Source: Flavobacteriaceae bacterium UJ101 (GTDB taxonomy: Bacteria; Bacteroidota; Bacteroidia; Flavobacteriales; UJ101). From it: a stretch of DNA of 64,000 nt. The notes beneath the pieces were generated by a model that worked only from the letters and a program-made list of their open reading frames with translations, did not search any database and was not told where the DNA came from. The number at the start of each line of letters is the position of its first letter. Positions within the stretch are counted from its first letter, which is position 1. The position numbers and the translations under genes were made by a program. The stretch is taken from contig CP016269.1 in assembly GCA_001880285.1 (NCBI GenBank), forward strand, positions 1,064,501 through 1,128,500. The letters run 5' to 3'. Positions 1-64,000 of the stretch are shown piece by piece.

Positions 1-128
1 TTACAACTACTATAACGTAAAAAAAATAAAATAGTTGCGTTTAGAAAAATATTTTTAACGGATACAAATATAATCAATTATATATCTTATTAAACCATTT
101 AACAAAATTTATAGACAAATAGCCATGT

Positions 129-1016
129 TTATGTATTGCGTTGATCAATCCCCCAGTATAATTTTTCTTTTAATGCTTGTAGATAAGAATGTTTATTAAA
201 TTTAACAATTTTAGTTGTAAAAGATGCCTTTTTCACCTCTAATTCTACATTTACAGATAAGGAATCAATACGAGAATCTAATGTTAATAGATAATCATCT
301 TCTCGACTATCAATTTTTAATCGAATAACATCTTTATCTGAAATAATGAAGGGGCGAACAAATAAATTATGAGGTGCTATAGGTGTAATTACAATATTAT
401 CAGTTACCGGATCTATGATAGGACCTCCGCAACTTAAAGAATAACCTGTAGAACCTGTTGGAGTAGCAATGATTAACCCATCTGCCCAATAAGAATTTAA
501 TTTTTCATTATTGATATACACATCCACTACAATCATAGAAGTTGTTTCTTTTCGGGTAATGGCTAACTCATTTAAAGCAAAATTGTTTTCAGGGTTTTCT
601 TGGTTAATATAATCTACGCGAAGTAGTGATCTTTCATCTACTTCAAAATCTCCATTTAAAAGACGTTGAATACAACTTTTTGTAAAATCTTCTGTATTAA
701 AATAGGCTAAAAAACCAAGTCTTCCCATATTAATTCCTACCAATGGAATATCATAATCTTGAATAAAAGTTTGAGCTCTTAACATTGTTCCATCTCCTCC
801 AAATGCAAAAAACAATTGAGTATCTGATGGGAGATTACGATAATGATTAAATGTATGGAAAGAACTCTTTTCAAATCCTTCTATTTTTTGACAACTTACC
901 AAAGTATTTTCTTCAAAATAAATAGTAGCGTCAAAATCCGAAGCCACTTTTATAATTCGATTAAAGTATTCAATGGTTTCAGAATTTATTTTATGTCCGT
1001 AAATCGCTATTTTCAT
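129..1016 (-). CDS. nadK: NAD kinase
   Basis: This gene encodes cytosolic ATP-NAD kinase, which phosphorylates NAD to NADP. The 295-residue product has the family's GGDGT motif at about residues 73-77, the NMGRLGFL segment at 96-103, and the DG...TPTGSTGYSLS nucleotide-binding region at about 179-195. The length is normal for bacterial NadK. The ATG at 1016 fits the domain start. It lies 3 bp downstream of the CBS-domain gene, so the two are very probably co-transcribed and face away from pdxJ. I see no odd features. Assignment rests on motifs and is secure. Confidence 0.95.
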   Translation of the reverse strand: MKIAIYGHKINSETIEYFNRIIKVASDFDATIYFEENTLVSCQKIEGFEKSSFHTFNHYRNLPSDTQLFFAFGGDGTMLRAQTFIQDYDIPLVGINMGRLGFLAYFNTEDFTKSCIQRLLNGDFEVDERSLLRVDYINQENPENNFALNELAITRKETTSMIVVDVYINNEKLNSYWADGLIIATPTGSTGYSLSCGGPIIDPVTDNIVITPIAPHNLFVRPFIISDKDVIRLKIDSREDDYLLTLDSRIDSLSVNVELEVKKASFTTKIVKFNKHSYLQALKEKLYWGIDQRNT

Positions 1017-1019
1017 GAT

Positions 1020-1673
1020 TTATATATCTAAATAATTCATAAATTGATTATAACGATCTTGCATAAAGTCATCTTTTTCAGTTGAAGATGATTTAAAAAT
1101 CAGCAAATAATTAAAGCGTTCAAAAGTTTCAATCACAGAATCCACATTAGCATCACTTATTTTTAGAAGAATTTGAACACGATCTTCCATAAAACGATGA
1201 ATATTCATACCATAAATCCGTGTATTATTTGACTCTACTATTTTGGATATTTCACTCATTGAATAATCCTTTAAATTAGTTTCAACAATAAGTATAGCTC
1301 CAGGCTCAGAAATTGTAGGAGACTTTGACAATTCAGTTAAAACATCTTCAATAATGATATATCCTAAATATTGCTCAGTTTCAGAAACGACAGCAATAAA
1401 ATTCGCATCATATAACCGAAATAGATTAATTGCCTGAAAAATAGTTTGAGAAGGTGTTAGAGAAAATTTTTCTAATAAAGGAAGTAATTCTTTCAATGTT
1501 TTGTTTTCACTCTCTTCAAGGCATTCCTCACTTAACGCACCTTTAAAAATTCCCTTTTCAACTACCGGAACATGACTTAATTTATAATCATGTCCTAAAG
1601 TTTTAAAATCTTCCAATGATTCAGTAAAACCTAAAGGCTTAAAATCGTTATTTATTAAATTTTCTATAACCAT
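1020..1673 (-). CDS. CBS-domain protein with a C-terminal ACT-like region
   Basis: The 217-residue soluble protein appears to hold a pair of CBS motifs (about residues 8-60 and 70-120), the usual adenine-nucleotide sensing module. The C-terminal 85 residues start with a beta strand (AILIVETN) and read like a ferredoxin/ACT-type fold. No catalytic domain is visible, so a regulatory role is likely. Its stop is 3 bp from nadK, which suggests an operon and possibly a role in responding to nucleotide levels near NAD(P) synthesis; that link is inference. CBS assignment is firm, ligand unknown. Confidence 0.8.
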   Translation of the reverse strand: MVIENLINNDFKPLGFTESLEDFKTLGHDYKLSHVPVVEKGIFKGALSEECLEESENKTLKELLPLLEKFSLTPSQTIFQAINLFRLYDANFIAVVSETEQYLGYIIIEDVLTELSKSPTISEPGAILIVETNLKDYSMSEISKIVESNNTRIYGMNIHRFMEDRVQILLKISDANVDSVIETFERFNYLLIFKSSSTEKDDFMQDRYNQFMNYLDI

Positions 1674-1835
1674 ATTGAATTATTATAAGATTAACGATAG
1701 ATTTTTTTTCTTTATCTAAACAAAATCTACTTTTTAATCCTTTTCTTAATATCTCTAAATATAAAGCAAAGTTATAAATAGATTATATTTGTATGATTAT
1801 TTTTTATAAAATATTTAATTTTAAACCAAAAGATA

Positions 1836-2561
1836 ATGACTAAATTAAGTGTTAATATAAATAAAATTGCAACATTACGAAATGCAAGAGGAGGTGATTA
1901 TCCTAATGTAGTACAGGTTGCAAAAGATTGTGAAAAATTTGGAGCACAAGGAATTACAGTGCATCCAAGACCCGATGAGAGGCATATTCGTTACCAAGAC
2001 GTAAGAGATTTAAAACCCATTATTACAACTGAATTTAATATAGAAGGAAATCCCATTCCATCTTTTGTAGAATTAGTTTTAGAAAATAAACCTCATCAGG
2101 TAACTTTGGTACCTGATGGTCCTGAAGCCATTACTTCTAATGCTGGATGGGATACTAAAACCCATTTAAGTTTTTTGACTGAAGTGATTACTGAATTTAA
2201 AAATCATGGGATTAGAACTTCTATTTTTTTAGATCCAACATTAGAATTAGTTGAATACGCTGCAAAATCGGGAGCAGATCGGATAGAATTATATACAGAA
2301 GCCTTTGTAAGAGAATACCAAAAAGGGAATTTAGAATCTATAAGACCATATAAAGACACCACTCTTTTAGCTAAAAGTATGGAATTAGGAGTTAATGCAG
2401 GACATGATTTATCATTAGATAATATTGAGTTTTTGATTCATGAAATTCCACAAATTGATGAAGTATCTATTGGACATGCTTTAATTGGAGAAGCTTTATA
2501 CTTAGGGTTAGAAAATACTATAGCAAGCTATCTTAATAAAATTAAACGTGCTAGTTCATAA
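1836..2561 (+). CDS. pdxJ: Pyridoxine 5'-phosphate synthase
   Basis: PdxJ condenses 1-deoxyxylulose 5-phosphate with 3-amino-2-oxopropyl phosphate to pyridoxine 5'-phosphate, the last ring-closing step of the DXP-dependent vitamin B6 pathway. The 241-residue length is typical. The signature HPRPDERHI occurs at about residues 43-51 and the late GHDLSLDN segment carries another conserved histidine. A TATATTTG -7 type element lies at 1784-1791, about 45 bp upstream of the ATG. It is divergent from the nadK pair. Confidence 0.95.
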   Translation: MTKLSVNINKIATLRNARGGDYPNVVQVAKDCEKFGAQGITVHPRPDERHIRYQDVRDLKPIITTEFNIEGNPIPSFVELVLENKPHQVTLVPDGPEAITSNAGWDTKTHLSFLTEVITEFKNHGIRTSIFLDPTLELVEYAAKSGADRIELYTEAFVREYQKGNLESIRPYKDTTLLAKSMELGVNAGHDLSLDNIEFLIHEIPQIDEVSIGHALIGEALYLGLENTIASYLNKIKRASS

Positions 2562-2630
2562 TTAGGTATTGGTTATCTGAATTAAAACGCCTAACTTTAG
2601 GTCATCAATCAAAACACATTTTAGAAGAAT

Positions 2631-3773
2631 ATGAATTTTAATCTTACCGAAGAGCAAAAAATGATTCGCGACATGGCTCGTGATTTTGCTCAAAAAGAGT
2701 TGTTGCCGGGTGTTATAGAGCGTGATGAAAAACAAAAGTTTCCTCATGAACAAATTAAGAAAATGGGGGAATTAGGGTTATTAGGAATGATGGTTGATCC
2801 AAAGTACGGAGGAGGTGGAATGGACACTATTTCTTACGTCTTAGCCATGGAAGAAATATCTAAAATAGATGCTTCTGCATCAGTAGTGATGTCAGTAAAT
2901 AACTCTTTAGTATGTTGGGGATTAGAAAAATATGGAACAGAAGAGCAAAAACAGAAATATTTAACCAAGTTAGCCACAGGGGAAGTTATTGGAGCTTTTT
3001 GCTTAAGTGAACCTGAAGCAGGAAGTGATGCTACTTCACAAAAAACAACTGCAATTGATAAAGGTGACTATTATTTAGTAAACGGAGTAAAAAACTGGAT
3101 TACCAATGGTGGAAATGCAGATGTATACTTGGTTATTGCACAAACTGATCGTGAAAAAGGACACAAAGGAATTAATGCTTTAATTGTTGAAAAAGGAATG
3201 GAAGGATTTGAAATAGGACCCAAAGAAAACAAATTAGGTATCCGAGGATCTGACACTCATTCTCTATTATTTAACGATGTGAAAGTTCCAAAAGAAAACC
3301 GTATTGGAGAAGATGGCTTTGGATTCAAATTTGCTATGAAAACCCTTTCGGGAGGACGTATCGGAATAGCTGCTCAAGCCTTAGGAATTGCTTCAGGTGC
3401 CTACGAATTAGCTTTACAGTATTCAAAAGAACGAAAAGCCTTTGGTACTGAAATTTGCAATCATCAATCTGTAGCATTTAAGCTAGCCGATATGACCACA
3501 CAAATTGAAGCTGCACGTTTTTTATGTATGAAGGCTGCTTTTGATAAAGATGAAGGGAATAATTATGATGTATCGAGTGCTATGGCAAAATTATATGCAG
3601 CAGAAGCAGCAATGGCTATTACAGTAGAAGCAGTACAGATTCATGGAGGATATGGTTTTGTGAAAGAGTATCATGTGGAACGTTTGATGCGTGATGCTAA
3701 AATCACCCAAATTTATGAAGGAACTTCTGAAATACAGAAAATTGTGATTTCTAGAAGTGCAATAAAAGGATAA
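2631..3773 (+). CDS. Acyl-CoA dehydrogenase (short/medium-chain type)
   Basis: This is an FAD flavoprotein of the acyl-CoA dehydrogenase family that introduces the alpha-beta double bond in fatty or branched acyl-CoA oxidation. The 380-residue length is standard. The catalytic glutamate is in the IYEGTSEIQ motif near residue 363, the position used by short-chain and butyryl-CoA enzymes. The CLSEPEAGSDA and MRDAKITQIYEG signatures are intact. A strong hairpin terminator follows at 3789-3830. Exact chain-length specificity cannot be read from sequence alone. Confidence 0.93.
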   Translation: MNFNLTEEQKMIRDMARDFAQKELLPGVIERDEKQKFPHEQIKKMGELGLLGMMVDPKYGGGGMDTISYVLAMEEISKIDASASVVMSVNNSLVCWGLEKYGTEEQKQKYLTKLATGEVIGAFCLSEPEAGSDATSQKTTAIDKGDYYLVNGVKNWITNGGNADVYLVIAQTDREKGHKGINALIVEKGMEGFEIGPKENKLGIRGSDTHSLLFNDVKVPKENRIGEDGFGFKFAMKTLSGGRIGIAAQALGIASGAYELALQYSKERKAFGTEICNHQSVAFKLADMTTQIEAARFLCMKAAFDKDEGNNYDVSSAMAKLYAAEAAMAITVEAVQIHGGYGFVKEYHVERLMRDAKITQIYEGTSEIQKIVISRSAIKG

Positions 3774-3788
3774 TTCTAAAAATAGTAT

Positions 3789-3830
3789 AAAAAAACTTGC
3801 TTTAAGATATTGTTTTAAGGCAAGTTTTTT
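3789..3830 (+). terminator. Rho-independent terminator after the acyl-CoA dehydrogenase gene
   Basis: An inverted repeat (ACTTGC ... GCAAGT, extended by A and T tracts) with a short loop is followed by TTTTTTCTTTT, directly after the stop codon. Confidence 0.85.
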
Positions 3831-3901
3831 CTTTTCCAAAGATTAAAATCAATCAAAAAATCTTTTCTAACTTTGCCCTACAAATTACAAAAGGATATTC
3901 A

Positions 3902-4660
3902 ATGCTTTTACATAGTAAGATTTTAGGAGAAGGACAACCTTTATTAATTATTCATGGTTTATTTGGTTCATCAGATAATTGGGGTACATTAGGAAAAAAG
4001 TTTGCTGAACATTTTCAAGTACATTTAATTGATTTACGAAATCATGGGCGAAGTTTTCATTCTGAAGAAATGAATTACGGACTTATGGTAGCTGATTTAT
4101 TAGAATATACTAAATACCATCAATTAGAAAACACCATTTTACTTGGTCATTCTATGGGAGGAAAAACAGCCATGAAATTAGCTCTAGAACATCCTGAAAC
4201 TCTAGAAAAAGTACTAATAGCTGATATTGCACCAAAGCATTACCCACCTCATCATCAAAGTATTATTAAAGCAATGTTAAGTGTTGATTTTTCAACAGTA
4301 TCTTCTCGAAAAGAAGTAGATGCAACTTTATCAAAGTACATTACTGATTTAGGTGTAAAACAATTTATTCTAAAAAATGTTTATTGGACAGAAGATAAAA
4401 AATTAGCTTTTAGAATGAACGTTCCTGTTTTATCAAATCATTATGAAGATTTAATGGAATCAGATCTTTCTGGACAGTTTGATAAACCCACCTTATTTTT
4501 AAAGGGAGAAAAATCCTTTTATATTCAACCAGAAGATGAAGAATCTATAAAAAATTTATTTCCTAAAGCAAAAATTATAACTATTTCGAATGCAGGACAT
4601 TGGTTACATGCAGAAAATCCAAATGATTTTTATTCAGAAGTAATGAAGTTTTTGATGTAA
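3902..4660 (+). CDS. Alpha/beta hydrolase of the YbfF type
   Basis: The 252-residue cytosolic protein is an alpha/beta-fold hydrolase. The oxyanion HGLFGSSDNW segment is at about residues 19-27, the nucleophile elbow GHSMGG at 82-87 places the serine at 84, and GHWLHAE near residue 233 supplies the catalytic histidine. This layout matches YbfF-like esterases, which cleave short acyl or thioester substrates. Substrate is unknown here. It stands alone between a terminator and a 380-bp intergenic region. Confidence 0.85.
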   Translation: MLLHSKILGEGQPLLIIHGLFGSSDNWGTLGKKFAEHFQVHLIDLRNHGRSFHSEEMNYGLMVADLLEYTKYHQLENTILLGHSMGGKTAMKLALEHPETLEKVLIADIAPKHYPPHHQSIIKAMLSVDFSTVSSRKEVDATLSKYITDLGVKQFILKNVYWTEDKKLAFRMNVPVLSNHYEDLMESDLSGQFDKPTLFLKGEKSFYIQPEDEESIKNLFPKAKIITISNAGHWLHAENPNDFYSEVMKFLM

Positions 4661-4705
4661 ATATTTTACACATTTATTATTCAAGTTTTAACAACATATT
4701 ATTTC

Positions 4706-4767
4706 CTATATAGTATGCAAATTTCAATATCTACATGTTTTCACAAAAAACACTATATAGTATGCAA
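4706..4767. repeat. Pair of 15-bp direct repeats, 47 bp apart
   Basis: CTATATAGTATGCAA occurs at 4706-4720 and again at 4753-4767, identical in all 15 positions. Both copies contain the near-palindrome CTATATAG. They would lie near the 3' end of the minus-strand transcript predicted from the promoter at 4838-4895. Function is unknown. Confidence 0.7.
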
Positions 4768-4831
4768 TTAAAATAAAAAACAAATGAGAACTATTTAATC
4801 AACGAATATTTTTCTAATGAATTTCTTAAAA
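4740..4831 (-). ncRNA. Possible small RNA, weakest member of a four-member set
   Basis: A transcript starting about 4 bp after the -7-like element at 4838-4847 would contain GTTGATTAAATAGTTC (4803-4788). This 16-mer is identical to one in the stronger small-RNA candidate at 15.3 kb. No coding frame of note is present. The 3' end is uncertain: a self-complementary ACTATATAGT precedes a TTTTTT run near 4745-4760, which is a poor terminator. Proposed only from position and shared sequence. Confidence 0.25.
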
Positions 4832-4837
4832 AAAGAT

Positions 4838-4895
4838 GAATGGAATATTTTTATCGTTTAAATTTTTCACTTTTTATCACTACAAAACCTTAACA
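4838..4895 (-). promoter_or_regulatory. Divergent promoter candidate with tandem 11-bp-spaced pentamers
   Basis: Read on the minus strand, TGTTA begins at 4895 and TGTAG at 4884, 11 bp apart. TTCC begins 39 bp after the second pentamer (4845), exactly as in the promoter at 4964-5021. The following bases are ATTC instead of TTTG, so the -7 element is imperfect. Confidence 0.4.
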
Positions 4896-4963
4896 TAACC
4901 ACCTTTATTTCATAAAAAAAATCATATATAATTAATTTTCATTGACTTAACCCTATTTTAAAA

Positions 4964-5021
4964 TGTAGTAGGAATGTAGGTTTGACTATTTTTTTGCTTT
5001 AGCTGAAAATATATTCCTTTG
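4964..5021 (+). promoter_or_regulatory. Promoter of the secreted-protein operon with tandem TGTAG boxes
   Basis: TGTAG occurs at 4964-4968 and 4975-4979, 11 bp apart. The -7-like element TTCCTTTG is at 5014-5021, its TTTG starting 43 bp after the second box. A TTG at 4994-4996 lies 17 bp before it. The 16-mer AAAATATATTCCTTTG (5006-5021) is identical in the promoter of the repeat protein at 14.9 kb. Predicted transcription start is about 5025. Confidence 0.7.
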
Positions 5022-5043
5022 AAATATGAAAAGTAATAAGGAA

Positions 5044-8000
5044 ATGAAAAAGATTTTATTATTGATGATTAGTTTCATAATCACAGAAATGGGTGCTCAG
5101 TCACCAGGAGGTATATCTACTGGTATGACTGGATGGTTTAAAAGTGATGGATCAATCTATACAGATGCTGGTTCAACTCTTGCCAATAAAGAAGGAGATA
5201 AAGTACAACAATGGAACGATTTATCAAATAATGCTGTTTTTTTAAATAATAATCCTCAACAGCTTAATGATAATAACAAACCTACCTTAACATTAAATGG
5301 AATTAATTTCCATCCTGCTGTTAATTTCACTTCTAATAATAATTTTGAAACTCCTACTGCATTTAGAGCGAATGAAATACGTAGTGGACAGAATTCGTCA
5401 GGATACGCTGTTTTTATCTCTAATAAAAGTGGAGATGCTGCTATTTTTGATCAAGGAGGAACAGGAACTGATAATTTTATTTTAACATCAGATAGGTTAC
5501 AGTTTGGAGGAGGATCGGTTAGTTATTCAACCCGAGCAAGGAATCAACCGTATTTAGTTTCAGGAATACGAGATACAAGTTTAACCCAAGCTTTTTTAAA
5601 TGGATCAGCTAATGGTTCAAGAACCGGATCACAAAATACCAATCCTAACCAAAGATTTGCTCTAGGGCAAAATACAGCAGCTGGTGATGATTTAAATGGA
5701 ATGATAGCAGAAGTTCTTTTTTATAATGTAACACACACTCAAACTCAAAGAGAAAAAATAGAATCGTATTTAGGACTAAAATACGGAATATCATTAAGTC
5801 ATAATTATATAGATTCAAAAGATACCATTTTTTGGAACACCAATACAAACACAAGCTTTAATAATGATATTACAGGAATTGGTAGGGACGATGCTAGCGG
5901 ACTTAATCAAAAGCAATCGAGTTCAGTAAACTCTGATGATCCTATTACAATGGGGCTTGGCGGAGTATTTAATTCAAATGCTGAAAATACGAATACATTC
6001 ACAAATGACCAGACTTATACCGTTTGGGGGAATAATAATGGAAACGCATTAAACACAATTGCTTCTACAGGTTGTGGAGATACGGACACCCGATTAGAAC
6101 GAATATGGTTAGTACAAACCAAGAATAATCAACAAGAAGTTGAAATAAAAATAGATGGAAGTAAAATAGCCTATGCTGCAAGTACACATGAAGTAAATTT
6201 AATTATTGGTACAGATCCAACAATGGATAGTTATGATTATAGTTACCCAGTAGTTTGGGATGGAATAAATGGTGTAATAAAATATACATTCCCAGCCAAT
6301 ACTAACACCTATTTTTCTTTAGCAGCAAAACCTAAAGTAGGATCTTGTGACACTTGTGATTTTTCTGGAAGAAAAACGCTAAACTGGAGAAGATCAGGTT
6401 GGCCTAGAGGAGCTAATACACTATCAAACATTTCTGTTGGAGGAGGAGTTTTAACTGTTAAAGCTACTTTTTCTGATCCTGCTAACGTAGAGTATAATGC
6501 TTCTTCTTTTCCTAGAAGAAGAGGAAGAACAATGTATTTGGCTAGACGAGACGATAATGATAACGCATCGTATACATCAACATTAGAGTTCTCTAAAGCA
6601 GCTAAAGTAAAATTTAGAATTCATGATATAGATAAAGAAGGTAATGCTGTTGATGACGTAACGGTTATTGGATATTGTGGAACAGAGGCTGTAGCACCAA
6701 AATTATATCATGTAAGAAATGGCAGTTCCTATACCATCAGCGGTAATACAGCCGGAAATGGTCCAAGAAATCGATATTATTATAATAGAAAATCTAATAT
6801 GGATGTAGAATTTGATGCCCCTGTTGAGAAAATAGAAATCATATGGAAAGTAACTCATTTAAATAAACAAGTTGGATTTCAACGATTGGGTATTGGTTCT
6901 TTAACCTTTTCATGCCCCGAATTAATTCCTATAACCCCAGATAATATTATTGTAATAAAAAGTGTTGAAGACGATAATCCCCTCCTTTGTAACGAAGTAT
7001 TGTACAATTTTGAAATTGTTAATAGTAATTGTGCAGATAAAACGGTTAATATTTCAGATGTATTGCCTTCAGGTATGTTATGGGTAAAAGAAGGATTAAC
7101 TGAGGCAAAATTATCAGGTGCAATAATTAATGACTATGCCAATACGGATACTCTCTCTATTAATGATATTGTTATTCCAGGAGGTAGTACATTATCTTTT
7201 TCAGCACTAGCCTATTTTGATTCATCAGCAACAGCGGGGACATATAATAATCAGGCCACTATGACTGTTAAAAATGGTGTAGCAGGCCCCTATTTAAGTT
7301 ATGATGCGAATAATTTAAAAACACCAAGTGTAACATCATTAACGGCAAATAGCGGTTCTAAACCTTACATTCCAGAGGCTACGATGAGTATTAATTCAAC
7401 CGAGTGTTACCCAGATAAGAGCAATACAACACGAACTGTAAGTATTGAATTTAATAACACTTCTGGATCAGATGTTGATGGCATTAACTTCTCTACAATT
7501 CTTCCTGAAAATGCTATTATTGTAGATGGAACTTTATCAAGTTTATTATCAGGATCACTAGTCACAGCTTATGGTAATACAGAGATATTGGATATAGAAA
7601 ATATGACTATTCCTAATGGTAAGACGACTATTACATTTCAACTGAATACAAATGCGTCAGAACAAGATCTTATATTTTTTGGAGAGGTTTCATTATATCA
7701 AGATGATGTCGATTGTGGTGATGAAGTATCCTATGCAACCAATGCTATTATGGTACCTGTATGTAAGGCTTGTTATAATAATGGAACAAACACAGGAACA
7801 TCTCTAAACTCTACAGTAGGAATCACAACTTTAAATCGCACAACAAATTCTAAAGAATGGGTTCATAACAAGAAAAATGGATTAATTGTCTTAGAATCTA
7901 AAACAAAAGGATTTGTATTGACTCGTATTTCAGATCCTGAAACCTCTATTTCAGATCCTAAAGAAGGAATGGTCGTTTTTGATACAGACGACAAATGTCT

Positions 8001-8061
8001 TAAACTTTATAATGGAACAAAGTGGATTTGTTCAATACAAACATGTAACACAAAAAATTAA
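5044..8061 (+). CDS. Large secreted multidomain protein (LamG-like, beta-sandwich and DUF11-like domains)
   Basis: The 1005-residue protein has a Sec signal peptide ending near GAQ. Next comes a concanavalin/LamG-like domain (about 22-230) followed by the GIGRDDASG motif common in flavobacterial surface proteins. A cysteine-bounded beta-sandwich (about 435-625) opens with CDTCDFSGRK and closes with IGSLTFSCP. Two DUF11-like repeats follow (about 635-920). The last 75 residues form the module GLIVLESK...GMVVFDTDDKCLKLYNGTKW. I chose ATG 5044 over ATG 5026 because it gives a cleaner signal peptide and because the predicted transcription start is about 5025, which would leave 5026 leaderless. 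It is 4 bp upstream of the next gene. A surface or adhesin role is inference. Confidence 0.8.
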   Translation: MKKILLLMISFIITEMGAQSPGGISTGMTGWFKSDGSIYTDAGSTLANKEGDKVQQWNDLSNNAVFLNNNPQQLNDNNKPTLTLNGINFHPAVNFTSNNNFETPTAFRANEIRSGQNSSGYAVFISNKSGDAAIFDQGGTGTDNFILTSDRLQFGGGSVSYSTRARNQPYLVSGIRDTSLTQAFLNGSANGSRTGSQNTNPNQRFALGQNTAAGDDLNGMIAEVLFYNVTHTQTQREKIESYLGLKYGISLSHNYIDSKDTIFWNTNTNTSFNNDITGIGRDDASGLNQKQSSSVNSDDPITMGLGGVFNSNAENTNTFTNDQTYTVWGNNNGNALNTIASTGCGDTDTRLERIWLVQTKNNQQEVEIKIDGSKIAYAASTHEVNLIIGTDPTMDSYDYSYPVVWDGINGVIKYTFPANTNTYFSLAAKPKVGSCDTCDFSGRKTLNWRRSGWPRGANTLSNISVGGGVLTVKATFSDPANVEYNASSFPRRRGRTMYLARRDDNDNASYTSTLEFSKAAKVKFRIHDIDKEGNAVDDVTVIGYCGTEAVAPKLYHVRNGSSYTISGNTAGNGPRNRYYYNRKSNMDVEFDAPVEKIEIIWKVTHLNKQVGFQRLGIGSLTFSCPELIPITPDNIIVIKSVEDDNPLLCNEVLYNFEIVNSNCADKTVNISDVLPSGMLWVKEGLTEAKLSGAIINDYANTDTLSINDIVIPGGSTLSFSALAYFDSSATAGTYNNQATMTVKNGVAGPYLSYDANNLKTPSVTSLTANSGSKPYIPEATMSINSTECYPDKSNTTRTVSIEFNNTSGSDVDGINFSTILPENAIIVDGTLSSLLSGSLVTAYGNTEILDIENMTIPNGKTTITFQLNTNASEQDLIFFGEVSLYQDDVDCGDEVSYATNAIMVPVCKACYNNGTNTGTSLNSTVGITTLNRTTNSKEWVHNKKNGLIVLESKTKGFVLTRISDPETSISDPKEGMVVFDTDDKCLKLYNGTKWICSIQTCNTKN

Positions 8062-8065
8062 TACG

Positions 8066-8578
8066 ATGAAAAATATACTAATTACATTACATATACTTTT
8101 TATAGGATTTATTCAAGGACAAATTGCTATAGGGAAGACGGATCTAAGTAGTAAATCATCTATACTAGAATTTAATGATGATAAAGGAGGTATTATACTA
8201 CCTTATGTAACAAGTGAAACAGCAGTCTCTACACCATCAGAAGGAACTTTTATTTTTGATTCAACAGATAAGAAAGTTAAACTTTATGATGGAACTACAT
8301 GGATTGATCTGTCCATTAATCAAGGAACAGTTGATACCACTTCACAAAATAGTTTATCAGAAAATGATGGAGGAGTGATACTAGGAGCGGCCAAATCATC
8401 AGCTAAAGGGGTATTAGTTTTAGAATCAAGTGATAAAGCAATGATTTTACCTAAGGTTGCAGATCCTCATTTAAATGTTATATCACCAGAACCTGGTACA
8501 ATGGTGTACGACACGACAAGTAAAACGATTAGTTTTTATAATGGAACACAGTGGTCATACTGGGGAGAACCTTTATAA
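8066..8578 (+). CDS. Small secreted protein made of two copies of a YDTxxKxxxxYNGTxW module
   Basis: The 170-residue product has a signal peptide (MKNILITLHILFIGFIQGQ) and then two copies of one module: SSILEFNDDKGGIILPYV ... FIFDSTDKKVKLYDGTTW and AKGVLVLESSDKAMILPKV ... MVYDTTSKTISFYNGTQW. The same module ends the upstream protein and starts the proteins at 14.8 and 62.4 kb. The ATG at 8066 is 4 bp after the upstream stop, so translation is probably coupled and both are driven by the promoter at 4964-5021. No catalytic domain is present. Function is unknown; a structural partner of the upstream protein is plausible. Confidence 0.8.
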   Translation: MKNILITLHILFIGFIQGQIAIGKTDLSSKSSILEFNDDKGGIILPYVTSETAVSTPSEGTFIFDSTDKKVKLYDGTTWIDLSINQGTVDTTSQNSLSENDGGVILGAAKSSAKGVLVLESSDKAMILPKVADPHLNVISPEPGTMVYDTTSKTISFYNGTQWSYWGEPL

Positions 8579-8623
8579 TTAGTCAAAAATTTTAATCTAT
8601 AGAACAAATTTGTTATATATCAA

Positions 8624-8664
8624 AAAGCATAAGTCATTCTTTATTTTGAATGATTTATGCTTCC
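8624..8664. terminator. Convergent hairpin terminator
   Basis: AAGCATAAGTCATTC and GAATGATTTATGCTT form a long stem (one bulge) around TTTATTTT. It lies between two convergent genes and can serve both strands. Confidence 0.7.
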
Positions 8665-8674
8665 TTTATTAATA

Positions 8675-9064
8675 TTATTCAAAATCTTCAAATAAAAAAT
8701 CTTCATTTAGGTAATCATCCAAGTCACGACGATCTTTTTTTGTAGGACGTCCTTCACCTTTTTCCCGGTAATAGTTTTGTGATAAATTACGTAATTCACG
8801 TTTGTTTAATTCTTCAATAGGTGTTAAATCGTTGATATGTAGTGGTACTAATTTTGCACCAATACGACTACGAGGAATTTGCAGAATTTCACATTCATAA
8901 TTAATCTGATCTTTCGTTATACGTAATCGATCACCAGGCATTACTTCTTTTGAAGGTTTAACAACTTGTCCATTTACCTGCACACGATTCTTATTAACAA
9001 TACTAGTTGCTAATGATCGAGTCTTAAAATAACGCATACACCAAAGAAATTTATCTACTCTCAT
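8675..9064 (-). CDS. S4-domain RNA-binding protein, Hsp15 type
   Basis: The 129-residue basic protein begins with the S4 RNA-binding fold (MRVDKFLWCMRYFKTRSLAT ... VQVNGQVVKPSKEVMPGDRLRI, about residues 1-60). Hsp15 in other bacteria binds stalled 50S subunits carrying nascent chains. The C-terminal part holds GEGRPTKKDRRDLDD, common in Bacteroidota members. It stands alone, converging on the secreted operon. Family assignment is firm; the exact ribosomal role is inferred. Confidence 0.88.
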   Translation of the reverse strand: MRVDKFLWCMRYFKTRSLATSIVNKNRVQVNGQVVKPSKEVMPGDRLRITKDQINYECEILQIPRSRIGAKLVPLHINDLTPIEELNKRELRNLSQNYYREKGEGRPTKKDRRDLDDYLNEDFLFEDFE

Positions 9065-9138
9065 AAGATTTTGCTAAAAAAAACGTTCTTTTTTAAAATT
9101 GTAGTATCTTGCAAATTCATAACAAAAATAAGAAGTTT

Positions 9139-10029
9139 ATGTTTAAGAAAATAGTTTCTTGTATTATTTTAATTCAATTTATAGTTTCTTGTAATAACGA
9201 TGATAATAGTGGCGGTGTTACGTATTTAAGCCCAGAAGAACAAAAGGTTGTAGATACCAGTGGAATAGAATTATTATTACAAGATTATTATCTGAATAGT
9301 ACTGGAGATATAACAGCTTTTACTTCGTGTGATACAGATGGAGATGGAGATTGTGATTCAGATGACGATTGCGATACAGATAATGATGGAGACTGTGATG
9401 TAGATGATAATTGTGATATTAATGGAGATGGTGTTTGCGATAGCAATGACATTGTTGAAACCACAGAGACCCCTTTAAAAGATTTGGTACAACCACTTTC
9501 TAATGGTGCCTATTATTATATTATAGAAGGGAAACAAGGAAGTGGAACAAATCCAGATACCAATGATAGTATCTTATTAAACTATGGAGTAACTTATTTT
9601 CAAGCATATAACAGTGATAATGAAGTGAAATTAAACCAAATTGGAAGACTTGGAACCATTTATTCAGGCATTGAAGCTGTTGAACGCCCAAGTTTTTATT
9701 ATTATGATTTTGATACCTATACAGAAGCTACTTATGGAGATCAATGGGACTTTTTTAATGCAGATGAAAGACAAAATATATTGAATTTTTACAATGATAA
9801 TGACATATACGAGCGAAATGTGGTAACAGAGTTTGTTGAAGGAATTCAAAAATTTAAAGACCGTCAAGAAACTATTAACTCATCTCTAGACGTTCAAGGA
9901 GTTATTATTGCTCCTTCACCTAATTCAAAAGGATTAGAATCGTACCTATCCTTAGGTGGAATTAGTAAAGATTACATTCTAGTATTTAATGTTGATTTAT
10001 TATCTATTACTAAAGTTGAGAATCCATGA
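9139..10029 (+). CDS. Lipoprotein with Asp-rich TSP3-like calcium-binding stretch
   Basis: The ATG at 9139 gives an N-terminus with a lipobox cysteine at residue 18 (QFIVSC). Residues about 62-108 are a run of DxDGDxD units alternating with cysteines, like thrombospondin type 3 calcium-binding repeats. The rest (about 115-296) has beta-rich segments and VVTEFVEGIQKFK, faintly reminiscent of FKBP-type prolyl isomerase lipoproteins, but I cannot confirm that. An upstream TTG in frame is a less likely start. The last 4 bp overlap the next lipoprotein gene (ATGA), so the two are translationally coupled. Location is probably the outer membrane or periplasm. Confidence 0.75.
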   Translation: MFKKIVSCIILIQFIVSCNNDDNSGGVTYLSPEEQKVVDTSGIELLLQDYYLNSTGDITAFTSCDTDGDGDCDSDDDCDTDNDGDCDVDDNCDINGDGVCDSNDIVETTETPLKDLVQPLSNGAYYYIIEGKQGSGTNPDTNDSILLNYGVTYFQAYNSDNEVKLNQIGRLGTIYSGIEAVERPSFYYYDFDTYTEATYGDQWDFFNADERQNILNFYNDNDIYERNVVTEFVEGIQKFKDRQETINSSLDVQGVIIAPSPNSKGLESYLSLGGISKDYILVFNVDLLSITKVENP

Positions 10030-10952
10030 TCAGAAAAGTATTTTCAATAGCTTTCTTAGTTGGCATATTCATCTCTTGTGATGAAAATACTATTCTAGAA
10101 TCTACAGGAACCGCTCAATTTTCAACAACAGGGTTACCTATACTTCCAACAGATTACACATATCAAACATGGTTACTTGTAAGTGGAAGTTATGTTTCCA
10201 CAGGTACTTTTAATGTGGATAGTACAGGAGTATCAACTGTAACTGATTTTAGCAACATCAACAATAATGATTTATCAAATGCCACGGGAGTTGCTATAAC
10301 AGTTGAATTTACAGGTACGGGTAGTAAATCTTCCCCTAGTGATTTGATTGTCTTAGCAGGTGACTTTTCAGATAACGTAGCTAATTTAGTGACAACAGAT
10401 TCACGTACTATTTATGCATCTGACTTGAAAGCAGATTATTTGGTGGAAGCTCCAACAGCTCTAGAAAGTGAAAAAACCAGTTCTGGACAAAATGGAATTT
10501 GGTTTACAACAGATACCAATCAAACAGTAGATACTCCAGGGCTAATATTACCTTACAATCAAAATGATGCTAATAAAACTACTTCAAATTTACTTTATCA
10601 AGGATGGCTATATGGTACAAGTACAGTACAAGGAGATTCCGACATACCTTTAAATATGGGAACTTTTACAGTAGCTAATAGCGCCGACAACTCAAATAGT
10701 TATGCAGGTACTAATAGTTCATTTACTCCTGTATTACCCGGTAATGATTTTATAAATGTAACAGGTGTCAACGTTAATAGCCCAATTGAAGTAGTAGGTA
10801 GAAGAGTAATTATTACAGCTAAACCAAACGAAGATACAACTGCCGACAGCACCCCCTTTGCTTTTATTTTATTTGATAAAACAATTGATGTGGTAGATGG
10901 AACTTTGGATGTATATGAAAATAATTATACCGCTACTTTTACAAGAAATTAA
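10026..10952 (+). CDS. Lipoprotein with two RskA-like beta domains
   Basis: The 308-residue product has a lipobox cysteine at residue 18 (GIFISC). Two related segments follow: LPTDYTYQTWLLVSGSYVST near residue 36 and LLYQGWLYGTSTVQGDSD in the second half, each followed by MGTF or TGTF and a VD/VA strand. This pattern resembles the extracytoplasmic domain of RskA-type anti-sigma factors, here without a membrane helix or sigma-binding part, so it is probably a structural reuse. It overlaps the upstream gene by 4 bp and is followed by a strong terminator. Function unknown. Confidence 0.7.
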   Translation: MIRKVFSIAFLVGIFISCDENTILESTGTAQFSTTGLPILPTDYTYQTWLLVSGSYVSTGTFNVDSTGVSTVTDFSNINNNDLSNATGVAITVEFTGTGSKSSPSDLIVLAGDFSDNVANLVTTDSRTIYASDLKADYLVEAPTALESEKTSSGQNGIWFTTDTNQTVDTPGLILPYNQNDANKTTSNLLYQGWLYGTSTVQGDSDIPLNMGTFTVANSADNSNSYAGTNSSFTPVLPGNDFINVTGVNVNSPIEVVGRRVIITAKPNEDTTADSTPFAFILFDKTIDVVDGTLDVYENNYTATFTRN

Positions 10953-10977
10953 TATTGTTTCAACAAATATATTAGAA

Positions 10978-11012
10978 CCCTTAAAAGTTTATTCTTTTAA
11001 GGGTTTTTCTTT
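10978..11012 (+). terminator. Terminator of the lipoprotein pair
   Basis: CCCTTAAAAG and CTTTTAAGGG form a perfect 10-bp stem around a 6-nt loop, followed by TTTTTCTTTT. Confidence 0.9.
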
Positions 11013-11163
11013 TAAAATGAAGTATTTTAAAGTATTGAAGGTTAAAATGCTTATCTTTTGTATTAAATACAGTAGTAAAAAATATGAAAATGAAGAGAAA
11101 TTAGAAAAATGAATTATTTCTTGAATGAAAGACTTTACGTTTGTACTTGTAAAATAAAATCCA

Positions 11164-12393
11164 ATGTATCGAAAAGTAGAAGAATCTCAAACGTTATTAA
11201 TAAACCACCAATCAAAATTGATGGAAGAGAACAATCAAACTGTATATAAGTTTGGTTTTGGGCAATCCCCTTTTTTACCACCCGATTATGTAATAAATGA
11301 ATTAAAAAAACAAGCCCATAGAAAAGAATATACCTCCGTACAAGGTTTACTTTCTTTAAGAGAAGCTATTAGTGATTTTCACAGAAAAGCTAATAAAATT
11401 GAATCGAAAGCAGATAATATTTTTATCGCTCCGGGTTCTAAAATCCTATTATACTCTATTTTGGCTTGTTTTGAAAAAGCAGATATCATATTGCCCCAAC
11501 CTTCGTGGGTTTCATATGAACCACAAACAAAGTTGCTAAACCATAATCCTATACGTTTAAAATCTTCGTTTAAAAATAGATGGAGAGTAACGCCTGAAAT
11601 AATTCGAGAAGCTTTTAAAACAAAGAAATATAAGGAAACCATCATGATTTTGAATTATCCAGGCAATCCTGATGGTTTATCTTATACAAAAGAAGAAATT
11701 AAAGAAATAGCATCTGTAGCTAAAGAATTGGATATTGTAATTATAGCGGATGAAATTTATGGACTTTTGACCTGTGACAATCATGATTCTTTTGCTAATT
11801 ACTATCCCGAAAAAACCATTACAACGACAGGTTTGTCCAAATGGTGTGGTGCTGGAGGCTGGCGTTTGGGAGTTGCAATCTTGTCAGAAGGAATGGCTAC
11901 CGAAACTTTTAAAAAGACTTTGGTTGGAGTAGGCTCAGAAACGTATTCTTGTGCTCCAACACCAATACAGTTAGCGGCTATTAAAGCATATGAAGATTAT
12001 CATAAAATTGAACCCTACATCTTAGAACAACGTGCTATTTTAAAACAAGTAGGAACCTATTGTTTTCAAGAGTTAAAAGAATCAAGAATTCAACTTTATA
12101 AACCAGAAGGTGGTTTTTATTTATTTCCCGATTTTTCAAATTTTAAAGAAAAGCTAAGTCAAAGAGGTATTCATACTTCAAACGATCTATGTGAAACCTT
12201 ACTTAAAGAAGCTCAAGTAGCACTGTTACCAGGAAGTGCTTTTGGTGTTTCAGAAGAAGAATTGGTTGCAAGATTAGCTTATGTTGACCTCGAAGATCCA
12301 TTGAAAATAAATGAATCTTTTGTTTTAGAAAAACATGCACCTAGAATTATAGAAGGAATTCAAAGAATAAAAAAATGGCTATTGGAATTGTAA
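11164..12393 (+). CDS. PLP-dependent class I/II aminotransferase
   Basis: The 409-residue enzyme has the fold-type I signature TGLSKWCGAGGWRLG, with the Schiff-base lysine at residue 226. LNYPGNPDG and IADEIYG supply the cofactor-binding Asn, Asp and Tyr. This matches aspartate/aromatic-type aminotransferases that exchange the amino group with 2-oxoglutarate. The amino-acid substrate cannot be deduced. It is a single gene ending in a bidirectional terminator. Confidence 0.88.
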   Translation: MYRKVEESQTLLINHQSKLMEENNQTVYKFGFGQSPFLPPDYVINELKKQAHRKEYTSVQGLLSLREAISDFHRKANKIESKADNIFIAPGSKILLYSILACFEKADIILPQPSWVSYEPQTKLLNHNPIRLKSSFKNRWRVTPEIIREAFKTKKYKETIMILNYPGNPDGLSYTKEEIKEIASVAKELDIVIIADEIYGLLTCDNHDSFANYYPEKTITTTGLSKWCGAGGWRLGVAILSEGMATETFKKTLVGVGSETYSCAPTPIQLAAIKAYEDYHKIEPYILEQRAILKQVGTYCFQELKESRIQLYKPEGGFYLFPDFSNFKEKLSQRGIHTSNDLCETLLKEAQVALLPGSAFGVSEEELVARLAYVDLEDPLKINESFVLEKHAPRIIEGIQRIKKWLLEL

Positions 12394-12400
12394 ATTTAAA

Positions 12401-12428
12401 AAGGGTTTACTTTTTTAAGTAAACCCTT
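12401..12428. terminator. Bidirectional terminator between convergent genes
   Basis: AAGGGTTTACTT and AGTAAACCCTT form a stem of about 11 bp with a T-rich loop, flanked by A-rich and T-rich sequence, between the aminotransferase and the repeat-protein gene. Confidence 0.85.
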
Positions 12429-12453
12429 GTAAATAGCCAAAAACAATTATAAT

Positions 12454-14811
12454 TTAAGGTCTAAAATGAACTTCTTCTAAGCGAATGTAAACGGTAGTTT
12501 CTGTTTCTCTTGCAATTCCACTTGAATCATCATATTGATTAATTTTACCTGACAGTATAATTTCGCCATTTAAACCTACTTTATTTTTAAATTTCGTATA
12601 GTTACTAACTGTTATAGTTAATTTTGCTTCATCAATAGGGCGTCCAGGAGTAGTATTGGTTACAGAAATTCCATAATCATTTAGATTATGAGAAGTATCT
12701 CGCAATGTTAATTTGTATTTGTCTATTTTTCCAGTGAATCGATAGGAACTATAAACATATTTAGTTGGATCAGTAACAGACGCTAGTTTAGTATGGTATC
12801 TTGCCGCAATAGCAAACTCTGCTTTTCCACCCCAAAATGAAAGTAAAGAAGTTTTAGTGTTAGATACCGGATATTGAGCTTTCTCTTCATCACTCATTAA
12901 TGATCGCATTGGAGTGTTATAGTTGAAATTTTTAGCATTACCAACATAAAGACCTCTTATTGATTTAGACTTTACAGGAAGTGAAACAGAACAAGTTTTC
13001 CCTTCTATATTAATGTTGAAAATAGCATTGCCAGCAGCATTTGGCGTTCCTGAAATAGTAAAAGTAAGATTCCCATTTCCTGAAGAAAAAGTACCTGCTT
13101 TTAAAGAAGCAGTTAAACCTGTCACGCTAGTTGAATTAACAGTTTGAGCTTTATAAGTTTTTCCATTTCCACCAGTATAAGGGATGGTAAAAGATGATGT
13201 ATCATCTTTCACTCCTTCTGTTAAATCTACTATGTTGATTATTTTTGAACAATTAAGTGAAATGGAACTGGTTACAGGAATACTTACCGAACAGCTTTTT
13301 CCTCCTATGTTAATCTTAAAATTAGCATTTCCTGATCCACTTGGCGTTCCTGAAATAGTAAAAGTAAGATTTCCATTTCCCGAATTTACATTTCCTGCCG
13401 TTAGAGATGCAGTTAAACCTGTTACTTCTGTTGAACTGATCGTTTGAGCATTGTAAGTACCTCCATTTCCACCAACATAAGGAACTTTGAAAGAAACTCC
13501 TGAAGAAGAAGTCCCTTCTGTTAGGCTTCCTGTTAATGTTCTACTAGAGCAATTTAAATTAGTTACACTAGCTGTTAACTGATTAACAGGAATCGTTACA
13601 GTACAATTCTTTCCTCCTACACTAATAGCAAAACTTGCATTTCCTGAAGCACTAGGTGTTCCTGAAATAGTAAAAGTAAGACTTCCATTACCTGATTTTA
13701 TATTTCCTGCAGTTAAAGAAGCAGTTAAACCTGTTACACCTGTTGATTTGATCGTTTGAGCATTATAAGCACCTCCATTACCACCGGTATAAGGGATATT
13801 AAAAGAAACACTAGAAGCTGTAGTACTTTCAGTAAGTGTTCCTGTTGTAGTTCTACCAGAACAGTTTAAAGTAGTGACAGAAGCGGCCGTTGGACCAGAA
13901 ACAGGAACATTAATTAGACAGGTCTCTCCACCAATTTCAATTTCAAAAAAAGCATTTCCCGCTTTATCAGGAGTTCCTCCAATTTCAACTGAAAAAGTAC
14001 CATTTTTATTTAAAGTACCTGTTGCGTGATATAAAAATAAAGTACCTTTAGAAGTTGAAGCTGCTAAAGGAGTATACGATTTAACAGGATAAGTAATAGA
14101 GGTGGCATTAGAATAAGGTATTCGAACAAATCCGCTAATTTGTTCATTTGCTTTTACATTGTTTGGAACTGTGATATTTGAACAATCAAGAGCAAATGTA
14201 GGAGCTACGGATACAGGAATACTTACTGTACAGCTTTTCCCTCCTACGGTGATATTAAAATTAGCACTTCCTGAGGTACTAGGTGTTCCTGAAATAGTAA
14301 AAGTAAGGTTCCCATTACCTGAATTAAAATTGCCAGACGCTAAAGAAGCTGTTAAACCTGTTACTCCTGTTGAACTAATTGTTTGAGCACTATAACTACT
14401 TCCATTTCCTCCTGTATATGGAACTTTGAAAGAAACTCCCGAAGCAGCTGTGCTTTCTGTTAAGTTTCCTGTGATTGTTTTACTAGCACAATCTAAAGTA
14501 CTTATGATAGGAGGAATTACTGAAATACAATTCCAAGTAGTACCGTCATATACTTTTAAACATTTTTCTGTTAAATCATAAAAAATAGACCCTGCGACTA
14601 CTTTTTTACCTGATTTTGGATTAACTACATGATCTTCAGCATTAGTACCTGACATGCTAGGAAGGACTAATGGATTAGTTTTTGAATTGGATGTTGAATT
14701 GGTTAAATCTAACACTCCGTTTGGCGTATTATTTCCTATGCCAACTTGGGCTATAAGAAAGCTGGAAAATAAAATCCCCCACCATTTGATAAAAGTACGT
14801 TTTTTTTTCAT
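12454..14811 (-). CDS. Secreted protein with five tandem beta-rich repeats
   Basis: The 785-residue protein starts at the ATG at 14811 (MKKKRTFIKWWG), which gives a proper signal peptide; the longer in-frame start overlaps the promoter. Residues 24-97 carry the VGIGNNTPNGVLDL ... FYDLTEKCLKVYDGTTW module shared with other secreted proteins here. Five repeats of about 100 residues follow, starting near 106, 208, 315, 419 and 519, each from L(D/N)CS to a hydrophobic strand near VSIPV. Copies 1, 3, 4 and 5 are very similar (VTGLTASL, GNLTFTISGTP); copy 2 is strongly diverged. Residues 618-785 are a unique beta-rich end with no sorting domain I recognise. Likely a surface protein; binding partner unknown. 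Confidence 0.82.
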   Translation of the reverse strand: MKKKRTFIKWWGILFSSFLIAQVGIGNNTPNGVLDLTNSTSNSKTNPLVLPSMSGTNAEDHVVNPKSGKKVVAGSIFYDLTEKCLKVYDGTTWNCISVIPPIISTLDCASKTITGNLTESTAASGVSFKVPYTGGNGSSYSAQTISSTGVTGLTASLASGNFNSGNGNLTFTISGTPSTSGSANFNITVGGKSCTVSIPVSVAPTFALDCSNITVPNNVKANEQISGFVRIPYSNATSITYPVKSYTPLAASTSKGTLFLYHATGTLNKNGTFSVEIGGTPDKAGNAFFEIEIGGETCLINVPVSGPTAASVTTLNCSGRTTTGTLTESTTASSVSFNIPYTGGNGGAYNAQTIKSTGVTGLTASLTAGNIKSGNGSLTFTISGTPSASGNASFAISVGGKNCTVTIPVNQLTASVTNLNCSSRTLTGSLTEGTSSSGVSFKVPYVGGNGGTYNAQTISSTEVTGLTASLTAGNVNSGNGNLTFTISGTPSGSGNANFKINIGGKSCSVSIPVTSSISLNCSKIINIVDLTEGVKDDTSSFTIPYTGGNGKTYKAQTVNSTSVTGLTASLKAGTFSSGNGNLTFTISGTPNAAGNAIFNINIEGKTCSVSLPVKSKSIRGLYVGNAKNFNYNTPMRSLMSDEEKAQYPVSNTKTSLLSFWGGKAEFAIAARYHTKLASVTDPTKYVYSSYRFTGKIDKYKLTLRDTSHNLNDYGISVTNTTPGRPIDEAKLTITVSNYTKFKNKVGLNGEIILSGKINQYDDSSGIARETETTVYIRLEEVHFRP
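12515..14496 (-). repeat. Coding tandem repeat, five units of about 300 bp
   Basis: Five in-frame units begin at about 14496, 14190, 13869, 13557 and 13257 on the minus strand and end near 12960; the remaining part of this span is the unique C-terminus. Units 1, 3, 4 and 5 keep long shared blocks also at DNA level (for example around the GGTGTTCCTGAAATAG sequence on the plus strand), so recent duplication or gene conversion is likely. Confidence 0.75.
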
Positions 14812-14868
14812 AATATATTTTATATTAATAAGTGTATAAAAAGGTATATACAACCTTGTTTCTGGTAG

Positions 14869-14937
14869 CAAAGGAATATATTTTTATTCCGAAACTAAAG
14901 ATTATGCACTATACATTTTCACTACATTTACACAACA
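14869..14937 (-). promoter_or_regulatory. Promoter of the repeat protein with three 11-bp-spaced boxes
   Basis: On the minus strand TGTTG (14937), TGTAG (14926) and TGTAT (14915) begin at exact 11-bp steps. TTTG of the -7 element begins at 14872, 43 bp after the last box. AAAATATATTCCTTTG (14884-14869) is identical to the 5.0-kb promoter. No TTG is visible at the usual -33 spacing, which suggests a need for an activator. The leader to the ATG is about 54 nt. Confidence 0.7.
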
Positions 14938-15086
14938 TGTAAATAATTGATTTACAACACATAATATCGTTTGAATTATTTATTTAATATAACTGTAAGG
15001 TTTCTGTAGAGGTTGTTTTTATAATAAATAATTTGTATTTTTCAAATGAATATTTATAATCTTTTATACTAATATAGTATTTGAGT

Positions 15087-15218
15087 TTATCGATATATAT
15101 TTTGACGTCTATTAGGTTTTTTCGTTTTTTTGATGTTACGTTTTTTCCTTTTAATCAAAAAATAGATTAGAGTAAAAATTCCAATTAGCATCAAAGTGGT
15201 TATTAAGTTATGTAGCAT
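15087..15218 (-). CDS. 43-residue single-pass basic membrane microprotein
   Basis: An ATG at 15218 opens a 43-codon frame. The first 22 residues (MLHNLITTLMLIGIFTLIYF and two more) form one hydrophobic helix, and the last 21 are strongly basic (KRKKRN ... KKTKKPNRRQNIYR). This charge layout predicts an inner-membrane helix with the C-terminus in the cytoplasm. It sits downstream of the small-RNA terminator and upstream of the repeat-protein promoter, all on one strand. I recognise no family. The clear amphipathic design makes it more than a random frame, but expression is unproven. Confidence 0.5.
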   Translation of the reverse strand: MLHNLITTLMLIGIFTLIYFLIKRKKRNIKKTKKPNRRQNIYR

Positions 15219-15267
15219 TATAAAAAGTTGTTTATGATTGTTATTTGGGTTAAATTATTTTTTACAC

Positions 15268-15302
15268 ATAAAAAGATAGAGCAGGCTGACAAACCTGCTC
15301 TA
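15268..15302 (-). terminator. Terminator of small RNA 1
   Basis: TAGAGCAGG and CCTGCTCTA form a 9-bp stem around an 8-nt loop, followed on the minus strand by a T-rich tail (ATCTTTTTATG). The GAGCAGG stem is identical to that of the terminator at 43.3 kb. Confidence 0.8.
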
Positions 15303-15396
15303 ATGGATACATGAACTATTTAATCAACTATCATGCACAAGTAGGGGAGTGTTTTATGTAAAATCATTATAAAACTTTCGCCTACTTTATAATCTA
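15268..15396 (-). ncRNA. Candidate small RNA 1
   Basis: A transcript of about 130 nt is bounded by a promoter with tandem boxes and a strong terminator. Inside, 15381-15387 pairs with 15339-15345 (AAGTAGG with CCTACTT) and 15369-15375 with 15351-15357 (GTTTTAT with ATAAAAC), separated by a symmetric 5x5 internal loop. The 3' half contains TTCATGTA, also found in candidate 2, and GTTGATTAAATAGTTC, also found at 4.8 kb. The only frame is 15 codons and overlaps the hairpin. No Rfam family could be tested; 6S-Flavo and Flavo-1 should be checked. Confidence 0.5.
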
Positions 15397-15399
15397 TAA

Positions 15400-15457
15400 C
15401 AAAGAAATATGTTTTTAAAATCAAAAAAAAATATACATCCACATCATAAACACTACA
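15400..15457 (-). promoter_or_regulatory. Promoter of small RNA 1 with tandem boxes
   Basis: On the minus strand TGTAG begins at 15457 and TGATG at 15446. TTTG of the -7 element TTTCTTTG begins at 15403, 43 bp after the second box. TTTCTTTGTTATA here matches TTTCTTTGTTGTA at the 43.4-kb promoter. A usual -33 TTG at 17-23 bp is missing. Confidence 0.6.
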
Positions 15458-15526
15458 TTTTATTAATAACGTAACATACTATTTATCAATCTTTTATATT
15501 ATTTGCCTTTTGAAGAATATTAACTT

Positions 15527-15583
15527 TGTAGTGTTTTTGTAGTAGCAATGTTAATATAATATATAATAAATAGATTGGTTTTG
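15527..15583 (+). promoter_or_regulatory. Plus-strand pair of TGTAG boxes, target unclear
   Basis: Two perfect TGTAG pentamers start at 15527 and 15538. The nearest TTTG starts at 15580, 42 bp after the second box rather than 43. A transcript would run antisense into the end of the regulator gene at 15646-17187. It may be a control site for the regulator's 3' region or a spare binding site. Confidence 0.35.
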
Positions 15584-15645
15584 TTTTTTGACAGATCATT
15601 TCTTGTGAAAAGTTGATGAAATAAAGGGTTTTTATAGTGAAAATA

Positions 15646-17187
15646 TCATAGTGTTTGAATCCATTTTTCGAAATTGATTTTAGAAGGTAAATTGAGTTTT
15701 TTCCTTATTCGGTATCGTTTAATTTCGATTGCCTTTGTGGTAACATAATTGATATCTGCAATTTCTTTAGTAGAAAAATTAAGTTTTACTAAAGCACAAA
15801 ATTTCAGATCACTTACACTTAAATTTTTATGTTCTTGTTTTAAATTAGAAATAAAGTTAGGATAAATTTCTTCAAATTTAGCAAGAAAGAATTTATCTTC
15901 TTTTTTTATAGATTCTTGTAACTCATCAATATTTTGACTTTTTAAAAGGAAGATCTCATTTTTTAATTGATCAACTTTTAATTTCACAGATTCTATTACC
16001 TGTCTTTTTTCTACAATTCTCTTATTATATTCTTCTATCTTACTTTTATTTTTATGTTGAACTTTTTTCCATATTATATACATAGAGAATTTTAATACTA
16101 AAAAGCCTAATAAAAAGTAAAGAATCAATTCTTTTTTTGATTTTAAAATCGAATTTTTATTTTGTTTGTTAATGGTTTGATTCACTAAATATCGTAAGCT
16201 TTTTTTTGCTTTTTCTGTGCTATCTTTGAGTTCAAGATATTTAATTTTATAGTGATTTTTTAAGATATCATCTTTCAGCACATCATAGGTTTTGACAATG
16301 TTAAAATAACTCTTTGCTTTTTCAACAGGTTTATGAAGTGAGTCAAAAATAATTTCACTTTTTTTATAATAATGTAACGCTTTTAATGGATCTTTTTTTA
16401 AAAAATGAATATCCCCTAAATGAAGGTAGGATTTCCCAATAGCATTTGCATGATTAATTTTTTGTGATGCTTTTAACGACTTTTCAATATAGACTAGAGC
16501 CGAATCCAATTGTTTCTCCGTATGAATAAAATAAGAAGCAAAATTATTGTACGTATTTCCCATAAGATGATAATACCAAGGGGAGTTTTTCTGATTTTGG
16601 AAGTAAGAAAGTGATTTTTTTAAATTATATAATTGATTATAAGGATCAGCCATTGATTTGGATATTTTAAATTGTAAATCGTGAATTAAACCTCTTATAA
16701 TCGAACTATTTTTGATTTTCTCAGTATTCGACAATGTTCTTAAAGCCTTTTTTGTATAATGTAAAGCTTCTAGATAATGTTCCGATTGATAATAACCTTC
16801 TGCTATCAGTCTTAAAGATTCTGCATATATTACTTTTTCATGTAACGATTTTTTTTTCAATAGTTTATTGGCTTCTAAAGCATGACTTAGAAGGTTTTCA
16901 TTATCACCTAATTGTTGGTATATATAAGCTAAAGAAATTTCTGATCTTCCGATTACTTGCTGCAAATTGTTTTCTACTGCCTCTAATCGTATTTGGTTAA
17001 TTTCCTTGATTCCAATCTCTGGATTTTTGCTAGGCAACATCTGATCAATTCTTGTTAAAGAATTCATCAAATGTTCAGTATGATGGTTTTTTTTGTTTTC
17101 AGATGAACAACCAAAATAAAGGTTGGCAAATATAATTAGTAACAATATGTTACCCCAATTAAAGATTCTTTTTCCCATACTTATCAT
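15646..17187 (-). CDS. Membrane-anchored TPR regulator with LuxR-type HTH (1)
   Basis: The 513-residue protein starts with a hydrophobic segment and lipobox-like cysteine (NLYFGC, C27; ATG at 17178 is an alternative start). TPR-like helical repeats fill about residues 40-330, a membrane helix lies near 351-369 (LILYFLLGFLVLKFS), a coiled coil follows (about 380-430), and residues 456-513 form a LuxR/GerE-type helix-turn-helix (LNFSTKEIADINYVTTKAIE ... RYRIRKKL). The layout implies periplasmic sensing coupled to cytosolic DNA binding. It is a paralogue of the next upstream gene. Their position beside the boxed promoters makes them candidate controllers, which is inference. Confidence 0.85.
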   Translation of the reverse strand: MISMGKRIFNWGNILLLIIFANLYFGCSSENKKNHHTEHLMNSLTRIDQMLPSKNPEIGIKEINQIRLEAVENNLQQVIGRSEISLAYIYQQLGDNENLLSHALEANKLLKKKSLHEKVIYAESLRLIAEGYYQSEHYLEALHYTKKALRTLSNTEKIKNSSIIRGLIHDLQFKISKSMADPYNQLYNLKKSLSYFQNQKNSPWYYHLMGNTYNNFASYFIHTEKQLDSALVYIEKSLKASQKINHANAIGKSYLHLGDIHFLKKDPLKALHYYKKSEIIFDSLHKPVEKAKSYFNIVKTYDVLKDDILKNHYKIKYLELKDSTEKAKKSLRYLVNQTINKQNKNSILKSKKELILYFLLGFLVLKFSMYIIWKKVQHKNKSKIEEYNKRIVEKRQVIESVKLKVDQLKNEIFLLKSQNIDELQESIKKEDKFFLAKFEEIYPNFISNLKQEHKNLSVSDLKFCALVKLNFSTKEIADINYVTTKAIEIKRYRIRKKLNLPSKINFEKWIQTL

Positions 17188-17312
17188 ATTTAACTACTTG
17201 TGTAAAGAGTTAAATAATCCCATGAATCCTGCAACAAAAGTACAATATAATTCAATAATTAGCAAAAATTAACAAAATGAATAATTATATGTTAAAATAT
17301 GTAATTATATTT

Positions 17313-18767
17313 TTAAATATTGTTAATCCACTTATCAAAATTTGTTTTAGATGTTAGTTTAAGTTTCTTTCTAATTCTATAACGTTTTACATCAACAGAT
17401 TTGACAGAGATAAATAACATATCCGCTATTTCCTTTGTGCTAAAATTAAGTTTAACTAGAGCACAAAACTTTAGATCTTGAGAAGTTAGTTCTCCTGAAT
17501 GTTTTTTAAGGTTCAGGATAAAATCAGGATAAATTTGGGTGAATTTTGCTAAAAAAAGTTGATCATCTTTTTTAATAAGAGTTAGTAATTCATCTAAATA
17601 TTGATCTTTAAGAGTAGAAATCTCACTTTCTAATTGATTGATTTTTCGTTCATCCTTCTGAATGATATTTCTCTTTCGTGATAATCTTTTTTGTTTGTTC
17701 TTTAATAAGTAATAGAAAAGAAAGGAGGTAAGGATTAAAACAGATAGAATAAGAATAGTATAATATGCTTTTGTTCTTTCCAAACTTTCTTCAAAATTAT
17801 TTGCTATTTCATGATTGGCAAAAATCCTTAACAGTTTTTCTTTTTTATTTATTTGATTTCTTAGAATTAAGTGTTTAAAATAATATTTTGATGCATTGAT
17901 ACTATCATTTAAAGAGAGGAATAAAGAATTTAATTTAGAATATGTTTTATCTAATTGATTATGGGCATTAACAGAGTCAAACTTTTTTGCACTTTTTTTA
18001 TAATACATTAAAGCTTGAGAATAATCCTTCTTGTGAAAATGAATATTAGCTAAATTCATCCATGAAATCCCACTACCTAAAGCATAATCAATATTTATAG
18101 ATTTGTTTAAAGCTTCATTAGCATATAAAAAAGAAGAATCAAGATTCTTTTCTTTAAAGTGGTAAAGACTAAGTTTATTATAGGTGCTGGTTAAGACATA
18201 TGGGACAAATGTGTTTTTAGAGTTTTTTTTAAGCACTTTTTTTGACTTTAATAGAAAATTATATGCTTCTTGTCTATGATTAAGGGTGTTTTGAATATCA
18301 GATTCAACATTATAGGTTAACCCTTTTAACATGAGTGTATTATCATTTTTAGGAAGGTTATCTAAATTTGAATATACATTATTTATATAATCCAAAGATT
18401 CAATGATATGGTCTGAACTATAGTAAGCTATGGCTACTGCTAATATAGATTTTGTATATAAAAGTTTATCTAGATAAGTTTCTTGAGGTAAAGTTTTATT
18501 AGCCTCTATAGCATATTTTAAAAAGTTATTATAGTCGTTTTTATTATAGTACGCATATGCTAGAGCTAAATTTGCTTTACCTAAAGCTGTAGGAAAGTCT
18601 TTTTTTAATGCGTCAAGTCTTATTACTTCAATAGAATTTATGGTTTTTTGAGAAGAATACCGCCACTCTACTCTATTTAACTTATTTATTAGGTCACGTT
18701 CTTCTCTAGAAGTTATACAACTTGATAAAAAAAATATATATATAAATAAAAGTTTCAAATATTTCAT
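17313..18767 (-). CDS. Membrane-anchored TPR regulator with LuxR-type HTH (2)
   Basis: The 484-residue paralogue of the neighbour has the same order: signal segment with cysteine 17 (IFFLSSC), TPR repeats (about 30-320), one membrane helix near 336-356 (YYTILILSVLILTSFLFYYLL), a coiled coil, and a C-terminal HTH in 427-484 (LNFSTKEIADMLFISVKSVD ... RYRIRKKLKL). The end (KTNFDKWI) is nearly the same as in the neighbour. The 125-bp gap to gene 1 contains a TACTTTTG element at 17235-17242, so gene 1 probably also has its own promoter. No TGTAG boxes precede either gene. Signal sensed is unknown. Confidence 0.85.
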   Translation of the reverse strand: MKYLKLLFIYIFFLSSCITSREERDLINKLNRVEWRYSSQKTINSIEVIRLDALKKDFPTALGKANLALAYAYYNKNDYNNFLKYAIEANKTLPQETYLDKLLYTKSILAVAIAYYSSDHIIESLDYINNVYSNLDNLPKNDNTLMLKGLTYNVESDIQNTLNHRQEAYNFLLKSKKVLKKNSKNTFVPYVLTSTYNKLSLYHFKEKNLDSSFLYANEALNKSINIDYALGSGISWMNLANIHFHKKDYSQALMYYKKSAKKFDSVNAHNQLDKTYSKLNSLFLSLNDSINASKYYFKHLILRNQINKKEKLLRIFANHEIANNFEESLERTKAYYTILILSVLILTSFLFYYLLKNKQKRLSRKRNIIQKDERKINQLESEISTLKDQYLDELLTLIKKDDQLFLAKFTQIYPDFILNLKKHSGELTSQDLKFCALVKLNFSTKEIADMLFISVKSVDVKRYRIRKKLKLTSKTNFDKWINNI

Positions 18768-18879
18768 TCCCCTGTAGTTTATGAAGAATAATAATATTAA
18801 AAAGAAGAAAAATCAGATCTTATTATATGAAATGCTTTGAACTAAGGTTGAATACTGCATATAGTTAGGTAAGCATATA

Positions 18880-18915
18880 AAACAAAACATCCCCAAATCT
18901 GGAGATGTTTTGTTT
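18880..18915 (-). terminator. Terminator of the peroxiredoxin gene
   Basis: AACAAAACATC and GATGTTTTGTTT, with a short mispaired loop region, form a long stem just past the stop codon at 18938. Confidence 0.75.
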
Positions 18916-18937
18916 ATTCTAGTATAGAAAAATATAT

Positions 18938-19567
18938 TTAATTTTGAGCTAGATATTCAGCAACTCCTTCGTGGTCTGCTTTCATTCCTTCGCTCCCTTT
19001 TTGCCAATTTGCAGGACAAACTTCACCATTTTCTTCGAAGAATTGTAAAGCATCTACCATACGAATTGCTTCATCTACATTTCTTCCTAAAGGTAAGTCA
19101 TTTACAATCTGGTGACGTACAATTCCTTCTGTATCGATTAAAAATAATCCACGGTAAGCTACCATTTCTCCTTTTGCTTCTAAATCACCATTTTCATTAT
19201 ACTCCCAGTCTCCAGCAAGTACATCATAATTGTATGAAATGGTTTTGTTTGTATCAGCAACCATTGGATATGTAACACCTTGAATCCCTCCTTGAGATTT
19301 TGGTAATTGTAACCATCCCCAGTGAGATTGCTCTGTATCAGTAGATACTGCAACAACTTCTACATTTCTTTCTTTAAAATCTGCTAAACGCTCTTGAAAA
19401 GCATGTAATTCTGTAGGGCAAACAAATGTAAAATCTTTTGGATAAAAGAATAACACTACATATTTCCCTTTATATTGATCTAATGTGAAGTTTTCAACAA
19501 ACTCTCCTCCGTTAATTACAGCTGCACTTGAAAATGCAGGGGCTTTTTTTCCAACTAATACTGCCAT
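18938..19567 (-). CDS. 2-Cys peroxiredoxin (AhpC/Prx1 type)
   Basis: This cytosolic thiol peroxidase reduces hydrogen peroxide and organic hydroperoxides. The peroxidatic cysteine is C50 in DFTFVCPTEL and the resolving cysteine is about C184 in GEVCPANW, so it is a typical 2-Cys enzyme. The 209-residue length is normal. It is monocistronic. No ahpF lies nearby, so it probably relies on thioredoxin reductase. Confidence 0.95.
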   Translation of the reverse strand: MAVLVGKKAPAFSSAAVINGGEFVENFTLDQYKGKYVVLFFYPKDFTFVCPTELHAFQERLADFKERNVEVVAVSTDTEQSHWGWLQLPKSQGGIQGVTYPMVADTNKTISYNYDVLAGDWEYNENGDLEAKGEMVAYRGLFLIDTEGIVRHQIVNDLPLGRNVDEAIRMVDALQFFEENGEVCPANWQKGSEGMKADHEGVAEYLAQN

Positions 19568-19757
19568 TATTATATTTTTTATTCAATTTTGAGTGACAAA
19601 ATTAATTCAATACTTTTAGATTGAATTAAAAACCTTATTATATTTTATTATGTTAAAATTGATTTTTTTTATAAGATAATTTTAATAGTCTAAACTTATT
19701 TAAAATCAATAAGTAAAATTACTGATTTTCTTATAAATAGAAAAAGGATGTTGATAA

Positions 19758-20654
19758 TTAATTTTCCCTTATCAAGATATATTGATTACCTTCTTTGTCT
19801 GTTGTATTTTCCATACTATATTTTTGACTATTTATCATTTCAACAGCTTTCATCATTTCTAACTTCTCCCCTTTTTCATTTCTAATATCACTATCAGAAG
19901 TTAACATTATGTCTTTTGAAGTTTTATCATTTTTTTGTTTTTCCTTTTTACCTTCTATTGCATTTTGCAACTCCATTTTAATGTCCGATGTAACCCCCAT
20001 TTTTTTATAAACGACTTTACCATTTTTGATTATTATATGTGTTGGAAAAGCAACTACTTCATATAAACTTGATATATCAGAAGAGTTAGCAATAATAGTA
20101 TATTTAAAAGGGTGCTTTTCTAAAAAAGTTTCTATAATTTCTTTTTTATCAGTTGCCATACCAAGAAATATTACATCTCTATTTTCTTCAACCAATTGAT
20201 TTAAAATAGGAATTTCTTCAATACAAGGCTTACAATTTGTAAACCAAAAAGTTAAAACAATTGTTTTATCCTTTAAATCACTTAATTTAAAACTATTCCC
20301 TTCAATATCAACTACATCAAAATCAGGAGCCTCATAATTAATTTTATCTTGATTAGCTTTCATTTTTTTTAACATGGTTAATTGATCATCATCTGCTTCT
20401 ACTATTTGAGCCTCTATCATTTTACCATCTTCAACTTTTGGATTAAGAATATATTTTCCTGTACTCATAAGCTTTTGAAACTCTTCACTAGATATAATAT
20501 TGCCTTTCATATCTTTTTTTATAGTTTCCTCAGTCACAGTAAAGCTCTGCATATTGGGCTCGACAGACTGTTCTTTTAATTCTTCTTTAACTGATGTTTT
20601 GCAACTAAAACATAGTGTTAATACTGAAATTAATAAAATTAGATTTTTTTTCAT
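19758..20654 (-). CDS. Thioredoxin-like (TlpA/ResA type) lipoprotein
   Basis: The 298-residue protein has a lipobox cysteine at 18 (LTLCFSC), a poorly defined N-terminal region (about 20-105), and a TlpA-like thioredoxin fold with the active site NCKPC at C141 and C144 (FWFTNCKPCIEEIP). A lysine-rich linker and about 60 extra C-terminal residues (ending near YSMENTTDKEGNQYILIREN) go beyond the fold. It likely acts as a periplasmic thiol reductase. The substrate is unknown. Confidence 0.85.
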   Translation of the reverse strand: MKKNLILLISVLTLCFSCKTSVKEELKEQSVEPNMQSFTVTEETIKKDMKGNIISSEEFQKLMSTGKYILNPKVEDGKMIEAQIVEADDDQLTMLKKMKANQDKINYEAPDFDVVDIEGNSFKLSDLKDKTIVLTFWFTNCKPCIEEIPILNQLVEENRDVIFLGMATDKKEIIETFLEKHPFKYTIIANSSDISSLYEVVAFPTHIIIKNGKVVYKKMGVTSDIKMELQNAIEGKKEKQKNDKTSKDIMLTSDSDIRNEKGEKLEMMKAVEMINSQKYSMENTTDKEGNQYILIREN

Positions 20655-20756
20655 ACTTTGATATCTTAATAGTTATACTGTGTATAAGTAACAGATTAAA
20701 TAAAATGTTACAAAACTTAATTAAAGATATCCTAAATCATTTTATTAAAGTATTGC

Positions 20757-21422
20757 TTATATTATTAAGACCAGGATAGAAGAAATAATGATCATAATTA
20801 ACTTTTGCCAACTTAGGCGATGAGCTGTATTACTATTTTCAAAAAGAATGGTAGTAGAGATATGTATAAAAACACCTGATACTAAAGCTAAAATATAATA
20901 TGAATAATGATTTAAAATAGTATAATGACTTACTAAGGTACCTAAAGGAGTCATAAAAGCAAAGAATAACATTGCTAGATATGTTTTCTTAGTATCATTA
21001 AAAATAGAAGACAGGTAATAATATAAGATAGTAGCTACAGGGATTTTATGTATAGCAATAGCAGCTACAATATTTCCATGATCATGAGATTCTCCAAGAG
21101 GCATTCCTTCTAAAAAAGCATGAGTCATTAATCCAATAACAATAGGAAATGACAATTTTTGATTATGATGAACATGCCCATGTTCAACTCCTTTTGAGAA
21201 GCTTTCCAAAATCATTTGAATTACAATTCCAATAATGATAAAAATCCAAACAGTTGATCCTCCTTTTTGGTATAATAAAGGGAAATTATGGAGTATGGTA
21301 ACACATAATAAGTATGCCCCACTGAACATTAACAAAGATTCAGTAATTTTGGTGTTTTTTTTAAAAAACTGAGCCAGTACTACACCTATTAATACGGCTA
21401 TAATTAAAATAGCATAAACCAT
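20757..21422 (-). CDS. ZIP family metal transporter
   Basis: The 221-residue polytopic membrane protein carries the ZIP metal-site helices: THAFLEGMPLGESHDHG in the middle and AIAIHKIPVATILYYYLSS in the next helix, with the usual His-rich segment before them (GVEHGHVHHNQK). These proteins import zinc or other divalent metals. It lies just upstream of gyrB in reverse order (gyrB is transcribed first from the right), with a terminator between the two, so it likely has its own promoter. Confidence 0.85.
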   Translation of the reverse strand: MVYAILIIAVLIGVVLAQFFKKNTKITESLLMFSGAYLLCVTILHNFPLLYQKGGSTVWIFIIIGIVIQMILESFSKGVEHGHVHHNQKLSFPIVIGLMTHAFLEGMPLGESHDHGNIVAAIAIHKIPVATILYYYLSSIFNDTKKTYLAMLFFAFMTPLGTLVSHYTILNHYSYYILALVSGVFIHISTTILFENSNTAHRLSWQKLIMIIISSILVLII

Positions 21423-21439
21423 AGTATTTATTTTAGATA

Positions 21440-21472
21440 AAAACGCTCAGTTCAAATAGAAAAGAGCGTTTT
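21440..21472 (-). terminator. Terminator of gyrB
   Basis: AAAACGCTC and GAGCGTTTT form a 9-bp stem around a 15-nt loop, between gyrB and the ZIP gene. Confidence 0.75.
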
Positions 21473-21491
21473 ATCTATTATGTAATTTTTA

Positions 21492-23447
<1,956 letters not shown>

Positions 23448-23464
23448 TTATCTTAACTTTTTCG

Positions 23465-23899
23465 TTACATATTTTGTTTAATGGTTTGACAAATTTGTTT
23501 GGACATCTTACTAATAGTTTGATTATCCGCATAAGTCTTAACTGATAACATCGAGGTCTCAGAAGCAATTACATAATGATAACTAAAAATAGTTTGGCTA
23601 TCTTTTACTTCTTCTTGAAAATATTGAGCAATAAATGTCTCGCCAATTTCAAATTCTTTGTAATCTTCAACTTGATTACCACGATCTACAATTAAACTTA
23701 ATACCATCTCGCGAGGAGATTGAGTTTCATGATTTTCAAATTGTGTCATCCAAAATGTCAAACCGGGTTTCCATAAAACTAATGAATCATTTTCCACTCT
23801 TCTATTAAAAGGAATGGGCAAGGTGATACTCCAATATTTGCTTAAAAAATAATCTCCCTCAACAATAGGAAAATCAGGATCTAAAACCGTTTGATTCAT
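23465..23899 (-). CDS. Hypothetical protein of 144 residues
   Basis: I chose the ATG at 23899 (MNQTVLDPDFPIVEGDYFLS); the upstream in-frame ATG adds only a short unlikely tail. The protein has no signal peptide or membrane helix. Strands such as WSITLPIPFNRRVENDSLVL and SLVLWKPGLTFWMTQF suggest a small beta-rich cytosolic fold. It lies 26 bp upstream of gyrB on the same strand. I recognise no family. Confidence 0.65.
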   Translation of the reverse strand: MNQTVLDPDFPIVEGDYFLSKYWSITLPIPFNRRVENDSLVLWKPGLTFWMTQFENHETQSPREMVLSLIVDRGNQVEDYKEFEIGETFIAQYFQEEVKDSQTIFSYHYVIASETSMLSVKTYADNQTISKMSKQICQTIKQNM

Positions 23900-24012
23900 A
23901 TAGAATATATAAACGTACAAATATACGTTTTTTTTCTAGAAAAAAGAAGTCAGATTTTATAGAAAAGAATATTGTATTCAAACCTTTAAGAGACCTTCTT
24001 TCATCTTTTATT

Positions 24013-25383
24013 TTAACCTCTTACTCCTTCGGGATTATAACCTAAATAAGGCACATTTTTTTCTCTAAACAAAATACCATGGTTTTCTAACTCTTTTAAG
24101 ATAGGGCCATAAACTTCTTTGTTAATAGGTAATTGTACACCAGGTGTGGTGATTTTTTTATTAAGAATTTGTAAAGCTGCAATGGCTACAGGTAATCCAA
24201 CTGTTTTAGCCATAGCTGTATACGTTTGATCATCACCTTCTATCACCATACTGGATTCAATTTGGAATTGTTTTCCATTTAATTCATATCCAAATTTATG
24301 AAGCATTACGATCATATCTTTATCATCAGGTTCTAGAGACCATTTATCTGTAAGTATTTTTTGTAAAATTTGTGCAGGTGTAGCATCTTTTAAACCTACT
24401 TTTTTATCAGCATTAAATAAATCCAGTTCTTCTAATTTTTCCCACAAGGTATCATCTTGATCTATTTTCAAATAGGAACGTAATTTTAATTCTACTGAAT
24501 CATTAGGATTGTACCCTAAAAAAGAATTGATAAAATCTCGATAACTCATATTTTCAGAATTTTCTAAAACATAAGTATCATCTGTCATACCTAATTGAAC
24601 AAAAACGTTCCAAGCTCTTGAAAATCCTACTTTACGAATGGTTCCTCTATATAAAGTAGGAATCATATCTAAACCATATACAGAACGATATTTTAATGAA
24701 TCTCGGTTTGCGTAACCTTCAAATTTACCATGTCCTTCAATTTCTAAAATTTCAGTTCTTCGGAATAGTTTGTGGTAGGGAATGTATTTATATTTTCCTT
24801 CTTGAATAAATTTAGCACACCCTCCTTGCCCTGCTAATACAACATTTCGTGGATTCCAGGTGAATTTATAATTCCAAAGATTGGTATCACTTTCAGGAGC
24901 TACCAATCCTCCTGTGAAAGATTCAAATAATAGCATTTTCCCATCTCTTTCACGAATTTCATCTAAGATTTTCATAGCACTCATATGATCAATACCAGGG
25001 TCTAAACCGATCTCATTCATAAAAATTAAGCCTTTTGACTGTACTTCTTGATCTAAAGCCTTCATTTCATCAGAAATATAAGAAGCCGTGACCATATTCT
25101 TACCATAAGTCACACAATCTTTCGCAACTTCAATATGAAAACGTGCAGGAAGCATAGAAATCACAATATCAGAATCTTGTATAGCTTCTTCCCTATTTTC
25201 TTTATCAAAAACATCTAAAAAAATAGCTTTTCCATTAGGATGATCTTGAACTTTGTTTTGTGCATTCTCTAAAGAGAAGTCTCCTACAATGATTTGTAAT
25301 TTTTCTACTTCTGATTGATTAAGTAAATATTGAATTAAAGATGATGAAGAGCGACCAGCGCCTATGATAAGTACTTTTCTCAT
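24013..25383 (-). CDS. Saccharopine dehydrogenase-like NAD(P)-dependent oxidoreductase
   Basis: The 456-residue protein starts at ATG 25383 (MRKVLIIGAGRSSSSLIQYL), directly giving the Rossmann fingerprint GAGRSS. It continues with the saccharopine reductase type C-terminal domain (NEIGLDPGIDHMSAM, GLPVAIAALQIL). In the family this reaction links lysine and aminoadipate semialdehyde through saccharopine, or related opine reductions. The physiological substrate here is not proven by sequence. Confidence 0.85.
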   Translation of the reverse strand: MRKVLIIGAGRSSSSLIQYLLNQSEVEKLQIIVGDFSLENAQNKVQDHPNGKAIFLDVFDKENREEAIQDSDIVISMLPARFHIEVAKDCVTYGKNMVTASYISDEMKALDQEVQSKGLIFMNEIGLDPGIDHMSAMKILDEIRERDGKMLLFESFTGGLVAPESDTNLWNYKFTWNPRNVVLAGQGGCAKFIQEGKYKYIPYHKLFRRTEILEIEGHGKFEGYANRDSLKYRSVYGLDMIPTLYRGTIRKVGFSRAWNVFVQLGMTDDTYVLENSENMSYRDFINSFLGYNPNDSVELKLRSYLKIDQDDTLWEKLEELDLFNADKKVGLKDATPAQILQKILTDKWSLEPDDKDMIVMLHKFGYELNGKQFQIESSMVIEGDDQTYTAMAKTVGLPVAIAALQILNKKITTPGVQLPINKEVYGPILKELENHGILFREKNVPYLGYNPEGVRG

Positions 25384-25489
25384 ATATTTTGAAAATCTAT
25401 TTAAGTAATTTGTGCATCTAAGATAGAAATTATTCAAATCTTAATCAAAAATCAATTCAGTTTATTTAAAACACCCGTATCTTTGCTTT

Positions 25490-26563
25490 ATGTATTCCAT
25501 ACTTCATATAGAGTCTGTGAAAAATATAGATGAAGAAAAAATTCTTTCTATAGCACTTTTTCGTTATGAAAATAATGAAGTCTTGGATCAATTAGTCAGT
25601 ATTTTAAATCCTGAAACCCTTGTTTCTGATGAATGCGAAGTGAGATTAGGTTTATCTAATAAAAGGTTACGAAAAGCTCCAAAGTTTTATGAAATTGCTA
25701 AACGAGTCCTTGAAATTATTGAGGGAACTATTTTAATATGCTTTGATAAAAAAAATCAGTCTTTTATTTTAAAAAAAGAATTTGAAAGATTAGGATACCC
25801 TCTTGATTTAGAAATATTTGATTTAAAATATGAATTCACAAAAATGAATATTTTTTCTAAAAACGTAACTCTAGCTATTGCATGCAAAGAATTTGGGATT
25901 CCTTTCACACGTGATTTTTCAAACAAATTAAATGGATTAGCTTTAGTTAAATTATTTAAAATTATAAAAGAAAAAGATATTGAGAAACAATTAAATCAAC
26001 GAAAAGAAATATTTTCAATAGAAGATCAAAATTTATTTAAAATACAACGTGATTTACCTCATGAAGTGGGTGTTTTTTATATTCATAACAAAAAGGGTGA
26101 AATTATTTTTTTAGAAAAATCAATGAATGTTCATAATAGTGTTAACCAACTATTTACTTCTCAAAGTATGCTATCAGAAAATATTCGAAATCATACTGAT
26201 TATATAACATTTGATATAACTGGCAGTGAATTAATTGCCTCAATTAAAACACAAATAGAAACTGAAAAGATAATACCTTTATTAAATAAGAAACGTCCAA
26301 TTGAAAAAGAGTGTAATGTTCTTTTTGATGAATCAATTTCTTTTTTAATTACAGATAAGGGACGTGTAGTTGGAGAAGAAAGTTTTGTTTTTATAAAAAA
26401 AGGAGCCATTATAGGTTATGGTTATTATGATTTAAATATTCAGGTAAATACCTTAAACAAAGTAGAAAAATTGGTAACAAAAATTAATGAAACAAAAGAA
26501 ATTCGTACTTTAGTTCGTTCTTTTATTAAAGAAAAAAAATACTTAGAAATTATTGATTTATGA
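25490..26563 (+). CDS. Degenerate DnaQ-like exonuclease / GIY-YIG fusion protein
   Basis: The 357-residue protein has the outline of the flavobacterial exonuclease-plus-GIY-YIG fusion. Residues 1-165 follow the DEDD exonuclease fold: ILSIALFRY, APKFYEIAKRVLE, ILKKEFERLGYPL. The first acidic pair is replaced (ILHIESVKN). Residues about 185-270 follow the UvrC-type GIY-YIG fold, but GIY reads GVF and YIGKS reads FLEKS, and the usual alpha-helix arginine is not kept. Both active sites appear lost. It overlaps the next gene by 4 bp. A structural or nucleic-acid-binding role is inferred. Confidence 0.65.
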   Translation: MYSILHIESVKNIDEEKILSIALFRYENNEVLDQLVSILNPETLVSDECEVRLGLSNKRLRKAPKFYEIAKRVLEIIEGTILICFDKKNQSFILKKEFERLGYPLDLEIFDLKYEFTKMNIFSKNVTLAIACKEFGIPFTRDFSNKLNGLALVKLFKIIKEKDIEKQLNQRKEIFSIEDQNLFKIQRDLPHEVGVFYIHNKKGEIIFLEKSMNVHNSVNQLFTSQSMLSENIRNHTDYITFDITGSELIASIKTQIETEKIIPLLNKKRPIEKECNVLFDESISFLITDKGRVVGEESFVFIKKGAIIGYGYYDLNIQVNTLNKVEKLVTKINETKEIRTLVRSFIKEKKYLEIIDL

Positions 26564-26952
26564 TACAACTCTCAACACCTGCATTATTGTTTTCTGCTAC
26601 ATCTTTAATATTGTTAGCTTATACCAATCGATTTCTAACGATTGCAACACTTATCCGAAATCTTAAAAATGATTATTTAAACGGAAAAGATAATACTATT
26701 TTAGGTCAAATAGAAAATTTAAATAAGAGAGTCTCTTTAATTCGCTGGATGCAACTTTGGGGTGTTTTAAGTCTTTTTGTAAGTGTTTTGAGTATGTTAT
26801 TATTGTATTTTGAATTACAATGGCTAGGAGATACTTTTTTTGTATTAAGTTTGATCACACTTCTTATATCATTGGGTATGTCAGCTTGGGAAATTTTTGT
26901 TTCGGTAAGAGCCTTAAAGATGAGTTTAGAAGATGTGGAAACAAATAAATAG
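26560..26952 (+). CDS. DUF2721-like small membrane protein
   Basis: The 130-residue protein has three predicted membrane segments (near 5-25, 66-88, 92-115) separated by a charged loop with RNLKNDYLNGKDN. The N-terminal pattern LSTPALLFSATSLILLAYTNRFL is that of DUF2721 proteins. It starts inside the stop of the upstream gene (ATGA overlap), so they are co-translated. Function unknown. Confidence 0.75.
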   Translation: MIQLSTPALLFSATSLILLAYTNRFLTIATLIRNLKNDYLNGKDNTILGQIENLNKRVSLIRWMQLWGVLSLFVSVLSMLLLYFELQWLGDTFFVLSLITLLISLGMSAWEIFVSVRALKMSLEDVETNK

Positions 26953-27063
26953 TCATTAATTTAAAAAGTACAATTGTAATCGTCAATCTTAATGAAGAAT
27001 TAACTCGTAAGCATTTTGGAATACTTTTTGATTTATATGATAATGAATCAAACCAACATATCA

Positions 27064-27399
27064 ATGAAAACAGAGAAACAAAAACAAATATTAACCGATT
27101 ATGCTAACCAGGCAAAGGAAGATCCAGGCTTTTTTGCGAAAGCACAAACTTTTTTTAAAATGGTAAAAGCACATCTTGACGGTACATTTAAAATAAAATC
27201 TTCTACTATTTTAATTGCTTTTGGTGCTATTATTTACACCATTGTTCCTATTGATTTTGATTTTATACCTATTGTAGGATGGTTAGATGATATTACGATA
27301 TTAGGTTATGCTTTAACCCAGTTAAATAAAGAAATAGAACGTTTTATGGCAACACCTTATACCAAAGAAGGTGTAACAGTAGTAGTGAATGAAGAATAA
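27064..27399 (+). CDS. YkvA family (DUF1232) membrane protein
   Basis: The core of this 111-residue product is the DUF1232 signature: STILIAFGAIIYTIVPIDFDFIPIVGWLDDITILGYAL, a re-entrant or single hydrophobic span with conserved Pro-Asp positions. I chose the ATG at 27064 (MKTEKQKQ); ATGs at 27037 and 27043 are possible. It precedes miaA by about 50 bp on the same strand. Function unknown. Confidence 0.75.
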   Translation: MKTEKQKQILTDYANQAKEDPGFFAKAQTFFKMVKAHLDGTFKIKSSTILIAFGAIIYTIVPIDFDFIPIVGWLDDITILGYALTQLNKEIERFMATPYTKEGVTVVVNEE

Positions 27400-27448
27400 A
27401 TAAAGAACTTGGTGTTTTAGAAGCAATTATCTATTTTTGCTTATATCA

Positions 27449-28354
27449 ATGAATAAGAAAGATAAAACATTAATTAGCATATGTGGGCCGACTGCCATTG
27501 GGAAGACGGCCCTTTCTATTACATTAGCTCAAGAATTAAAAACTGAAATCTTGTCATGTGACTCCAGACAATTTTTTAAAGAATTGAAAATAGGAACAGC
27601 TCCACCTGATGAAAAAGAATTAGCACAAGTTCAACATCATTTCATCCATCATCTTTCAATATTTGATTCATACAGCGTAGGAGATTTTGAACGTGATGCC
27701 TTAAAAAAGTTAAATCAACTTTTTCAACAATATGATACAGTAATTATGGTAGGAGGATCTGGACTTTATGAAAAAGCAGTGACAGAAGGTTTAGACAACT
27801 TTCCTGAAGTAGATTCTACTATTCGAGAAAGATTAAATCATCAATTTGAAACAGATGGTATAAAACCACTACAAGAAGAATTAAAAAAACGAGATCCTTC
27901 TTTCTTTAAAGAAATTGATATTCAAAACCATAAACGATTAATACGAGCATTAGAAATTTGTATTGGAACAGAGAAACCATATTCTTCATTTAGAAAAAAC
28001 CAATCAAAAAGCCGTGATTTTAACATTATTAAAATAGGTTTAAATTTAGATCGAGAAACCCTATATGAAAGAATTAACTTACGAGTAGACAAAATGATGG
28101 AAGTAGGCTTGTTAGAAGAAGCTAAACAATATTACCCTAATCGAAAATTAAATGCATTACAAACCGTTGGCTATCGAGAGTTTTTTAGATATTTTGAAGG
28201 AGAAATAGAATTGGATTTTGCTATTGAGGAAGTTAAAAAGAATACACGTAGGTTTGCCAAAAGACAATTAACTTGGTTTAAAAAAGACCAAAAAATAAAA
28301 TGGTTTGCACCTCATGAGAAAGAAGAAATTTTACACTATATAAAGGGTAAATAA
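27449..28354 (+). CDS. miaA: tRNA dimethylallyltransferase
   Basis: MiaA adds a dimethylallyl group to A37 of tRNAs reading UNN codons; MiaB at 54.9 kb then methylthiolates this base. The 301-residue protein has the P-loop GPTAIGKTALS near residues 12-22, the DSRQFFKEL segment next to it, and the VGGSGLY motif near residue 100. ATG at 27449 is preferred over an in-frame TTG. A hairpin terminator follows. Confidence 0.96.
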   Translation: MNKKDKTLISICGPTAIGKTALSITLAQELKTEILSCDSRQFFKELKIGTAPPDEKELAQVQHHFIHHLSIFDSYSVGDFERDALKKLNQLFQQYDTVIMVGGSGLYEKAVTEGLDNFPEVDSTIRERLNHQFETDGIKPLQEELKKRDPSFFKEIDIQNHKRLIRALEICIGTEKPYSSFRKNQSKSRDFNIIKIGLNLDRETLYERINLRVDKMMEVGLLEEAKQYYPNRKLNALQTVGYREFFRYFEGEIELDFAIEEVKKNTRRFAKRQLTWFKKDQKIKWFAPHEKEEILHYIKGK

Positions 28355-28357
28355 AAA

Positions 28358-28391
28358 AGCCATCTTAATAGTAGTAATGAGATGGCTCTTT
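28358..28391 (+). terminator. Terminator of miaA
   Basis: AGCCATCT and AGATGGCT form an 8-bp stem around a 14-nt loop and are followed by CTTTAGATTT, just after the stop codon. Confidence 0.75.
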
Positions 28392-28520
28392 AGATTTGAA
28401 AAAAATTTACTTTTACTAAAGTGGGGTTTAGTACTGCTAATATAGTATAATAATTTATATAATTTACATGTTTTATGAAATATTTTACGATTATATGACA
28501 ATAATTATCATAAAAAAGTA

Positions 28521-29081
28521 TTATTCTATAGTATAAAGGTTTGATTTTCCGTTAAATGCTCCATTTCCTATTGTTCCTGGAAAAAATTCATTATCAGAAA
28601 AATTTATTTTTATTTCATGGTTAAGACAGCTGTCAAAATTTGAAAATGTAACAGTCATAGAGGTTACATCAATTCGTCCAAAGGATTCTCCTACAGTAAA
28701 ATCGTAAAAAGTTTCCACATCAGAAATGGTACGAGTAGCATCCGTTAAAGTAAAAGTACCATCTGGAATATCATCAGGTGTTGTAATTCTGAATTTTAAA
28801 AAATAACCATCTTCAACCTCAGCTACATTTTCTATATCATAATTAGAATAAATAAATTGATAAACAAAATTTCCATCATCATTTACTCCCTCTCTATCCA
28901 TATAAGAATATGTTAAATTATTATAAGCATAAACTTGAAAGTCAGGTGCTTCAATAATCATATCACCATAATTATTTACTTCTGGACAAGAATCAGAATT
29001 ATCATCACTACTACTACATGATACAATGAATAATAGACTTAAAATTAATAATTTACTTCGTAATAGTTGTTTAAAAATCAT
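28521..29081 (-). CDS. Lipoprotein of unknown function
   Basis: ATG 29081 gives a 186-residue product with a strong lipobox (LLFIVSCSSSDD) followed by a Ser/Asp-rich stretch, a hallmark of surface-exported lipoproteins in this phylum. The remainder is acidic and beta-rich (VYAYNNLTYSYMDREG, FTLTDATRTISDVE). I recognise no domain. It stands alone. Confidence 0.7.
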   Translation of the reverse strand: MIFKQLLRSKLLILSLLFIVSCSSSDDNSDSCPEVNNYGDMIIEAPDFQVYAYNNLTYSYMDREGVNDDGNFVYQFIYSNYDIENVAEVEDGYFLKFRITTPDDIPDGTFTLTDATRTISDVETFYDFTVGESFGRIDVTSMTVTFSNFDSCLNHEIKINFSDNEFFPGTIGNGAFNGKSNLYTIE

Positions 29082-29164
29082 AAAACAAAATTTAATGCTG
29101 ATGTACAAAAATACACAATATCTTAATTAAAAGTTATATATTAGCGATCATTTAAATAAAAAGT

Positions 29165-29587
29165 ATGTTAAGAAACATATTAGGTATTATAATTGGGCTA
29201 GTCGTTACATCATTGTTTTTGATAGCCATACTTTTTGTAGGATGGTCTATTTATCCTCTTCCAGACCAAGTAGAATTTTTACGTCCTAAGACTTATGAAC
29301 ATTTAGATCGCAATATTTATCCAGGAACTTATGTTTTTGAAATATTATCCTATATTATTAGTACATTTTTTGGTGGAATGGCCGTTGCATTAGTTGTAAA
29401 ACTGGCAAAACCAGCTTATGCTACTTTAATAGGTATCATATTCTTTTTATTAGTTTTAACTAAATTCATATTAATTCCTCATCCAACCTGGTTTAATATT
29501 ATAGCTGTTTTACCTATCCTCCCTATGGGATACTTTGGAGGGAAGTTAGTAGATAGTATTATAAAACGGGATAAGGAAAACACATAG
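29165..29587 (+). CDS. Small polytopic membrane protein of unknown function
   Basis: The 140-residue protein has four predicted membrane helices (near 5-28, 58-84, 88-107, 112-130) and a short periplasmic loop with YPLPDQVEFLRPKTYEHLD. No motif identifies the family. It is 60 bp upstream of the Na/Pi cotransporter on the same strand, perhaps in one unit. Confidence 0.65.
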   Translation: MLRNILGIIIGLVVTSLFLIAILFVGWSIYPLPDQVEFLRPKTYEHLDRNIYPGTYVFEILSYIISTFFGGMAVALVVKLAKPAYATLIGIIFFLLVLTKFILIPHPTWFNIIAVLPILPMGYFGGKLVDSIIKRDKENT

Positions 29588-29650
29588 AGTTATTATTCAT
29601 TTAATCTTCCCTTAACATTAAATATTTAAATTTGTCCTCCAATTCAATGT

Positions 29651-31282
29651 ATGGAGATTCTGACAATTTTGAATATTTTAGGTGTACTAGCACTTTTTAT
29701 ATTTGGTATGAAGTTACTGAATATAGGAATGCAAAATGCTATTAGTAAAAATAACTTCAGAAAAAAAATAAACCGTTTTGTAAAAAATGACTTTATCGCC
29801 TTTTTTACAGGGCTTTTTACCACAGCTATATCTCAATCATCTACAGCTGTTTCTGTTTTAACCATTAGTTTAGCTGATGCACGTTTGGTAAATCTTAGAC
29901 AATCAATAGGTGTTATTATTGGGGCTAATATTGGAACAACTATTACAGCATGGATTATTGTATTTTTTGGATTAAAATACAACATTTTGATTTTGTATTT
30001 ACCATTACTATTAATAGGAGTACCTATTTATTTTTTGAGAAGAGGTTTATCTAGAAATTGGGGCTTATCGATTATAGGATTAGGACTTATTTTCTTATCC
30101 ATTAATTTATTAAAAGAAAATATTACCGATTCCTTTTTTGTAGAATGGATAACACATAATGATAATGAATCGTTACGCAATATTATATTGTATTTAGTAA
30201 TAGGTATTTTCATAACCGCTATAGTTCAATCATCATCTATTGTTACTGCATTAGCAATTATAATGGCTTCACAAGGAGAGTTTTCCGTTATGCTTGCCTC
30301 TGCGTTGATCCTAGGAGCGAATATAGGAACAACTATTACAGGACAAATAGCTGCTTCCATTGGAAATATTCATGCAAAAAGAGTAGCAGGCTTTCATACG
30401 TTATTTAATTTAATAGGTGTTTTAGTTTTTTTACCTTTTTTAGGCTATATATCCAGCTATATCAATAAAATAACACCTAATGAAGAGTTTTATATTGCAA
30501 CATTTCATACTATATTTAATATCGTTACGGGTATCTTTTTCTTTTTACTTATTCCAAGGGTTGTATTGATAATTAAAAGATACACAAAGCAACATACAAA
30601 ACAAACTTTAGAAGAGTTACATTATATTGATGCTTCGATGTCTATAAGCTCTTCCATACATATTATAAAAGCATATAAAGAAGCTACCAAATTTGCCTCA
30701 ATTATTATAAAAACGGTAAAAGCTTTAGATAGTTTAATTACAGAATCAGATGAAGAAAAATTTGAAAATGGAGTCCAACGAATTATCAAATTAGAGAAAA
30801 AAGGAGATCAGTTAGAAGATACTATACGAATTTATTTAGATCAATTAATTGAAAGTGATTTATCACCGTCAGGAGTGCGTAAATTAAAACAACTATCTGA
30901 TATTATACATAATTTAGAAAATGTAGGTGATTTATCATTAAAATTAGCTTATTTACAACGAGAACGCAAGGCTAAAAATGCTTATTTTAAACCTGAATTA
31001 CGTAAAAATATTATTGAAATTCAAGATTTAGTAAATTCAGCTACCAAATTGGTTATTCAGAATATCAATGAAGAAGAACAAGAAAATATAGAGCTTAAAG
31101 ACGCTGAAAAAATAGAAGAACAAATTAACGAATGTTATAAAGCTTCTTTAAAAGAATTCTACACTCGATTAGAAGAGGGAAAAGTAAACACTATTTCGGC
31201 TGTTTATTATAAAGAAATTATAGAGCTATACGAAGACATAGGTGATTTCTTATTCAAAGTGACTAAAGCCTTAGTACGATAA
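29651..31282 (+). CDS. Na+/phosphate cotransporter with PhoU-like tail
   Basis: The 543-residue inner-membrane protein has the two inverted PNaS repeats: SQSSTAVSVLT with GANIGTTITAW, and VQSSSIVTALA with GANIGTTITGQ. After about residue 320 the cytosolic tail is helical (IKLEKKGDQLEDTIR, LSDIIHNLENVGDLSLKLAY), like PhoU. It would import phosphate with sodium. No pho operon lies nearby. Confidence 0.9.
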   Translation: MEILTILNILGVLALFIFGMKLLNIGMQNAISKNNFRKKINRFVKNDFIAFFTGLFTTAISQSSTAVSVLTISLADARLVNLRQSIGVIIGANIGTTITAWIIVFFGLKYNILILYLPLLLIGVPIYFLRRGLSRNWGLSIIGLGLIFLSINLLKENITDSFFVEWITHNDNESLRNIILYLVIGIFITAIVQSSSIVTALAIIMASQGEFSVMLASALILGANIGTTITGQIAASIGNIHAKRVAGFHTLFNLIGVLVFLPFLGYISSYINKITPNEEFYIATFHTIFNIVTGIFFFLLIPRVVLIIKRYTKQHTKQTLEELHYIDASMSISSSIHIIKAYKEATKFASIIIKTVKALDSLITESDEEKFENGVQRIIKLEKKGDQLEDTIRIYLDQLIESDLSPSGVRKLKQLSDIIHNLENVGDLSLKLAYLQRERKAKNAYFKPELRKNIIEIQDLVNSATKLVIQNINEEEQENIELKDAEKIEEQINECYKASLKEFYTRLEEGKVNTISAVYYKEIIELYEDIGDFLFKVTKALVR

Positions 31283-31353
31283 TGTAATCAGAAGATTTAA
31301 TTTTTTATTTATTCATAATTTATACCTAAATTTAGAAACTTTAAATTTTGAAT

Positions 31354-34300
31354 ATGCAAAAAATAACGCCATATATTCCGAAAAACAAAATTCGAATTGT
31401 AACCGCAGCTTCTCTTTTTGATGGTCATGATGCCGCAATTAATATTATGCGTCGAATTATTCAATCAACAGGAGTTGAAGTAATTCATTTAGGACATGAC
31501 CGAAGTGTTGAGGAAGTGGTTCATTGTGCTATCCAAGAAGATGCTAATGCAATAGCTATGACATCATATCAAGGAGGGCATGTTGAATATCTAAAATACA
31601 TGTACGATTTGCTAAAAGAAAATAATGCAGAATATATTCGAATATTTGCAGGTGGTGGTGGAACTATTCTACCTACTGAAATACAAGAATTACATGAATA
31701 TGGTATTACCCGAATTTATCATCCTGATGATGGTAGAGAGATGGGATTGCAAGGGATGATCAACGATTTAGTTGAAAAAAGTGATTTTCCAACTGGAAAA
31801 AATATAGAATTCAATCCTTTTGAATTTAAAAAACAGAATGCACAAGAATTAGCTCAACTAATTTCGGCTGCAGAAAATTTTCCAGAGAAGCATAAAGAAA
31901 TTTTAGAAAAGATAAGTAAAGAAGCACAAGAAGTATCCATTCCTGTTTTAGGAATTACAGGAACAGGAGGTGCTGGAAAGTCTTCATTAGTCGATGAACT
32001 GATTCGTCGTTTTACAATTGATTTTCCAGAGAAGAAATTAGGAATTATATCCGTAGATCCCTCTAAAAGAAAAACAGGAGGTGCTTTGTTAGGAGATCGT
32101 ATTCGAATGAATTCGATTCATCATCCTAACATTTATATGCGTTCCTTGGCAACACGTCAATCCAACTTAGCTTTATCCAAACACGTTCAGAAAGCCGTGG
32201 ATATTTTGAAAGCAGCACAGTTCGACTTAGTTATTTTAGAAACATCAGGAATTGGGCAATCCGATACGGAGATATTAGACCATTCAGACGTTTCATTATA
32301 TGTCATGACACCAGAATACGGTGCTGCAACACAATTGGAAAAAATTGACATGCTTGATTTTGCCGATATTATCGCTTTAAATAAATTTGATAAAAAAGGA
32401 GCATTAGATGCTTTACGAGATGTCAAAAAGCAATATCAGCGAAACCATAACTTGTTTGAAGAAAGTGTAGATTCAATGCCCGTATATGGTTCTATAGCTT
32501 CGCAATTTAACGACACAGGAACTAACCAATTATATAAGGCAATTCTAGCTAAGATTACAAATAAAACAGATACTGAATTTATTCCAAGTAGTTCATTACC
32601 AACAGATGATTCAGAAAAAGTATTTGTGATCCCCCCTAAAAGAGTTCGTTATTTATCAGAAATTGTAGAAAACAATCAATCGTATAACGAATGGGTAGAA
32701 AAACAAGCTGCTATAGCTGATAAACTCTATGCTTTAAAAAAGTCTTCTGAATTGGTTGATGAATCAATAAAAGCTCAATTAATTCAAAAAGAAGAAGAAT
32801 TAGCATTAGATTTTGATCCTCATAATCAAAAATTATTGGATAATTGGGATGCTAAAACAACTTTATATAAAGCTCCTGAATATAAATTTAAAGTTCGTGA
32901 TAAAGAATTGAGTATAAAAACACATACAGCATCATTATCAGGAACAGAAATCCCTAAAGTATGTACACCTAATTACAAAGCATGGGGTGATATTTTACGA
33001 TGGAGTTTACAAGAAAATGTGCCTGGTGAATTTCCTTATACATCAGGAATTTATCCTTTTAAACGAGAAGGAGAAGATCCAACACGAATGTTTGCAGGAG
33101 AAGGAGGACCAGAAAGAACCAACAAACGTTTTCACTATGTGAGTTTAGGAATGCCTGCTAAGCGTTTGTCAACTGCATTTGATAGTGTGACGTTATATGG
33201 TAATGACCCAGGAGAGCGACCTGATATTTACGGAAAAATTGGAAATGCCGGAGTTTCTATAGCAACCTTAGACGATGCTAAAAAGTTGTATTCAGGATTT
33301 AATTTAGCAGATCCTACAACTTCAGTAAGTATGACCATTAACGGTCCTGCACCGATGCTTCTAGGCTTTTTTATGAATGCAGCTATTGACCAACAATGCG
33401 AATTATATATTCGAGAACATGGATTGGAAAATAAAGTAGAGGAAAAACTGAAAGCAAAATTTGATGATAAAGGATTAGTACGTCCTTTTTATAATGCAGA
33501 AATTCCTGAAGGGAATAATGGATTAGGACTGCTTTTATTAGGAATTACAGGGGATGAAGTGTTACCTTCTGATATTTATCAAAAAATAAAAGCAGAAACG
33601 ATAAGCAAAGTAAGAGGAACGGTTCAAGCTGATATTTTAAAAGAAGATCAAGCACAGAATACCTGTATCTTTTCAACTGAATTTGCTTTACGCTTAATGG
33701 GTGATGTACAAGAATATTTTATTAAAGAAAATGTACGAAACTTTTACTCTGTTTCCATTTCAGGATACCATATTGCAGAAGCAGGGGCTAACCCTATTAG
33801 TCAATTGGCTTTTACCTTATCAAATGGTTTTACGTATGTAGAATATTATTTGAGTAGAGGAATGGATATCAATAAATTTGCACCCAACTTATCCTTCTTC
33901 TTTTCAAATGGAATCGATCCAGAATATGCAGTTATAGGTCGCGTAGCACGTCGAATTTGGGCAAAAGCAATGAAATTAAAGTATGGTGCAAACGCACGTT
34001 CCCAAATGTTAAAATACCATATTCAAACATCAGGACGCTCTTTACACGCACAAGAAATTGCCTTTAATGACATTCGTACTACTTTACAAGCTTTGTATGC
34101 CATTTATGACAATTGTAATTCATTACACACCAATGCCTATGACGAAGCCATTACCACACCTACAGAAGAATCAGTACGTCGTGCTATGGCCATTCAATTG
34201 ATTATCAATAAAGAGCTAGGTTTAGCAAAAAATGAAAACCCTATTCAAGGTTCTTTTATTATTGAAGAATTAACCGATTTAGTTGAAGAAGCAGTATATG

Positions 34301-34713
34301 CTGAATTTGATCGAATTACAGAAAGAGGAGGTGTTTTAGGCGCTATGGAAACTATGTATCAACGTTCTAAAATTCAAGAAGAAAGCTTGTATTACGAAAA
34401 TTTAAAACATACGGGTGAATACCCTATTATTGGAGTGAATACCTTTTTAGATGATAAAGGTTCTCCAACTATTATTCCTGATGAAGTTATTCGTTCAACA
34501 GAAGAAGAAAAGCACAATCAAATTGCCTTTTTACAAAATTATCAACAGGCTAATGAGGAAAAGGTAACACAATTATTAGCTTCCTTACAAGAATCTGCTA
34601 TTCAAAATGAGAATATGTTTGAAAAACTAATGGAAGTATCAAAATATGCTTCTTTAGGACAAATTACAGATGCTTTCTTTAGAGTTGGAGGTAAATACAG
34701 ACGAAACATGTAA
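31354..34713 (+). CDS. icmF: Fused isobutyryl-CoA mutase (B12-dependent) with G-protein chaperone
   Basis: IcmF interconverts isobutyryl-CoA and butyryl-CoA (and related acyl pairs) with adenosylcobalamin. The 1119-residue protein runs: cobalamin-binding domain with [14 protein letters not shown] at about 20-33; MeaI-type GTPase with P-loop [10 protein letters not shown] near residue 205; linker; mutase barrel from about 520. [19 protein letters not shown] keeps a Phe where methylmalonyl-CoA mutase has a Tyr, supporting IcmF rather than MCM. ATG 31354 is used; the upstream TTG adds two residues. It follows the phosphate transporter and precedes the beta-lactamase. Confidence 0.93.
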
Positions 34714-34725
34714 AGAATAGAAATA

Positions 34726-35580
34726 ATGCAAAAAATAACCCTCTTAATATTGGTTACATTTTCATTTATCACTTGTTTTAAAGAAAAAAAACAAACGATA
34801 ACAAAAAAGTATACTGATTATCAAATCATAAAACCTAAATTTCAATCCATATTAGATTCAGCAAATATTAAAGGAGCTATATTAATTTATGATTTAGAAA
34901 AAGGACTATATTACTCTAATGATTTCAAATATACTAACGAGGGAAAATTACCTGCATCTACCTTCAAGATTGCCAACTCTATTATAGCTCTTGATCATAA
35001 TATCATTAAAAATGATAGTACTATTCTTAAGTGGAATGGAGAAAAAAGATGGATGAAAAGATGGGAACAGGATTTAACATTTAAAGAAGCATTTCATTTT
35101 TCATGTGTCCCTTGTTATCAGGAAATTGCTAGAAAAATAGGAGTCACAAAAATGCAGGAATATTTAACCAAATTAAATTATGGTCATATAAATGTGGATT
35201 CCACTTCAATTGATCATTTTTGGTTAGAAGGAGCTTCTCACATCAATCAAATGGAACAAATTGACTTTTTGAAACGTTTTTATAATTCTGAATTGCCCAT
35301 TAAAGCAAGAACAGAAAATATTATGAAAAGAATGTTTATAGAAGAGCACAACGATGAATATCAATTAAGTGGTAAAACAGGTTTATCTACAATAAATGAT
35401 GTAAATAACGGATGGTACGTTGGATATATTGAAACAAAACCCAAAACTTATTTTTTTGCAACCAATATAGAACCTAAAAAACCATTTGATTTTAATTCTT
35501 TTATTAAAAAGAGAAAAGAAGTTACATTAGAAGCATTACACAGTATTTTTGAAGAAAATGAACGTACAACTAAAAAATAA
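34726..35580 (+). CDS. Class D (OXA-type) beta-lactamase-like lipoprotein
   Basis: The 284-residue protein has a lipobox-like N-terminus (C17). The class D motifs are present: STFK at 78-81 with the nucleophile serine 78, SCV at 126-128, FWLEG with tryptophan 166, and KTG at 217-219. The YGN motif reads YGH at 152-154, an unusual variant. Class D enzymes hydrolyse beta-lactams through a carboxylated lysine (K81). It begins 12 bp after icmF and ends 6 bp before the VOC gene, so the genes may be one unit. Whether it has activity cannot be judged. Confidence 0.85.
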   Translation: MQKITLLILVTFSFITCFKEKKQTITKKYTDYQIIKPKFQSILDSANIKGAILIYDLEKGLYYSNDFKYTNEGKLPASTFKIANSIIALDHNIIKNDSTILKWNGEKRWMKRWEQDLTFKEAFHFSCVPCYQEIARKIGVTKMQEYLTKLNYGHINVDSTSIDHFWLEGASHINQMEQIDFLKRFYNSELPIKARTENIMKRMFIEEHNDEYQLSGKTGLSTINDVNNGWYVGYIETKPKTYFFATNIEPKKPFDFNSFIKKRKEVTLEALHSIFEENERTTKK

Positions 35581-35586
35581 AGTATT

Positions 35587-35958
35587 ATGAAATTAGGAGC
35601 ATTTTCAATAAGTTTAAGTGTAAAAGATTTAAAAAAATCAAAAGAGTTTTATACTCATTTAGGATTTGAAGTATTTGCAGGAGCAGATGAACAGAATTAT
35701 TTAATTATGAAAAATGGAGAAACATTAATTGGACTTTTTGAAGGGATGTTTGAAGAGAATATGCTAACATTTAATCCAAAATGGGACTCTAATGCTCAAC
35801 TTATGAAGGGAAGTGATGATATACGTCAAATACATCAAAAATTAAAAGAAAAAAGTATTGTATTTGAAAATGAAACCATGGAAAGTGAATCTGGACCTGC
35901 AAATTTTGTAGTGAAAGATCCTGATGGAAATATTCTTTTATTTGATCAACATGTTTAA
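35587..35958 (+). CDS. VOC/glyoxalase-fold protein
   Basis: The 123-residue protein is a single vicinal-oxygen-chelate module pair: SISLSVKDLKKSKEFYTHLGFEVF at the start and FVVKDPDGNILLFDQH at the end. Members include glyoxalases and bleomycin-resistance type binders. A substrate cannot be assigned. It lies 6 bp downstream of the beta-lactamase gene. Confidence 0.85.
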   Translation: MKLGAFSISLSVKDLKKSKEFYTHLGFEVFAGADEQNYLIMKNGETLIGLFEGMFEENMLTFNPKWDSNAQLMKGSDDIRQIHQKLKEKSIVFENETMESESGPANFVVKDPDGNILLFDQHV

Positions 35959-36052
35959 AAAATGATTACTTTTTTTATAGTTTATATAATAAGGTATATT
36001 TTATGAAAATTTTAATGCAATTTAGATTGTATATTGAAAAAAAGTAATTTCA

Positions 36053-36637
36053 ATGAATGATAAAAATGTTAATATAAAATCTGTTTTAAAAACAATTGAT
36101 ATCTCTGAAACAGAATTGGAGATTATAAAAAATCAATTTAAAAAGATTCATATAAAAAAAGGAACAATTCTCTTAAATGCAGGAGAGAAAGTTATGAACC
36201 AATATTATGTTAGCAAAGGTTGTTTACGAGCTTATTTTATAGATGATAATGGTAAAGAACATACCGTTCAATTTGCAGTTGAAGATTGGTGGATAAGTGA
36301 TTATACGGCATTTTTCACTACTTCTACTGCTATATTAAATATTGAATGTATTCAAGACGCTACCCTTTATAAAATCACTAGAAAAGATGCTGAGTCACTA
36401 CTTCAAAAAATTCCTCAATTAGAAACTTTCCTTCGAAAAAAAATGGAACGAGCTTTTGCAAGCTTTCAAAAAAGGATACTTTCTAATCTTTCTTTGCCAG
36501 CTAAAGAAAGGTATCGTCTCTTTATAGAGCAATACCCTACTATAGAACCCTATGTTAAAAATTATCACATAGCTTCTTATTTAGGTATTACAACAGAAAG
36601 TTTAAGTCGAATTCGAAAAGAAATTACGTTTTCTTAA
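36053..36637 (+). CDS. Crp/Fnr family transcription regulator
   Basis: The 194-residue protein has a cyclic-nucleotide-binding fold (about residues 20-115; KKIHIKKGTILLNAGEKV, GCLRAYFIDDNGKEHTVQFA) followed by helices and a short C-terminal HTH (YHIASYLGITTESLSRIRKEI). This short form is common in Bacteroidota, where many members need no cAMP. It may control its neighbour, the DJ-1 lipoprotein gene; this is inference. Confidence 0.88.
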   Translation: MNDKNVNIKSVLKTIDISETELEIIKNQFKKIHIKKGTILLNAGEKVMNQYYVSKGCLRAYFIDDNGKEHTVQFAVEDWWISDYTAFFTTSTAILNIECIQDATLYKITRKDAESLLQKIPQLETFLRKKMERAFASFQKRILSNLSLPAKERYRLFIEQYPTIEPYVKNYHIASYLGITTESLSRIRKEITFS

Positions 36638-36711
36638 TTTCTTACCATAGATCAATTTTTTCCCCATATTACTATTTTAGTTTTGCCTCATAATTTATAA
36701 AATTGATGGAA

Positions 36712-37512
36712 ATGAAAAAATTAGTAAGTTTAGTTGCAGCTGTTGCATTATTATATTCTTGTGCGAATGCAAAGAAAGAAACTAACATTGCAAGCTCTAA
36801 TAACAGTAAAAAAGTAGAAACTAAAGAAAATCCTAAAAAGATACTATTTGTATTAACAAGTCATGAAGATTTAGGAAATACAGGTGAAAAAACAGGTTTC
36901 TGGATTGAAGAATTTGCAGTTCCTTATTACACACTAAAAGATAAAGGTGTTGAAATAACATTGGCTTCTCCTAAAGGTGGTCAACCTCCTATTGATCCAA
37001 AAAGTGCATCTCCAGATTTTAAAACACCTGCAACAGAACGTTTTAATAATGATAAAGAAACGCAAGAAACTTTATCAAAAACAATAAAGTTAGAAACAGT
37101 AAATCAAGCAGATTATGATGCTGTATTCTACCCTGGAGGACACGGTCCATTATGGGATTTAGCTGAAGATAAAAATTCAATTGCACTTATTGAAGATTTT
37201 TATAAAAATAACAAACCCGTTGCAGCAGTTTGTCATGCCCCTGCCGTATTTAAAAATACAAAAGATACAAATGGTGTACCTTTAGTAAAAGGGAAAAAAG
37301 TTACCGGGTTTTCAAATAGTGAAGAAGAAGCTATGAAATTAACATCAGTAGTTCCTTTTTTAGTAGAAGATATGTTAAAAAATAATGAAGGAATTTATTC
37401 TAAAGGTAGTGATTGGGGACCTTATGCTTTAGAAGATGGTTTGCTTATAACAGGACAAAACCCAGCATCTTCAGAATTAGTAGCTGAACTATTATTAAAT
37501 AAATTAAAATAA
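36712..37512 (+). CDS. DJ-1/PfpI (Hsp31-like) lipoprotein
   Basis: The 266-residue protein starts with MKKLVSLVAAVALLYSCAN, a lipoprotein signal with cysteine 17; an ATG at 36706 is also possible. The DJ-1/PfpI domain has the catalytic cysteine in AAVCHAPAVF, the acidic loop residue in TSHEDLGNTGEKTGFWIEE, and AVFYPGGHGPLWDL. Hsp31-like members act as glyoxalase III or chaperones. An export signal is less usual for the family. Confidence 0.85.
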   Translation: MKKLVSLVAAVALLYSCANAKKETNIASSNNSKKVETKENPKKILFVLTSHEDLGNTGEKTGFWIEEFAVPYYTLKDKGVEITLASPKGGQPPIDPKSASPDFKTPATERFNNDKETQETLSKTIKLETVNQADYDAVFYPGGHGPLWDLAEDKNSIALIEDFYKNNKPVAAVCHAPAVFKNTKDTNGVPLVKGKKVTGFSNSEEEAMKLTSVVPFLVEDMLKNNEGIYSKGSDWGPYALEDGLLITGQNPASSELVAELLLNKLK

Positions 37513-37541
37513 TAACAATCATTAATCTAAATTTAATAACT

Positions 37542-37571
37542 AGTGCCTTCATTATCTGAAGGCACTTTTTT
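37542..37571. terminator. Terminator between DJ-1 and dprA
   Basis: AGTGCCTTC and GAAGGCACT form a perfect 9-bp stem with a 7-nt loop followed by TTTTTTG on the plus strand. Confidence 0.85.
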
Positions 37572-37584
37572 GTTTATCCAAAAA

Positions 37585-38712
37585 CTAACATAATTCATAT
37601 GTTTTTCCTGAAAGGGATCGTACAACCCCTTTTAACTCCATATTAAGTAACTCAACAGAAAGTCGTGGCATAGGAATTTGAAGAATTAAAGATAATTGAT
37701 CTACTGTTCCTTTTTCATATTCATATAAATAGTTATAAATACGTTGTTCCGTTTCCTCTAAATGGACAAACAATTGTTTCTGTATATTTTTTTTAGTAGA
37801 AGTCTTCTCTTCCCAATTTAATAATCTCACTACATCTTCTGCCGAAGTAACTAAAGAAGCAATATTATTTTTAATCAATTCATTACAACCTTGACTGAAA
37901 GGATTATGAATATTACCCGGTAAAGCTAAAACATCCCGATTATAATCAAAAGCAGCTTTAGCGGTAGTCATAGCACCTCCTTTTTTTGCAGATTCAACAA
38001 TAAGAGTAGCCTGACTCATTCCAGCAATAATTCGATTTCGTTTTAGAAAATGTTCCCGAATTGGGTTATGAAAACTAGAAAATTCAGTTAATAAACCACC
38101 ATTCTCTAACATTTGTTCTGCCATCTTTTTATGTTTTGAAGGATAGAGTTGATCTAAGCCATGTGCTAAAACACCCATCGTTTGTAATTCATTTTCTAAA
38201 GCAGCTTGATGTGCAATAGCATCACAACCTAAGGCTAAGCCACTTATAATCACAGGTTGATAAACCTTTAAGTTATAAATAAGTTCTTGAATAAACTTTT
38301 TCCCATAATTAGTTTTATTACGTGTTCCTACAATACTGATTATTTTTTGATGTTCTAAATGATAATTCCCTTTTGAAAAAAGAATTAGAGGTGCATCAGG
38401 GCAATTCTTTAAGTGTTTTGGATAATTTGAATCTTGATAGAACAATATTTCTAATTTATTTCTTAATGCAAATTGAAATTCTTTCTCAGCTAATTCCAAC
38501 ACTTTCTTTTTTTCTTTGATAATTTGGGCAACGGTATATTCTCCAATATCAAGCACTTGAAGTAGTTCTTTTTTTGAAGTATTAAAAATCATTTTAGAAG
38601 ATTCAAAGTGATGCAATAGTTTTTTTATCGAAATAGAGCCAATTCCTTTTACATAAGATAAGGCTAAGGTGTAAAAAAGGTCTTCAGAATTATATTTTGG
38701 TATCTTTTTCAT
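37585..38712 (-). CDS. dprA: DNA-processing protein DprA
   Basis: DprA loads RecA onto incoming single-stranded DNA during natural transformation. The 375-residue protein has the Rossmann-like core with SIVGTRNKTNYGKKFI and SGLALGCDAIAHQAAL, an N-terminal helix-hairpin-helix like region (SYVKGIGSISIKKLL), and a C-terminal winged-helix tail. ATG 38712 is preferred. The promoter region is shared with the divergent peptidase gene. Confidence 0.93.
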   Translation of the reverse strand: MKKIPKYNSEDLFYTLALSYVKGIGSISIKKLLHHFESSKMIFNTSKKELLQVLDIGEYTVAQIIKEKKKVLELAEKEFQFALRNKLEILFYQDSNYPKHLKNCPDAPLILFSKGNYHLEHQKIISIVGTRNKTNYGKKFIQELIYNLKVYQPVIISGLALGCDAIAHQAALENELQTMGVLAHGLDQLYPSKHKKMAEQMLENGGLLTEFSSFHNPIREHFLKRNRIIAGMSQATLIVESAKKGGAMTTAKAAFDYNRDVLALPGNIHNPFSQGCNELIKNNIASLVTSAEDVVRLLNWEEKTSTKKNIQKQLFVHLEETEQRIYNYLYEYEKGTVDQLSLILQIPMPRLSVELLNMELKGVVRSLSGKTYELC

Positions 38713-38788
38713 GAATTTGTTCTTAGTTATTTTAAATATATTCAAAAAAAATGATATGTTTGAGAGAATTAAACGAATCTTTATAAGA

Positions 38789-40639
38789 ATGAAACATTTT
38801 TTTTTAGTGAGTTGGACTCTTTTTTATAGTTCTTTTGCTTGGAGTCAAATAGATGCTTATTGGCAACAGCATATAGATTATAAAATGGATATTGAAGTAA
38901 ACACAAAAGATTTTACCTACGATGGAAATCAAGTTATTACGTATCAAAATAATTCTCCAAACACTTTACACAAAGTTTATTTTCACTTGTATTGGAATGC
39001 TTTTCAACCTAACAGTATGATGGATCAGAAATTAGTGACATCAGGAAATGATGGGGACACTAAAATCATGCAAAATAAAGGGACAAAAGAAAATCCTAAA
39101 TGGGTTAGTGAAATTAGTTTATTAGATCCTAAAGACTACGGAAAACAAGAAATAATTTCTTTAACACAAAAAGGTAAACCGTTACAATACCAAATAGAAG
39201 GGACCATTTTAGAAGTCGAATTAGCACAACCTATTTTGCCCAATACTTCTTCACAATTTGAAATGAAATGGAAAACATTTATTCCTCCCGTTTTAAGAAG
39301 AGGTGGAAAAAATAACACCGAAGAAGTTGATTTTTCTATGACTCAATGGTATCCTAAAATGGCAGAATACGACTATGACGGATGGCATGCAGATGAATAT
39401 ATCGGAAAAGAGTTTCATGGTGTTTTTGGTAATTTTGATGTAAAAATAACCATAGATCCAGATTATGTTGTAGGTGCAGGAGGAGAAATTCAAAATCCTA
39501 ATGAAGTAAACGGATATGGTGGAAAACCCAAAAAGAAACAAACCTATCATTTTATAACAAAAAATATTCATGATTTTGCCTGGGTAGCTGATAAAGACTT
39601 TGTAGTTGAAGTCCAGCAACCTAAAATTGGACCTAAAACTTATTATGTTTATAATAAAGAAAAATATGGTACGTATTGGAAAGAAGTAAAACCTTATGTA
39701 GCCAAATTTTGGGAATTAATGAATCGTACTTTTGGTGAATACCAATATCCTACTTATTCTATTTTACAAGGAGGTGATGGAGGAATGGAATATGGTGCTT
39801 GTACCTTAATTATGGGGAAACACGATTCATTAGAAGATTTAGCATCTTTAATTTTTCATGAAGCAGGACATTCATGGTTTCAACATATAATCGCAACAGA
39901 TGAAAATACAGAAGCATGGCTTGATGAAGGATTAACAACCTATGCACAAGATCTATGTGACGATGTATTATTTAATAAAAGACAAAATAATCCATTTGGA
40001 AGAGCTTATGGAGCATATTTAAACGCACATTCCAGAGGAAAAGTAGAACCTATGTCAACCTTAGCAGATCATTTTAAAACAAAATTAGGTTATTCAATTG
40101 GAGCTTATTTTAAAGCAGAAGTCTTTTTCTCTCAATTAGGTTATATAATTGGAGAAGAAAATTTACAAAAAACATTAAAAGAATATTTCAATACTTGGAA
40201 ATTAAAACATCCTACTTCGCGAGATTTAAAACATATCGCACAAGAAGTTTCAGGAATGAATCTACGTTGGTATTTTAATCAATTTGTAACAACAACCGAT
40301 ATTATTGACTATAAAATTAAGGAGGTAAAAGCAATAGGGGATAAAACCCAAGTAACACTAGAAAATTTAGGAGGGATCGCAATGCCAATTGATTTTTACA
40401 CGATAGATCAAACAGGAAAACCTCAAATCTTTTATATTCCTTTAAAATTATTAAGAGGTGAAAAACCGAATGATTATCCAAATTTAGATCGAAAAGTTTT
40501 ACCTGATTGGGGATGGACGCAAAAAGAATATATTTTTACCATAGATCAACCTTTGTCAAATTTTAAAACTTTTGTAATTGACGCGTCGACCCGCTTAGCC
40601 GATGTCAATTATGATAATAATATCTACGAGAATAAATAG
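38789..40639 (+). CDS. M1 family zinc metallopeptidase
   Basis: The 616-residue protein has a signal peptide (MKHFFLVSWTLFYSSFAWSQ). The zinc site is HEAGH at about residues 357-361 with the third ligand Glu near 380 (WLDEGL). The exopeptidase-type GGMEYGA segment at about 331-337 occurs just before. It is a periplasmic or secreted aminopeptidase-like enzyme. An ATG further upstream would hide the signal peptide, so I reject it. Confidence 0.9.
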   Translation: MKHFFLVSWTLFYSSFAWSQIDAYWQQHIDYKMDIEVNTKDFTYDGNQVITYQNNSPNTLHKVYFHLYWNAFQPNSMMDQKLVTSGNDGDTKIMQNKGTKENPKWVSEISLLDPKDYGKQEIISLTQKGKPLQYQIEGTILEVELAQPILPNTSSQFEMKWKTFIPPVLRRGGKNNTEEVDFSMTQWYPKMAEYDYDGWHADEYIGKEFHGVFGNFDVKITIDPDYVVGAGGEIQNPNEVNGYGGKPKKKQTYHFITKNIHDFAWVADKDFVVEVQQPKIGPKTYYVYNKEKYGTYWKEVKPYVAKFWELMNRTFGEYQYPTYSILQGGDGGMEYGACTLIMGKHDSLEDLASLIFHEAGHSWFQHIIATDENTEAWLDEGLTTYAQDLCDDVLFNKRQNNPFGRAYGAYLNAHSRGKVEPMSTLADHFKTKLGYSIGAYFKAEVFFSQLGYIIGEENLQKTLKEYFNTWKLKHPTSRDLKHIAQEVSGMNLRWYFNQFVTTTDIIDYKIKEVKAIGDKTQVTLENLGGIAMPIDFYTIDQTGKPQIFYIPLKLLRGEKPNDYPNLDRKVLPDWGWTQKEYIFTIDQPLSNFKTFVIDASTRLADVNYDNNIYENK

Positions 40640-40669
40640 TATATTTGTAACCATTAAAAGAAATAAACC

Positions 40670-41425
40670 ATGTTATTGGCTGTTAATATAGGAAATTCAA
40701 GTATTCGATTTGGTATTTTTAAAGAAGAAAAATGTATCAATTCATGGATCATTAATAGTAAAGCAGATCGAACGGAAGATGAATTTTACGCCCTGTTTAA
40801 AGGTTATTATCTACAATATGACATAGATGAAAAAGATTTAAGAAAAATTGTAGTAGGTTCAGTAGTACCCAAACATACTGAACCTGTTTGTAGAGCCTTA
40901 AAAAAAATACACGGTTTTGAACCCTTTTTAGTGAGTCGAGATACACCTTCTGCTATAAAACATGAATCCAATCAATTAGGAACTGATTTATATGCGAATG
41001 CAGTAGGAGCTTATGAATTGTTTAAGAGAAAATGTGTAGTCATTGATTTTGGAACTGCTTTAACTTTAACAGGAATTGATCATGATGGAACTATGTTGGG
41101 AGTAGTTATTGCTCCAGGAGTCAATACAGCATTACAATCTTTGGTTGGAAATACTGCACAATTACCTGATATTGAATTAACAGCTCCAGAAAAAGTATTA
41201 GGATTAGAAACCGTCGCTTGTATGCAATCAGGAATGGTATATGGATATCTTTCTATGATTGAAGGTTTAATAGACCGAATTAAAAATGAGATAGGTGATG
41301 ATACTTATGTCATTGCAACAGGTGGTTTGTGCCATATTTTTGAATCATTAACCAACAAAATTAATTATACTGATAAATTACATACCATTAAAGGATTAAA
41401 AGCCTTATATGAATTGAATCATTAG
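40670..41425 (+). CDS. coaX: Type III pantothenate kinase
   Basis: CoaX phosphorylates pantothenate, the first step of coenzyme A synthesis, without feedback by CoA. The 251-residue protein has the ASKHA-type motifs LAVNIGNSSIRFGIF at the N-terminus and VIDFGTALTLTGID near residue 125, and a later VIATGGL phosphate loop. Length is typical. It is 31 bp downstream of the peptidase. Confidence 0.94.
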   Translation: MLLAVNIGNSSIRFGIFKEEKCINSWIINSKADRTEDEFYALFKGYYLQYDIDEKDLRKIVVGSVVPKHTEPVCRALKKIHGFEPFLVSRDTPSAIKHESNQLGTDLYANAVGAYELFKRKCVVIDFGTALTLTGIDHDGTMLGVVIAPGVNTALQSLVGNTAQLPDIELTAPEKVLGLETVACMQSGMVYGYLSMIEGLIDRIKNEIGDDTYVIATGGLCHIFESLTNKINYTDKLHTIKGLKALYELNH

Positions 41426-41545
41426 TATTTTAAAAACCCCTTTATTTCATAATTAATTCATTAAACAACTTAGATTCTCTTTTTCATTACAACTTACTCA
41501 TTCCTAATTAATACTTACTCATTATTTTTACTTATTTTTACCTCA

Positions 41546-42310
41546 ATGTTTGATTTCTTAAAATTTAATATTTATAGCTTTATAGACATTTTCGCAGTTG
41601 CGTTTTTGTTATACCAATTGTACCGATTAATTCGAGGTACTGTCGCTGTCAATATTTTTTTAGGTTTTGTTGCAGGATATTTTCTATGGCGTATTGTTGA
41701 TTATCTTGAAATGGAATTATTAAGCGGAATCTTAGGTGCTTTTTTTCAAGTCGGTTTTTTAGCTTTAATTATTATTTTCCAACAAGAAATTAGACGTTTT
41801 TTACTTCTAATGGGATCCAATACATTTTTAGCGAAACTACCTTCTTTTCTTAAAAAATCAAAAACTACGGACAATCGTGTTATACAATCTATTATTAATG
41901 CTCTAACAAAAATGTCTAGTGAAAAAACGGGTGCTTTAATTGTTCTCAAAAATGAAAATGACCTATCTGATTTGATTCAAAAGGGAGACCAAATGAATAT
42001 AGAAATAAATGCTCCTATTATAGAAAGTATCTTCTATCATAATTCTCCATTACACGATGGAGCGGTCATTGTAGAAGGAAATAAAATTACTTCTACCCGA
42101 TCTATTTTACCTGTATCCTACAATCAAAACATCCCTTCACATTTAGGATTAAGACACCGAGCAGCAATAGGAATTACAGAAAAATCAGATGCAGTGGCTT
42201 TAGTTGTATCTGAAGAAACAGGTTTTATTTCATACATCAAAAAAGGAATTAGAACTCCGATTCAGCACATTGATGAATTAGAAAAATTATTAGCTGAATT
42301 TATTAAATAA
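41546..42310 (+). CDS. dacA: Diadenylate cyclase (c-di-AMP synthase), CdaA type
   Basis: This membrane-bound enzyme makes the second messenger c-di-AMP from two ATP. Three N-terminal membrane helices (about 10-85) precede the DisA_N domain. The catalytic DGA motif is in SPLHDGAVIVEGNKI near residue 172 and RHRAAIGITE near 211. The length of 254 fits CdaA. c-di-AMP usually controls potassium and osmotic balance; no partner gene is adjacent. Confidence 0.94.
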   Translation: MFDFLKFNIYSFIDIFAVAFLLYQLYRLIRGTVAVNIFLGFVAGYFLWRIVDYLEMELLSGILGAFFQVGFLALIIIFQQEIRRFLLLMGSNTFLAKLPSFLKKSKTTDNRVIQSIINALTKMSSEKTGALIVLKNENDLSDLIQKGDQMNIEINAPIIESIFYHNSPLHDGAVIVEGNKITSTRSILPVSYNQNIPSHLGLRHRAAIGITEKSDAVALVVSEETGFISYIKKGIRTPIQHIDELEKLLAEFIK

Positions 42311-42410
42311 AATAAACCTGACTAAAATCATAAAATCCTGTAAATCACTACACATAAACATTTTATCACTTTTTTTATTTCAGATTAAAATCTTAACATA
42401 TTAATTACTA

Positions 42411-42439
42411 TTGTTTACCATAAAATCTAACTATATTTG
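42411..42439 (+). promoter_or_regulatory. Consensus promoter of the beta-barrel gene
   Basis: TTG at 42411-42413, an 18-bp spacer and TATATTTG at 42432-42439 match the flavobacterial consensus. It shows that translation starts after this point, at 42458. No TGTAG boxes are present. Confidence 0.75.
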
Positions 42440-42457
42440 TCGCCAAAAATTAATTAT

Positions 42458-43306
42458 ATGAAAACATTTACTATGAAAACATTAGTCATTACAATTATGA
42501 CTTTATTATCATTAAATATTTACTCACAAGATTATAATTATAACGATAACAAAGGTAAGTTTTATATTTATTGGGGATGGAATAGAGGTTATTATTCAGA
42601 CTCTGATATTCGATTTAAAGGAGATGGCTATGATTTTACAATAAAAGATGTTAGTGCCCATGACCGTCAAACGCCTGTTGCTTTTGACCCTTATATTACT
42701 GAAATGACAATTCCTCAAACAAACTTTAGATTGGGATATTTTATCAATGATCATTATGACATTTCTATTGGTGTTGATCATATGAAGTATATCATGACAC
42801 AAGATCAAGCTGTTAATATCTATGGAAACATTAATAATGGTAGTGATTTTGATGGTACTTATAATGGTGAAGAAATTATCTTAACTGAAGATTTTTTAAT
42901 GTTTGAACACACTGATGGATTAAATTATGTAAACATTGAAGTTAATCGAAACGATAATATCTTCGGTTTATTAAAAATGAAGGTAAATCCTGATAAGATA
43001 CAACTAAATACAGTTGGAGGTGTAGGAGTTGGTATATTGTATCCTAAAACTAATACAACTTTAATGGGATTTGATCGCTATGATGAATTTCACGTTGCTG
43101 GATATGGTTTTTCTGGTAAAATTGGTTTAAACTTAACTTTATTCAAATATTTCTTCATTCAAACTGAAGGTAAAGTGGGGTATATTAATATGCCTGATAT
43201 TCGAACTACACAATCTAAAACTGACAAAGCACAACAAGACTTCATGTTCTTCTCAAATAACATCACATTTGGTGCTAAATTTAGGCTTTGGAATAATAAA
43301 AAATAA
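42458..43306 (+). CDS. Outer-membrane beta-barrel-like protein
   Basis: The 282-residue protein starts at ATG 42458, fixed by the promoter just upstream, and has a signal peptide ending near NIYSQ. It alternates hydrophobic and polar residues (FRLGYFINDHYDISIGVDHM, IGLNLTLFKYFFIQTEGKVG) and ends with a strand KFRLWNNK, typical of small outer-membrane barrels. Family and cargo unknown. Confidence 0.7.
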   Translation: MKTFTMKTLVITIMTLLSLNIYSQDYNYNDNKGKFYIYWGWNRGYYSDSDIRFKGDGYDFTIKDVSAHDRQTPVAFDPYITEMTIPQTNFRLGYFINDHYDISIGVDHMKYIMTQDQAVNIYGNINNGSDFDGTYNGEEIILTEDFLMFEHTDGLNYVNIEVNRNDNIFGLLKMKVNPDKIQLNTVGGVGVGILYPKTNTTLMGFDRYDEFHVAGYGFSGKIGLNLTLFKYFFIQTEGKVGYINMPDIRTTQSKTDKAQQDFMFFSNNITFGAKFRLWNNKK

Positions 43307-43310
43307 ATTT

Positions 43311-43345
43311 AATAAAACTAAAGAGCAGGTAAATAACCTGCTCTT
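43311..43345. terminator. Terminator of small RNA 2 and of the beta-barrel gene
   Basis: AAGAGCAGG and CCTGCTCTT form a 9-bp stem around a 7-nt loop. On the minus strand it is followed by TAGTTTTATT; on the plus strand it follows the beta-barrel gene and can act for it too. Confidence 0.8.
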
Positions 43346-43427
43346 ATTGAAAAAAATTAATTAGTACATGAAAAAAGTTATTCATTGTCACTAAATATTT
43401 AATAAGGGGGAACGTCCATATAGTGTA
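43311..43427 (-). ncRNA. Candidate small RNA 2
   Basis: A transcript of about 115 nt lies between a boxed promoter and a strong terminator and has no homologous frame to candidate 1. It contains ATAACTTTTTTCATGTA; the ending TTCATGTA is shared with candidate 1 and ATAACTTTTTTCAT with candidate 3. Its terminator stem is the same GAGCAGG/CCTGCTC as in candidate 1, although the two loci are 28 kb apart. Confidence 0.5.
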
Positions 43428-43430
43428 CAA

Positions 43431-43488
43431 CAAAGAAACATTATTATACTCTAGATTTAAAAAAAATACCCCCTACACTTTCCATACA
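43431..43488 (-). promoter_or_regulatory. Promoter of small RNA 2 with tandem boxes
   Basis: On the minus strand TGTAT begins at 43488 and TGTAG at 43477. TTTG of TTTCTTTG begins at 43434, again 43 bp after the second box. No TTG is found at -33 spacing. The -7 block and the following GTT(G/A)TA match small RNA 1. Confidence 0.6.
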
Positions 43489-43577
43489 TTTTTTAAAATA
43501 CTGTAAAATAATCGCTTACATTTTAGAAGTATGGCGTTTGTATGGCCATTGTAATCATTAGATTAAATAAATAAGCA

Positions 43578-43661
43578 TAAAAAAACTCTCAATAATCACT
43601 TACTGAGAGAAAACCTAAATTTTTAACTATGAAAAAAGTTATCTACTGTTGTTGAACTTCA
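43578..43661 (-). ncRNA. Candidate small RNA 3
   Basis: A unit of about 85 nt lies between a perfect TATATTTG element (43671-43664 region, minus strand) and the hairpin at 43586-43609, which is followed by TTTTTTT. It contains ATAACTTTTTTCAT as in candidate 2. Because the oxidoreductase gene ends upstream at 43743, the hairpin may simply terminate that gene, so this candidate is weaker. Confidence 0.35.
43579..43609 (-). terminator. Minus-strand terminator
   Basis: CTCTCA and TGAGAG pair around a loop with a further TAA/TTA pairing, followed on the minus strand by TTTTTTT. Confidence 0.8.
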
Positions 43662-43664
43662 ATT

Positions 43665-43723
43665 CAAATATACAGTCTATTTGTTTTTAAAACATACTTC
43701 ATTCGATATACAAACTGTTTTCA
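43665..43723 (-). promoter_or_regulatory. Near-match of the boxed promoter
   Basis: On the minus strand TGAAA (43723) and TGTAT (43712) are 11 bp apart. TATATTTG follows with its TTTG starting at 43668, 44 bp after the second box instead of 43. The boxes are weaker than elsewhere. Confidence 0.3.
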
Positions 43724-43742
43724 TAGATGGATTTTATATTTA

Positions 43743-44783
43743 TTACTTTTGAAATCGATTAATATCAATTTCTTTCGTTAAAACTTTTTTATTTTCTATA
43801 AAATTAAATAATTCATCTGCCATAGAGCATCCTAACATTATACCACGAGTTCCCAAACCATTTAAAACATAAACATTATGATGATCTTTATGTCTACCTA
43901 CCAAAGGTCTACGATCTATTACTGTAGGTCTCAATCCTGCATTATGTTCTATAATTTCAAAATCTATTTTTAAAAAAGTTTTCAATTTAGAAACCAGTTC
44001 ATCTTTTCCTTCTTCTGTAGGAATTTCATCCTTATCATCCCAGTTATATGTAGCTCCAACAAAGAAATAATCTTCTTGTAGAGGCATTATAAAAACTTTA
44101 GATTTCACCACCCTATCTAATTTTAATTCAGGAGCTTTTATAACCATTGTTTCTCCTTTATTTCCCACCAAAGGCAACTCATTAAAAAAGGGATTCTTTT
44201 TCAAACCATAACCTTCACAGAAAACAATTCGTGAAGCTTTTATTGTTTTATATTTAACTAATGAATCTTCTATTTCTAAACGAGTATAATCTAATTGCTC
44301 TTCAAGGAGTTGCTCTTTTTCTTTTAAAATATTCCGAAAAGCACTCAAAAATTCTCTAACACGAACCTTTCCTCCTCTTAAAACTTCTCCCACTCCAAAA
44401 TCATTTTCAATATAAGGATTGTCTATAGATTCAATCTTAGTACTCAAAAAAGGATTTAAATCTTCTCTTTTAGCTTTTTTCAGCCATGTACTTTGTTCAT
44501 CAGCAGAATGAAAAATTCGATCAATCCTACTCTTTTCAATAAGGTCAATATTTAAATATTGTTCAATATCTTTAAAAAACTCTTCTACTTTTTCTATTTG
44601 ACCTAAAGCATTCCAAACAGGTGTAAATCTTTTCAAAACAACAGGATTATACATTCCTGAAGAAACTTTTGAAGCGTTATTCCCTTTTGAATCAATTATT
44701 AAAAATGTTTTATTCTGCTGTATACATTTATACGCAAACAAACTTCCTGATAATCCTTGACCTACTATGATATAGTCGTACAT
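43743..44783 (-). CDS. FAD-dependent amine/D-amino-acid oxidase-like protein
   Basis: The 346-residue protein begins at ATG 44783 with YDYIIVGQGLSGSLFAYK, a dinucleotide-binding GxGxxG motif. The DAO-type C-terminus has GLRPTVIDRRPLVGRH and YVLNGLGTRGIMLG. The longer in-frame start runs through the gldN terminator and is rejected. Substrate unknown; related enzymes oxidise amines or amino acids. Confidence 0.85.
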   Translation of the reverse strand: MYDYIIVGQGLSGSLFAYKCIQQNKTFLIIDSKGNNASKVSSGMYNPVVLKRFTPVWNALGQIEKVEEFFKDIEQYLNIDLIEKSRIDRIFHSADEQSTWLKKAKREDLNPFLSTKIESIDNPYIENDFGVGEVLRGGKVRVREFLSAFRNILKEKEQLLEEQLDYTRLEIEDSLVKYKTIKASRIVFCEGYGLKKNPFFNELPLVGNKGETMVIKAPELKLDRVVKSKVFIMPLQEDYFFVGATYNWDDKDEIPTEEGKDELVSKLKTFLKIDFEIIEHNAGLRPTVIDRRPLVGRHKDHHNVYVLNGLGTRGIMLGCSMADELFNFIENKKVLTKEIDINRFQK

Positions 44784-44808
44784 TTTCTTCGGTTTAAAAA
44801 AATAAAAA

Positions 44809-44834
44809 ACCATTCCGAAACACATTCGGAATGG
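44809..44834 (-). terminator. Terminator of the gldKLMN operon
   Basis: AACCATTCCGAA and TTCGGAATGGTT form a 12-bp perfect stem with a 4-5 nt loop, followed on the minus strand by a TTTTTTATTTTTTT tail. Confidence 0.9.
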
Positions 44835-44860
44835 TTGTTTTTATCGTATGATTATTATTC

Positions 44861-45754
44861 TTATTGTTGCCATAAGTCAGATTCCACATCTCGAATTCCT
44901 GATTCAATTCTTCTGTTTTCCTCTATTTGACCTTTTGCATCACCTACAATATAATCTTTTACTGCTCTACCTTGCATGTTTTGTTCTTTATAAATCACAG
45001 AATTAAAACGGCGTGCATTAATCATATCATCAAATGATATATCAGCAGAAATGTTTCGACCACTAAATACTTTATTCTTATGTAAGACTTTACGTGCATC
45101 TGCATACCAAACCCAAAATAAGTCATAGTATGAATCATCTACAATACCTGCATTAATGGCTTGCATATCAGGTCCCATAGGAGCAATTCCTAATGGACGG
45201 TAACGCATCTCTCCTAGTTTTTTATCAATATACCACATTCCCATGATTTTGAACATTTTAACGTCTGTATTACGTAATTCGTTAAAATCTAAATCATCTT
45301 CAGTAATGGTTTCACCAGCAGCAATTTTATCTTTAGCCCAATCTGATGTATCTACAATAGAAAATTTTGAAGTTGCACTTGCATAATCTGTCTTAGTACC
45401 AAATGTATCATCTGTGTAAATTTCTTTAATATCACCAGACTTTATACCATCACTGATAGCATCATACAATGATTTTTGACCAATTCCTGCAATCCCTTCA
45501 GAAGTATGATAGTATGGTTGATTGATTCTTTCGTTCATATCAATTACTTCCCATACGATCTTTGACCAAAGAATGTCTCGATCTTTTACTTCTCCATAAG
45601 GTAGAGGCTCATCTTCCTCTTCGATAGAATCGTTTTCAGCACGCTCTAATGCTTTCTTTGCAAATTCTTCAGGAGATTTTACATTTAGTAAATTTTGAGC
45701 AGAAATTAATCCTGCAAAAATTAAACATAGTGAACTCAAAATATTTTTCATCAT
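44861..45754 (-). CDS. gldN: Gliding motility/type IX secretion protein GldN
   Basis: GldN is a periplasmic part of the type IX secretion ring that joins GldK. The 297-residue protein has a signal peptide ending near LISAQ and conserved PYGEVKDRDILWSKIVWEVIDMNERIN and FKIMGMWYIDKKLGEMRYRPLGIAPM segments of the family. The gene is last in gldK-L-M-N and is closed by a strong terminator. The first two codons are both ATG. Confidence 0.95.
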   Translation of the reverse strand: MMKNILSSLCLIFAGLISAQNLLNVKSPEEFAKKALERAENDSIEEEDEPLPYGEVKDRDILWSKIVWEVIDMNERINQPYYHTSEGIAGIGQKSLYDAISDGIKSGDIKEIYTDDTFGTKTDYASATSKFSIVDTSDWAKDKIAAGETITEDDLDFNELRNTDVKMFKIMGMWYIDKKLGEMRYRPLGIAPMGPDMQAINAGIVDDSYYDLFWVWYADARKVLHKNKVFSGRNISADISFDDMINARRFNSVIYKEQNMQGRAVKDYIVGDAKGQIEENRRIESGIRDVESDLWQQ

Positions 45755-45772
45755 ACGTAATTTTTAAAATTG

Positions 45773-47314
45773 TTACTTCACAGTAATTACAATTGGAGTT
45801 GCATTTTTAATTGGCACTGTAGAAGTAGCTTTAATGTCAAAAATTTGAACTGTTTGTCCTCTTCTTAACTTACCAAATGCAGCTTTTGCTTCTGCACTCA
45901 TTCGGTTACCAGAACAATTCATTGTAAGCTTACCTGGAACTTTCACTTTAAAACTTGTTACATTTGCTTTAATATCAAATAAAAAGTTAGGGAACCCAGC
46001 TTCTACTGTCACTTTACCTATTGAACTCACTGGTAAAGCTAATGCAGACTCTCCACGTACCATACCTTGTGGTTTTGGTACATTTTTAATTCTATATGTT
46101 ACTTTTTCTGTTACGGTTTTTCCTTTTGGTGTTGTACCTGATACTGTAAATGTTACGGTTTTTCCAGCACCTGGCTTATACATATATTTTCCTCCTCCTT
46201 TTGGAGACAATGATCCTGAGGAAGCTGTTAATTTAACAGTACCATCTTTTGCTCCACTCATCGTAGCACTCATAGGGTTATTTAAACCTCTATATACTAC
46301 GTTCATTTTATCAGCTGTTACAGCTCCATATGCAATATCCGGGATCTTTTGCTCGATAATCTCCCCTGCTACATAATATTTTTGATTAAATGGATAACTA
46401 ATCGTTTTACCCGCACCGTTTACATACGAGATTTCTCCACTTATAGTTTTATATCCTACAGATCCTGTTCCTAATTCAAATTCAGCTACACCATTCTTCA
46501 TTGGACGTGAAACACCATTCACTACCACACTTGATTGAATTGAACTATCATATGCTCCTAACAAAATTTTAGCACTTGCTGGATCACCTTGTTTAATAGT
46601 TGACGGTGCAATTACAATAGGTTCAAAGCTGTTTAACTCAACATCCTGAATTAATTTTGTTGCTAACATTGAAGAAACAATCTTCGACTCTTCATTACGA
46701 ACATTCGTTTCTAATAATGATAAGTTTGTCAAAGATGCTACGTTAGGTTGTTCAAAGAACGTTTCATTTAACCATGTTTTATTCTTTTTTGTAGGAGTGG
46801 TAGAAAAGAATTTTTCAACACGAGACTTATCTTCTCCTTTTAAAGTTGGAACAGATAATAAATACGTTCTAAATTCATTTACCTTTGCTTCAAATTCTAA
46901 AGCTTTATCCGTAGGTTTACCTCCTCCTTTAAAGAATAATTTATCTAACTTTTCAGATGATTCCAATACTTTATAATCTAAATCTTCAGAAGCCATATCA
47001 ATTTCATTAGCTCCTATTTCAGACTTAATACCGTCTATATATGCAATAAATTCATCTGCTTTTGTTTTTACCTCTTGGGATTTTTCATATACAGAAGCAT
47101 AACGTTCTGGATCATCTTGAGCTTTCTTCTCTAATCCATTATAAAAACTTTTATTTGCTTCTGTAGTTTGTCCAACTACATCTTCTAAAGTTGCATTGGT
47201 ATTACCAAAAGATCTCAATACCTCACGATCTACATTCATTGCCATCATAGCGATGAATATTAGATACATCAGGTTGATCATCTTCTGACGTGGTGATAAT
47301 TTTGCTTTTGCCAT
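45773..47314 (-). CDS. gldM: Type IX secretion motor protein GldM
   Basis: GldM forms, with GldL, the proton-driven motor of the type IX system. The 513-residue protein has one N-terminal membrane helix (LINLMYLIFIAMMAMNVDREVL type start, about 10-32) with the conserved Arg-Glu after it, followed by a long periplasmic part of helical and Ig-like domains ending in TSTVPIKNATPIVITVK. It lies 19 bp from gldN. Confidence 0.96.
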   Translation of the reverse strand: MAKAKLSPRQKMINLMYLIFIAMMAMNVDREVLRSFGNTNATLEDVVGQTTEANKSFYNGLEKKAQDDPERYASVYEKSQEVKTKADEFIAYIDGIKSEIGANEIDMASEDLDYKVLESSEKLDKLFFKGGGKPTDKALEFEAKVNEFRTYLLSVPTLKGEDKSRVEKFFSTTPTKKNKTWLNETFFEQPNVASLTNLSLLETNVRNEESKIVSSMLATKLIQDVELNSFEPIVIAPSTIKQGDPASAKILLGAYDSSIQSSVVVNGVSRPMKNGVAEFELGTGSVGYKTISGEISYVNGAGKTISYPFNQKYYVAGEIIEQKIPDIAYGAVTADKMNVVYRGLNNPMSATMSGAKDGTVKLTASSGSLSPKGGGKYMYKPGAGKTVTFTVSGTTPKGKTVTEKVTYRIKNVPKPQGMVRGESALALPVSSIGKVTVEAGFPNFLFDIKANVTSFKVKVPGKLTMNCSGNRMSAEAKAAFGKLRRGQTVQIFDIKATSTVPIKNATPIVITVK

Positions 47315-47354
47315 TCTTTCTTAAAAATTTAATTATTATTTAAATTGACAAAAA

Positions 47355-47885
47355 TTATCCGTTATTTTTACCACTCATTGCAGATAACATACCTCCGTAA
47401 ACATTATTTAATGAAGATAAGTTACCAGATAATGTATTTAACTGTTCACTTACATTTTTAGCATCTTCTGTAGATTGATTTAAAGCGTCTACAGAGTGAC
47501 CTAATTTTTCAAAACTATGTTTTAAACTTGTTACTAATTCAGCATCAATGCGAGCATCTTTTAATAAATCATCTAATTTTTGAGATAAAGAACCTCCTTC
47601 TAATTCAGGCTCAGCTTGAATTGATGATTTTCTTGCTACTGGCTCTCCATCAGCTAATTCAGGGTATGCTTTTTCCCAATCATATTCTCCTGCTGGAGGA
47701 TCAAATGCAAAGATTACGAAGATAATTGCTTCTGCAATTAATCCAATTGCTAAAACCACAGTTCCATCTAATGGACCTATTGACCAGTGATTAATTTTGA
47801 ATAATGCTCCTAAGATTACAACGGCTGCTCCTAACGAGTACACCATATTTAACATCTTATCTTTAGCTTTTGTTTTTGCTGCCAT
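47355..47885 (-). CDS. gldL: Type IX secretion motor protein GldL
   Basis: The 176-residue inner-membrane partner of GldM has two membrane helices (about 12-32 and 41-62) with the key glutamate in the second (LIAEAIIFVIFAFDPP). The soluble tail is helical. At 176 residues it is at the short end for GldL. Confidence 0.95.
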   Translation of the reverse strand: MAAKTKAKDKMLNMVYSLGAAVVILGALFKINHWSIGPLDGTVVLAIGLIAEAIIFVIFAFDPPAGEYDWEKAYPELADGEPVARKSSIQAEPELEGGSLSQKLDDLLKDARIDAELVTSLKHSFEKLGHSVDALNQSTEDAKNVSEQLNTLSGNLSSLNNVYGGMLSAMSGKNNG

Positions 47886-47915
47886 AATTTTCTAATATTT
47901 ATTTTTTCTTAATTT

Positions 47916-49361
47916 TTATCTTGTTCTAACTGCTGATCTTGCCTTTGTACTTCGTGCACTTTCCGGAATCGTTTGTACGGTTCTAAATCCAATATAAGAA
48001 GTTGCTGAATCTGCATATTCCCAATCACGAGAAGCTACTTGTAAATAATATCCTATATCTTTCCACGATCCTCCTCTGATAACTTTTTTAGGATTAGACA
48101 TACGACCATGAGCTAAATTAGGGTTCATTGTAGCAGATTGTAAATAACCTGAATTATCATAGGCTGATTCTGTCCATTCTGAAACGTTTCCAGCCATATC
48201 ATATAATCCAAATCCATTTTCAGGGAATGATTTAACTTTTGCTGTATAAATCCAATTACCTTCTTTCTCGTCTTCCATATAATTACCTCGTTTTGGCTTA
48301 AAGTTAGCCATATAACATCCTCTATCATCTGATAGATAAGGTCCTCCCCATGGGTAAGTACCTGCATCTAGACCTCCTCTTGCTGCATATTCCCATTCAA
48401 ATTCAGTCGGTAATCTATATTTTTTAGACTTTGGTTTGCTCTTTGATTTATTATAAATCGTTGCATTTTTCGTTCTATAAGAACAGAATGCTTGCGCTTG
48501 CCACCAATTTACACCTACTACAGGATAATCACGGTATGCATCATGCCACATGTATTCTTCATGCATTGGCTCATTAAATGAGTAATTAAAATCACGTGTC
48601 CAAACTGTTGTATCAGGATAAACAGATACTTCTTTTGAATGAATAAAGTCTTTACGACTTGCTTTTGCTTTTGCTGCAGCTTTTGTATCAACCCATTGGT
48701 ATTTATATTTAATTTTTGACCAATCAATAAAACGTTCATCATCAATACGTTCTTCTGGAGCTATATACATACTTTCTAATACTTCAGCATATTCAACATC
48801 TGGATAATCTCCAGTACCCCAGTATAAAGGAACGTCCCAATTTAATTGTTTTACTTCATCATATCCTTCACCAGATCCTTTTTCTGCTATCATTTGGTAA
48901 TAAGGTAAATTATCTTCTTCTTCATAATCATCCTCCATACCTACATAAGCATATTCACTAATTCCTTCACCTTCTCCACCTCCAGACTCATAAGCTCTTT
49001 CTGCTAATAAGTATCTCGCGATAGAATCACGTGTGTAGTATACAAATTGTAAATATTCTCCATTTGTAATTTCCGTTTCATCCATAAAGAAAGAAGAAAC
49101 TGTTACCGTACGAGGATCTGCATCAAAATTTCCTGTAAAATCATAATCACTTTGACCTACAACAAATGATCCTGAAGGAATTCGAACCATACCTAATGGT
49201 TGTTCTAAATTCCATTTTTTTGTTGGTTTCACACCAACTAATTGACCTCTAGTCGTTCTAGAATCATATGATGTGCTACTACCACCTCCTCGGCTTCCTC
49301 CAAAACAAGAGAATAACATTGGAATTACAATTGCAATAATTAGTATTCTTTTTATAATCAT
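47916..49361 (-). CDS. gldK: Type IX secretion lipoprotein GldK
   Basis: GldK is an outer-membrane lipoprotein with a formylglycine-generating-enzyme-like fold that forms a periplasmic ring with GldN. ATG 49361 gives a 481-residue product with lipobox LFSCFGG (cysteine near 19). The fold has MVRIPSGSFVVGQSDYD, EITNGEYLQFVYY, YRLPTEFEWEYAARGG and VIRGGSWKDIGYYLQ. First gene of the gldKLMN unit. Confidence 0.95.
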   Translation of the reverse strand: MIIKRILIIAIVIPMLFSCFGGSRGGGSSTSYDSRTTRGQLVGVKPTKKWNLEQPLGMVRIPSGSFVVGQSDYDFTGNFDADPRTVTVSSFFMDETEITNGEYLQFVYYTRDSIARYLLAERAYESGGGEGEGISEYAYVGMEDDYEEEDNLPYYQMIAEKGSGEGYDEVKQLNWDVPLYWGTGDYPDVEYAEVLESMYIAPEERIDDERFIDWSKIKYKYQWVDTKAAAKAKASRKDFIHSKEVSVYPDTTVWTRDFNYSFNEPMHEEYMWHDAYRDYPVVGVNWWQAQAFCSYRTKNATIYNKSKSKPKSKKYRLPTEFEWEYAARGGLDAGTYPWGGPYLSDDRGCYMANFKPKRGNYMEDEKEGNWIYTAKVKSFPENGFGLYDMAGNVSEWTESAYDNSGYLQSATMNPNLAHGRMSNPKKVIRGGSWKDIGYYLQVASRDWEYADSATSYIGFRTVQTIPESARSTKARSAVRTR

Positions 49362-49464
49362 ATCTTTAGATATTTTCAAGTCGCAAAATTAACTACTTTT
49401 TTAGTAAATCAAAATTTCTTTTTGTTCTATTTTAACGTTCTTTGTTAAATATTATTATATTTCC

Positions 49465-50622
49465 TTATAAATATTTCTTATAATTTTTCCACCAACGGTC
49501 TGGAATTTCCCCTTCTATTGTTTTTAAATAGTCATTATAAGAGCATGGAATCATTCGTTTTTCAAATACATTATTTTCTTTTGATTCGTAATCCAGCTCA
49601 ATCCACCAATGATCCAATTTTATATTTTTAACAAATTTAAATTCTCTATCTTCCACTGGAACGGTATAAAATAAGTAAGCATCTTTTTTTGAAAAATTTG
49701 GCATTTCTTCTCTTAAATTATATCCTTCTATAAAATACCATATCATTTGGGCTATTAAAATAGCAGTTTGATTTCGAATATCTTTTATTGGATTGTATTC
49801 AAAAACACTTAAACATGACACTTTAGAACTCATACCTGCATAACGTGTTATCGCACAAATCTCTTTCCCATCTAATCCATTAGGAATTGCATAGGAATTT
49901 GCTGGAGATTCTGAATAACGTATAGCGCTCATATCAATTGATACTAAATCACTATCTCGCAAAAAAGGTTCCGTTTCACTTATATTTTTTGATGCACTAC
50001 CTAATCTTAAATATTCAAAATTCATTTGAGTTATAAGATCCATCTCTTCCTGCGAAACATAATAACTTTGATGGCCAATACCGTAAAAATTAAAAAGTTT
50101 TCGTGGTTCTTCTGTTAAAATTTGATTTAAATACGAATCGGCATTTTTTTCTTCTGAAAATAATCCTAAGTCAAATTTTCGGTCTACAGAACAGATATTC
50201 GTTGTTTTCTGAAGTTGATCATAAGCACGATAAATTGCATATGTTATATTCTGACTCCCTCCTAAAACAACAGGAATACATTTTTTTTCTATCAAATAAG
50301 AAATTATTTTTTTAACTGCAAAGTACGTATCTGAAAGGTTATTTCCTTTCTTCACATTACCTAAATCTACTATCTTTTTAGACCAATTCCCTTTAAAAAG
50401 CAGATAAAATTGTTCTCTAATTTCATTAAAGCCAACTTCAGAGAAATCTTCTTGTGTACTCCCTCTACTTTCTTCTATTCCAATTAAAACAACAGTCTCT
50501 TCTTCCAAAACATTCAGATTACCTTCGAAAAAAGTAATTGTTGAAGCTAATGAAAAAGGTTTTTCAAAATTCACCTTTTCAAAAATGGTTTTATCAATAG
50601 GAGTTAAAAGTTCTGTAATCAT
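49465..50622 (-). CDS. Arginase-fold (formimidoylglutamase-like) protein with degenerate metal site
   Basis: The 385-residue protein aligns with the ureohydrolase family and would usually be called formimidoylglutamase. The metal-binding motifs are altered: GGxH reads GGSQ (near residue 120), DAHxD reads DRKFD (near 147), and SxDxDxxDP reads SIDMSAIRYSESP (near 233). Several ligands to the two manganese ions are therefore missing. Its ATG overlaps the topA stop by one base, indicating coupling, and gldK follows. A non-enzymatic role near topA/gld is inferred. Confidence 0.7.
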   Translation of the reverse strand: MITELLTPIDKTIFEKVNFEKPFSLASTITFFEGNLNVLEEETVVLIGIEESRGSTQEDFSEVGFNEIREQFYLLFKGNWSKKIVDLGNVKKGNNLSDTYFAVKKIISYLIEKKCIPVVLGGSQNITYAIYRAYDQLQKTTNICSVDRKFDLGLFSEEKNADSYLNQILTEEPRKLFNFYGIGHQSYYVSQEEMDLITQMNFEYLRLGSASKNISETEPFLRDSDLVSIDMSAIRYSESPANSYAIPNGLDGKEICAITRYAGMSSKVSCLSVFEYNPIKDIRNQTAILIAQMIWYFIEGYNLREEMPNFSKKDAYLFYTVPVEDREFKFVKNIKLDHWWIELDYESKENNVFEKRMIPCSYNDYLKTIEGEIPDRWWKNYKKYL

Positions 50623-53111
50623 TATTTTTTCTTAGTCGTCTTCCTTTTTGCAGTTTTTTTCTTCTTTGGAGCACGCTCTTCAATTAGTTTTTTAGTTGCT
50701 TCTAATGTTAAAGATTGAACATCAAAATCTTTTGGTAATTCAATTTTTGTTTTCCCTTGTACAATATTGAAACGTCCCCAACGTGCCTTCTGAACTGAAA
50801 TTCCTTCATCTTCCCAATTATGAATAAATTTCTCTATTTCTTTACGTTTTTTATCTTCAATTAATATTTCAATATCTTTTTGTGATAAGTTATCAAAATC
50901 ATATTTTTTATTTACATTAATAAATAAATCATTCCACTTGATAAAAGGACCAAAACGTCCTGTTCCTTTTTGAACAGGTTTTCCTTCATACTCTGCAATT
51001 GGAGCATCAGCCTTTTGCTTAGCTATAATAGCCTCTACTGCTTCTTCAAAATCAACTTCCAAAGGATTTACTCCTTTTCCTAATGATATAAACTTCCCAT
51101 CGTATTTTACATAAGGACCAAAACGCCCTTCATTTACTTCTATCTCTTTCCCTTCATATTCTCCTAAACTTAGTGGTAATTTAAATAAATCTAACACTTC
51201 ATTTAGTTCAACTTCTGAAAGGATCATATCTTTACGTAAACTTGCAAATAATGGTTTTTCTTCATCATCTGCTTCCCCTATCTGAGCCATAGGCCCAAAA
51301 CGACCAATTTTTACATAAACATTTTTACCTGTCTCAGGATGTTTTCCTAATAATCGTTCTCCCGTTGCACGATCAGCATTTTCTTTTACATCTTCAATTC
51401 TAGGATGGAATTCACCATAAAAATCCCCAATCATTTCTGTCCAGCCTTCTTTTCCAGATGCAATGGTATCAAATTCTTCTTCCACTCGTGCAGTGAAGCT
51501 ATAATCCAATACATTTTCAAAATGTTCAACTAAGAAATCATTTACAACCGTTCCTATTTCAGTAGGGATTAATTTATTACGATCAGCTCCTACACGTTCT
51601 TTTTTCTTTGAAACCTGAATTTCATCTTTCTCTAGTGTAATATAATCGTATTCACGATCTATTCCTTCTAACTGAGACTTTTCTACATATTCACGACGTT
51701 GAATTGTTGAAATTGTAGGAGCATAAGTTGAAGGACGACCAATTCCTAATTCTTCTAATTTCTTCACTAAAGAAGCTTCTGTATAACGTGCTGGTGCTTT
51801 AGTAAATCGTTGTTGAGCTATTATTTGATTATTCTGTACAGATTCTCCTTTACTTACCTTTGGTAACAATCCGCTTTCTTCTTCTTTCTCATCATCTGTA
51901 CCTTCTAAATATAATTTTAAAAAACCATCAAATGTTACTACCTCACCTTTTGCAACAAATTGATGAGTTGTTTTAAAAGAATCAATCGAAATTGTAGTAC
52001 GCTCTAACTTTGCATCCGACATTTGGGAAGCCACCGTTCTTTTCCAAATTAGGTTATATAAACGTTCTTGACGATCATCTCCTCCTGCTATTTTTCTACT
52101 CATATCAGTAGGACGAATTGCTTCGTGAGCTTCTTGAGCACCTTTACTTTTTGTACTATAATTTCGTGCTTTGAAATAATGATCTCCAAATTCTTCTCTA
52201 ATTTCCTTTTCGATAGCATTCTTAGCATCATTTGATAAATTAACACTATCAGTTCTCATATACGTAATATAACCAGCTTCGTATAGTCTTTGTGCTAATT
52301 GCATGGTCATCGATACGGAATATCCCATTTTACGAGAGGCTTCTTGTTGTAAAGTAGATGTTGTAAAAGGGGCTGCTGGAGATTTTTTTGCTGGTTTCTG
52401 TGTTAAATCAGCTACTATAAAATCTGTCCCAACTGTTTTTTCTAAATATTCTAATGTTTCTTCTTTCGTTTTAAAACGATTACGAAGTTCTGCCTTAAAC
52501 TTTTTACCTTCGGCAGTTTTAAATTCAGCCGTTACACGATAGGATTCCTCAGGTTTAAAAGCTCGTATTTCTTTTTCTCTTTCTACAATTAAACGAACCG
52601 AAACAGATTGTACTCGACCGGCTGAAAGACCTCCTTTAACCTTACGCCAAAGAACTGGAGATAATTCAAATCCAACCAAACGATCCAATACACGTCGTGC
52701 TTGCTGAGCATTTACCAAATTATAGTCAATTGAACGTGGATTTTCAACTGCTTTAAGAATAGCATTTTTTGTAATTTCGTGAAAAACAATACGCTTTGTT
52801 TTTTCATCGGGTAACTTTAATTCATTTTTAAGATGCCATGCGATAGCCTCTCCCTCACGATCTTCATCGGAAGCTAACCAAACCATATCTGCTTTTTTTG
52901 CTAAAGCTTTTAGTTTTTTCACTACTTCCTTTTTATCTGAAGAAATTTCATATAAAGGTTTAAAATCATTTTCAATGTCAATTCCCATTCCTTTTTTAGC
53001 AAGATCGGAAACATGTCCAAAACTCGATTCCACTTGAAAATCTTTTCCTAAATACCCTTGAATGGTTTTCGCCTTTGCAGGAGACTCCACGATGACTAAA
53101 TTCTTTGGCAT
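50622..53111 (-). CDS. topA: DNA topoisomerase I
   Basis: The 829-residue type IA topoisomerase relaxes negative supercoils. The N-terminal Toprim domain is LVIVESPAKAKTIQGYLG ... WLASDEDREGEAIAWHL; the active tyrosine is in YITYMRTDSVNLS. Four C-terminal GRFGP repeats precede a Lys-rich tail (KKKTAKRKTTKKK). Starts 116 bp downstream of the membrane-protein gene. Confidence 0.97.
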   Translation of the reverse strand: MPKNLVIVESPAKAKTIQGYLGKDFQVESSFGHVSDLAKKGMGIDIENDFKPLYEISSDKKEVVKKLKALAKKADMVWLASDEDREGEAIAWHLKNELKLPDEKTKRIVFHEITKNAILKAVENPRSIDYNLVNAQQARRVLDRLVGFELSPVLWRKVKGGLSAGRVQSVSVRLIVEREKEIRAFKPEESYRVTAEFKTAEGKKFKAELRNRFKTKEETLEYLEKTVGTDFIVADLTQKPAKKSPAAPFTTSTLQQEASRKMGYSVSMTMQLAQRLYEAGYITYMRTDSVNLSNDAKNAIEKEIREEFGDHYFKARNYSTKSKGAQEAHEAIRPTDMSRKIAGGDDRQERLYNLIWKRTVASQMSDAKLERTTISIDSFKTTHQFVAKGEVVTFDGFLKLYLEGTDDEKEEESGLLPKVSKGESVQNNQIIAQQRFTKAPARYTEASLVKKLEELGIGRPSTYAPTISTIQRREYVEKSQLEGIDREYDYITLEKDEIQVSKKKERVGADRNKLIPTEIGTVVNDFLVEHFENVLDYSFTARVEEEFDTIASGKEGWTEMIGDFYGEFHPRIEDVKENADRATGERLLGKHPETGKNVYVKIGRFGPMAQIGEADDEEKPLFASLRKDMILSEVELNEVLDLFKLPLSLGEYEGKEIEVNEGRFGPYVKYDGKFISLGKGVNPLEVDFEEAVEAIIAKQKADAPIAEYEGKPVQKGTGRFGPFIKWNDLFINVNKKYDFDNLSQKDIEILIEDKKRKEIEKFIHNWEDEGISVQKARWGRFNIVQGKTKIELPKDFDVQSLTLEATKKLIEERAPKKKKTAKRKTTKKK

Positions 53112-53179
53112 ACCGTCTGTATTTTGTGCAAAAGTATAATATTATCTTGAATTTTAAAGATAAGTTTTCTTTTACTATC

Positions 53180-53211
53180 AAAAAATGACCGTCAAAAGGC
53201 GGTCATTTTTC
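53180..53211 (-). terminator. Terminator upstream of topA
   Basis: ATGACCG and CGGTCAT, extended by A and T runs, form a stem around an 8-nt loop. It ends the transcript of the two membrane-protein genes. Confidence 0.8.
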
Positions 53212-53227
53212 TTAAATTATATTGTAT

Positions 53228-54016
53228 TTATGAAACTCCTATTTCATCAATTTCATTATAGTTTTCTTCTTTCATAAAAATTTGTTTATACACGAAATAA
53301 AACCCAGCATATGCAATAGGTACAGTAACAAACATTCCTATATAACATAAAAATATACCTGTAACAGATATTAAAACCAGTATAACAAATGCAAAAAAGA
53401 CATTAAAGAAATTTTTGTTTACAACTTTTAAACTTCCTGTTAATGCTTCTCCAAAAGAAACTTCCTTATGAAACCAATAAATCATAGGCGCTAAACTCAA
53501 AGCCGTCATAATATATATACCTGGTAAAATACATAACATAAGACCTACCATTGATAAAATCATAATCGCAATATGAATTACAATTAACCCTATTAGTTTC
53601 GAAGATTTATAAGGTTTAAATACATCTGAAAAGGAATAATCTAATCCTAAATCTACATTTTTCACCATTTCAATATAACCCATCATCATAGGTACAACCA
53701 ATAAAGATAAGGCAGCAGAAATAATACTTGCCATATTCATCTCTCCTTGTATAGATTGTATGTAACTTTCTAATCTTTCTATATTGCCTGATGAAGCTAA
53801 TTCAATATACGTATTAATAAATTCTTGTAAATCAACTCCTGCGATAGTATATGCTAAATATTGCAAAAAAGCAGTAACCATAGTATAAAGCACCATAAAT
53901 AATATAGACCATAATAATAGTCTTTTAACCACTACATTATACGCTTCTCCTATAATTTCTGAAATATTCAAATTATAGCCTTCTTCCATTATTTTGTTTA
54001 CTTTTTCCTGAAACAT
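53228..54016 (-). CDS. Polytopic membrane protein, paralogue A
   Basis: The 262-residue protein has about six membrane helices (from residue 30 on) after a short cytosolic start (NLNISEIIGEAYNVVVKRLLL). It resembles the membrane part found in DUF975 or glycerophosphodiester phosphodiesterase-associated proteins. It is paralogous to the next upstream gene, 16 bp away, and the two are co-transcribed. Function unknown. Confidence 0.7.
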   Translation of the reverse strand: MFQEKVNKIMEEGYNLNISEIIGEAYNVVVKRLLLWSILFMVLYTMVTAFLQYLAYTIAGVDLQEFINTYIELASSGNIERLESYIQSIQGEMNMASIISAALSLLVVPMMMGYIEMVKNVDLGLDYSFSDVFKPYKSSKLIGLIVIHIAIMILSMVGLMLCILPGIYIMTALSLAPMIYWFHKEVSFGEALTGSLKVVNKNFFNVFFAFVILVLISVTGIFLCYIGMFVTVPIAYAGFYFVYKQIFMKEENYNEIDEIGVS

Positions 54017-54032
54017 GTATTTTAATTTTTAG

Positions 54033-54800
54033 TTATTCTTTATTTTCTCCTATCAGATCAATTTCATCTGCTATTTCTGTATCAAAGCCCACCACTTTAC
54101 TATAGGCTGTATAAAAAGGCATGTAAATAAAAGTTTGCGTTGCTATAATCCCAATAAAACAAGCAAAAATACCTAGCATGGATATAAAAAATGCAGCTAC
54201 ACAACTTAAAAATAGAACCAGCCAATACTTATTTCCTAATTTAAAAGCAATATTAAAAATATCCTGTATAGATAACTCTATATTAAATGCATATACTACC
54301 GCTACAAAACCTATTGGAATAATTGCATAAATAAAAGGAATCACAAACAACAAAAATGCTACAACCAATAACAATGAAATCAATATAGATAATACAAAAG
54401 TTTTAACCCAATACTTCTTCTTTAAAGCATAGAAAAAAGCTTCTACATTAACATTCAATCCTGATTCTTGTTGAAAACAAATTCGGTAAAACCCTACACT
54501 CAATGTAAAAGAAAAAAACGTCGACAGAAAAATTATTCCAAAATATATAAGAATCATCAAAACAGAAGCGAAAACATCCATTTCTCCAGAATTAACAAAG
54601 TTTTGAGAATCCATACCAATTAATGCAAAAAAAGGAATCATCAATGCAATTTGTAGGGTATACATTAGAATTCCTTCAAAAACTACTTTCAACATTCCAT
54701 ATGCAAAAACTTTTTTAAAAAGTTCAAATGAATCTCCTATGATGTTTTCAAAAGTCAATCCTCTGTGAGATTCTATTTTTTGAAGTATTCGTTCTTTCAT
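54033..54800 (-). CDS. Polytopic membrane protein, paralogue B
   Basis: The 255-residue paralogue of gene A shares the layout: start GLTFENIIGDSFELFKKVFAYG, about six helices, and an acidic C-terminus (TEIADEIDLIGENKE, compared with YNEIDEIGVS in A). Its start faces the divergent miaB gene. Function unknown. Confidence 0.7.
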   Translation of the reverse strand: MKERILQKIESHRGLTFENIIGDSFELFKKVFAYGMLKVVFEGILMYTLQIALMIPFFALIGMDSQNFVNSGEMDVFASVLMILIYFGIIFLSTFFSFTLSVGFYRICFQQESGLNVNVEAFFYALKKKYWVKTFVLSILISLLLVVAFLLFVIPFIYAIIPIGFVAVVYAFNIELSIQDIFNIAFKLGNKYWLVLFLSCVAAFFISMLGIFACFIGIIATQTFIYMPFYTAYSKVVGFDTEIADEIDLIGENKE

Positions 54801-54924
54801 AGATTACATTTTCAACAAAAATACAATTAATTAGCCTTCAAAACAAACCTATAAGTAAGTAGAAACAATCTGTCAACATGTCAGTAATATTTTTTATCTT
54901 TGTACTCCAATTTAGAAAATTACA

Positions 54925-56373
54925 ATGGAACAATTCACCCAAAATAAAGTTATAGACGAATCGAAACAAGGAGAATCGCTATCCATTCAGACAAAAGAAG
55001 GTAATACTAAAAAATTATTTATTGAAAGTTACGGTTGTCAAATGAATTTTTCAGATTCTGAGATTGTAGCTTCTATTCTATCTGAAAATGGTTATAATAC
55101 AACTCAAAATTTACAGGAAGCTGATTTGGTTTTAGTTAACACTTGTTCAATTCGTGAAAAAGCAGAACAAACCGTTCGAAAACGTTTAACTCAATACAAT
55201 CAAGTAAAAAAACACAACCCTGCAATGAAAGTAGGTGTACTAGGTTGTATGGCAGAACGTTTAAAATCAAAATTCCTAGAAGAAGAAAAAATCGTAGATC
55301 TAGTGGTTGGACCGGATGCTTACCGAGACTTACCTAACCTATTATCAGAAGTTGAAGACGGTCGCGATGCTATCAATGTATTATTATCTAGAGAAGAAAC
55401 CTATGCAGATGTAAATCCTGTTCGGTTAGGAGGAAATGGTGTTACAGCTTTCGTTTCCATTACACGAGGTTGTGATAACATGTGTACATTTTGTGTAGTA
55501 CCTTTCACACGAGGTCGTGAACGCTCTCGTGACCCTCACTCTATTGTTGAAGAATGTATTGATTTACATAAAAAAGGATACAAAGAAATCACTTTGTTAG
55601 GTCAAAATGTAGATTCTTACCTATGGTATGGAGGTGGTTTAAAAAAGGATTTTTCAAAAGCAACGGAAATACAAAAAGCGACTGCTGTTAATTTTGCAAA
55701 ATTAATGGATTTAGTTGCTACAGCAGTTCCTACTATGCGTATTCGTTTTTCTACTTCAAACCCACAAGATATGGATGTTGAAGTATTACATATTATGGCA
55801 AAACATGATAACATTTGTAAATATATTCATTTACCGGTTCAATCCGGAAGTAATCATATGCTTCAAAAGATGAATCGTTTGCATACACGTGAAGAATACA
55901 TAACATTGATTGATAATATTCGTGAAATTTTACCCGATTGTTCTATTTCCCATGATATGATTGCTGGTTTTTGTGATGAAACAGAACAAGATCATCAAGA
56001 TACACTTTCTTTAATGGATTATGTACAATACAACTACGGCTATATGTTTGCTTATTCTGATCGACCAGGAACTCCTGCTCATAAAAAACTAGAGGATAAT
56101 GTTCCTACAGAAATTAAAAAACGTCGTTTAGCTGAAATTATCGAAAAACAGCAAGAACATTCTCTATATAGAATGAAGCAATTTATTGGTAAAACAGTAG
56201 AAGTTTTGATTGAAAAAGAATCGAAAAAGAATAAAGGGGAATGGGCTGGTCGAAATTCTCAAAACGCTATGGTTGTATTTCCTAAAACAGGAGAAGAAGC
56301 CATTGGAGATTTTATTAACGTTATTGTTAAAGAATGTACTAGTGCTACTCTAATTGGTGAAAGAATTGATTAA
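54925..56373 (+). CDS. miaB: tRNA-2-methylthio-N6-dimethylallyladenosine synthase
   Basis: MiaB is a radical-SAM enzyme that methylthiolates the base made by MiaA. The 482-residue protein has the UPF0004 domain (YGCQMNFSDSEIVASIL, NTCSIREKA, LGCMAERL), the radical-SAM cluster CDNMCTFC near residue 183 and a C-terminal TRAM domain. All cluster cysteines are present. It opens a colinear block up to groEL. Confidence 0.96.
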   Translation: MEQFTQNKVIDESKQGESLSIQTKEGNTKKLFIESYGCQMNFSDSEIVASILSENGYNTTQNLQEADLVLVNTCSIREKAEQTVRKRLTQYNQVKKHNPAMKVGVLGCMAERLKSKFLEEEKIVDLVVGPDAYRDLPNLLSEVEDGRDAINVLLSREETYADVNPVRLGGNGVTAFVSITRGCDNMCTFCVVPFTRGRERSRDPHSIVEECIDLHKKGYKEITLLGQNVDSYLWYGGGLKKDFSKATEIQKATAVNFAKLMDLVATAVPTMRIRFSTSNPQDMDVEVLHIMAKHDNICKYIHLPVQSGSNHMLQKMNRLHTREEYITLIDNIREILPDCSISHDMIAGFCDETEQDHQDTLSLMDYVQYNYGYMFAYSDRPGTPAHKKLEDNVPTEIKKRRLAEIIEKQQEHSLYRMKQFIGKTVEVLIEKESKKNKGEWAGRNSQNAMVVFPKTGEEAIGDFINVIVKECTSATLIGERID

Positions 56374-56408
56374 TTTAATTTACCTTAAACAAAACACGAG
56401 AATTAAAA

Positions 56409-57668
56409 ATGCAAAATTTACAACCTATAAAACAACGGTTTAGTATCATGGGGAATGACCCAGGGCTAAATCGTGCACTTCAAAAATCAGTTCAAGTTGC
56501 TCCTACTGACATTTCTGTTTTAGTGATTGGTGAAAGTGGTGTAGGAAAAGAATTTATTCCTAAAATCATTCATTCTTTATCTAACAGAAAACACAATCAA
56601 TATATTGCGGTAAACTGTGGAGCCATACCAGAAGGAACTATCGATTCTGAACTATTTGGACATGAAAAAGGTGCTTTTACAGGTGCTGATAAAACACGTA
56701 AAGGTTATTTTGAAGTTGCCAATGGAGGTACTATCTTTTTAGATGAAGTTGGAGAATTACCTCTTTCAACACAAGTTAGGTTATTACGTGTCTTAGAAAC
56801 AGGTGAATTTATAAAGGTAGGTTCTTCTCAACCACAAAAAACAGATGTTCGAGTAGTAGCAGCAACCAATGTTAATGTATTAGATGCTGTTAAAAAAGGG
56901 AAATTCAGAGAAGATTTATATTACCGTTTAAATACAGTTCAAATCGACTTACCTCCTTTGAGAGAACGAAAAGAAGATATCCCTTTATTATTTAGAAAGT
57001 TTGCTTCTGATTTTGCCGACAAATATCGAATGCCTTCTATTCAACTTGATCCCGAAGCCACACAATATTTGATTAATTATCGTTGGCCAGGAAACATTCG
57101 TCAGCTCCGAAACTTTGTCGAACAAATTTCGGTTATTGAAGAAAATCGTCTACTATCATTAGAAAAAATACGCGAATATTTACCTTATGATGGACATCAC
57201 TTACCTATTTTAAGTGAAAATTCGAAAAACGCCACTCATTCTAAAGAAGATTTTAGTAATGAACGTGAATTATTATACAAAGTCTTATTTGACATGAAAA
57301 AAGACTTAAATGATTTAAAATCATTAACCTTAGATTTAATGCAAAATCGTGGAAATTTTGATATTAATGAAAAAAATGAACAATTAATCAAACGTGTTTT
57401 TCAAGATCATCCTACAGAAGAAAAAACCTCAAATGATTTTTATGAAGTTCAGCCTCGTATCCAACATACATCACCATCTTATGATGTGAATGATTTCGAT
57501 TATGAAGAAGCTCAACTTTCAGAAGAATCTTTATCTTTACAAGAAAAAGAAGAAGAACTTATCAAAAAAGCTCTTCAAAAAAACAATGGAAAACGTAAAG
57601 ATGCAGCTCGAGAGCTTGGCATTTCGGAGCGTACGCTATATCGTAAAATAAAACAATTTGGAATATAA
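56409..57668 (+). CDS. Sigma-54 interaction ATPase without a receiver domain
   Basis: The 419-residue protein starts directly with the AAA+ domain: Walker A GESGVGKEF near residue 43, the GAFTGA loop contacting sigma-54 near 86, and Walker B GGTIFLDEVG near 105. A Fis-type HTH closes it (KRKDAARELGISERTLYRKI). There is no N-terminal receiver or sensor, so activity must be set by level or partners. It lies 35 bp after miaB and overlaps the lptE upstream frame. Confidence 0.9.
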   Translation: MQNLQPIKQRFSIMGNDPGLNRALQKSVQVAPTDISVLVIGESGVGKEFIPKIIHSLSNRKHNQYIAVNCGAIPEGTIDSELFGHEKGAFTGADKTRKGYFEVANGGTIFLDEVGELPLSTQVRLLRVLETGEFIKVGSSQPQKTDVRVVAATNVNVLDAVKKGKFREDLYYRLNTVQIDLPPLRERKEDIPLLFRKFASDFADKYRMPSIQLDPEATQYLINYRWPGNIRQLRNFVEQISVIEENRLLSLEKIREYLPYDGHHLPILSENSKNATHSKEDFSNERELLYKVLFDMKKDLNDLKSLTLDLMQNRGNFDINEKNEQLIKRVFQDHPTEEKTSNDFYEVQPRIQHTSPSYDVNDFDYEEAQLSEESLSLQEKEEELIKKALQKNNGKRKDAARELGISERTLYRKIKQFGI

Positions 57669-57672
57669 ACGA

Positions 57673-58218
57673 ATGAAGAATTTAGAATTAAAAATGAAGA
57701 ATCACAAAAAAAATCAGAAATTGAAAATCTTTTTTCTTTTTTCTTTTATCCTTTCTCTTTTTATCTTAAATGGTTGTTATTCTTTAAATGGATCTTCTTT
57801 GGATCCATCGATTAAAACAGTTCAAATTGATCTTTTTCCAAATTATGCTCCTTTACAAAATGTAACATTAAGCCAAAATTTCACCAACGATTTACGTGAC
57901 CGTTTTCAACAAAGGACTCCTTTAGATGTTGTTGATAATAATGGTGACATATCCATTTCAGGTGAAATAACCGATTATAGAGAAAGTTACACTACCGTTA
58001 CTTCAAACGAACAAGCACAACAAAACCGTTTAACTATAAAGATTAAGGTAAACTATGTCAATAATCTAGATGATACTAAAAGTTTTTCTAAAACCTTTCA
58101 AGATTACGAAGATTATCCAGGAAACCAAACTTTAACTCAAGTTGAAGGAACAGTTGTTCCTGATATCACTGAACGAATTATTGACCAAATATATAATGCC
58201 ATAGTTACAGATTGGTAA
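57673..58218 (+). CDS. lptE: LPS assembly lipoprotein LptE
   Basis: LptE plugs the LptD barrel and helps insert LPS into the outer membrane. The 181-residue protein has a lipobox near residue 35 (LFILNGCYSLNGSS) and the Bacteroidota LptE fold (IKTVQIDLFPNYAPL at its start, TERIIDQIYNAIV at its end). ATG 57673 or 57694 may be the start. Confidence 0.85.
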   Translation: MKNLELKMKNHKKNQKLKIFFLFSFILSLFILNGCYSLNGSSLDPSIKTVQIDLFPNYAPLQNVTLSQNFTNDLRDRFQQRTPLDVVDNNGDISISGEITDYRESYTTVTSNEQAQQNRLTIKIKVNYVNNLDDTKSFSKTFQDYEDYPGNQTLTQVEGTVVPDITERIIDQIYNAIVTDW

Positions 58219-58220
58219 AC

Positions 58221-58925
58221 ATGACAAAAGAAGAGTTTCATAAAATAATGGATCATCCTTTTGATTTAACACAAGAGGAAACTAATTCAATTAATAAACT
58301 AATTGAAAAACATCCTTATTTTCTAACTGCAAGACTTCTCTCACTTCGTGGTATAAAAAATCATGCTGCAGAAAACTATAATGAATCTTTAAAAAAAGTA
58401 GCTTCTTATTCCACTGATAGAACCCTATTATTCGATTATATTACACATAAAAAAATATTAGAAAAAAATATTTTAGAAGAGGCTCAAAAGGCAAAAGAAA
58501 TAACCACTTCATCTATTCATCAAGAGAATACAAATTCAGAAGAAGCTTTTATTAATCCAGCAAAACCCAAAGAATTTAATAAAAATGAATTTCACTCTTT
58601 TTCACAATGGTTAAAAATATCAACACAAAATTTAGAAGATGAATCAATCAATCAAAATGCTAAATTTTCAGCTATTGATCGATTTATTGAATTAAACCCA
58701 AAACTTTCCCCTATTAAAGATCGACAAAAAAATATTGATATCGCATTGAACAGTATCACTGAGAATCAAAATTTAATGACCGAAACTTTAGCTAAAATAT
58801 ACGTTGAACAAAAAAAGTATGATAAAGCAATTCAAGCTTTTAAAATATTAAGTTTGAAATATCCAGAAAAAAGTGGTTTCTTTGCAGACCAGATCAAAGC
58901 AATTAAAAAATTAGATAAAAAATAA
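58221..58925 (+). CDS. TPR-like hypothetical protein
   Basis: The 234-residue cytosolic protein is helical; the last third (AKIYVEQKKYDKAIQAFKIL, SLKYPEKSGFFADQIKAIKKL) reads as one TPR unit. The ATG at 58221 follows the lptE stop by two bases; a TTG overlapping the stop is possible. It sits between lptE and secG, an order common in this class. Function unknown. Confidence 0.75.
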   Translation: MTKEEFHKIMDHPFDLTQEETNSINKLIEKHPYFLTARLLSLRGIKNHAAENYNESLKKVASYSTDRTLLFDYITHKKILEKNILEEAQKAKEITTSSIHQENTNSEEAFINPAKPKEFNKNEFHSFSQWLKISTQNLEDESINQNAKFSAIDRFIELNPKLSPIKDRQKNIDIALNSITENQNLMTETLAKIYVEQKKYDKAIQAFKILSLKYPEKSGFFADQIKAIKKLDKK

Positions 58926-58930
58926 TAATT

Positions 58931-59245
58931 ATGAGCGGAGCAGCTTTAATTTTAATGATATTAATAGGACTAGCTTGTATAGCTATTATATTGGTTATTA
59001 TGGTTCAAAACCCTAAAGGTGGAGGTTTATCATCTTCTTTTGGTGGTTCGGGTAGTGGTTCTCAAATGTTTGGAGTTCAACGTACCAATGATTTTTTAAC
59101 TAAAGCAACATGGACTCTGGCTATTGTAATTGCAGGATTAGCTTTAACAGCTAATTTTATTATGCGTGATAAAGAAGATGCAACTTCTATTCAAGCTCCT
59201 GTACAACAAGAGCAACCTGCAGAGGTACCTCCAGCTAGTGAATAA
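58931..59245 (+). CDS. secG: Preprotein translocase subunit SecG
   Basis: The 104-residue protein has two membrane helices (about 4-27 and 57-77) around the conserved NPKGGGLSSSFGGSG loop and a Pro/Glu-rich tail. SecG assists SecYE in export. A terminator lies directly downstream. Confidence 0.95.
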   Translation: MSGAALILMILIGLACIAIILVIMVQNPKGGGLSSSFGGSGSGSQMFGVQRTNDFLTKATWTLAIVIAGLALTANFIMRDKEDATSIQAPVQQEQPAEVPPASE

Positions 59246-59272
59246 AGATTTTATTAAATAGGTATATAAAAA

Positions 59273-59302
59273 TGTCAGCTTGTCACTAAGCTGGCATTTT
59301 TT
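59273..59302 (+). terminator. Terminator of the miaB-secG block
   Basis: TGTCAGCTT and AAGCTGGCA pair (one G-U) around a 6-nt loop, followed by TTTTTTATAT. Confidence 0.85.
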
Positions 59303-59389
59303 ATATCATTTTGTCATAAATTTGGGTTTGGCATTTTTTTAGCCTTTAACCCTTCATAAATAATAATTTTAAATCAAAAAATAAACATA

Positions 59390-59662
59390 ATGAGTCAAAT
59401 CAAACCGTTAGCAGACCGAGTGGTAATTGAACCACAAGCTGCAGAAACAAAAACAGCAAGTGGAATTATCATTCCTGACAATTCGAAAGAAAAACCTCAA
59501 CAAGGAAAAATTATTGCTGTTGGCCCTGGAAAAAAAGATGAGCCTATGACTGTTAAAGAAGGTGATGTTGTTTTATATGGGAAATATTCTGGTACGGAGC
59601 TTAACTGGCAAGGGAATGATTTATTAATCATGAAAGAATCTGATATTTTAGCAATTATCTAA
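59390..59662 (+). CDS. groES: Co-chaperonin GroES
   Basis: The 90-residue lid of the chaperonin is complete, with the mobile loop near [17 protein letters not shown] and [17 protein letters not shown] at the end. groEL follows after 60 bp. I see no CIRCE element. Confidence 0.97.
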
Positions 59663-59707
59663 TAAATATAAAAATTAACATAATCACTATTTGCTTATAG
59701 CCAATAG

Positions 59708-61357
<1,650 letters not shown>

Positions 61358-61380
61358 GAATAAAATAAATAATCATAATA

Positions 61381-61410
61381 AAAGGCAAGATTTAAAAATC
61401 TTGCCTTTTA
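61381..61410. terminator. Terminator after groEL
   Basis: AAAGGCAAGATT and AATCTTGCCTTT form a 12-bp stem around a 4-nt loop followed by TATTATT; it lies between convergent genes. Confidence 0.9.
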
Positions 61411-61440
61411 TTATTTATCACAAAATAGTATAGTAAAAAA

Positions 61441-62436
61441 CTATCTCTTTACACTCAATACTTCCACTGTACCAATAGTTTCAAGACAAATGGTTCCAGT
61501 AGGAAGACTCTCACTACATTGCTTTAATGAAGCTGTCGAAATAATAATATTCCCATTTTTATCTATTGAAAGTCTTTCAACAGGTACTGTTGAATTTTCT
61601 GCTGTAGTTTGAAAAGAGATTTTACCTGGCCTAGAAGTATACGAATGACTTCCATCTGTGCTCATTAATATTCTACTAGAAGGTTTAACATTTCCAAAAA
61701 AACCATTAGTAGCAGCTGTTAATGACTCTAAATTTAATAATGAAGCTCCTGATGGAACATTTCCAACATTAGTCAACGAACTTGCATCACTCAAATCGGC
61801 TTCAATTCTTATTCCATGCAGTGAAATTGCCTGATTAGGATTATCTGTAATTCCCATTGCCATTGTAATATCACTATCTCCATTTCCTATTAAAGTAAAC
61901 ATATCTTTTTCATTTAAAGGAAACCCTGCTATTTCAGTTTCAAACTCTGCAAAGGCATCTAAAACAAGAGGTGCCACATTCCCTTTTGATAAAATATGAT
62001 TCCCTTTTTCATCAATCATATATGGGTTTCCTGCATCTGCTGCTCTAATATTTTCTATAATAGGAACTGAACTTAGTCCAACAGCAGCTCCAATTGCTCC
62101 AGTATCCGTTTCTCTATAACGCCATTCTAAATCAACAGCGTCTGATCCTGAATCTAGATTACATAACCAAGTTGCTTCAGAATGCTTATATAGCTTAACA
62201 CACTCTTCATCAGTATCATATACTAATAACCCATTTTGATCTGCCCCAACAACCATTGCATTTATTTCACTAGTCGTAAGTCGCGGTATCAAAAGTCCTT
62301 CTGGATCTGTATTTGCATTATCAGGATTATCAACAATATCAAATGTTCCTTTTGGAGAATTTGTATTAATCCCCACCTGTGAACTCCCCAAAATGCTCAG
62401 TAAAAATGAGCACCACAACAGTAATTTTTTTTTCAT
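61441..62436 (-). CDS. Secreted protein with N-terminal VGINTNSP module
   Basis: ATG 62436 (MKKKLLLWCSFLLSILGSSQ) gives a 331-residue protein with a signal peptide; the upstream ATG is rejected. Residues about 20-105 are the shared module VGINTNSPKGTFDI ... LLVYDTDEECVKLYKHSEATW. The rest is beta-rich with tail-fibre-like phrases (GHISL style: GNPYMIDEKGNHILSKGN, VERLSIDKNGNIIIST), as in phage-tail-like or surface fibres of this phylum. A TATGTTTG element at 62456-62463 (minus) is the promoter. Confidence 0.75.
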   Translation of the reverse strand: MKKKLLLWCSFLLSILGSSQVGINTNSPKGTFDIVDNPDNANTDPEGLLIPRLTTSEINAMVVGADQNGLLVYDTDEECVKLYKHSEATWLCNLDSGSDAVDLEWRYRETDTGAIGAAVGLSSVPIIENIRAADAGNPYMIDEKGNHILSKGNVAPLVLDAFAEFETEIAGFPLNEKDMFTLIGNGDSDITMAMGITDNPNQAISLHGIRIEADLSDASSLTNVGNVPSGASLLNLESLTAATNGFFGNVKPSSRILMSTDGSHSYTSRPGKISFQTTAENSTVPVERLSIDKNGNIIISTASLKQCSESLPTGTICLETIGTVEVLSVKR

Positions 62437-62455
62437 TTTTATATGTTTTTTTTGA

Positions 62456-62463
62456 CAAACATA
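62456..62463 (-). promoter_or_regulatory. -7 element of the secreted-protein gene
   Basis: TATGTTTG on the minus strand, about 20 bp before the ATG at 62436. No 11-bp-spaced boxes occur at the position where the boxed promoters have them. Confidence 0.5.
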
Positions 62464-62614
62464 CAATACAAGATGTTTAATAATATATATATTATGTTAA
62501 AAAATGTTACAGTTTATAAAAATAAACTACTGTTTAACAACACTATAACACCTTTTAAGATTTTTATAAGAGCTTTACTTTTTATATATAGAACTAATAT
62601 TTACTTCATAATAG

Positions 62615-62647
62615 AAAAAGAAGTATCAACAAGCTTGTTGACACCTC
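62615..62647 (-). terminator. Terminator of the C-terminal sorting-domain protein
   Basis: On the minus strand GAGGTGTCAACA pairs with TGTTGATACTTC (two G-U) around AGCT, followed by TTTTTC. Confidence 0.85.
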
Positions 62648-62677
62648 TTTTCTACTATCATAAAATTAAAAACTACA

Positions 62678-64000
62678 CTATTTCTTAACAATTCTTTTAG
62701 TCTGGCTCGTTCCATCCTTAAATACAACCTGATAAATATATACATCACTTCGCAATTGATGTAAATCAACTTCATAATTCTTTGTATTCTTTAAAGACTC
62801 ACTCTTTAGTACTACGTTCCCTGACAAATCAACTACTTTCCAATATTTTACAAGCTTATCTGACTTTGTTTTGATTTTTCCATCTGTTGGATTTGGATAT
62901 ACAAATAACGCTGTCTTCTCAACAGTTCCTTCATTAACTTCACCTGTTTTAACTCTACTTGAACTTGTATCACAACTCTCAAATGAAAATACCGGGTTAG
63001 CAAACCCAAAGTTTCTTCGTCCTGCATACGTCTCACTATTAGCTATGGTAAACTCATCTATTGGGCCTTTAACATTTACACAAACTTTTTGTCGATCATT
63101 CGTATCAAAACCACTAGTAATTTCTTTTCCTGTATATGTATTGTTCCCTAAATTTTCAATAGAGCTACCTAATTGCACTTCTGATGGTGAAAGATTATAT
63201 ACTTTACCCCCATTCTTCGCTATAAATCGAATCTTTTCTAATCTACTATCAGAAGAATAGTCTATATCATAAATACAGGTTCTGAAATTTTGTACCGGAC
63301 TGGAGAATTTGTATGAAACATCTTTTTCGGATGAAGAGTTAATATTATATTTGACTACTTCAACTCCATTAACTACTTCTGGAATTACGCTACCATCATT
63401 TCCATCTTCATTAAATTCAAAAACTAATGATTCCCCATTTATTAAATCAATCGTTTGAGGAGATTCTCCATTATAAGCTTCTAAATCTAATGCATCATAA
63501 CATGCTGGACAGCCATAATTTTCTGCTACTCCTGGCTCATCAGGGCAACTATCTACATCATCACAAACACCATCTCCATCACTATCTTCACATGCTAGAC
63601 AACCCTTATTTTCTGATGTACCTGCTACTTCAGGGCATTCATCACAAACATCTCCTATTCCATCCCCATCGCTATCTAATTGATCTGCATTAGCTGTAGT
63701 TGGACAATTATCTTCATCATCACAAATACCATCTCCATCACTATCTGAATCACAACTTGAATTACAATCTTCTAATGAAAATACTGGATTTGAGAATCCA
63801 AAATTACGATCAGTATCATATGTTTCACTACATAAAATTGTAAATTCATCTATAGGGCCTACTATATTAACACATACTGCTTGTTCATTATTTATTTCAA
63901 ATTTCGAAGTAGCTTTTTCACCTCTATAAGTTTGATTTCCTAAATCTTTAATTGCACTCCCTAAACTAACTTCTGAAGGACTAATCGTATATTCAACATT
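62678..64000 (-). CDS. Type IX-secreted protein, 5'-truncated by the window edge
   Basis: An open frame of 440 codons runs from the stop at 62678 to the window edge, so the start is missing. It holds two copies of one domain, each running from SPSEV through VCVN, GPIDEFTI, SETY and NFGF to NPVFS, closed by a Cys. The first is cut at the edge; between the two lie four DSDGDG-type thrombospondin type 3 calcium sites with cysteines. The last 75 residues (LFVYPNPTDGKI ... GTSQTKRIVKK) are a type A sorting signal for the type IX system. Likely a cell-surface or released protein. Cargo function unknown. Confidence 0.85.
   Translation of the reverse strand, partial: NVEYTISPSEVSLGSAIKDLGNQTYRGEKATSKFEINNEQAVCVNIVGPIDEFTILCSETYDTDRNFGFSNPVFSLEDCNSSCDSDSDGDGICDDEDNCPTTANADQLDSDGDGIGDVCDECPEVAGTSENKGCLACEDSDGDGVCDDVDSCPDEPGVAENYGCPACYDALDLEAYNGESPQTIDLINGESLVFEFNEDGNDGSVIPEVVNGVEVVKYNINSSSEKDVSYKFSSPVQNFRTCIYDIDYSSDSRLEKIRFIAKNGGKVYNLSPSEVQLGSSIENLGNNTYTGKEITSGFDTNDRQKVCVNVKGPIDEFTIANSETYAGRRNFGFANPVFSFESCDTSSSRVKTGEVNEGTVEKTALFVYPNPTDGKIKTKSDKLVKYWKVVDLSGNVVLKSESLKNTKNYEVDLHQLRSDVYIYQVVFKDGTSQTKRIVKK

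Follow-up and report, generated by a model that had tools for sequence, protein, structure and literature searches.

R1 and R2, two neighbouring genes on the minus strand (15646-18767), likely specify membrane-integrated one-component activators that bind directly to a set of local direct-repeat boxes. This reading is supported by the anatomy of the two proteins, the architecture and spacing of the boxes, their confinement within the genome, the repeated co-location of such regulators and repeats in related genomes, and the covariation of recognition helix and operator, all of which are shown. Membrane topology, direct binding, the signal and activation as opposed to repression are inferred, as no binding or expression data are available.

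R1, R2 and the boxed promoters around them

Positions refer to the window, i.e. the whole stretch of 64,000 nucleotides that was analysed. The two regulators are:

15646..17187, minus strand: R1, 513 aa, TPR-TM-coiled-coil-LuxR-HTH regulator with a lipobox-like N-terminus (..NLYFGC)
17313..18767, minus strand: R2, 484 aa, paralogue of R1 with a lipobox N-terminus (..FLSSC), TM at 337-355 and GerE HTH at about 426-475

Both open reading frames are complete at these coordinates. The proteins are paralogues (36% identity over 501 residues, E 2e-88), have the DLKFCALVKLNFSTKEIAD stretch in common and share one layout, consisting of a signal or lipoprotein N-terminus, a TPR solenoid, one membrane helix, a coiled coil and a LuxR-type HTH. 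TPR_12 is matched in both (Pfam; 44.8 bits, 1.4e-11, and 33.1 bits, 6.4e-8; cut-off 30.1). GerE (PF00196) reaches 28.3 bits in R2, above the Pfam cut-off of 23.5, and 14.4 bits in R1, below it. No kinase or receiver domain was matched by Pfam in either protein. In the AlphaFold model of R2, a helical solenoid is predicted with confidence at about residues 21-260 (pLDDT mostly 74-95). It is followed by one long helix that contains the membrane segment, then by a coiled-coil stretch and the small helices of the HTH; beyond about residue 268 the model is of low confidence throughout. The only strong internal hydrophobic segments are residues 354-372 of R1 and 337-355 of R2. In R2 this segment is flanked by two K/R residues before and seven after it, while the count for R1 is ambiguous (five and five). 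Both N-termini end in a lipobox-like cysteine (YFGC in R1, LSSC in R2) and resemble lipoprotein signals, lipidation being inferred from sequence. The paired TPR, membrane-helix, coiled-coil and LuxR-HTH architecture proposed in the sequence-only reading therefore held, with the reservations that the GerE match of R1 lies below the cut-off and that the topology is only predicted.

The box is a 7+4+7 direct repeat, TGTAGTG-N4-TGTAGTG, with an 11-bp period. The following boxes are found in the window, each measured over 58 nt from its start to the end of the -7 element:

4964..5021, plus strand: TGTAGTA-GGAA-TGTAGGT to -7 (TTCCTTTG), promoter of the two-gene surface cassette
14869..14926, minus strand: TGTAGTG-AAAA-TGTATAG to -7 (TTCCTTTG), promoter of the 785-aa surface protein gene
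15400..15457, minus strand: TGTAGTG-TTTA-TGATGTG to -7 (TTTCTTTG), promoter of putative sRNA1
15526..15583, plus strand: TTGTAGT-GTTT-TTGTAGT to a weak -7 (TGGTTTTG), reading toward the R1 3' end
43431..43488, minus strand: TGTATGG-AAAG-TGTAGGG to -7 (TTTCTTTG), promoter of putative sRNA2

All four strong boxes (4964 plus, 14926, 15457 and 43488 minus) start exactly 58 nt before the -7 TTTG ends. Since the flavobacterial -7 element has been placed at -12 to -5 (PMC9723704), the repeat covers about -62 to -45. When the 3.07 Mb genome (3,074,209 bases) was searched with the composite pattern, allowing three mismatches, four true matches were obtained, all of them in the window and spanning 38.5 kb around R1/R2. 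One further match, with 3 mismatches, lies inside a gene, and a reversed control pattern gave one match genome-wide. The pattern was derived from the four sites, so that weaker sites elsewhere are not excluded.

Three boxes, at 14.9, 15.4 and 15.5 kb, had been reported beside the regulators in the sequence-only reading; those at 14.9 and 15.4 kb are real, and the 15.5-kb box is convergent on the R1 3' end. The absence of a box upstream of R1 or R2, likewise claimed, was confirmed. Three corrections are required: two of the window's boxes drive putative sRNAs and not proteins, the 15.5-kb box points toward the R1 3' end, and the boxed promoter at 43.5 kb lies 26 kb away from R1/R2, with no TPR-TM-LuxR regulator within 24 kb of it. 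A second 11-bp repeat, GTATGGC-GTTT-GTATGGC at 43529 (plus strand), is located back to back with the 43488 box and has no TTTG at 58 nt; together with 15457/15526, this makes two divergent box pairs in the window.

The predicted targets of the boxed promoters are:

5044..8061, plus strand: large surface protein with a C-terminal module, start probably ATG 5044
8066..8578, plus strand: small module protein (IGK..ILEF..GIILP), second gene of the surface cassette
12454..14811, minus strand: surface-module protein, 785 aa from ATG (MKKKRTF), probable target of the 14926 box
15270..15395, minus strand: putative sRNA1, two hairpins and an intrinsic terminator, ends inferred
43310..43426, minus strand: putative sRNA2, terminator GAGCAGGT..ACCTGCTC

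The start of the large surface protein is assigned to ATG 5044 because the transcription start is predicted, by inference, near 5026. The pair of a large and a small gene seen at 5044-8578 recurs beside TPR-LuxR genes of other genomes. Putative sRNA1 folds better than expected both as a whole (z -4.96) and without its terminator (z -3.79), while in putative sRNA2 the terminator alone folds better than chance. No Rfam match at the gathering score was found for the sRNAs in the window, and in eight related loci only tRNAs were matched. The idea that sRNA1 is the remnant of a surface gene was also considered. The 3' part of this RNA is similar to that of a surface gene at locus L106, but the corresponding frame has no start codon, and the question is unsettled. 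The stretch common to the L106 surface-gene 3' region (about 6640-6790, minus strand) and the 3' half of sRNA1 (window 15270-15345, minus strand) is CCCMYTTGTRCATGATA..TTCATGT, before a GAGCAG-type terminator.

The surface module itself, QVGIGTxxPxxxLDI..GxxVYDxxxxCLKLYxGTxW, has about 90 matches genome-wide, for example at window 61441-62436, and corresponds to no convincing Pfam or NCBIfam family. Elsewhere in the window (44861-49379, minus strand), four consecutive genes resemble gldK, gldL, gldM and gldN of the type IX secretion system, as judged from sequence alone.

Regulators, surface genes and direct repeats in other loci

The same genome has three further family genes besides R1/R2: full-length TPR-TM-LuxR genes at 1379 and at 1454 kb, and a short form without TPR at 204 kb. 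At all four regulator loci a surface-module gene is found within about 1.3 kb. The two other full-length genes have boxes of their own adjoining surface-module genes, one a TTGAGTA repeat (59 nt to the end of TAGATTTG), the other TACAGGG-TCTA-TGCAGGT (58 nt). No box was seen at the 204-kb locus.

No R2 orthologue was found at 1e-40 in 395 genomes of the order, where its own family is represented by this genome alone. A sister family within the same order, with a Chryseobacterium-like genus of 4-5 Mb genomes, has many TPR-TM-LuxR homologues. A comparison set of about 90 loci from related genomes was compiled, in which TPR-TM-LuxR genes repeatedly adjoin surface-module genes. A surface-module gene lies within 4 kb at 36 of 60 genus loci and 7 of 12 wider-family loci, and is absent from the neighbourhood at the remaining 24/60 and 5/12. 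By our own estimate, based on 307 surface-module matches in five genomes (about 24 Mb in total), at most about 12% of such stretches would contain a surface gene by chance. An internal membrane helix is present in 115/115 family members of 380 aa or more; 40 of these 115 have a lipobox-like N-terminus according to a simple rule, lipidation again being inferred.

Several further features were observed in these loci. Proteins of ~150-190 aa that lack TPRs but have a membrane helix and a LuxR-type HTH (L105:6369-6929, L114:9251-9706, L209:3460-3924, L214:5835-6299) adjoin full-length members or surface genes and could be partner or modulator forms. At L144, L146, L148 and L155, the large surface protein is preceded by a gene whose product often has RPPP, or RPP plus a few residues, at its C-terminus; this gene may be a third cassette member and is absent from the window. 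At L229:5461-8625, two similar tandem copies of regulator, box and surface-gene fragment possibly reflect a recent duplication.

Direct repeats with an 11-bp lag are enriched around the regulators. In an independent genus set, 60 intergenic lag-11 repeats were counted where both a regulator and a surface gene are near, compared to 17.4 +/- 4.3 for other lags. Near regulators without a surface gene the count is 43 (other lags, 17.6 +/- 4.3), and elsewhere in the same loci it is 20 (14.1 +/- 4.5); lag 22 was excluded from the background. For lag 11 near regulators, the ends of TAnnTTTG cluster at 48-51 and 56-63 nt from the box start, two clusters about one helical turn apart. This phasing was not seen for other lags or for distant regions.

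In total, 48 boxes passed the threshold. The search required lag 11 and the expected promoter distance, so some of them are chance picks, and the related loci of one genus are not fully independent. Among 46 boxes with at least 6/7 matching positions, 14 drive a surface gene that starts within 600 bp on the same strand, compared to 4 with the strand flipped. No clear box was found near several regulators, e.g. at L105, L144, L148 and L150-L152.

The half-sites vary among loci and include TGTAGTG/TGTAGTA, TGCAGTG, GAGTAGG, TGAAGTA, GATGTAT, TGTGATA and GGTACCT. Across 42 boxes, selected blind to the helix sequence, the more similar two boxes are, the higher the identity of the corresponding recognition helices tends to be (Mantel r 0.47, p 5e-4; partial r 0.36 on TPR identity). 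When members with a TPR identity of 45% or more were merged and one member was drawn from each of the 18 clusters (20 draws), the box-helix correlation persisted with a mean r of 0.41 (median p 0.001), and that for TPR was -0.07. It is mainly because the half-site tracks the HTH recognition helix that the TPR-LuxR proteins themselves are inferred to read the boxes, in the absence of binding data.

The arrangement of the window also recurs. At eight Chryseobacterium-like loci, a tandem pair of lipobox TPR-LuxR genes is followed by a convergent TGTAGTA-N4-TGTAGTA box, located 58-59 nt before the end of CATATTTG or CAAATTTG, that drives a conserved 85-95-nt RNA with a terminator, unlisted in Rfam. 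A model of this RNA adds two boxed loci, L230 and L234, giving about ten in all; weak matches at L232, L227, L147, L238 and L152 have no box. The consensus structure consists of the terminator only, without two-sided covariation. In a further genus (L153), a GAGTAGG box directly after the regulator precedes a short terminated transcript. The plan of the window matches the ten loci in its lipobox pair, TGTAGTG boxes and adjoining box-driven short RNAs. The RNA model misses both sRNA1 and sRNA2, its sole match in the window, at 44788, being at chance level. Homology of the window sRNAs with the Chryseobacterium-type RNA, or their membership in one RNA family, is thus not shown.

These data change the standing of the original proposal, which named R1/R2 as the nearest candidate activators on the basis of position only. 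The proposal is supported by the comparative data, binding not being shown, and the link no longer depends on position alone, given the repeats at other TPR-LuxR loci, the helix correlation and the recurrent tandem pair with the near-identical half-site TGTAGTA. The check for boxes without regulators covered only the window's own box pattern in 60 genomes, where matches looked like chance.

Proposed mechanism, alternatives and known systems

In the proposed mechanism, the TPR domain would lie outside the inner membrane, held by the signal or lipoprotein anchor and the internal helix, and would sense something there. The membrane helix and coiled coil would pass its state to paired cytosolic LuxR-type HTH domains, whether in R1/R2 heterodimers or in homodimers being a matter of inference. 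The HTHs would occupy neighbouring positions on the 7+4+7 repeat, offset by one turn of the DNA, at about -62 to -45 relative to the start site, where they would adjoin RNA polymerase at a TAnnTTTG-type promoter. Each family member would read its own half-site, TGTAGTG in the case of R1/R2. The predicted local regulon comprises four promoters within 38.5 kb, which would serve the 785-aa surface protein, the two-gene surface cassette and two small terminated RNAs, and it would also include the convergent box facing R1. Several points count against this mechanism, among them the lack of binding or expression data, the 43488 box with no family regulator within 24 kb, the loci without a nearby surface gene and the regulators without a clear box. 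In addition, LuxR-type HTHs are best known for inverted repeats, and a 7+4 direct repeat is more like a PhoB box.

The repeat geometry underlies the first alternative, in which an OmpR/PhoB-type response regulator from another part of the genome uses the boxes as its operators and R1/R2 act on something else. A 7+4 direct repeat with an 11-bp period is the known PhoB-box geometry, and one boxed promoter is located far from R1/R2. However, different half-sites occur in a single genome and vary with the HTH helix of the TPR-LuxR protein next to them, and the repeats are enriched at TPR-LuxR loci but much more weakly elsewhere in the same loci. This alternative is considered unlikely. Also improbable is a second one, in which R1/R2 bind the boxes but act as repressors or first need proteolytic release from the membrane. 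The regulatory sign cannot be read from sequence, and the convergent 15.5-kb box could make an RNA against R1; the operators are nevertheless located upstream of the core promoter (about -62 to -45) at an almost constant distance, which suits an activator better. Finally, surface-gene islands might gather regulators and repeats by recombination, giving a common address without a common function; surface-module genes are indeed numerous and often clustered, but the repeats are enriched also around regulators that have no surface gene nearby (43 vs 17.6), are phased to promoters and track the recognition helix, which leaves this explanation very unlikely.

Beyond direct activation by R1/R2, a bolder reading is slightly favored over its negation. 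It holds that a large, apparently undescribed Flavobacteriales family of TPR-membrane-LuxR proteins has co-evolving recognition helices and 11-bp-period operators, mutually insulated within one genome, each member controlling a local regulon of its own that consists of surface proteins and/or a structured sRNA, and that the tandem lipoprotein subfamily including R1/R2 has the sRNA as its conserved output. If this is true, operators could be assigned to dozens of uncharacterised Bacteroidota regulators from adjacent sequence, and the pairs of helix and operator would offer a natural collection from which to work out the code by which LuxR-type HTHs recognise direct repeats. The reading would also supply a mechanism by which these bacteria could express their many surface-module proteins selectively, and would link a TPR sensor outside the cytoplasm to small RNAs.

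No published description of the TPR-LuxR/operator system was found in the open-access literature searched, with subscription journals mostly outside it. The window boxes meet the geometry of PhoB-type operators, a property of the DNA that does not identify the protein. The best NCBIfam match of R2 is the BT3442 family (NF053779), which covers the HTH region (2.8e-10) at 39.5 bits, compared to a cut-off of 940, and leaves the rest of the protein unmatched. Among TPR folds, the R2 model matches the Rap/RRNPP peptide receptors RapI, RapF and phage Rap; these are, in contrast, cytosolic proteins of Firmicutes, and the match is at fold level only (about 10-13% identity), comparable to that with eukaryotic TPR proteins. 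FimS/FimR of Porphyromonas gingivalis is a system with a TPR sensor linked to surface-structure genes. The TPR part of one family member weakly matches FimS in NCBIfam (22.6 bits, E 2.9e-5; cut-off 600 bits), but FimS is a histidine kinase that needs a separate response regulator, whereas R1/R2 combine sensor and HTH in one protein. A related C-terminal HTH is found in the Bacteroidota propeller (Y_Y_Y) LuxR-type regulators, two of which are encoded in this genome (451134, 454085). Their sensor, however, is a beta-propeller rather than a TPR domain, and no surface-module match lies closer to them than about 50 kb.

Membrane one-component regulators as a kind are already known; the TPR-LuxR form, with its paired direct-repeat operators and its sRNA outputs, seems not to have been described in the literature searched. 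ToxR and CadC likewise unite in one polypeptide a sensor outside the cytoplasm, a single membrane helix and a DNA-binding domain inside it, the sides of the membrane being predicted for R1/R2. In ToxR and CadC the winged helix is cytosolic and N-terminal, and the periplasmic domain is C-terminal. R1/R2 differ from them in the reversed order of these parts, the TPR solenoid as sensor, the LuxR/NarL-like HTH and the lipobox present in many family members.
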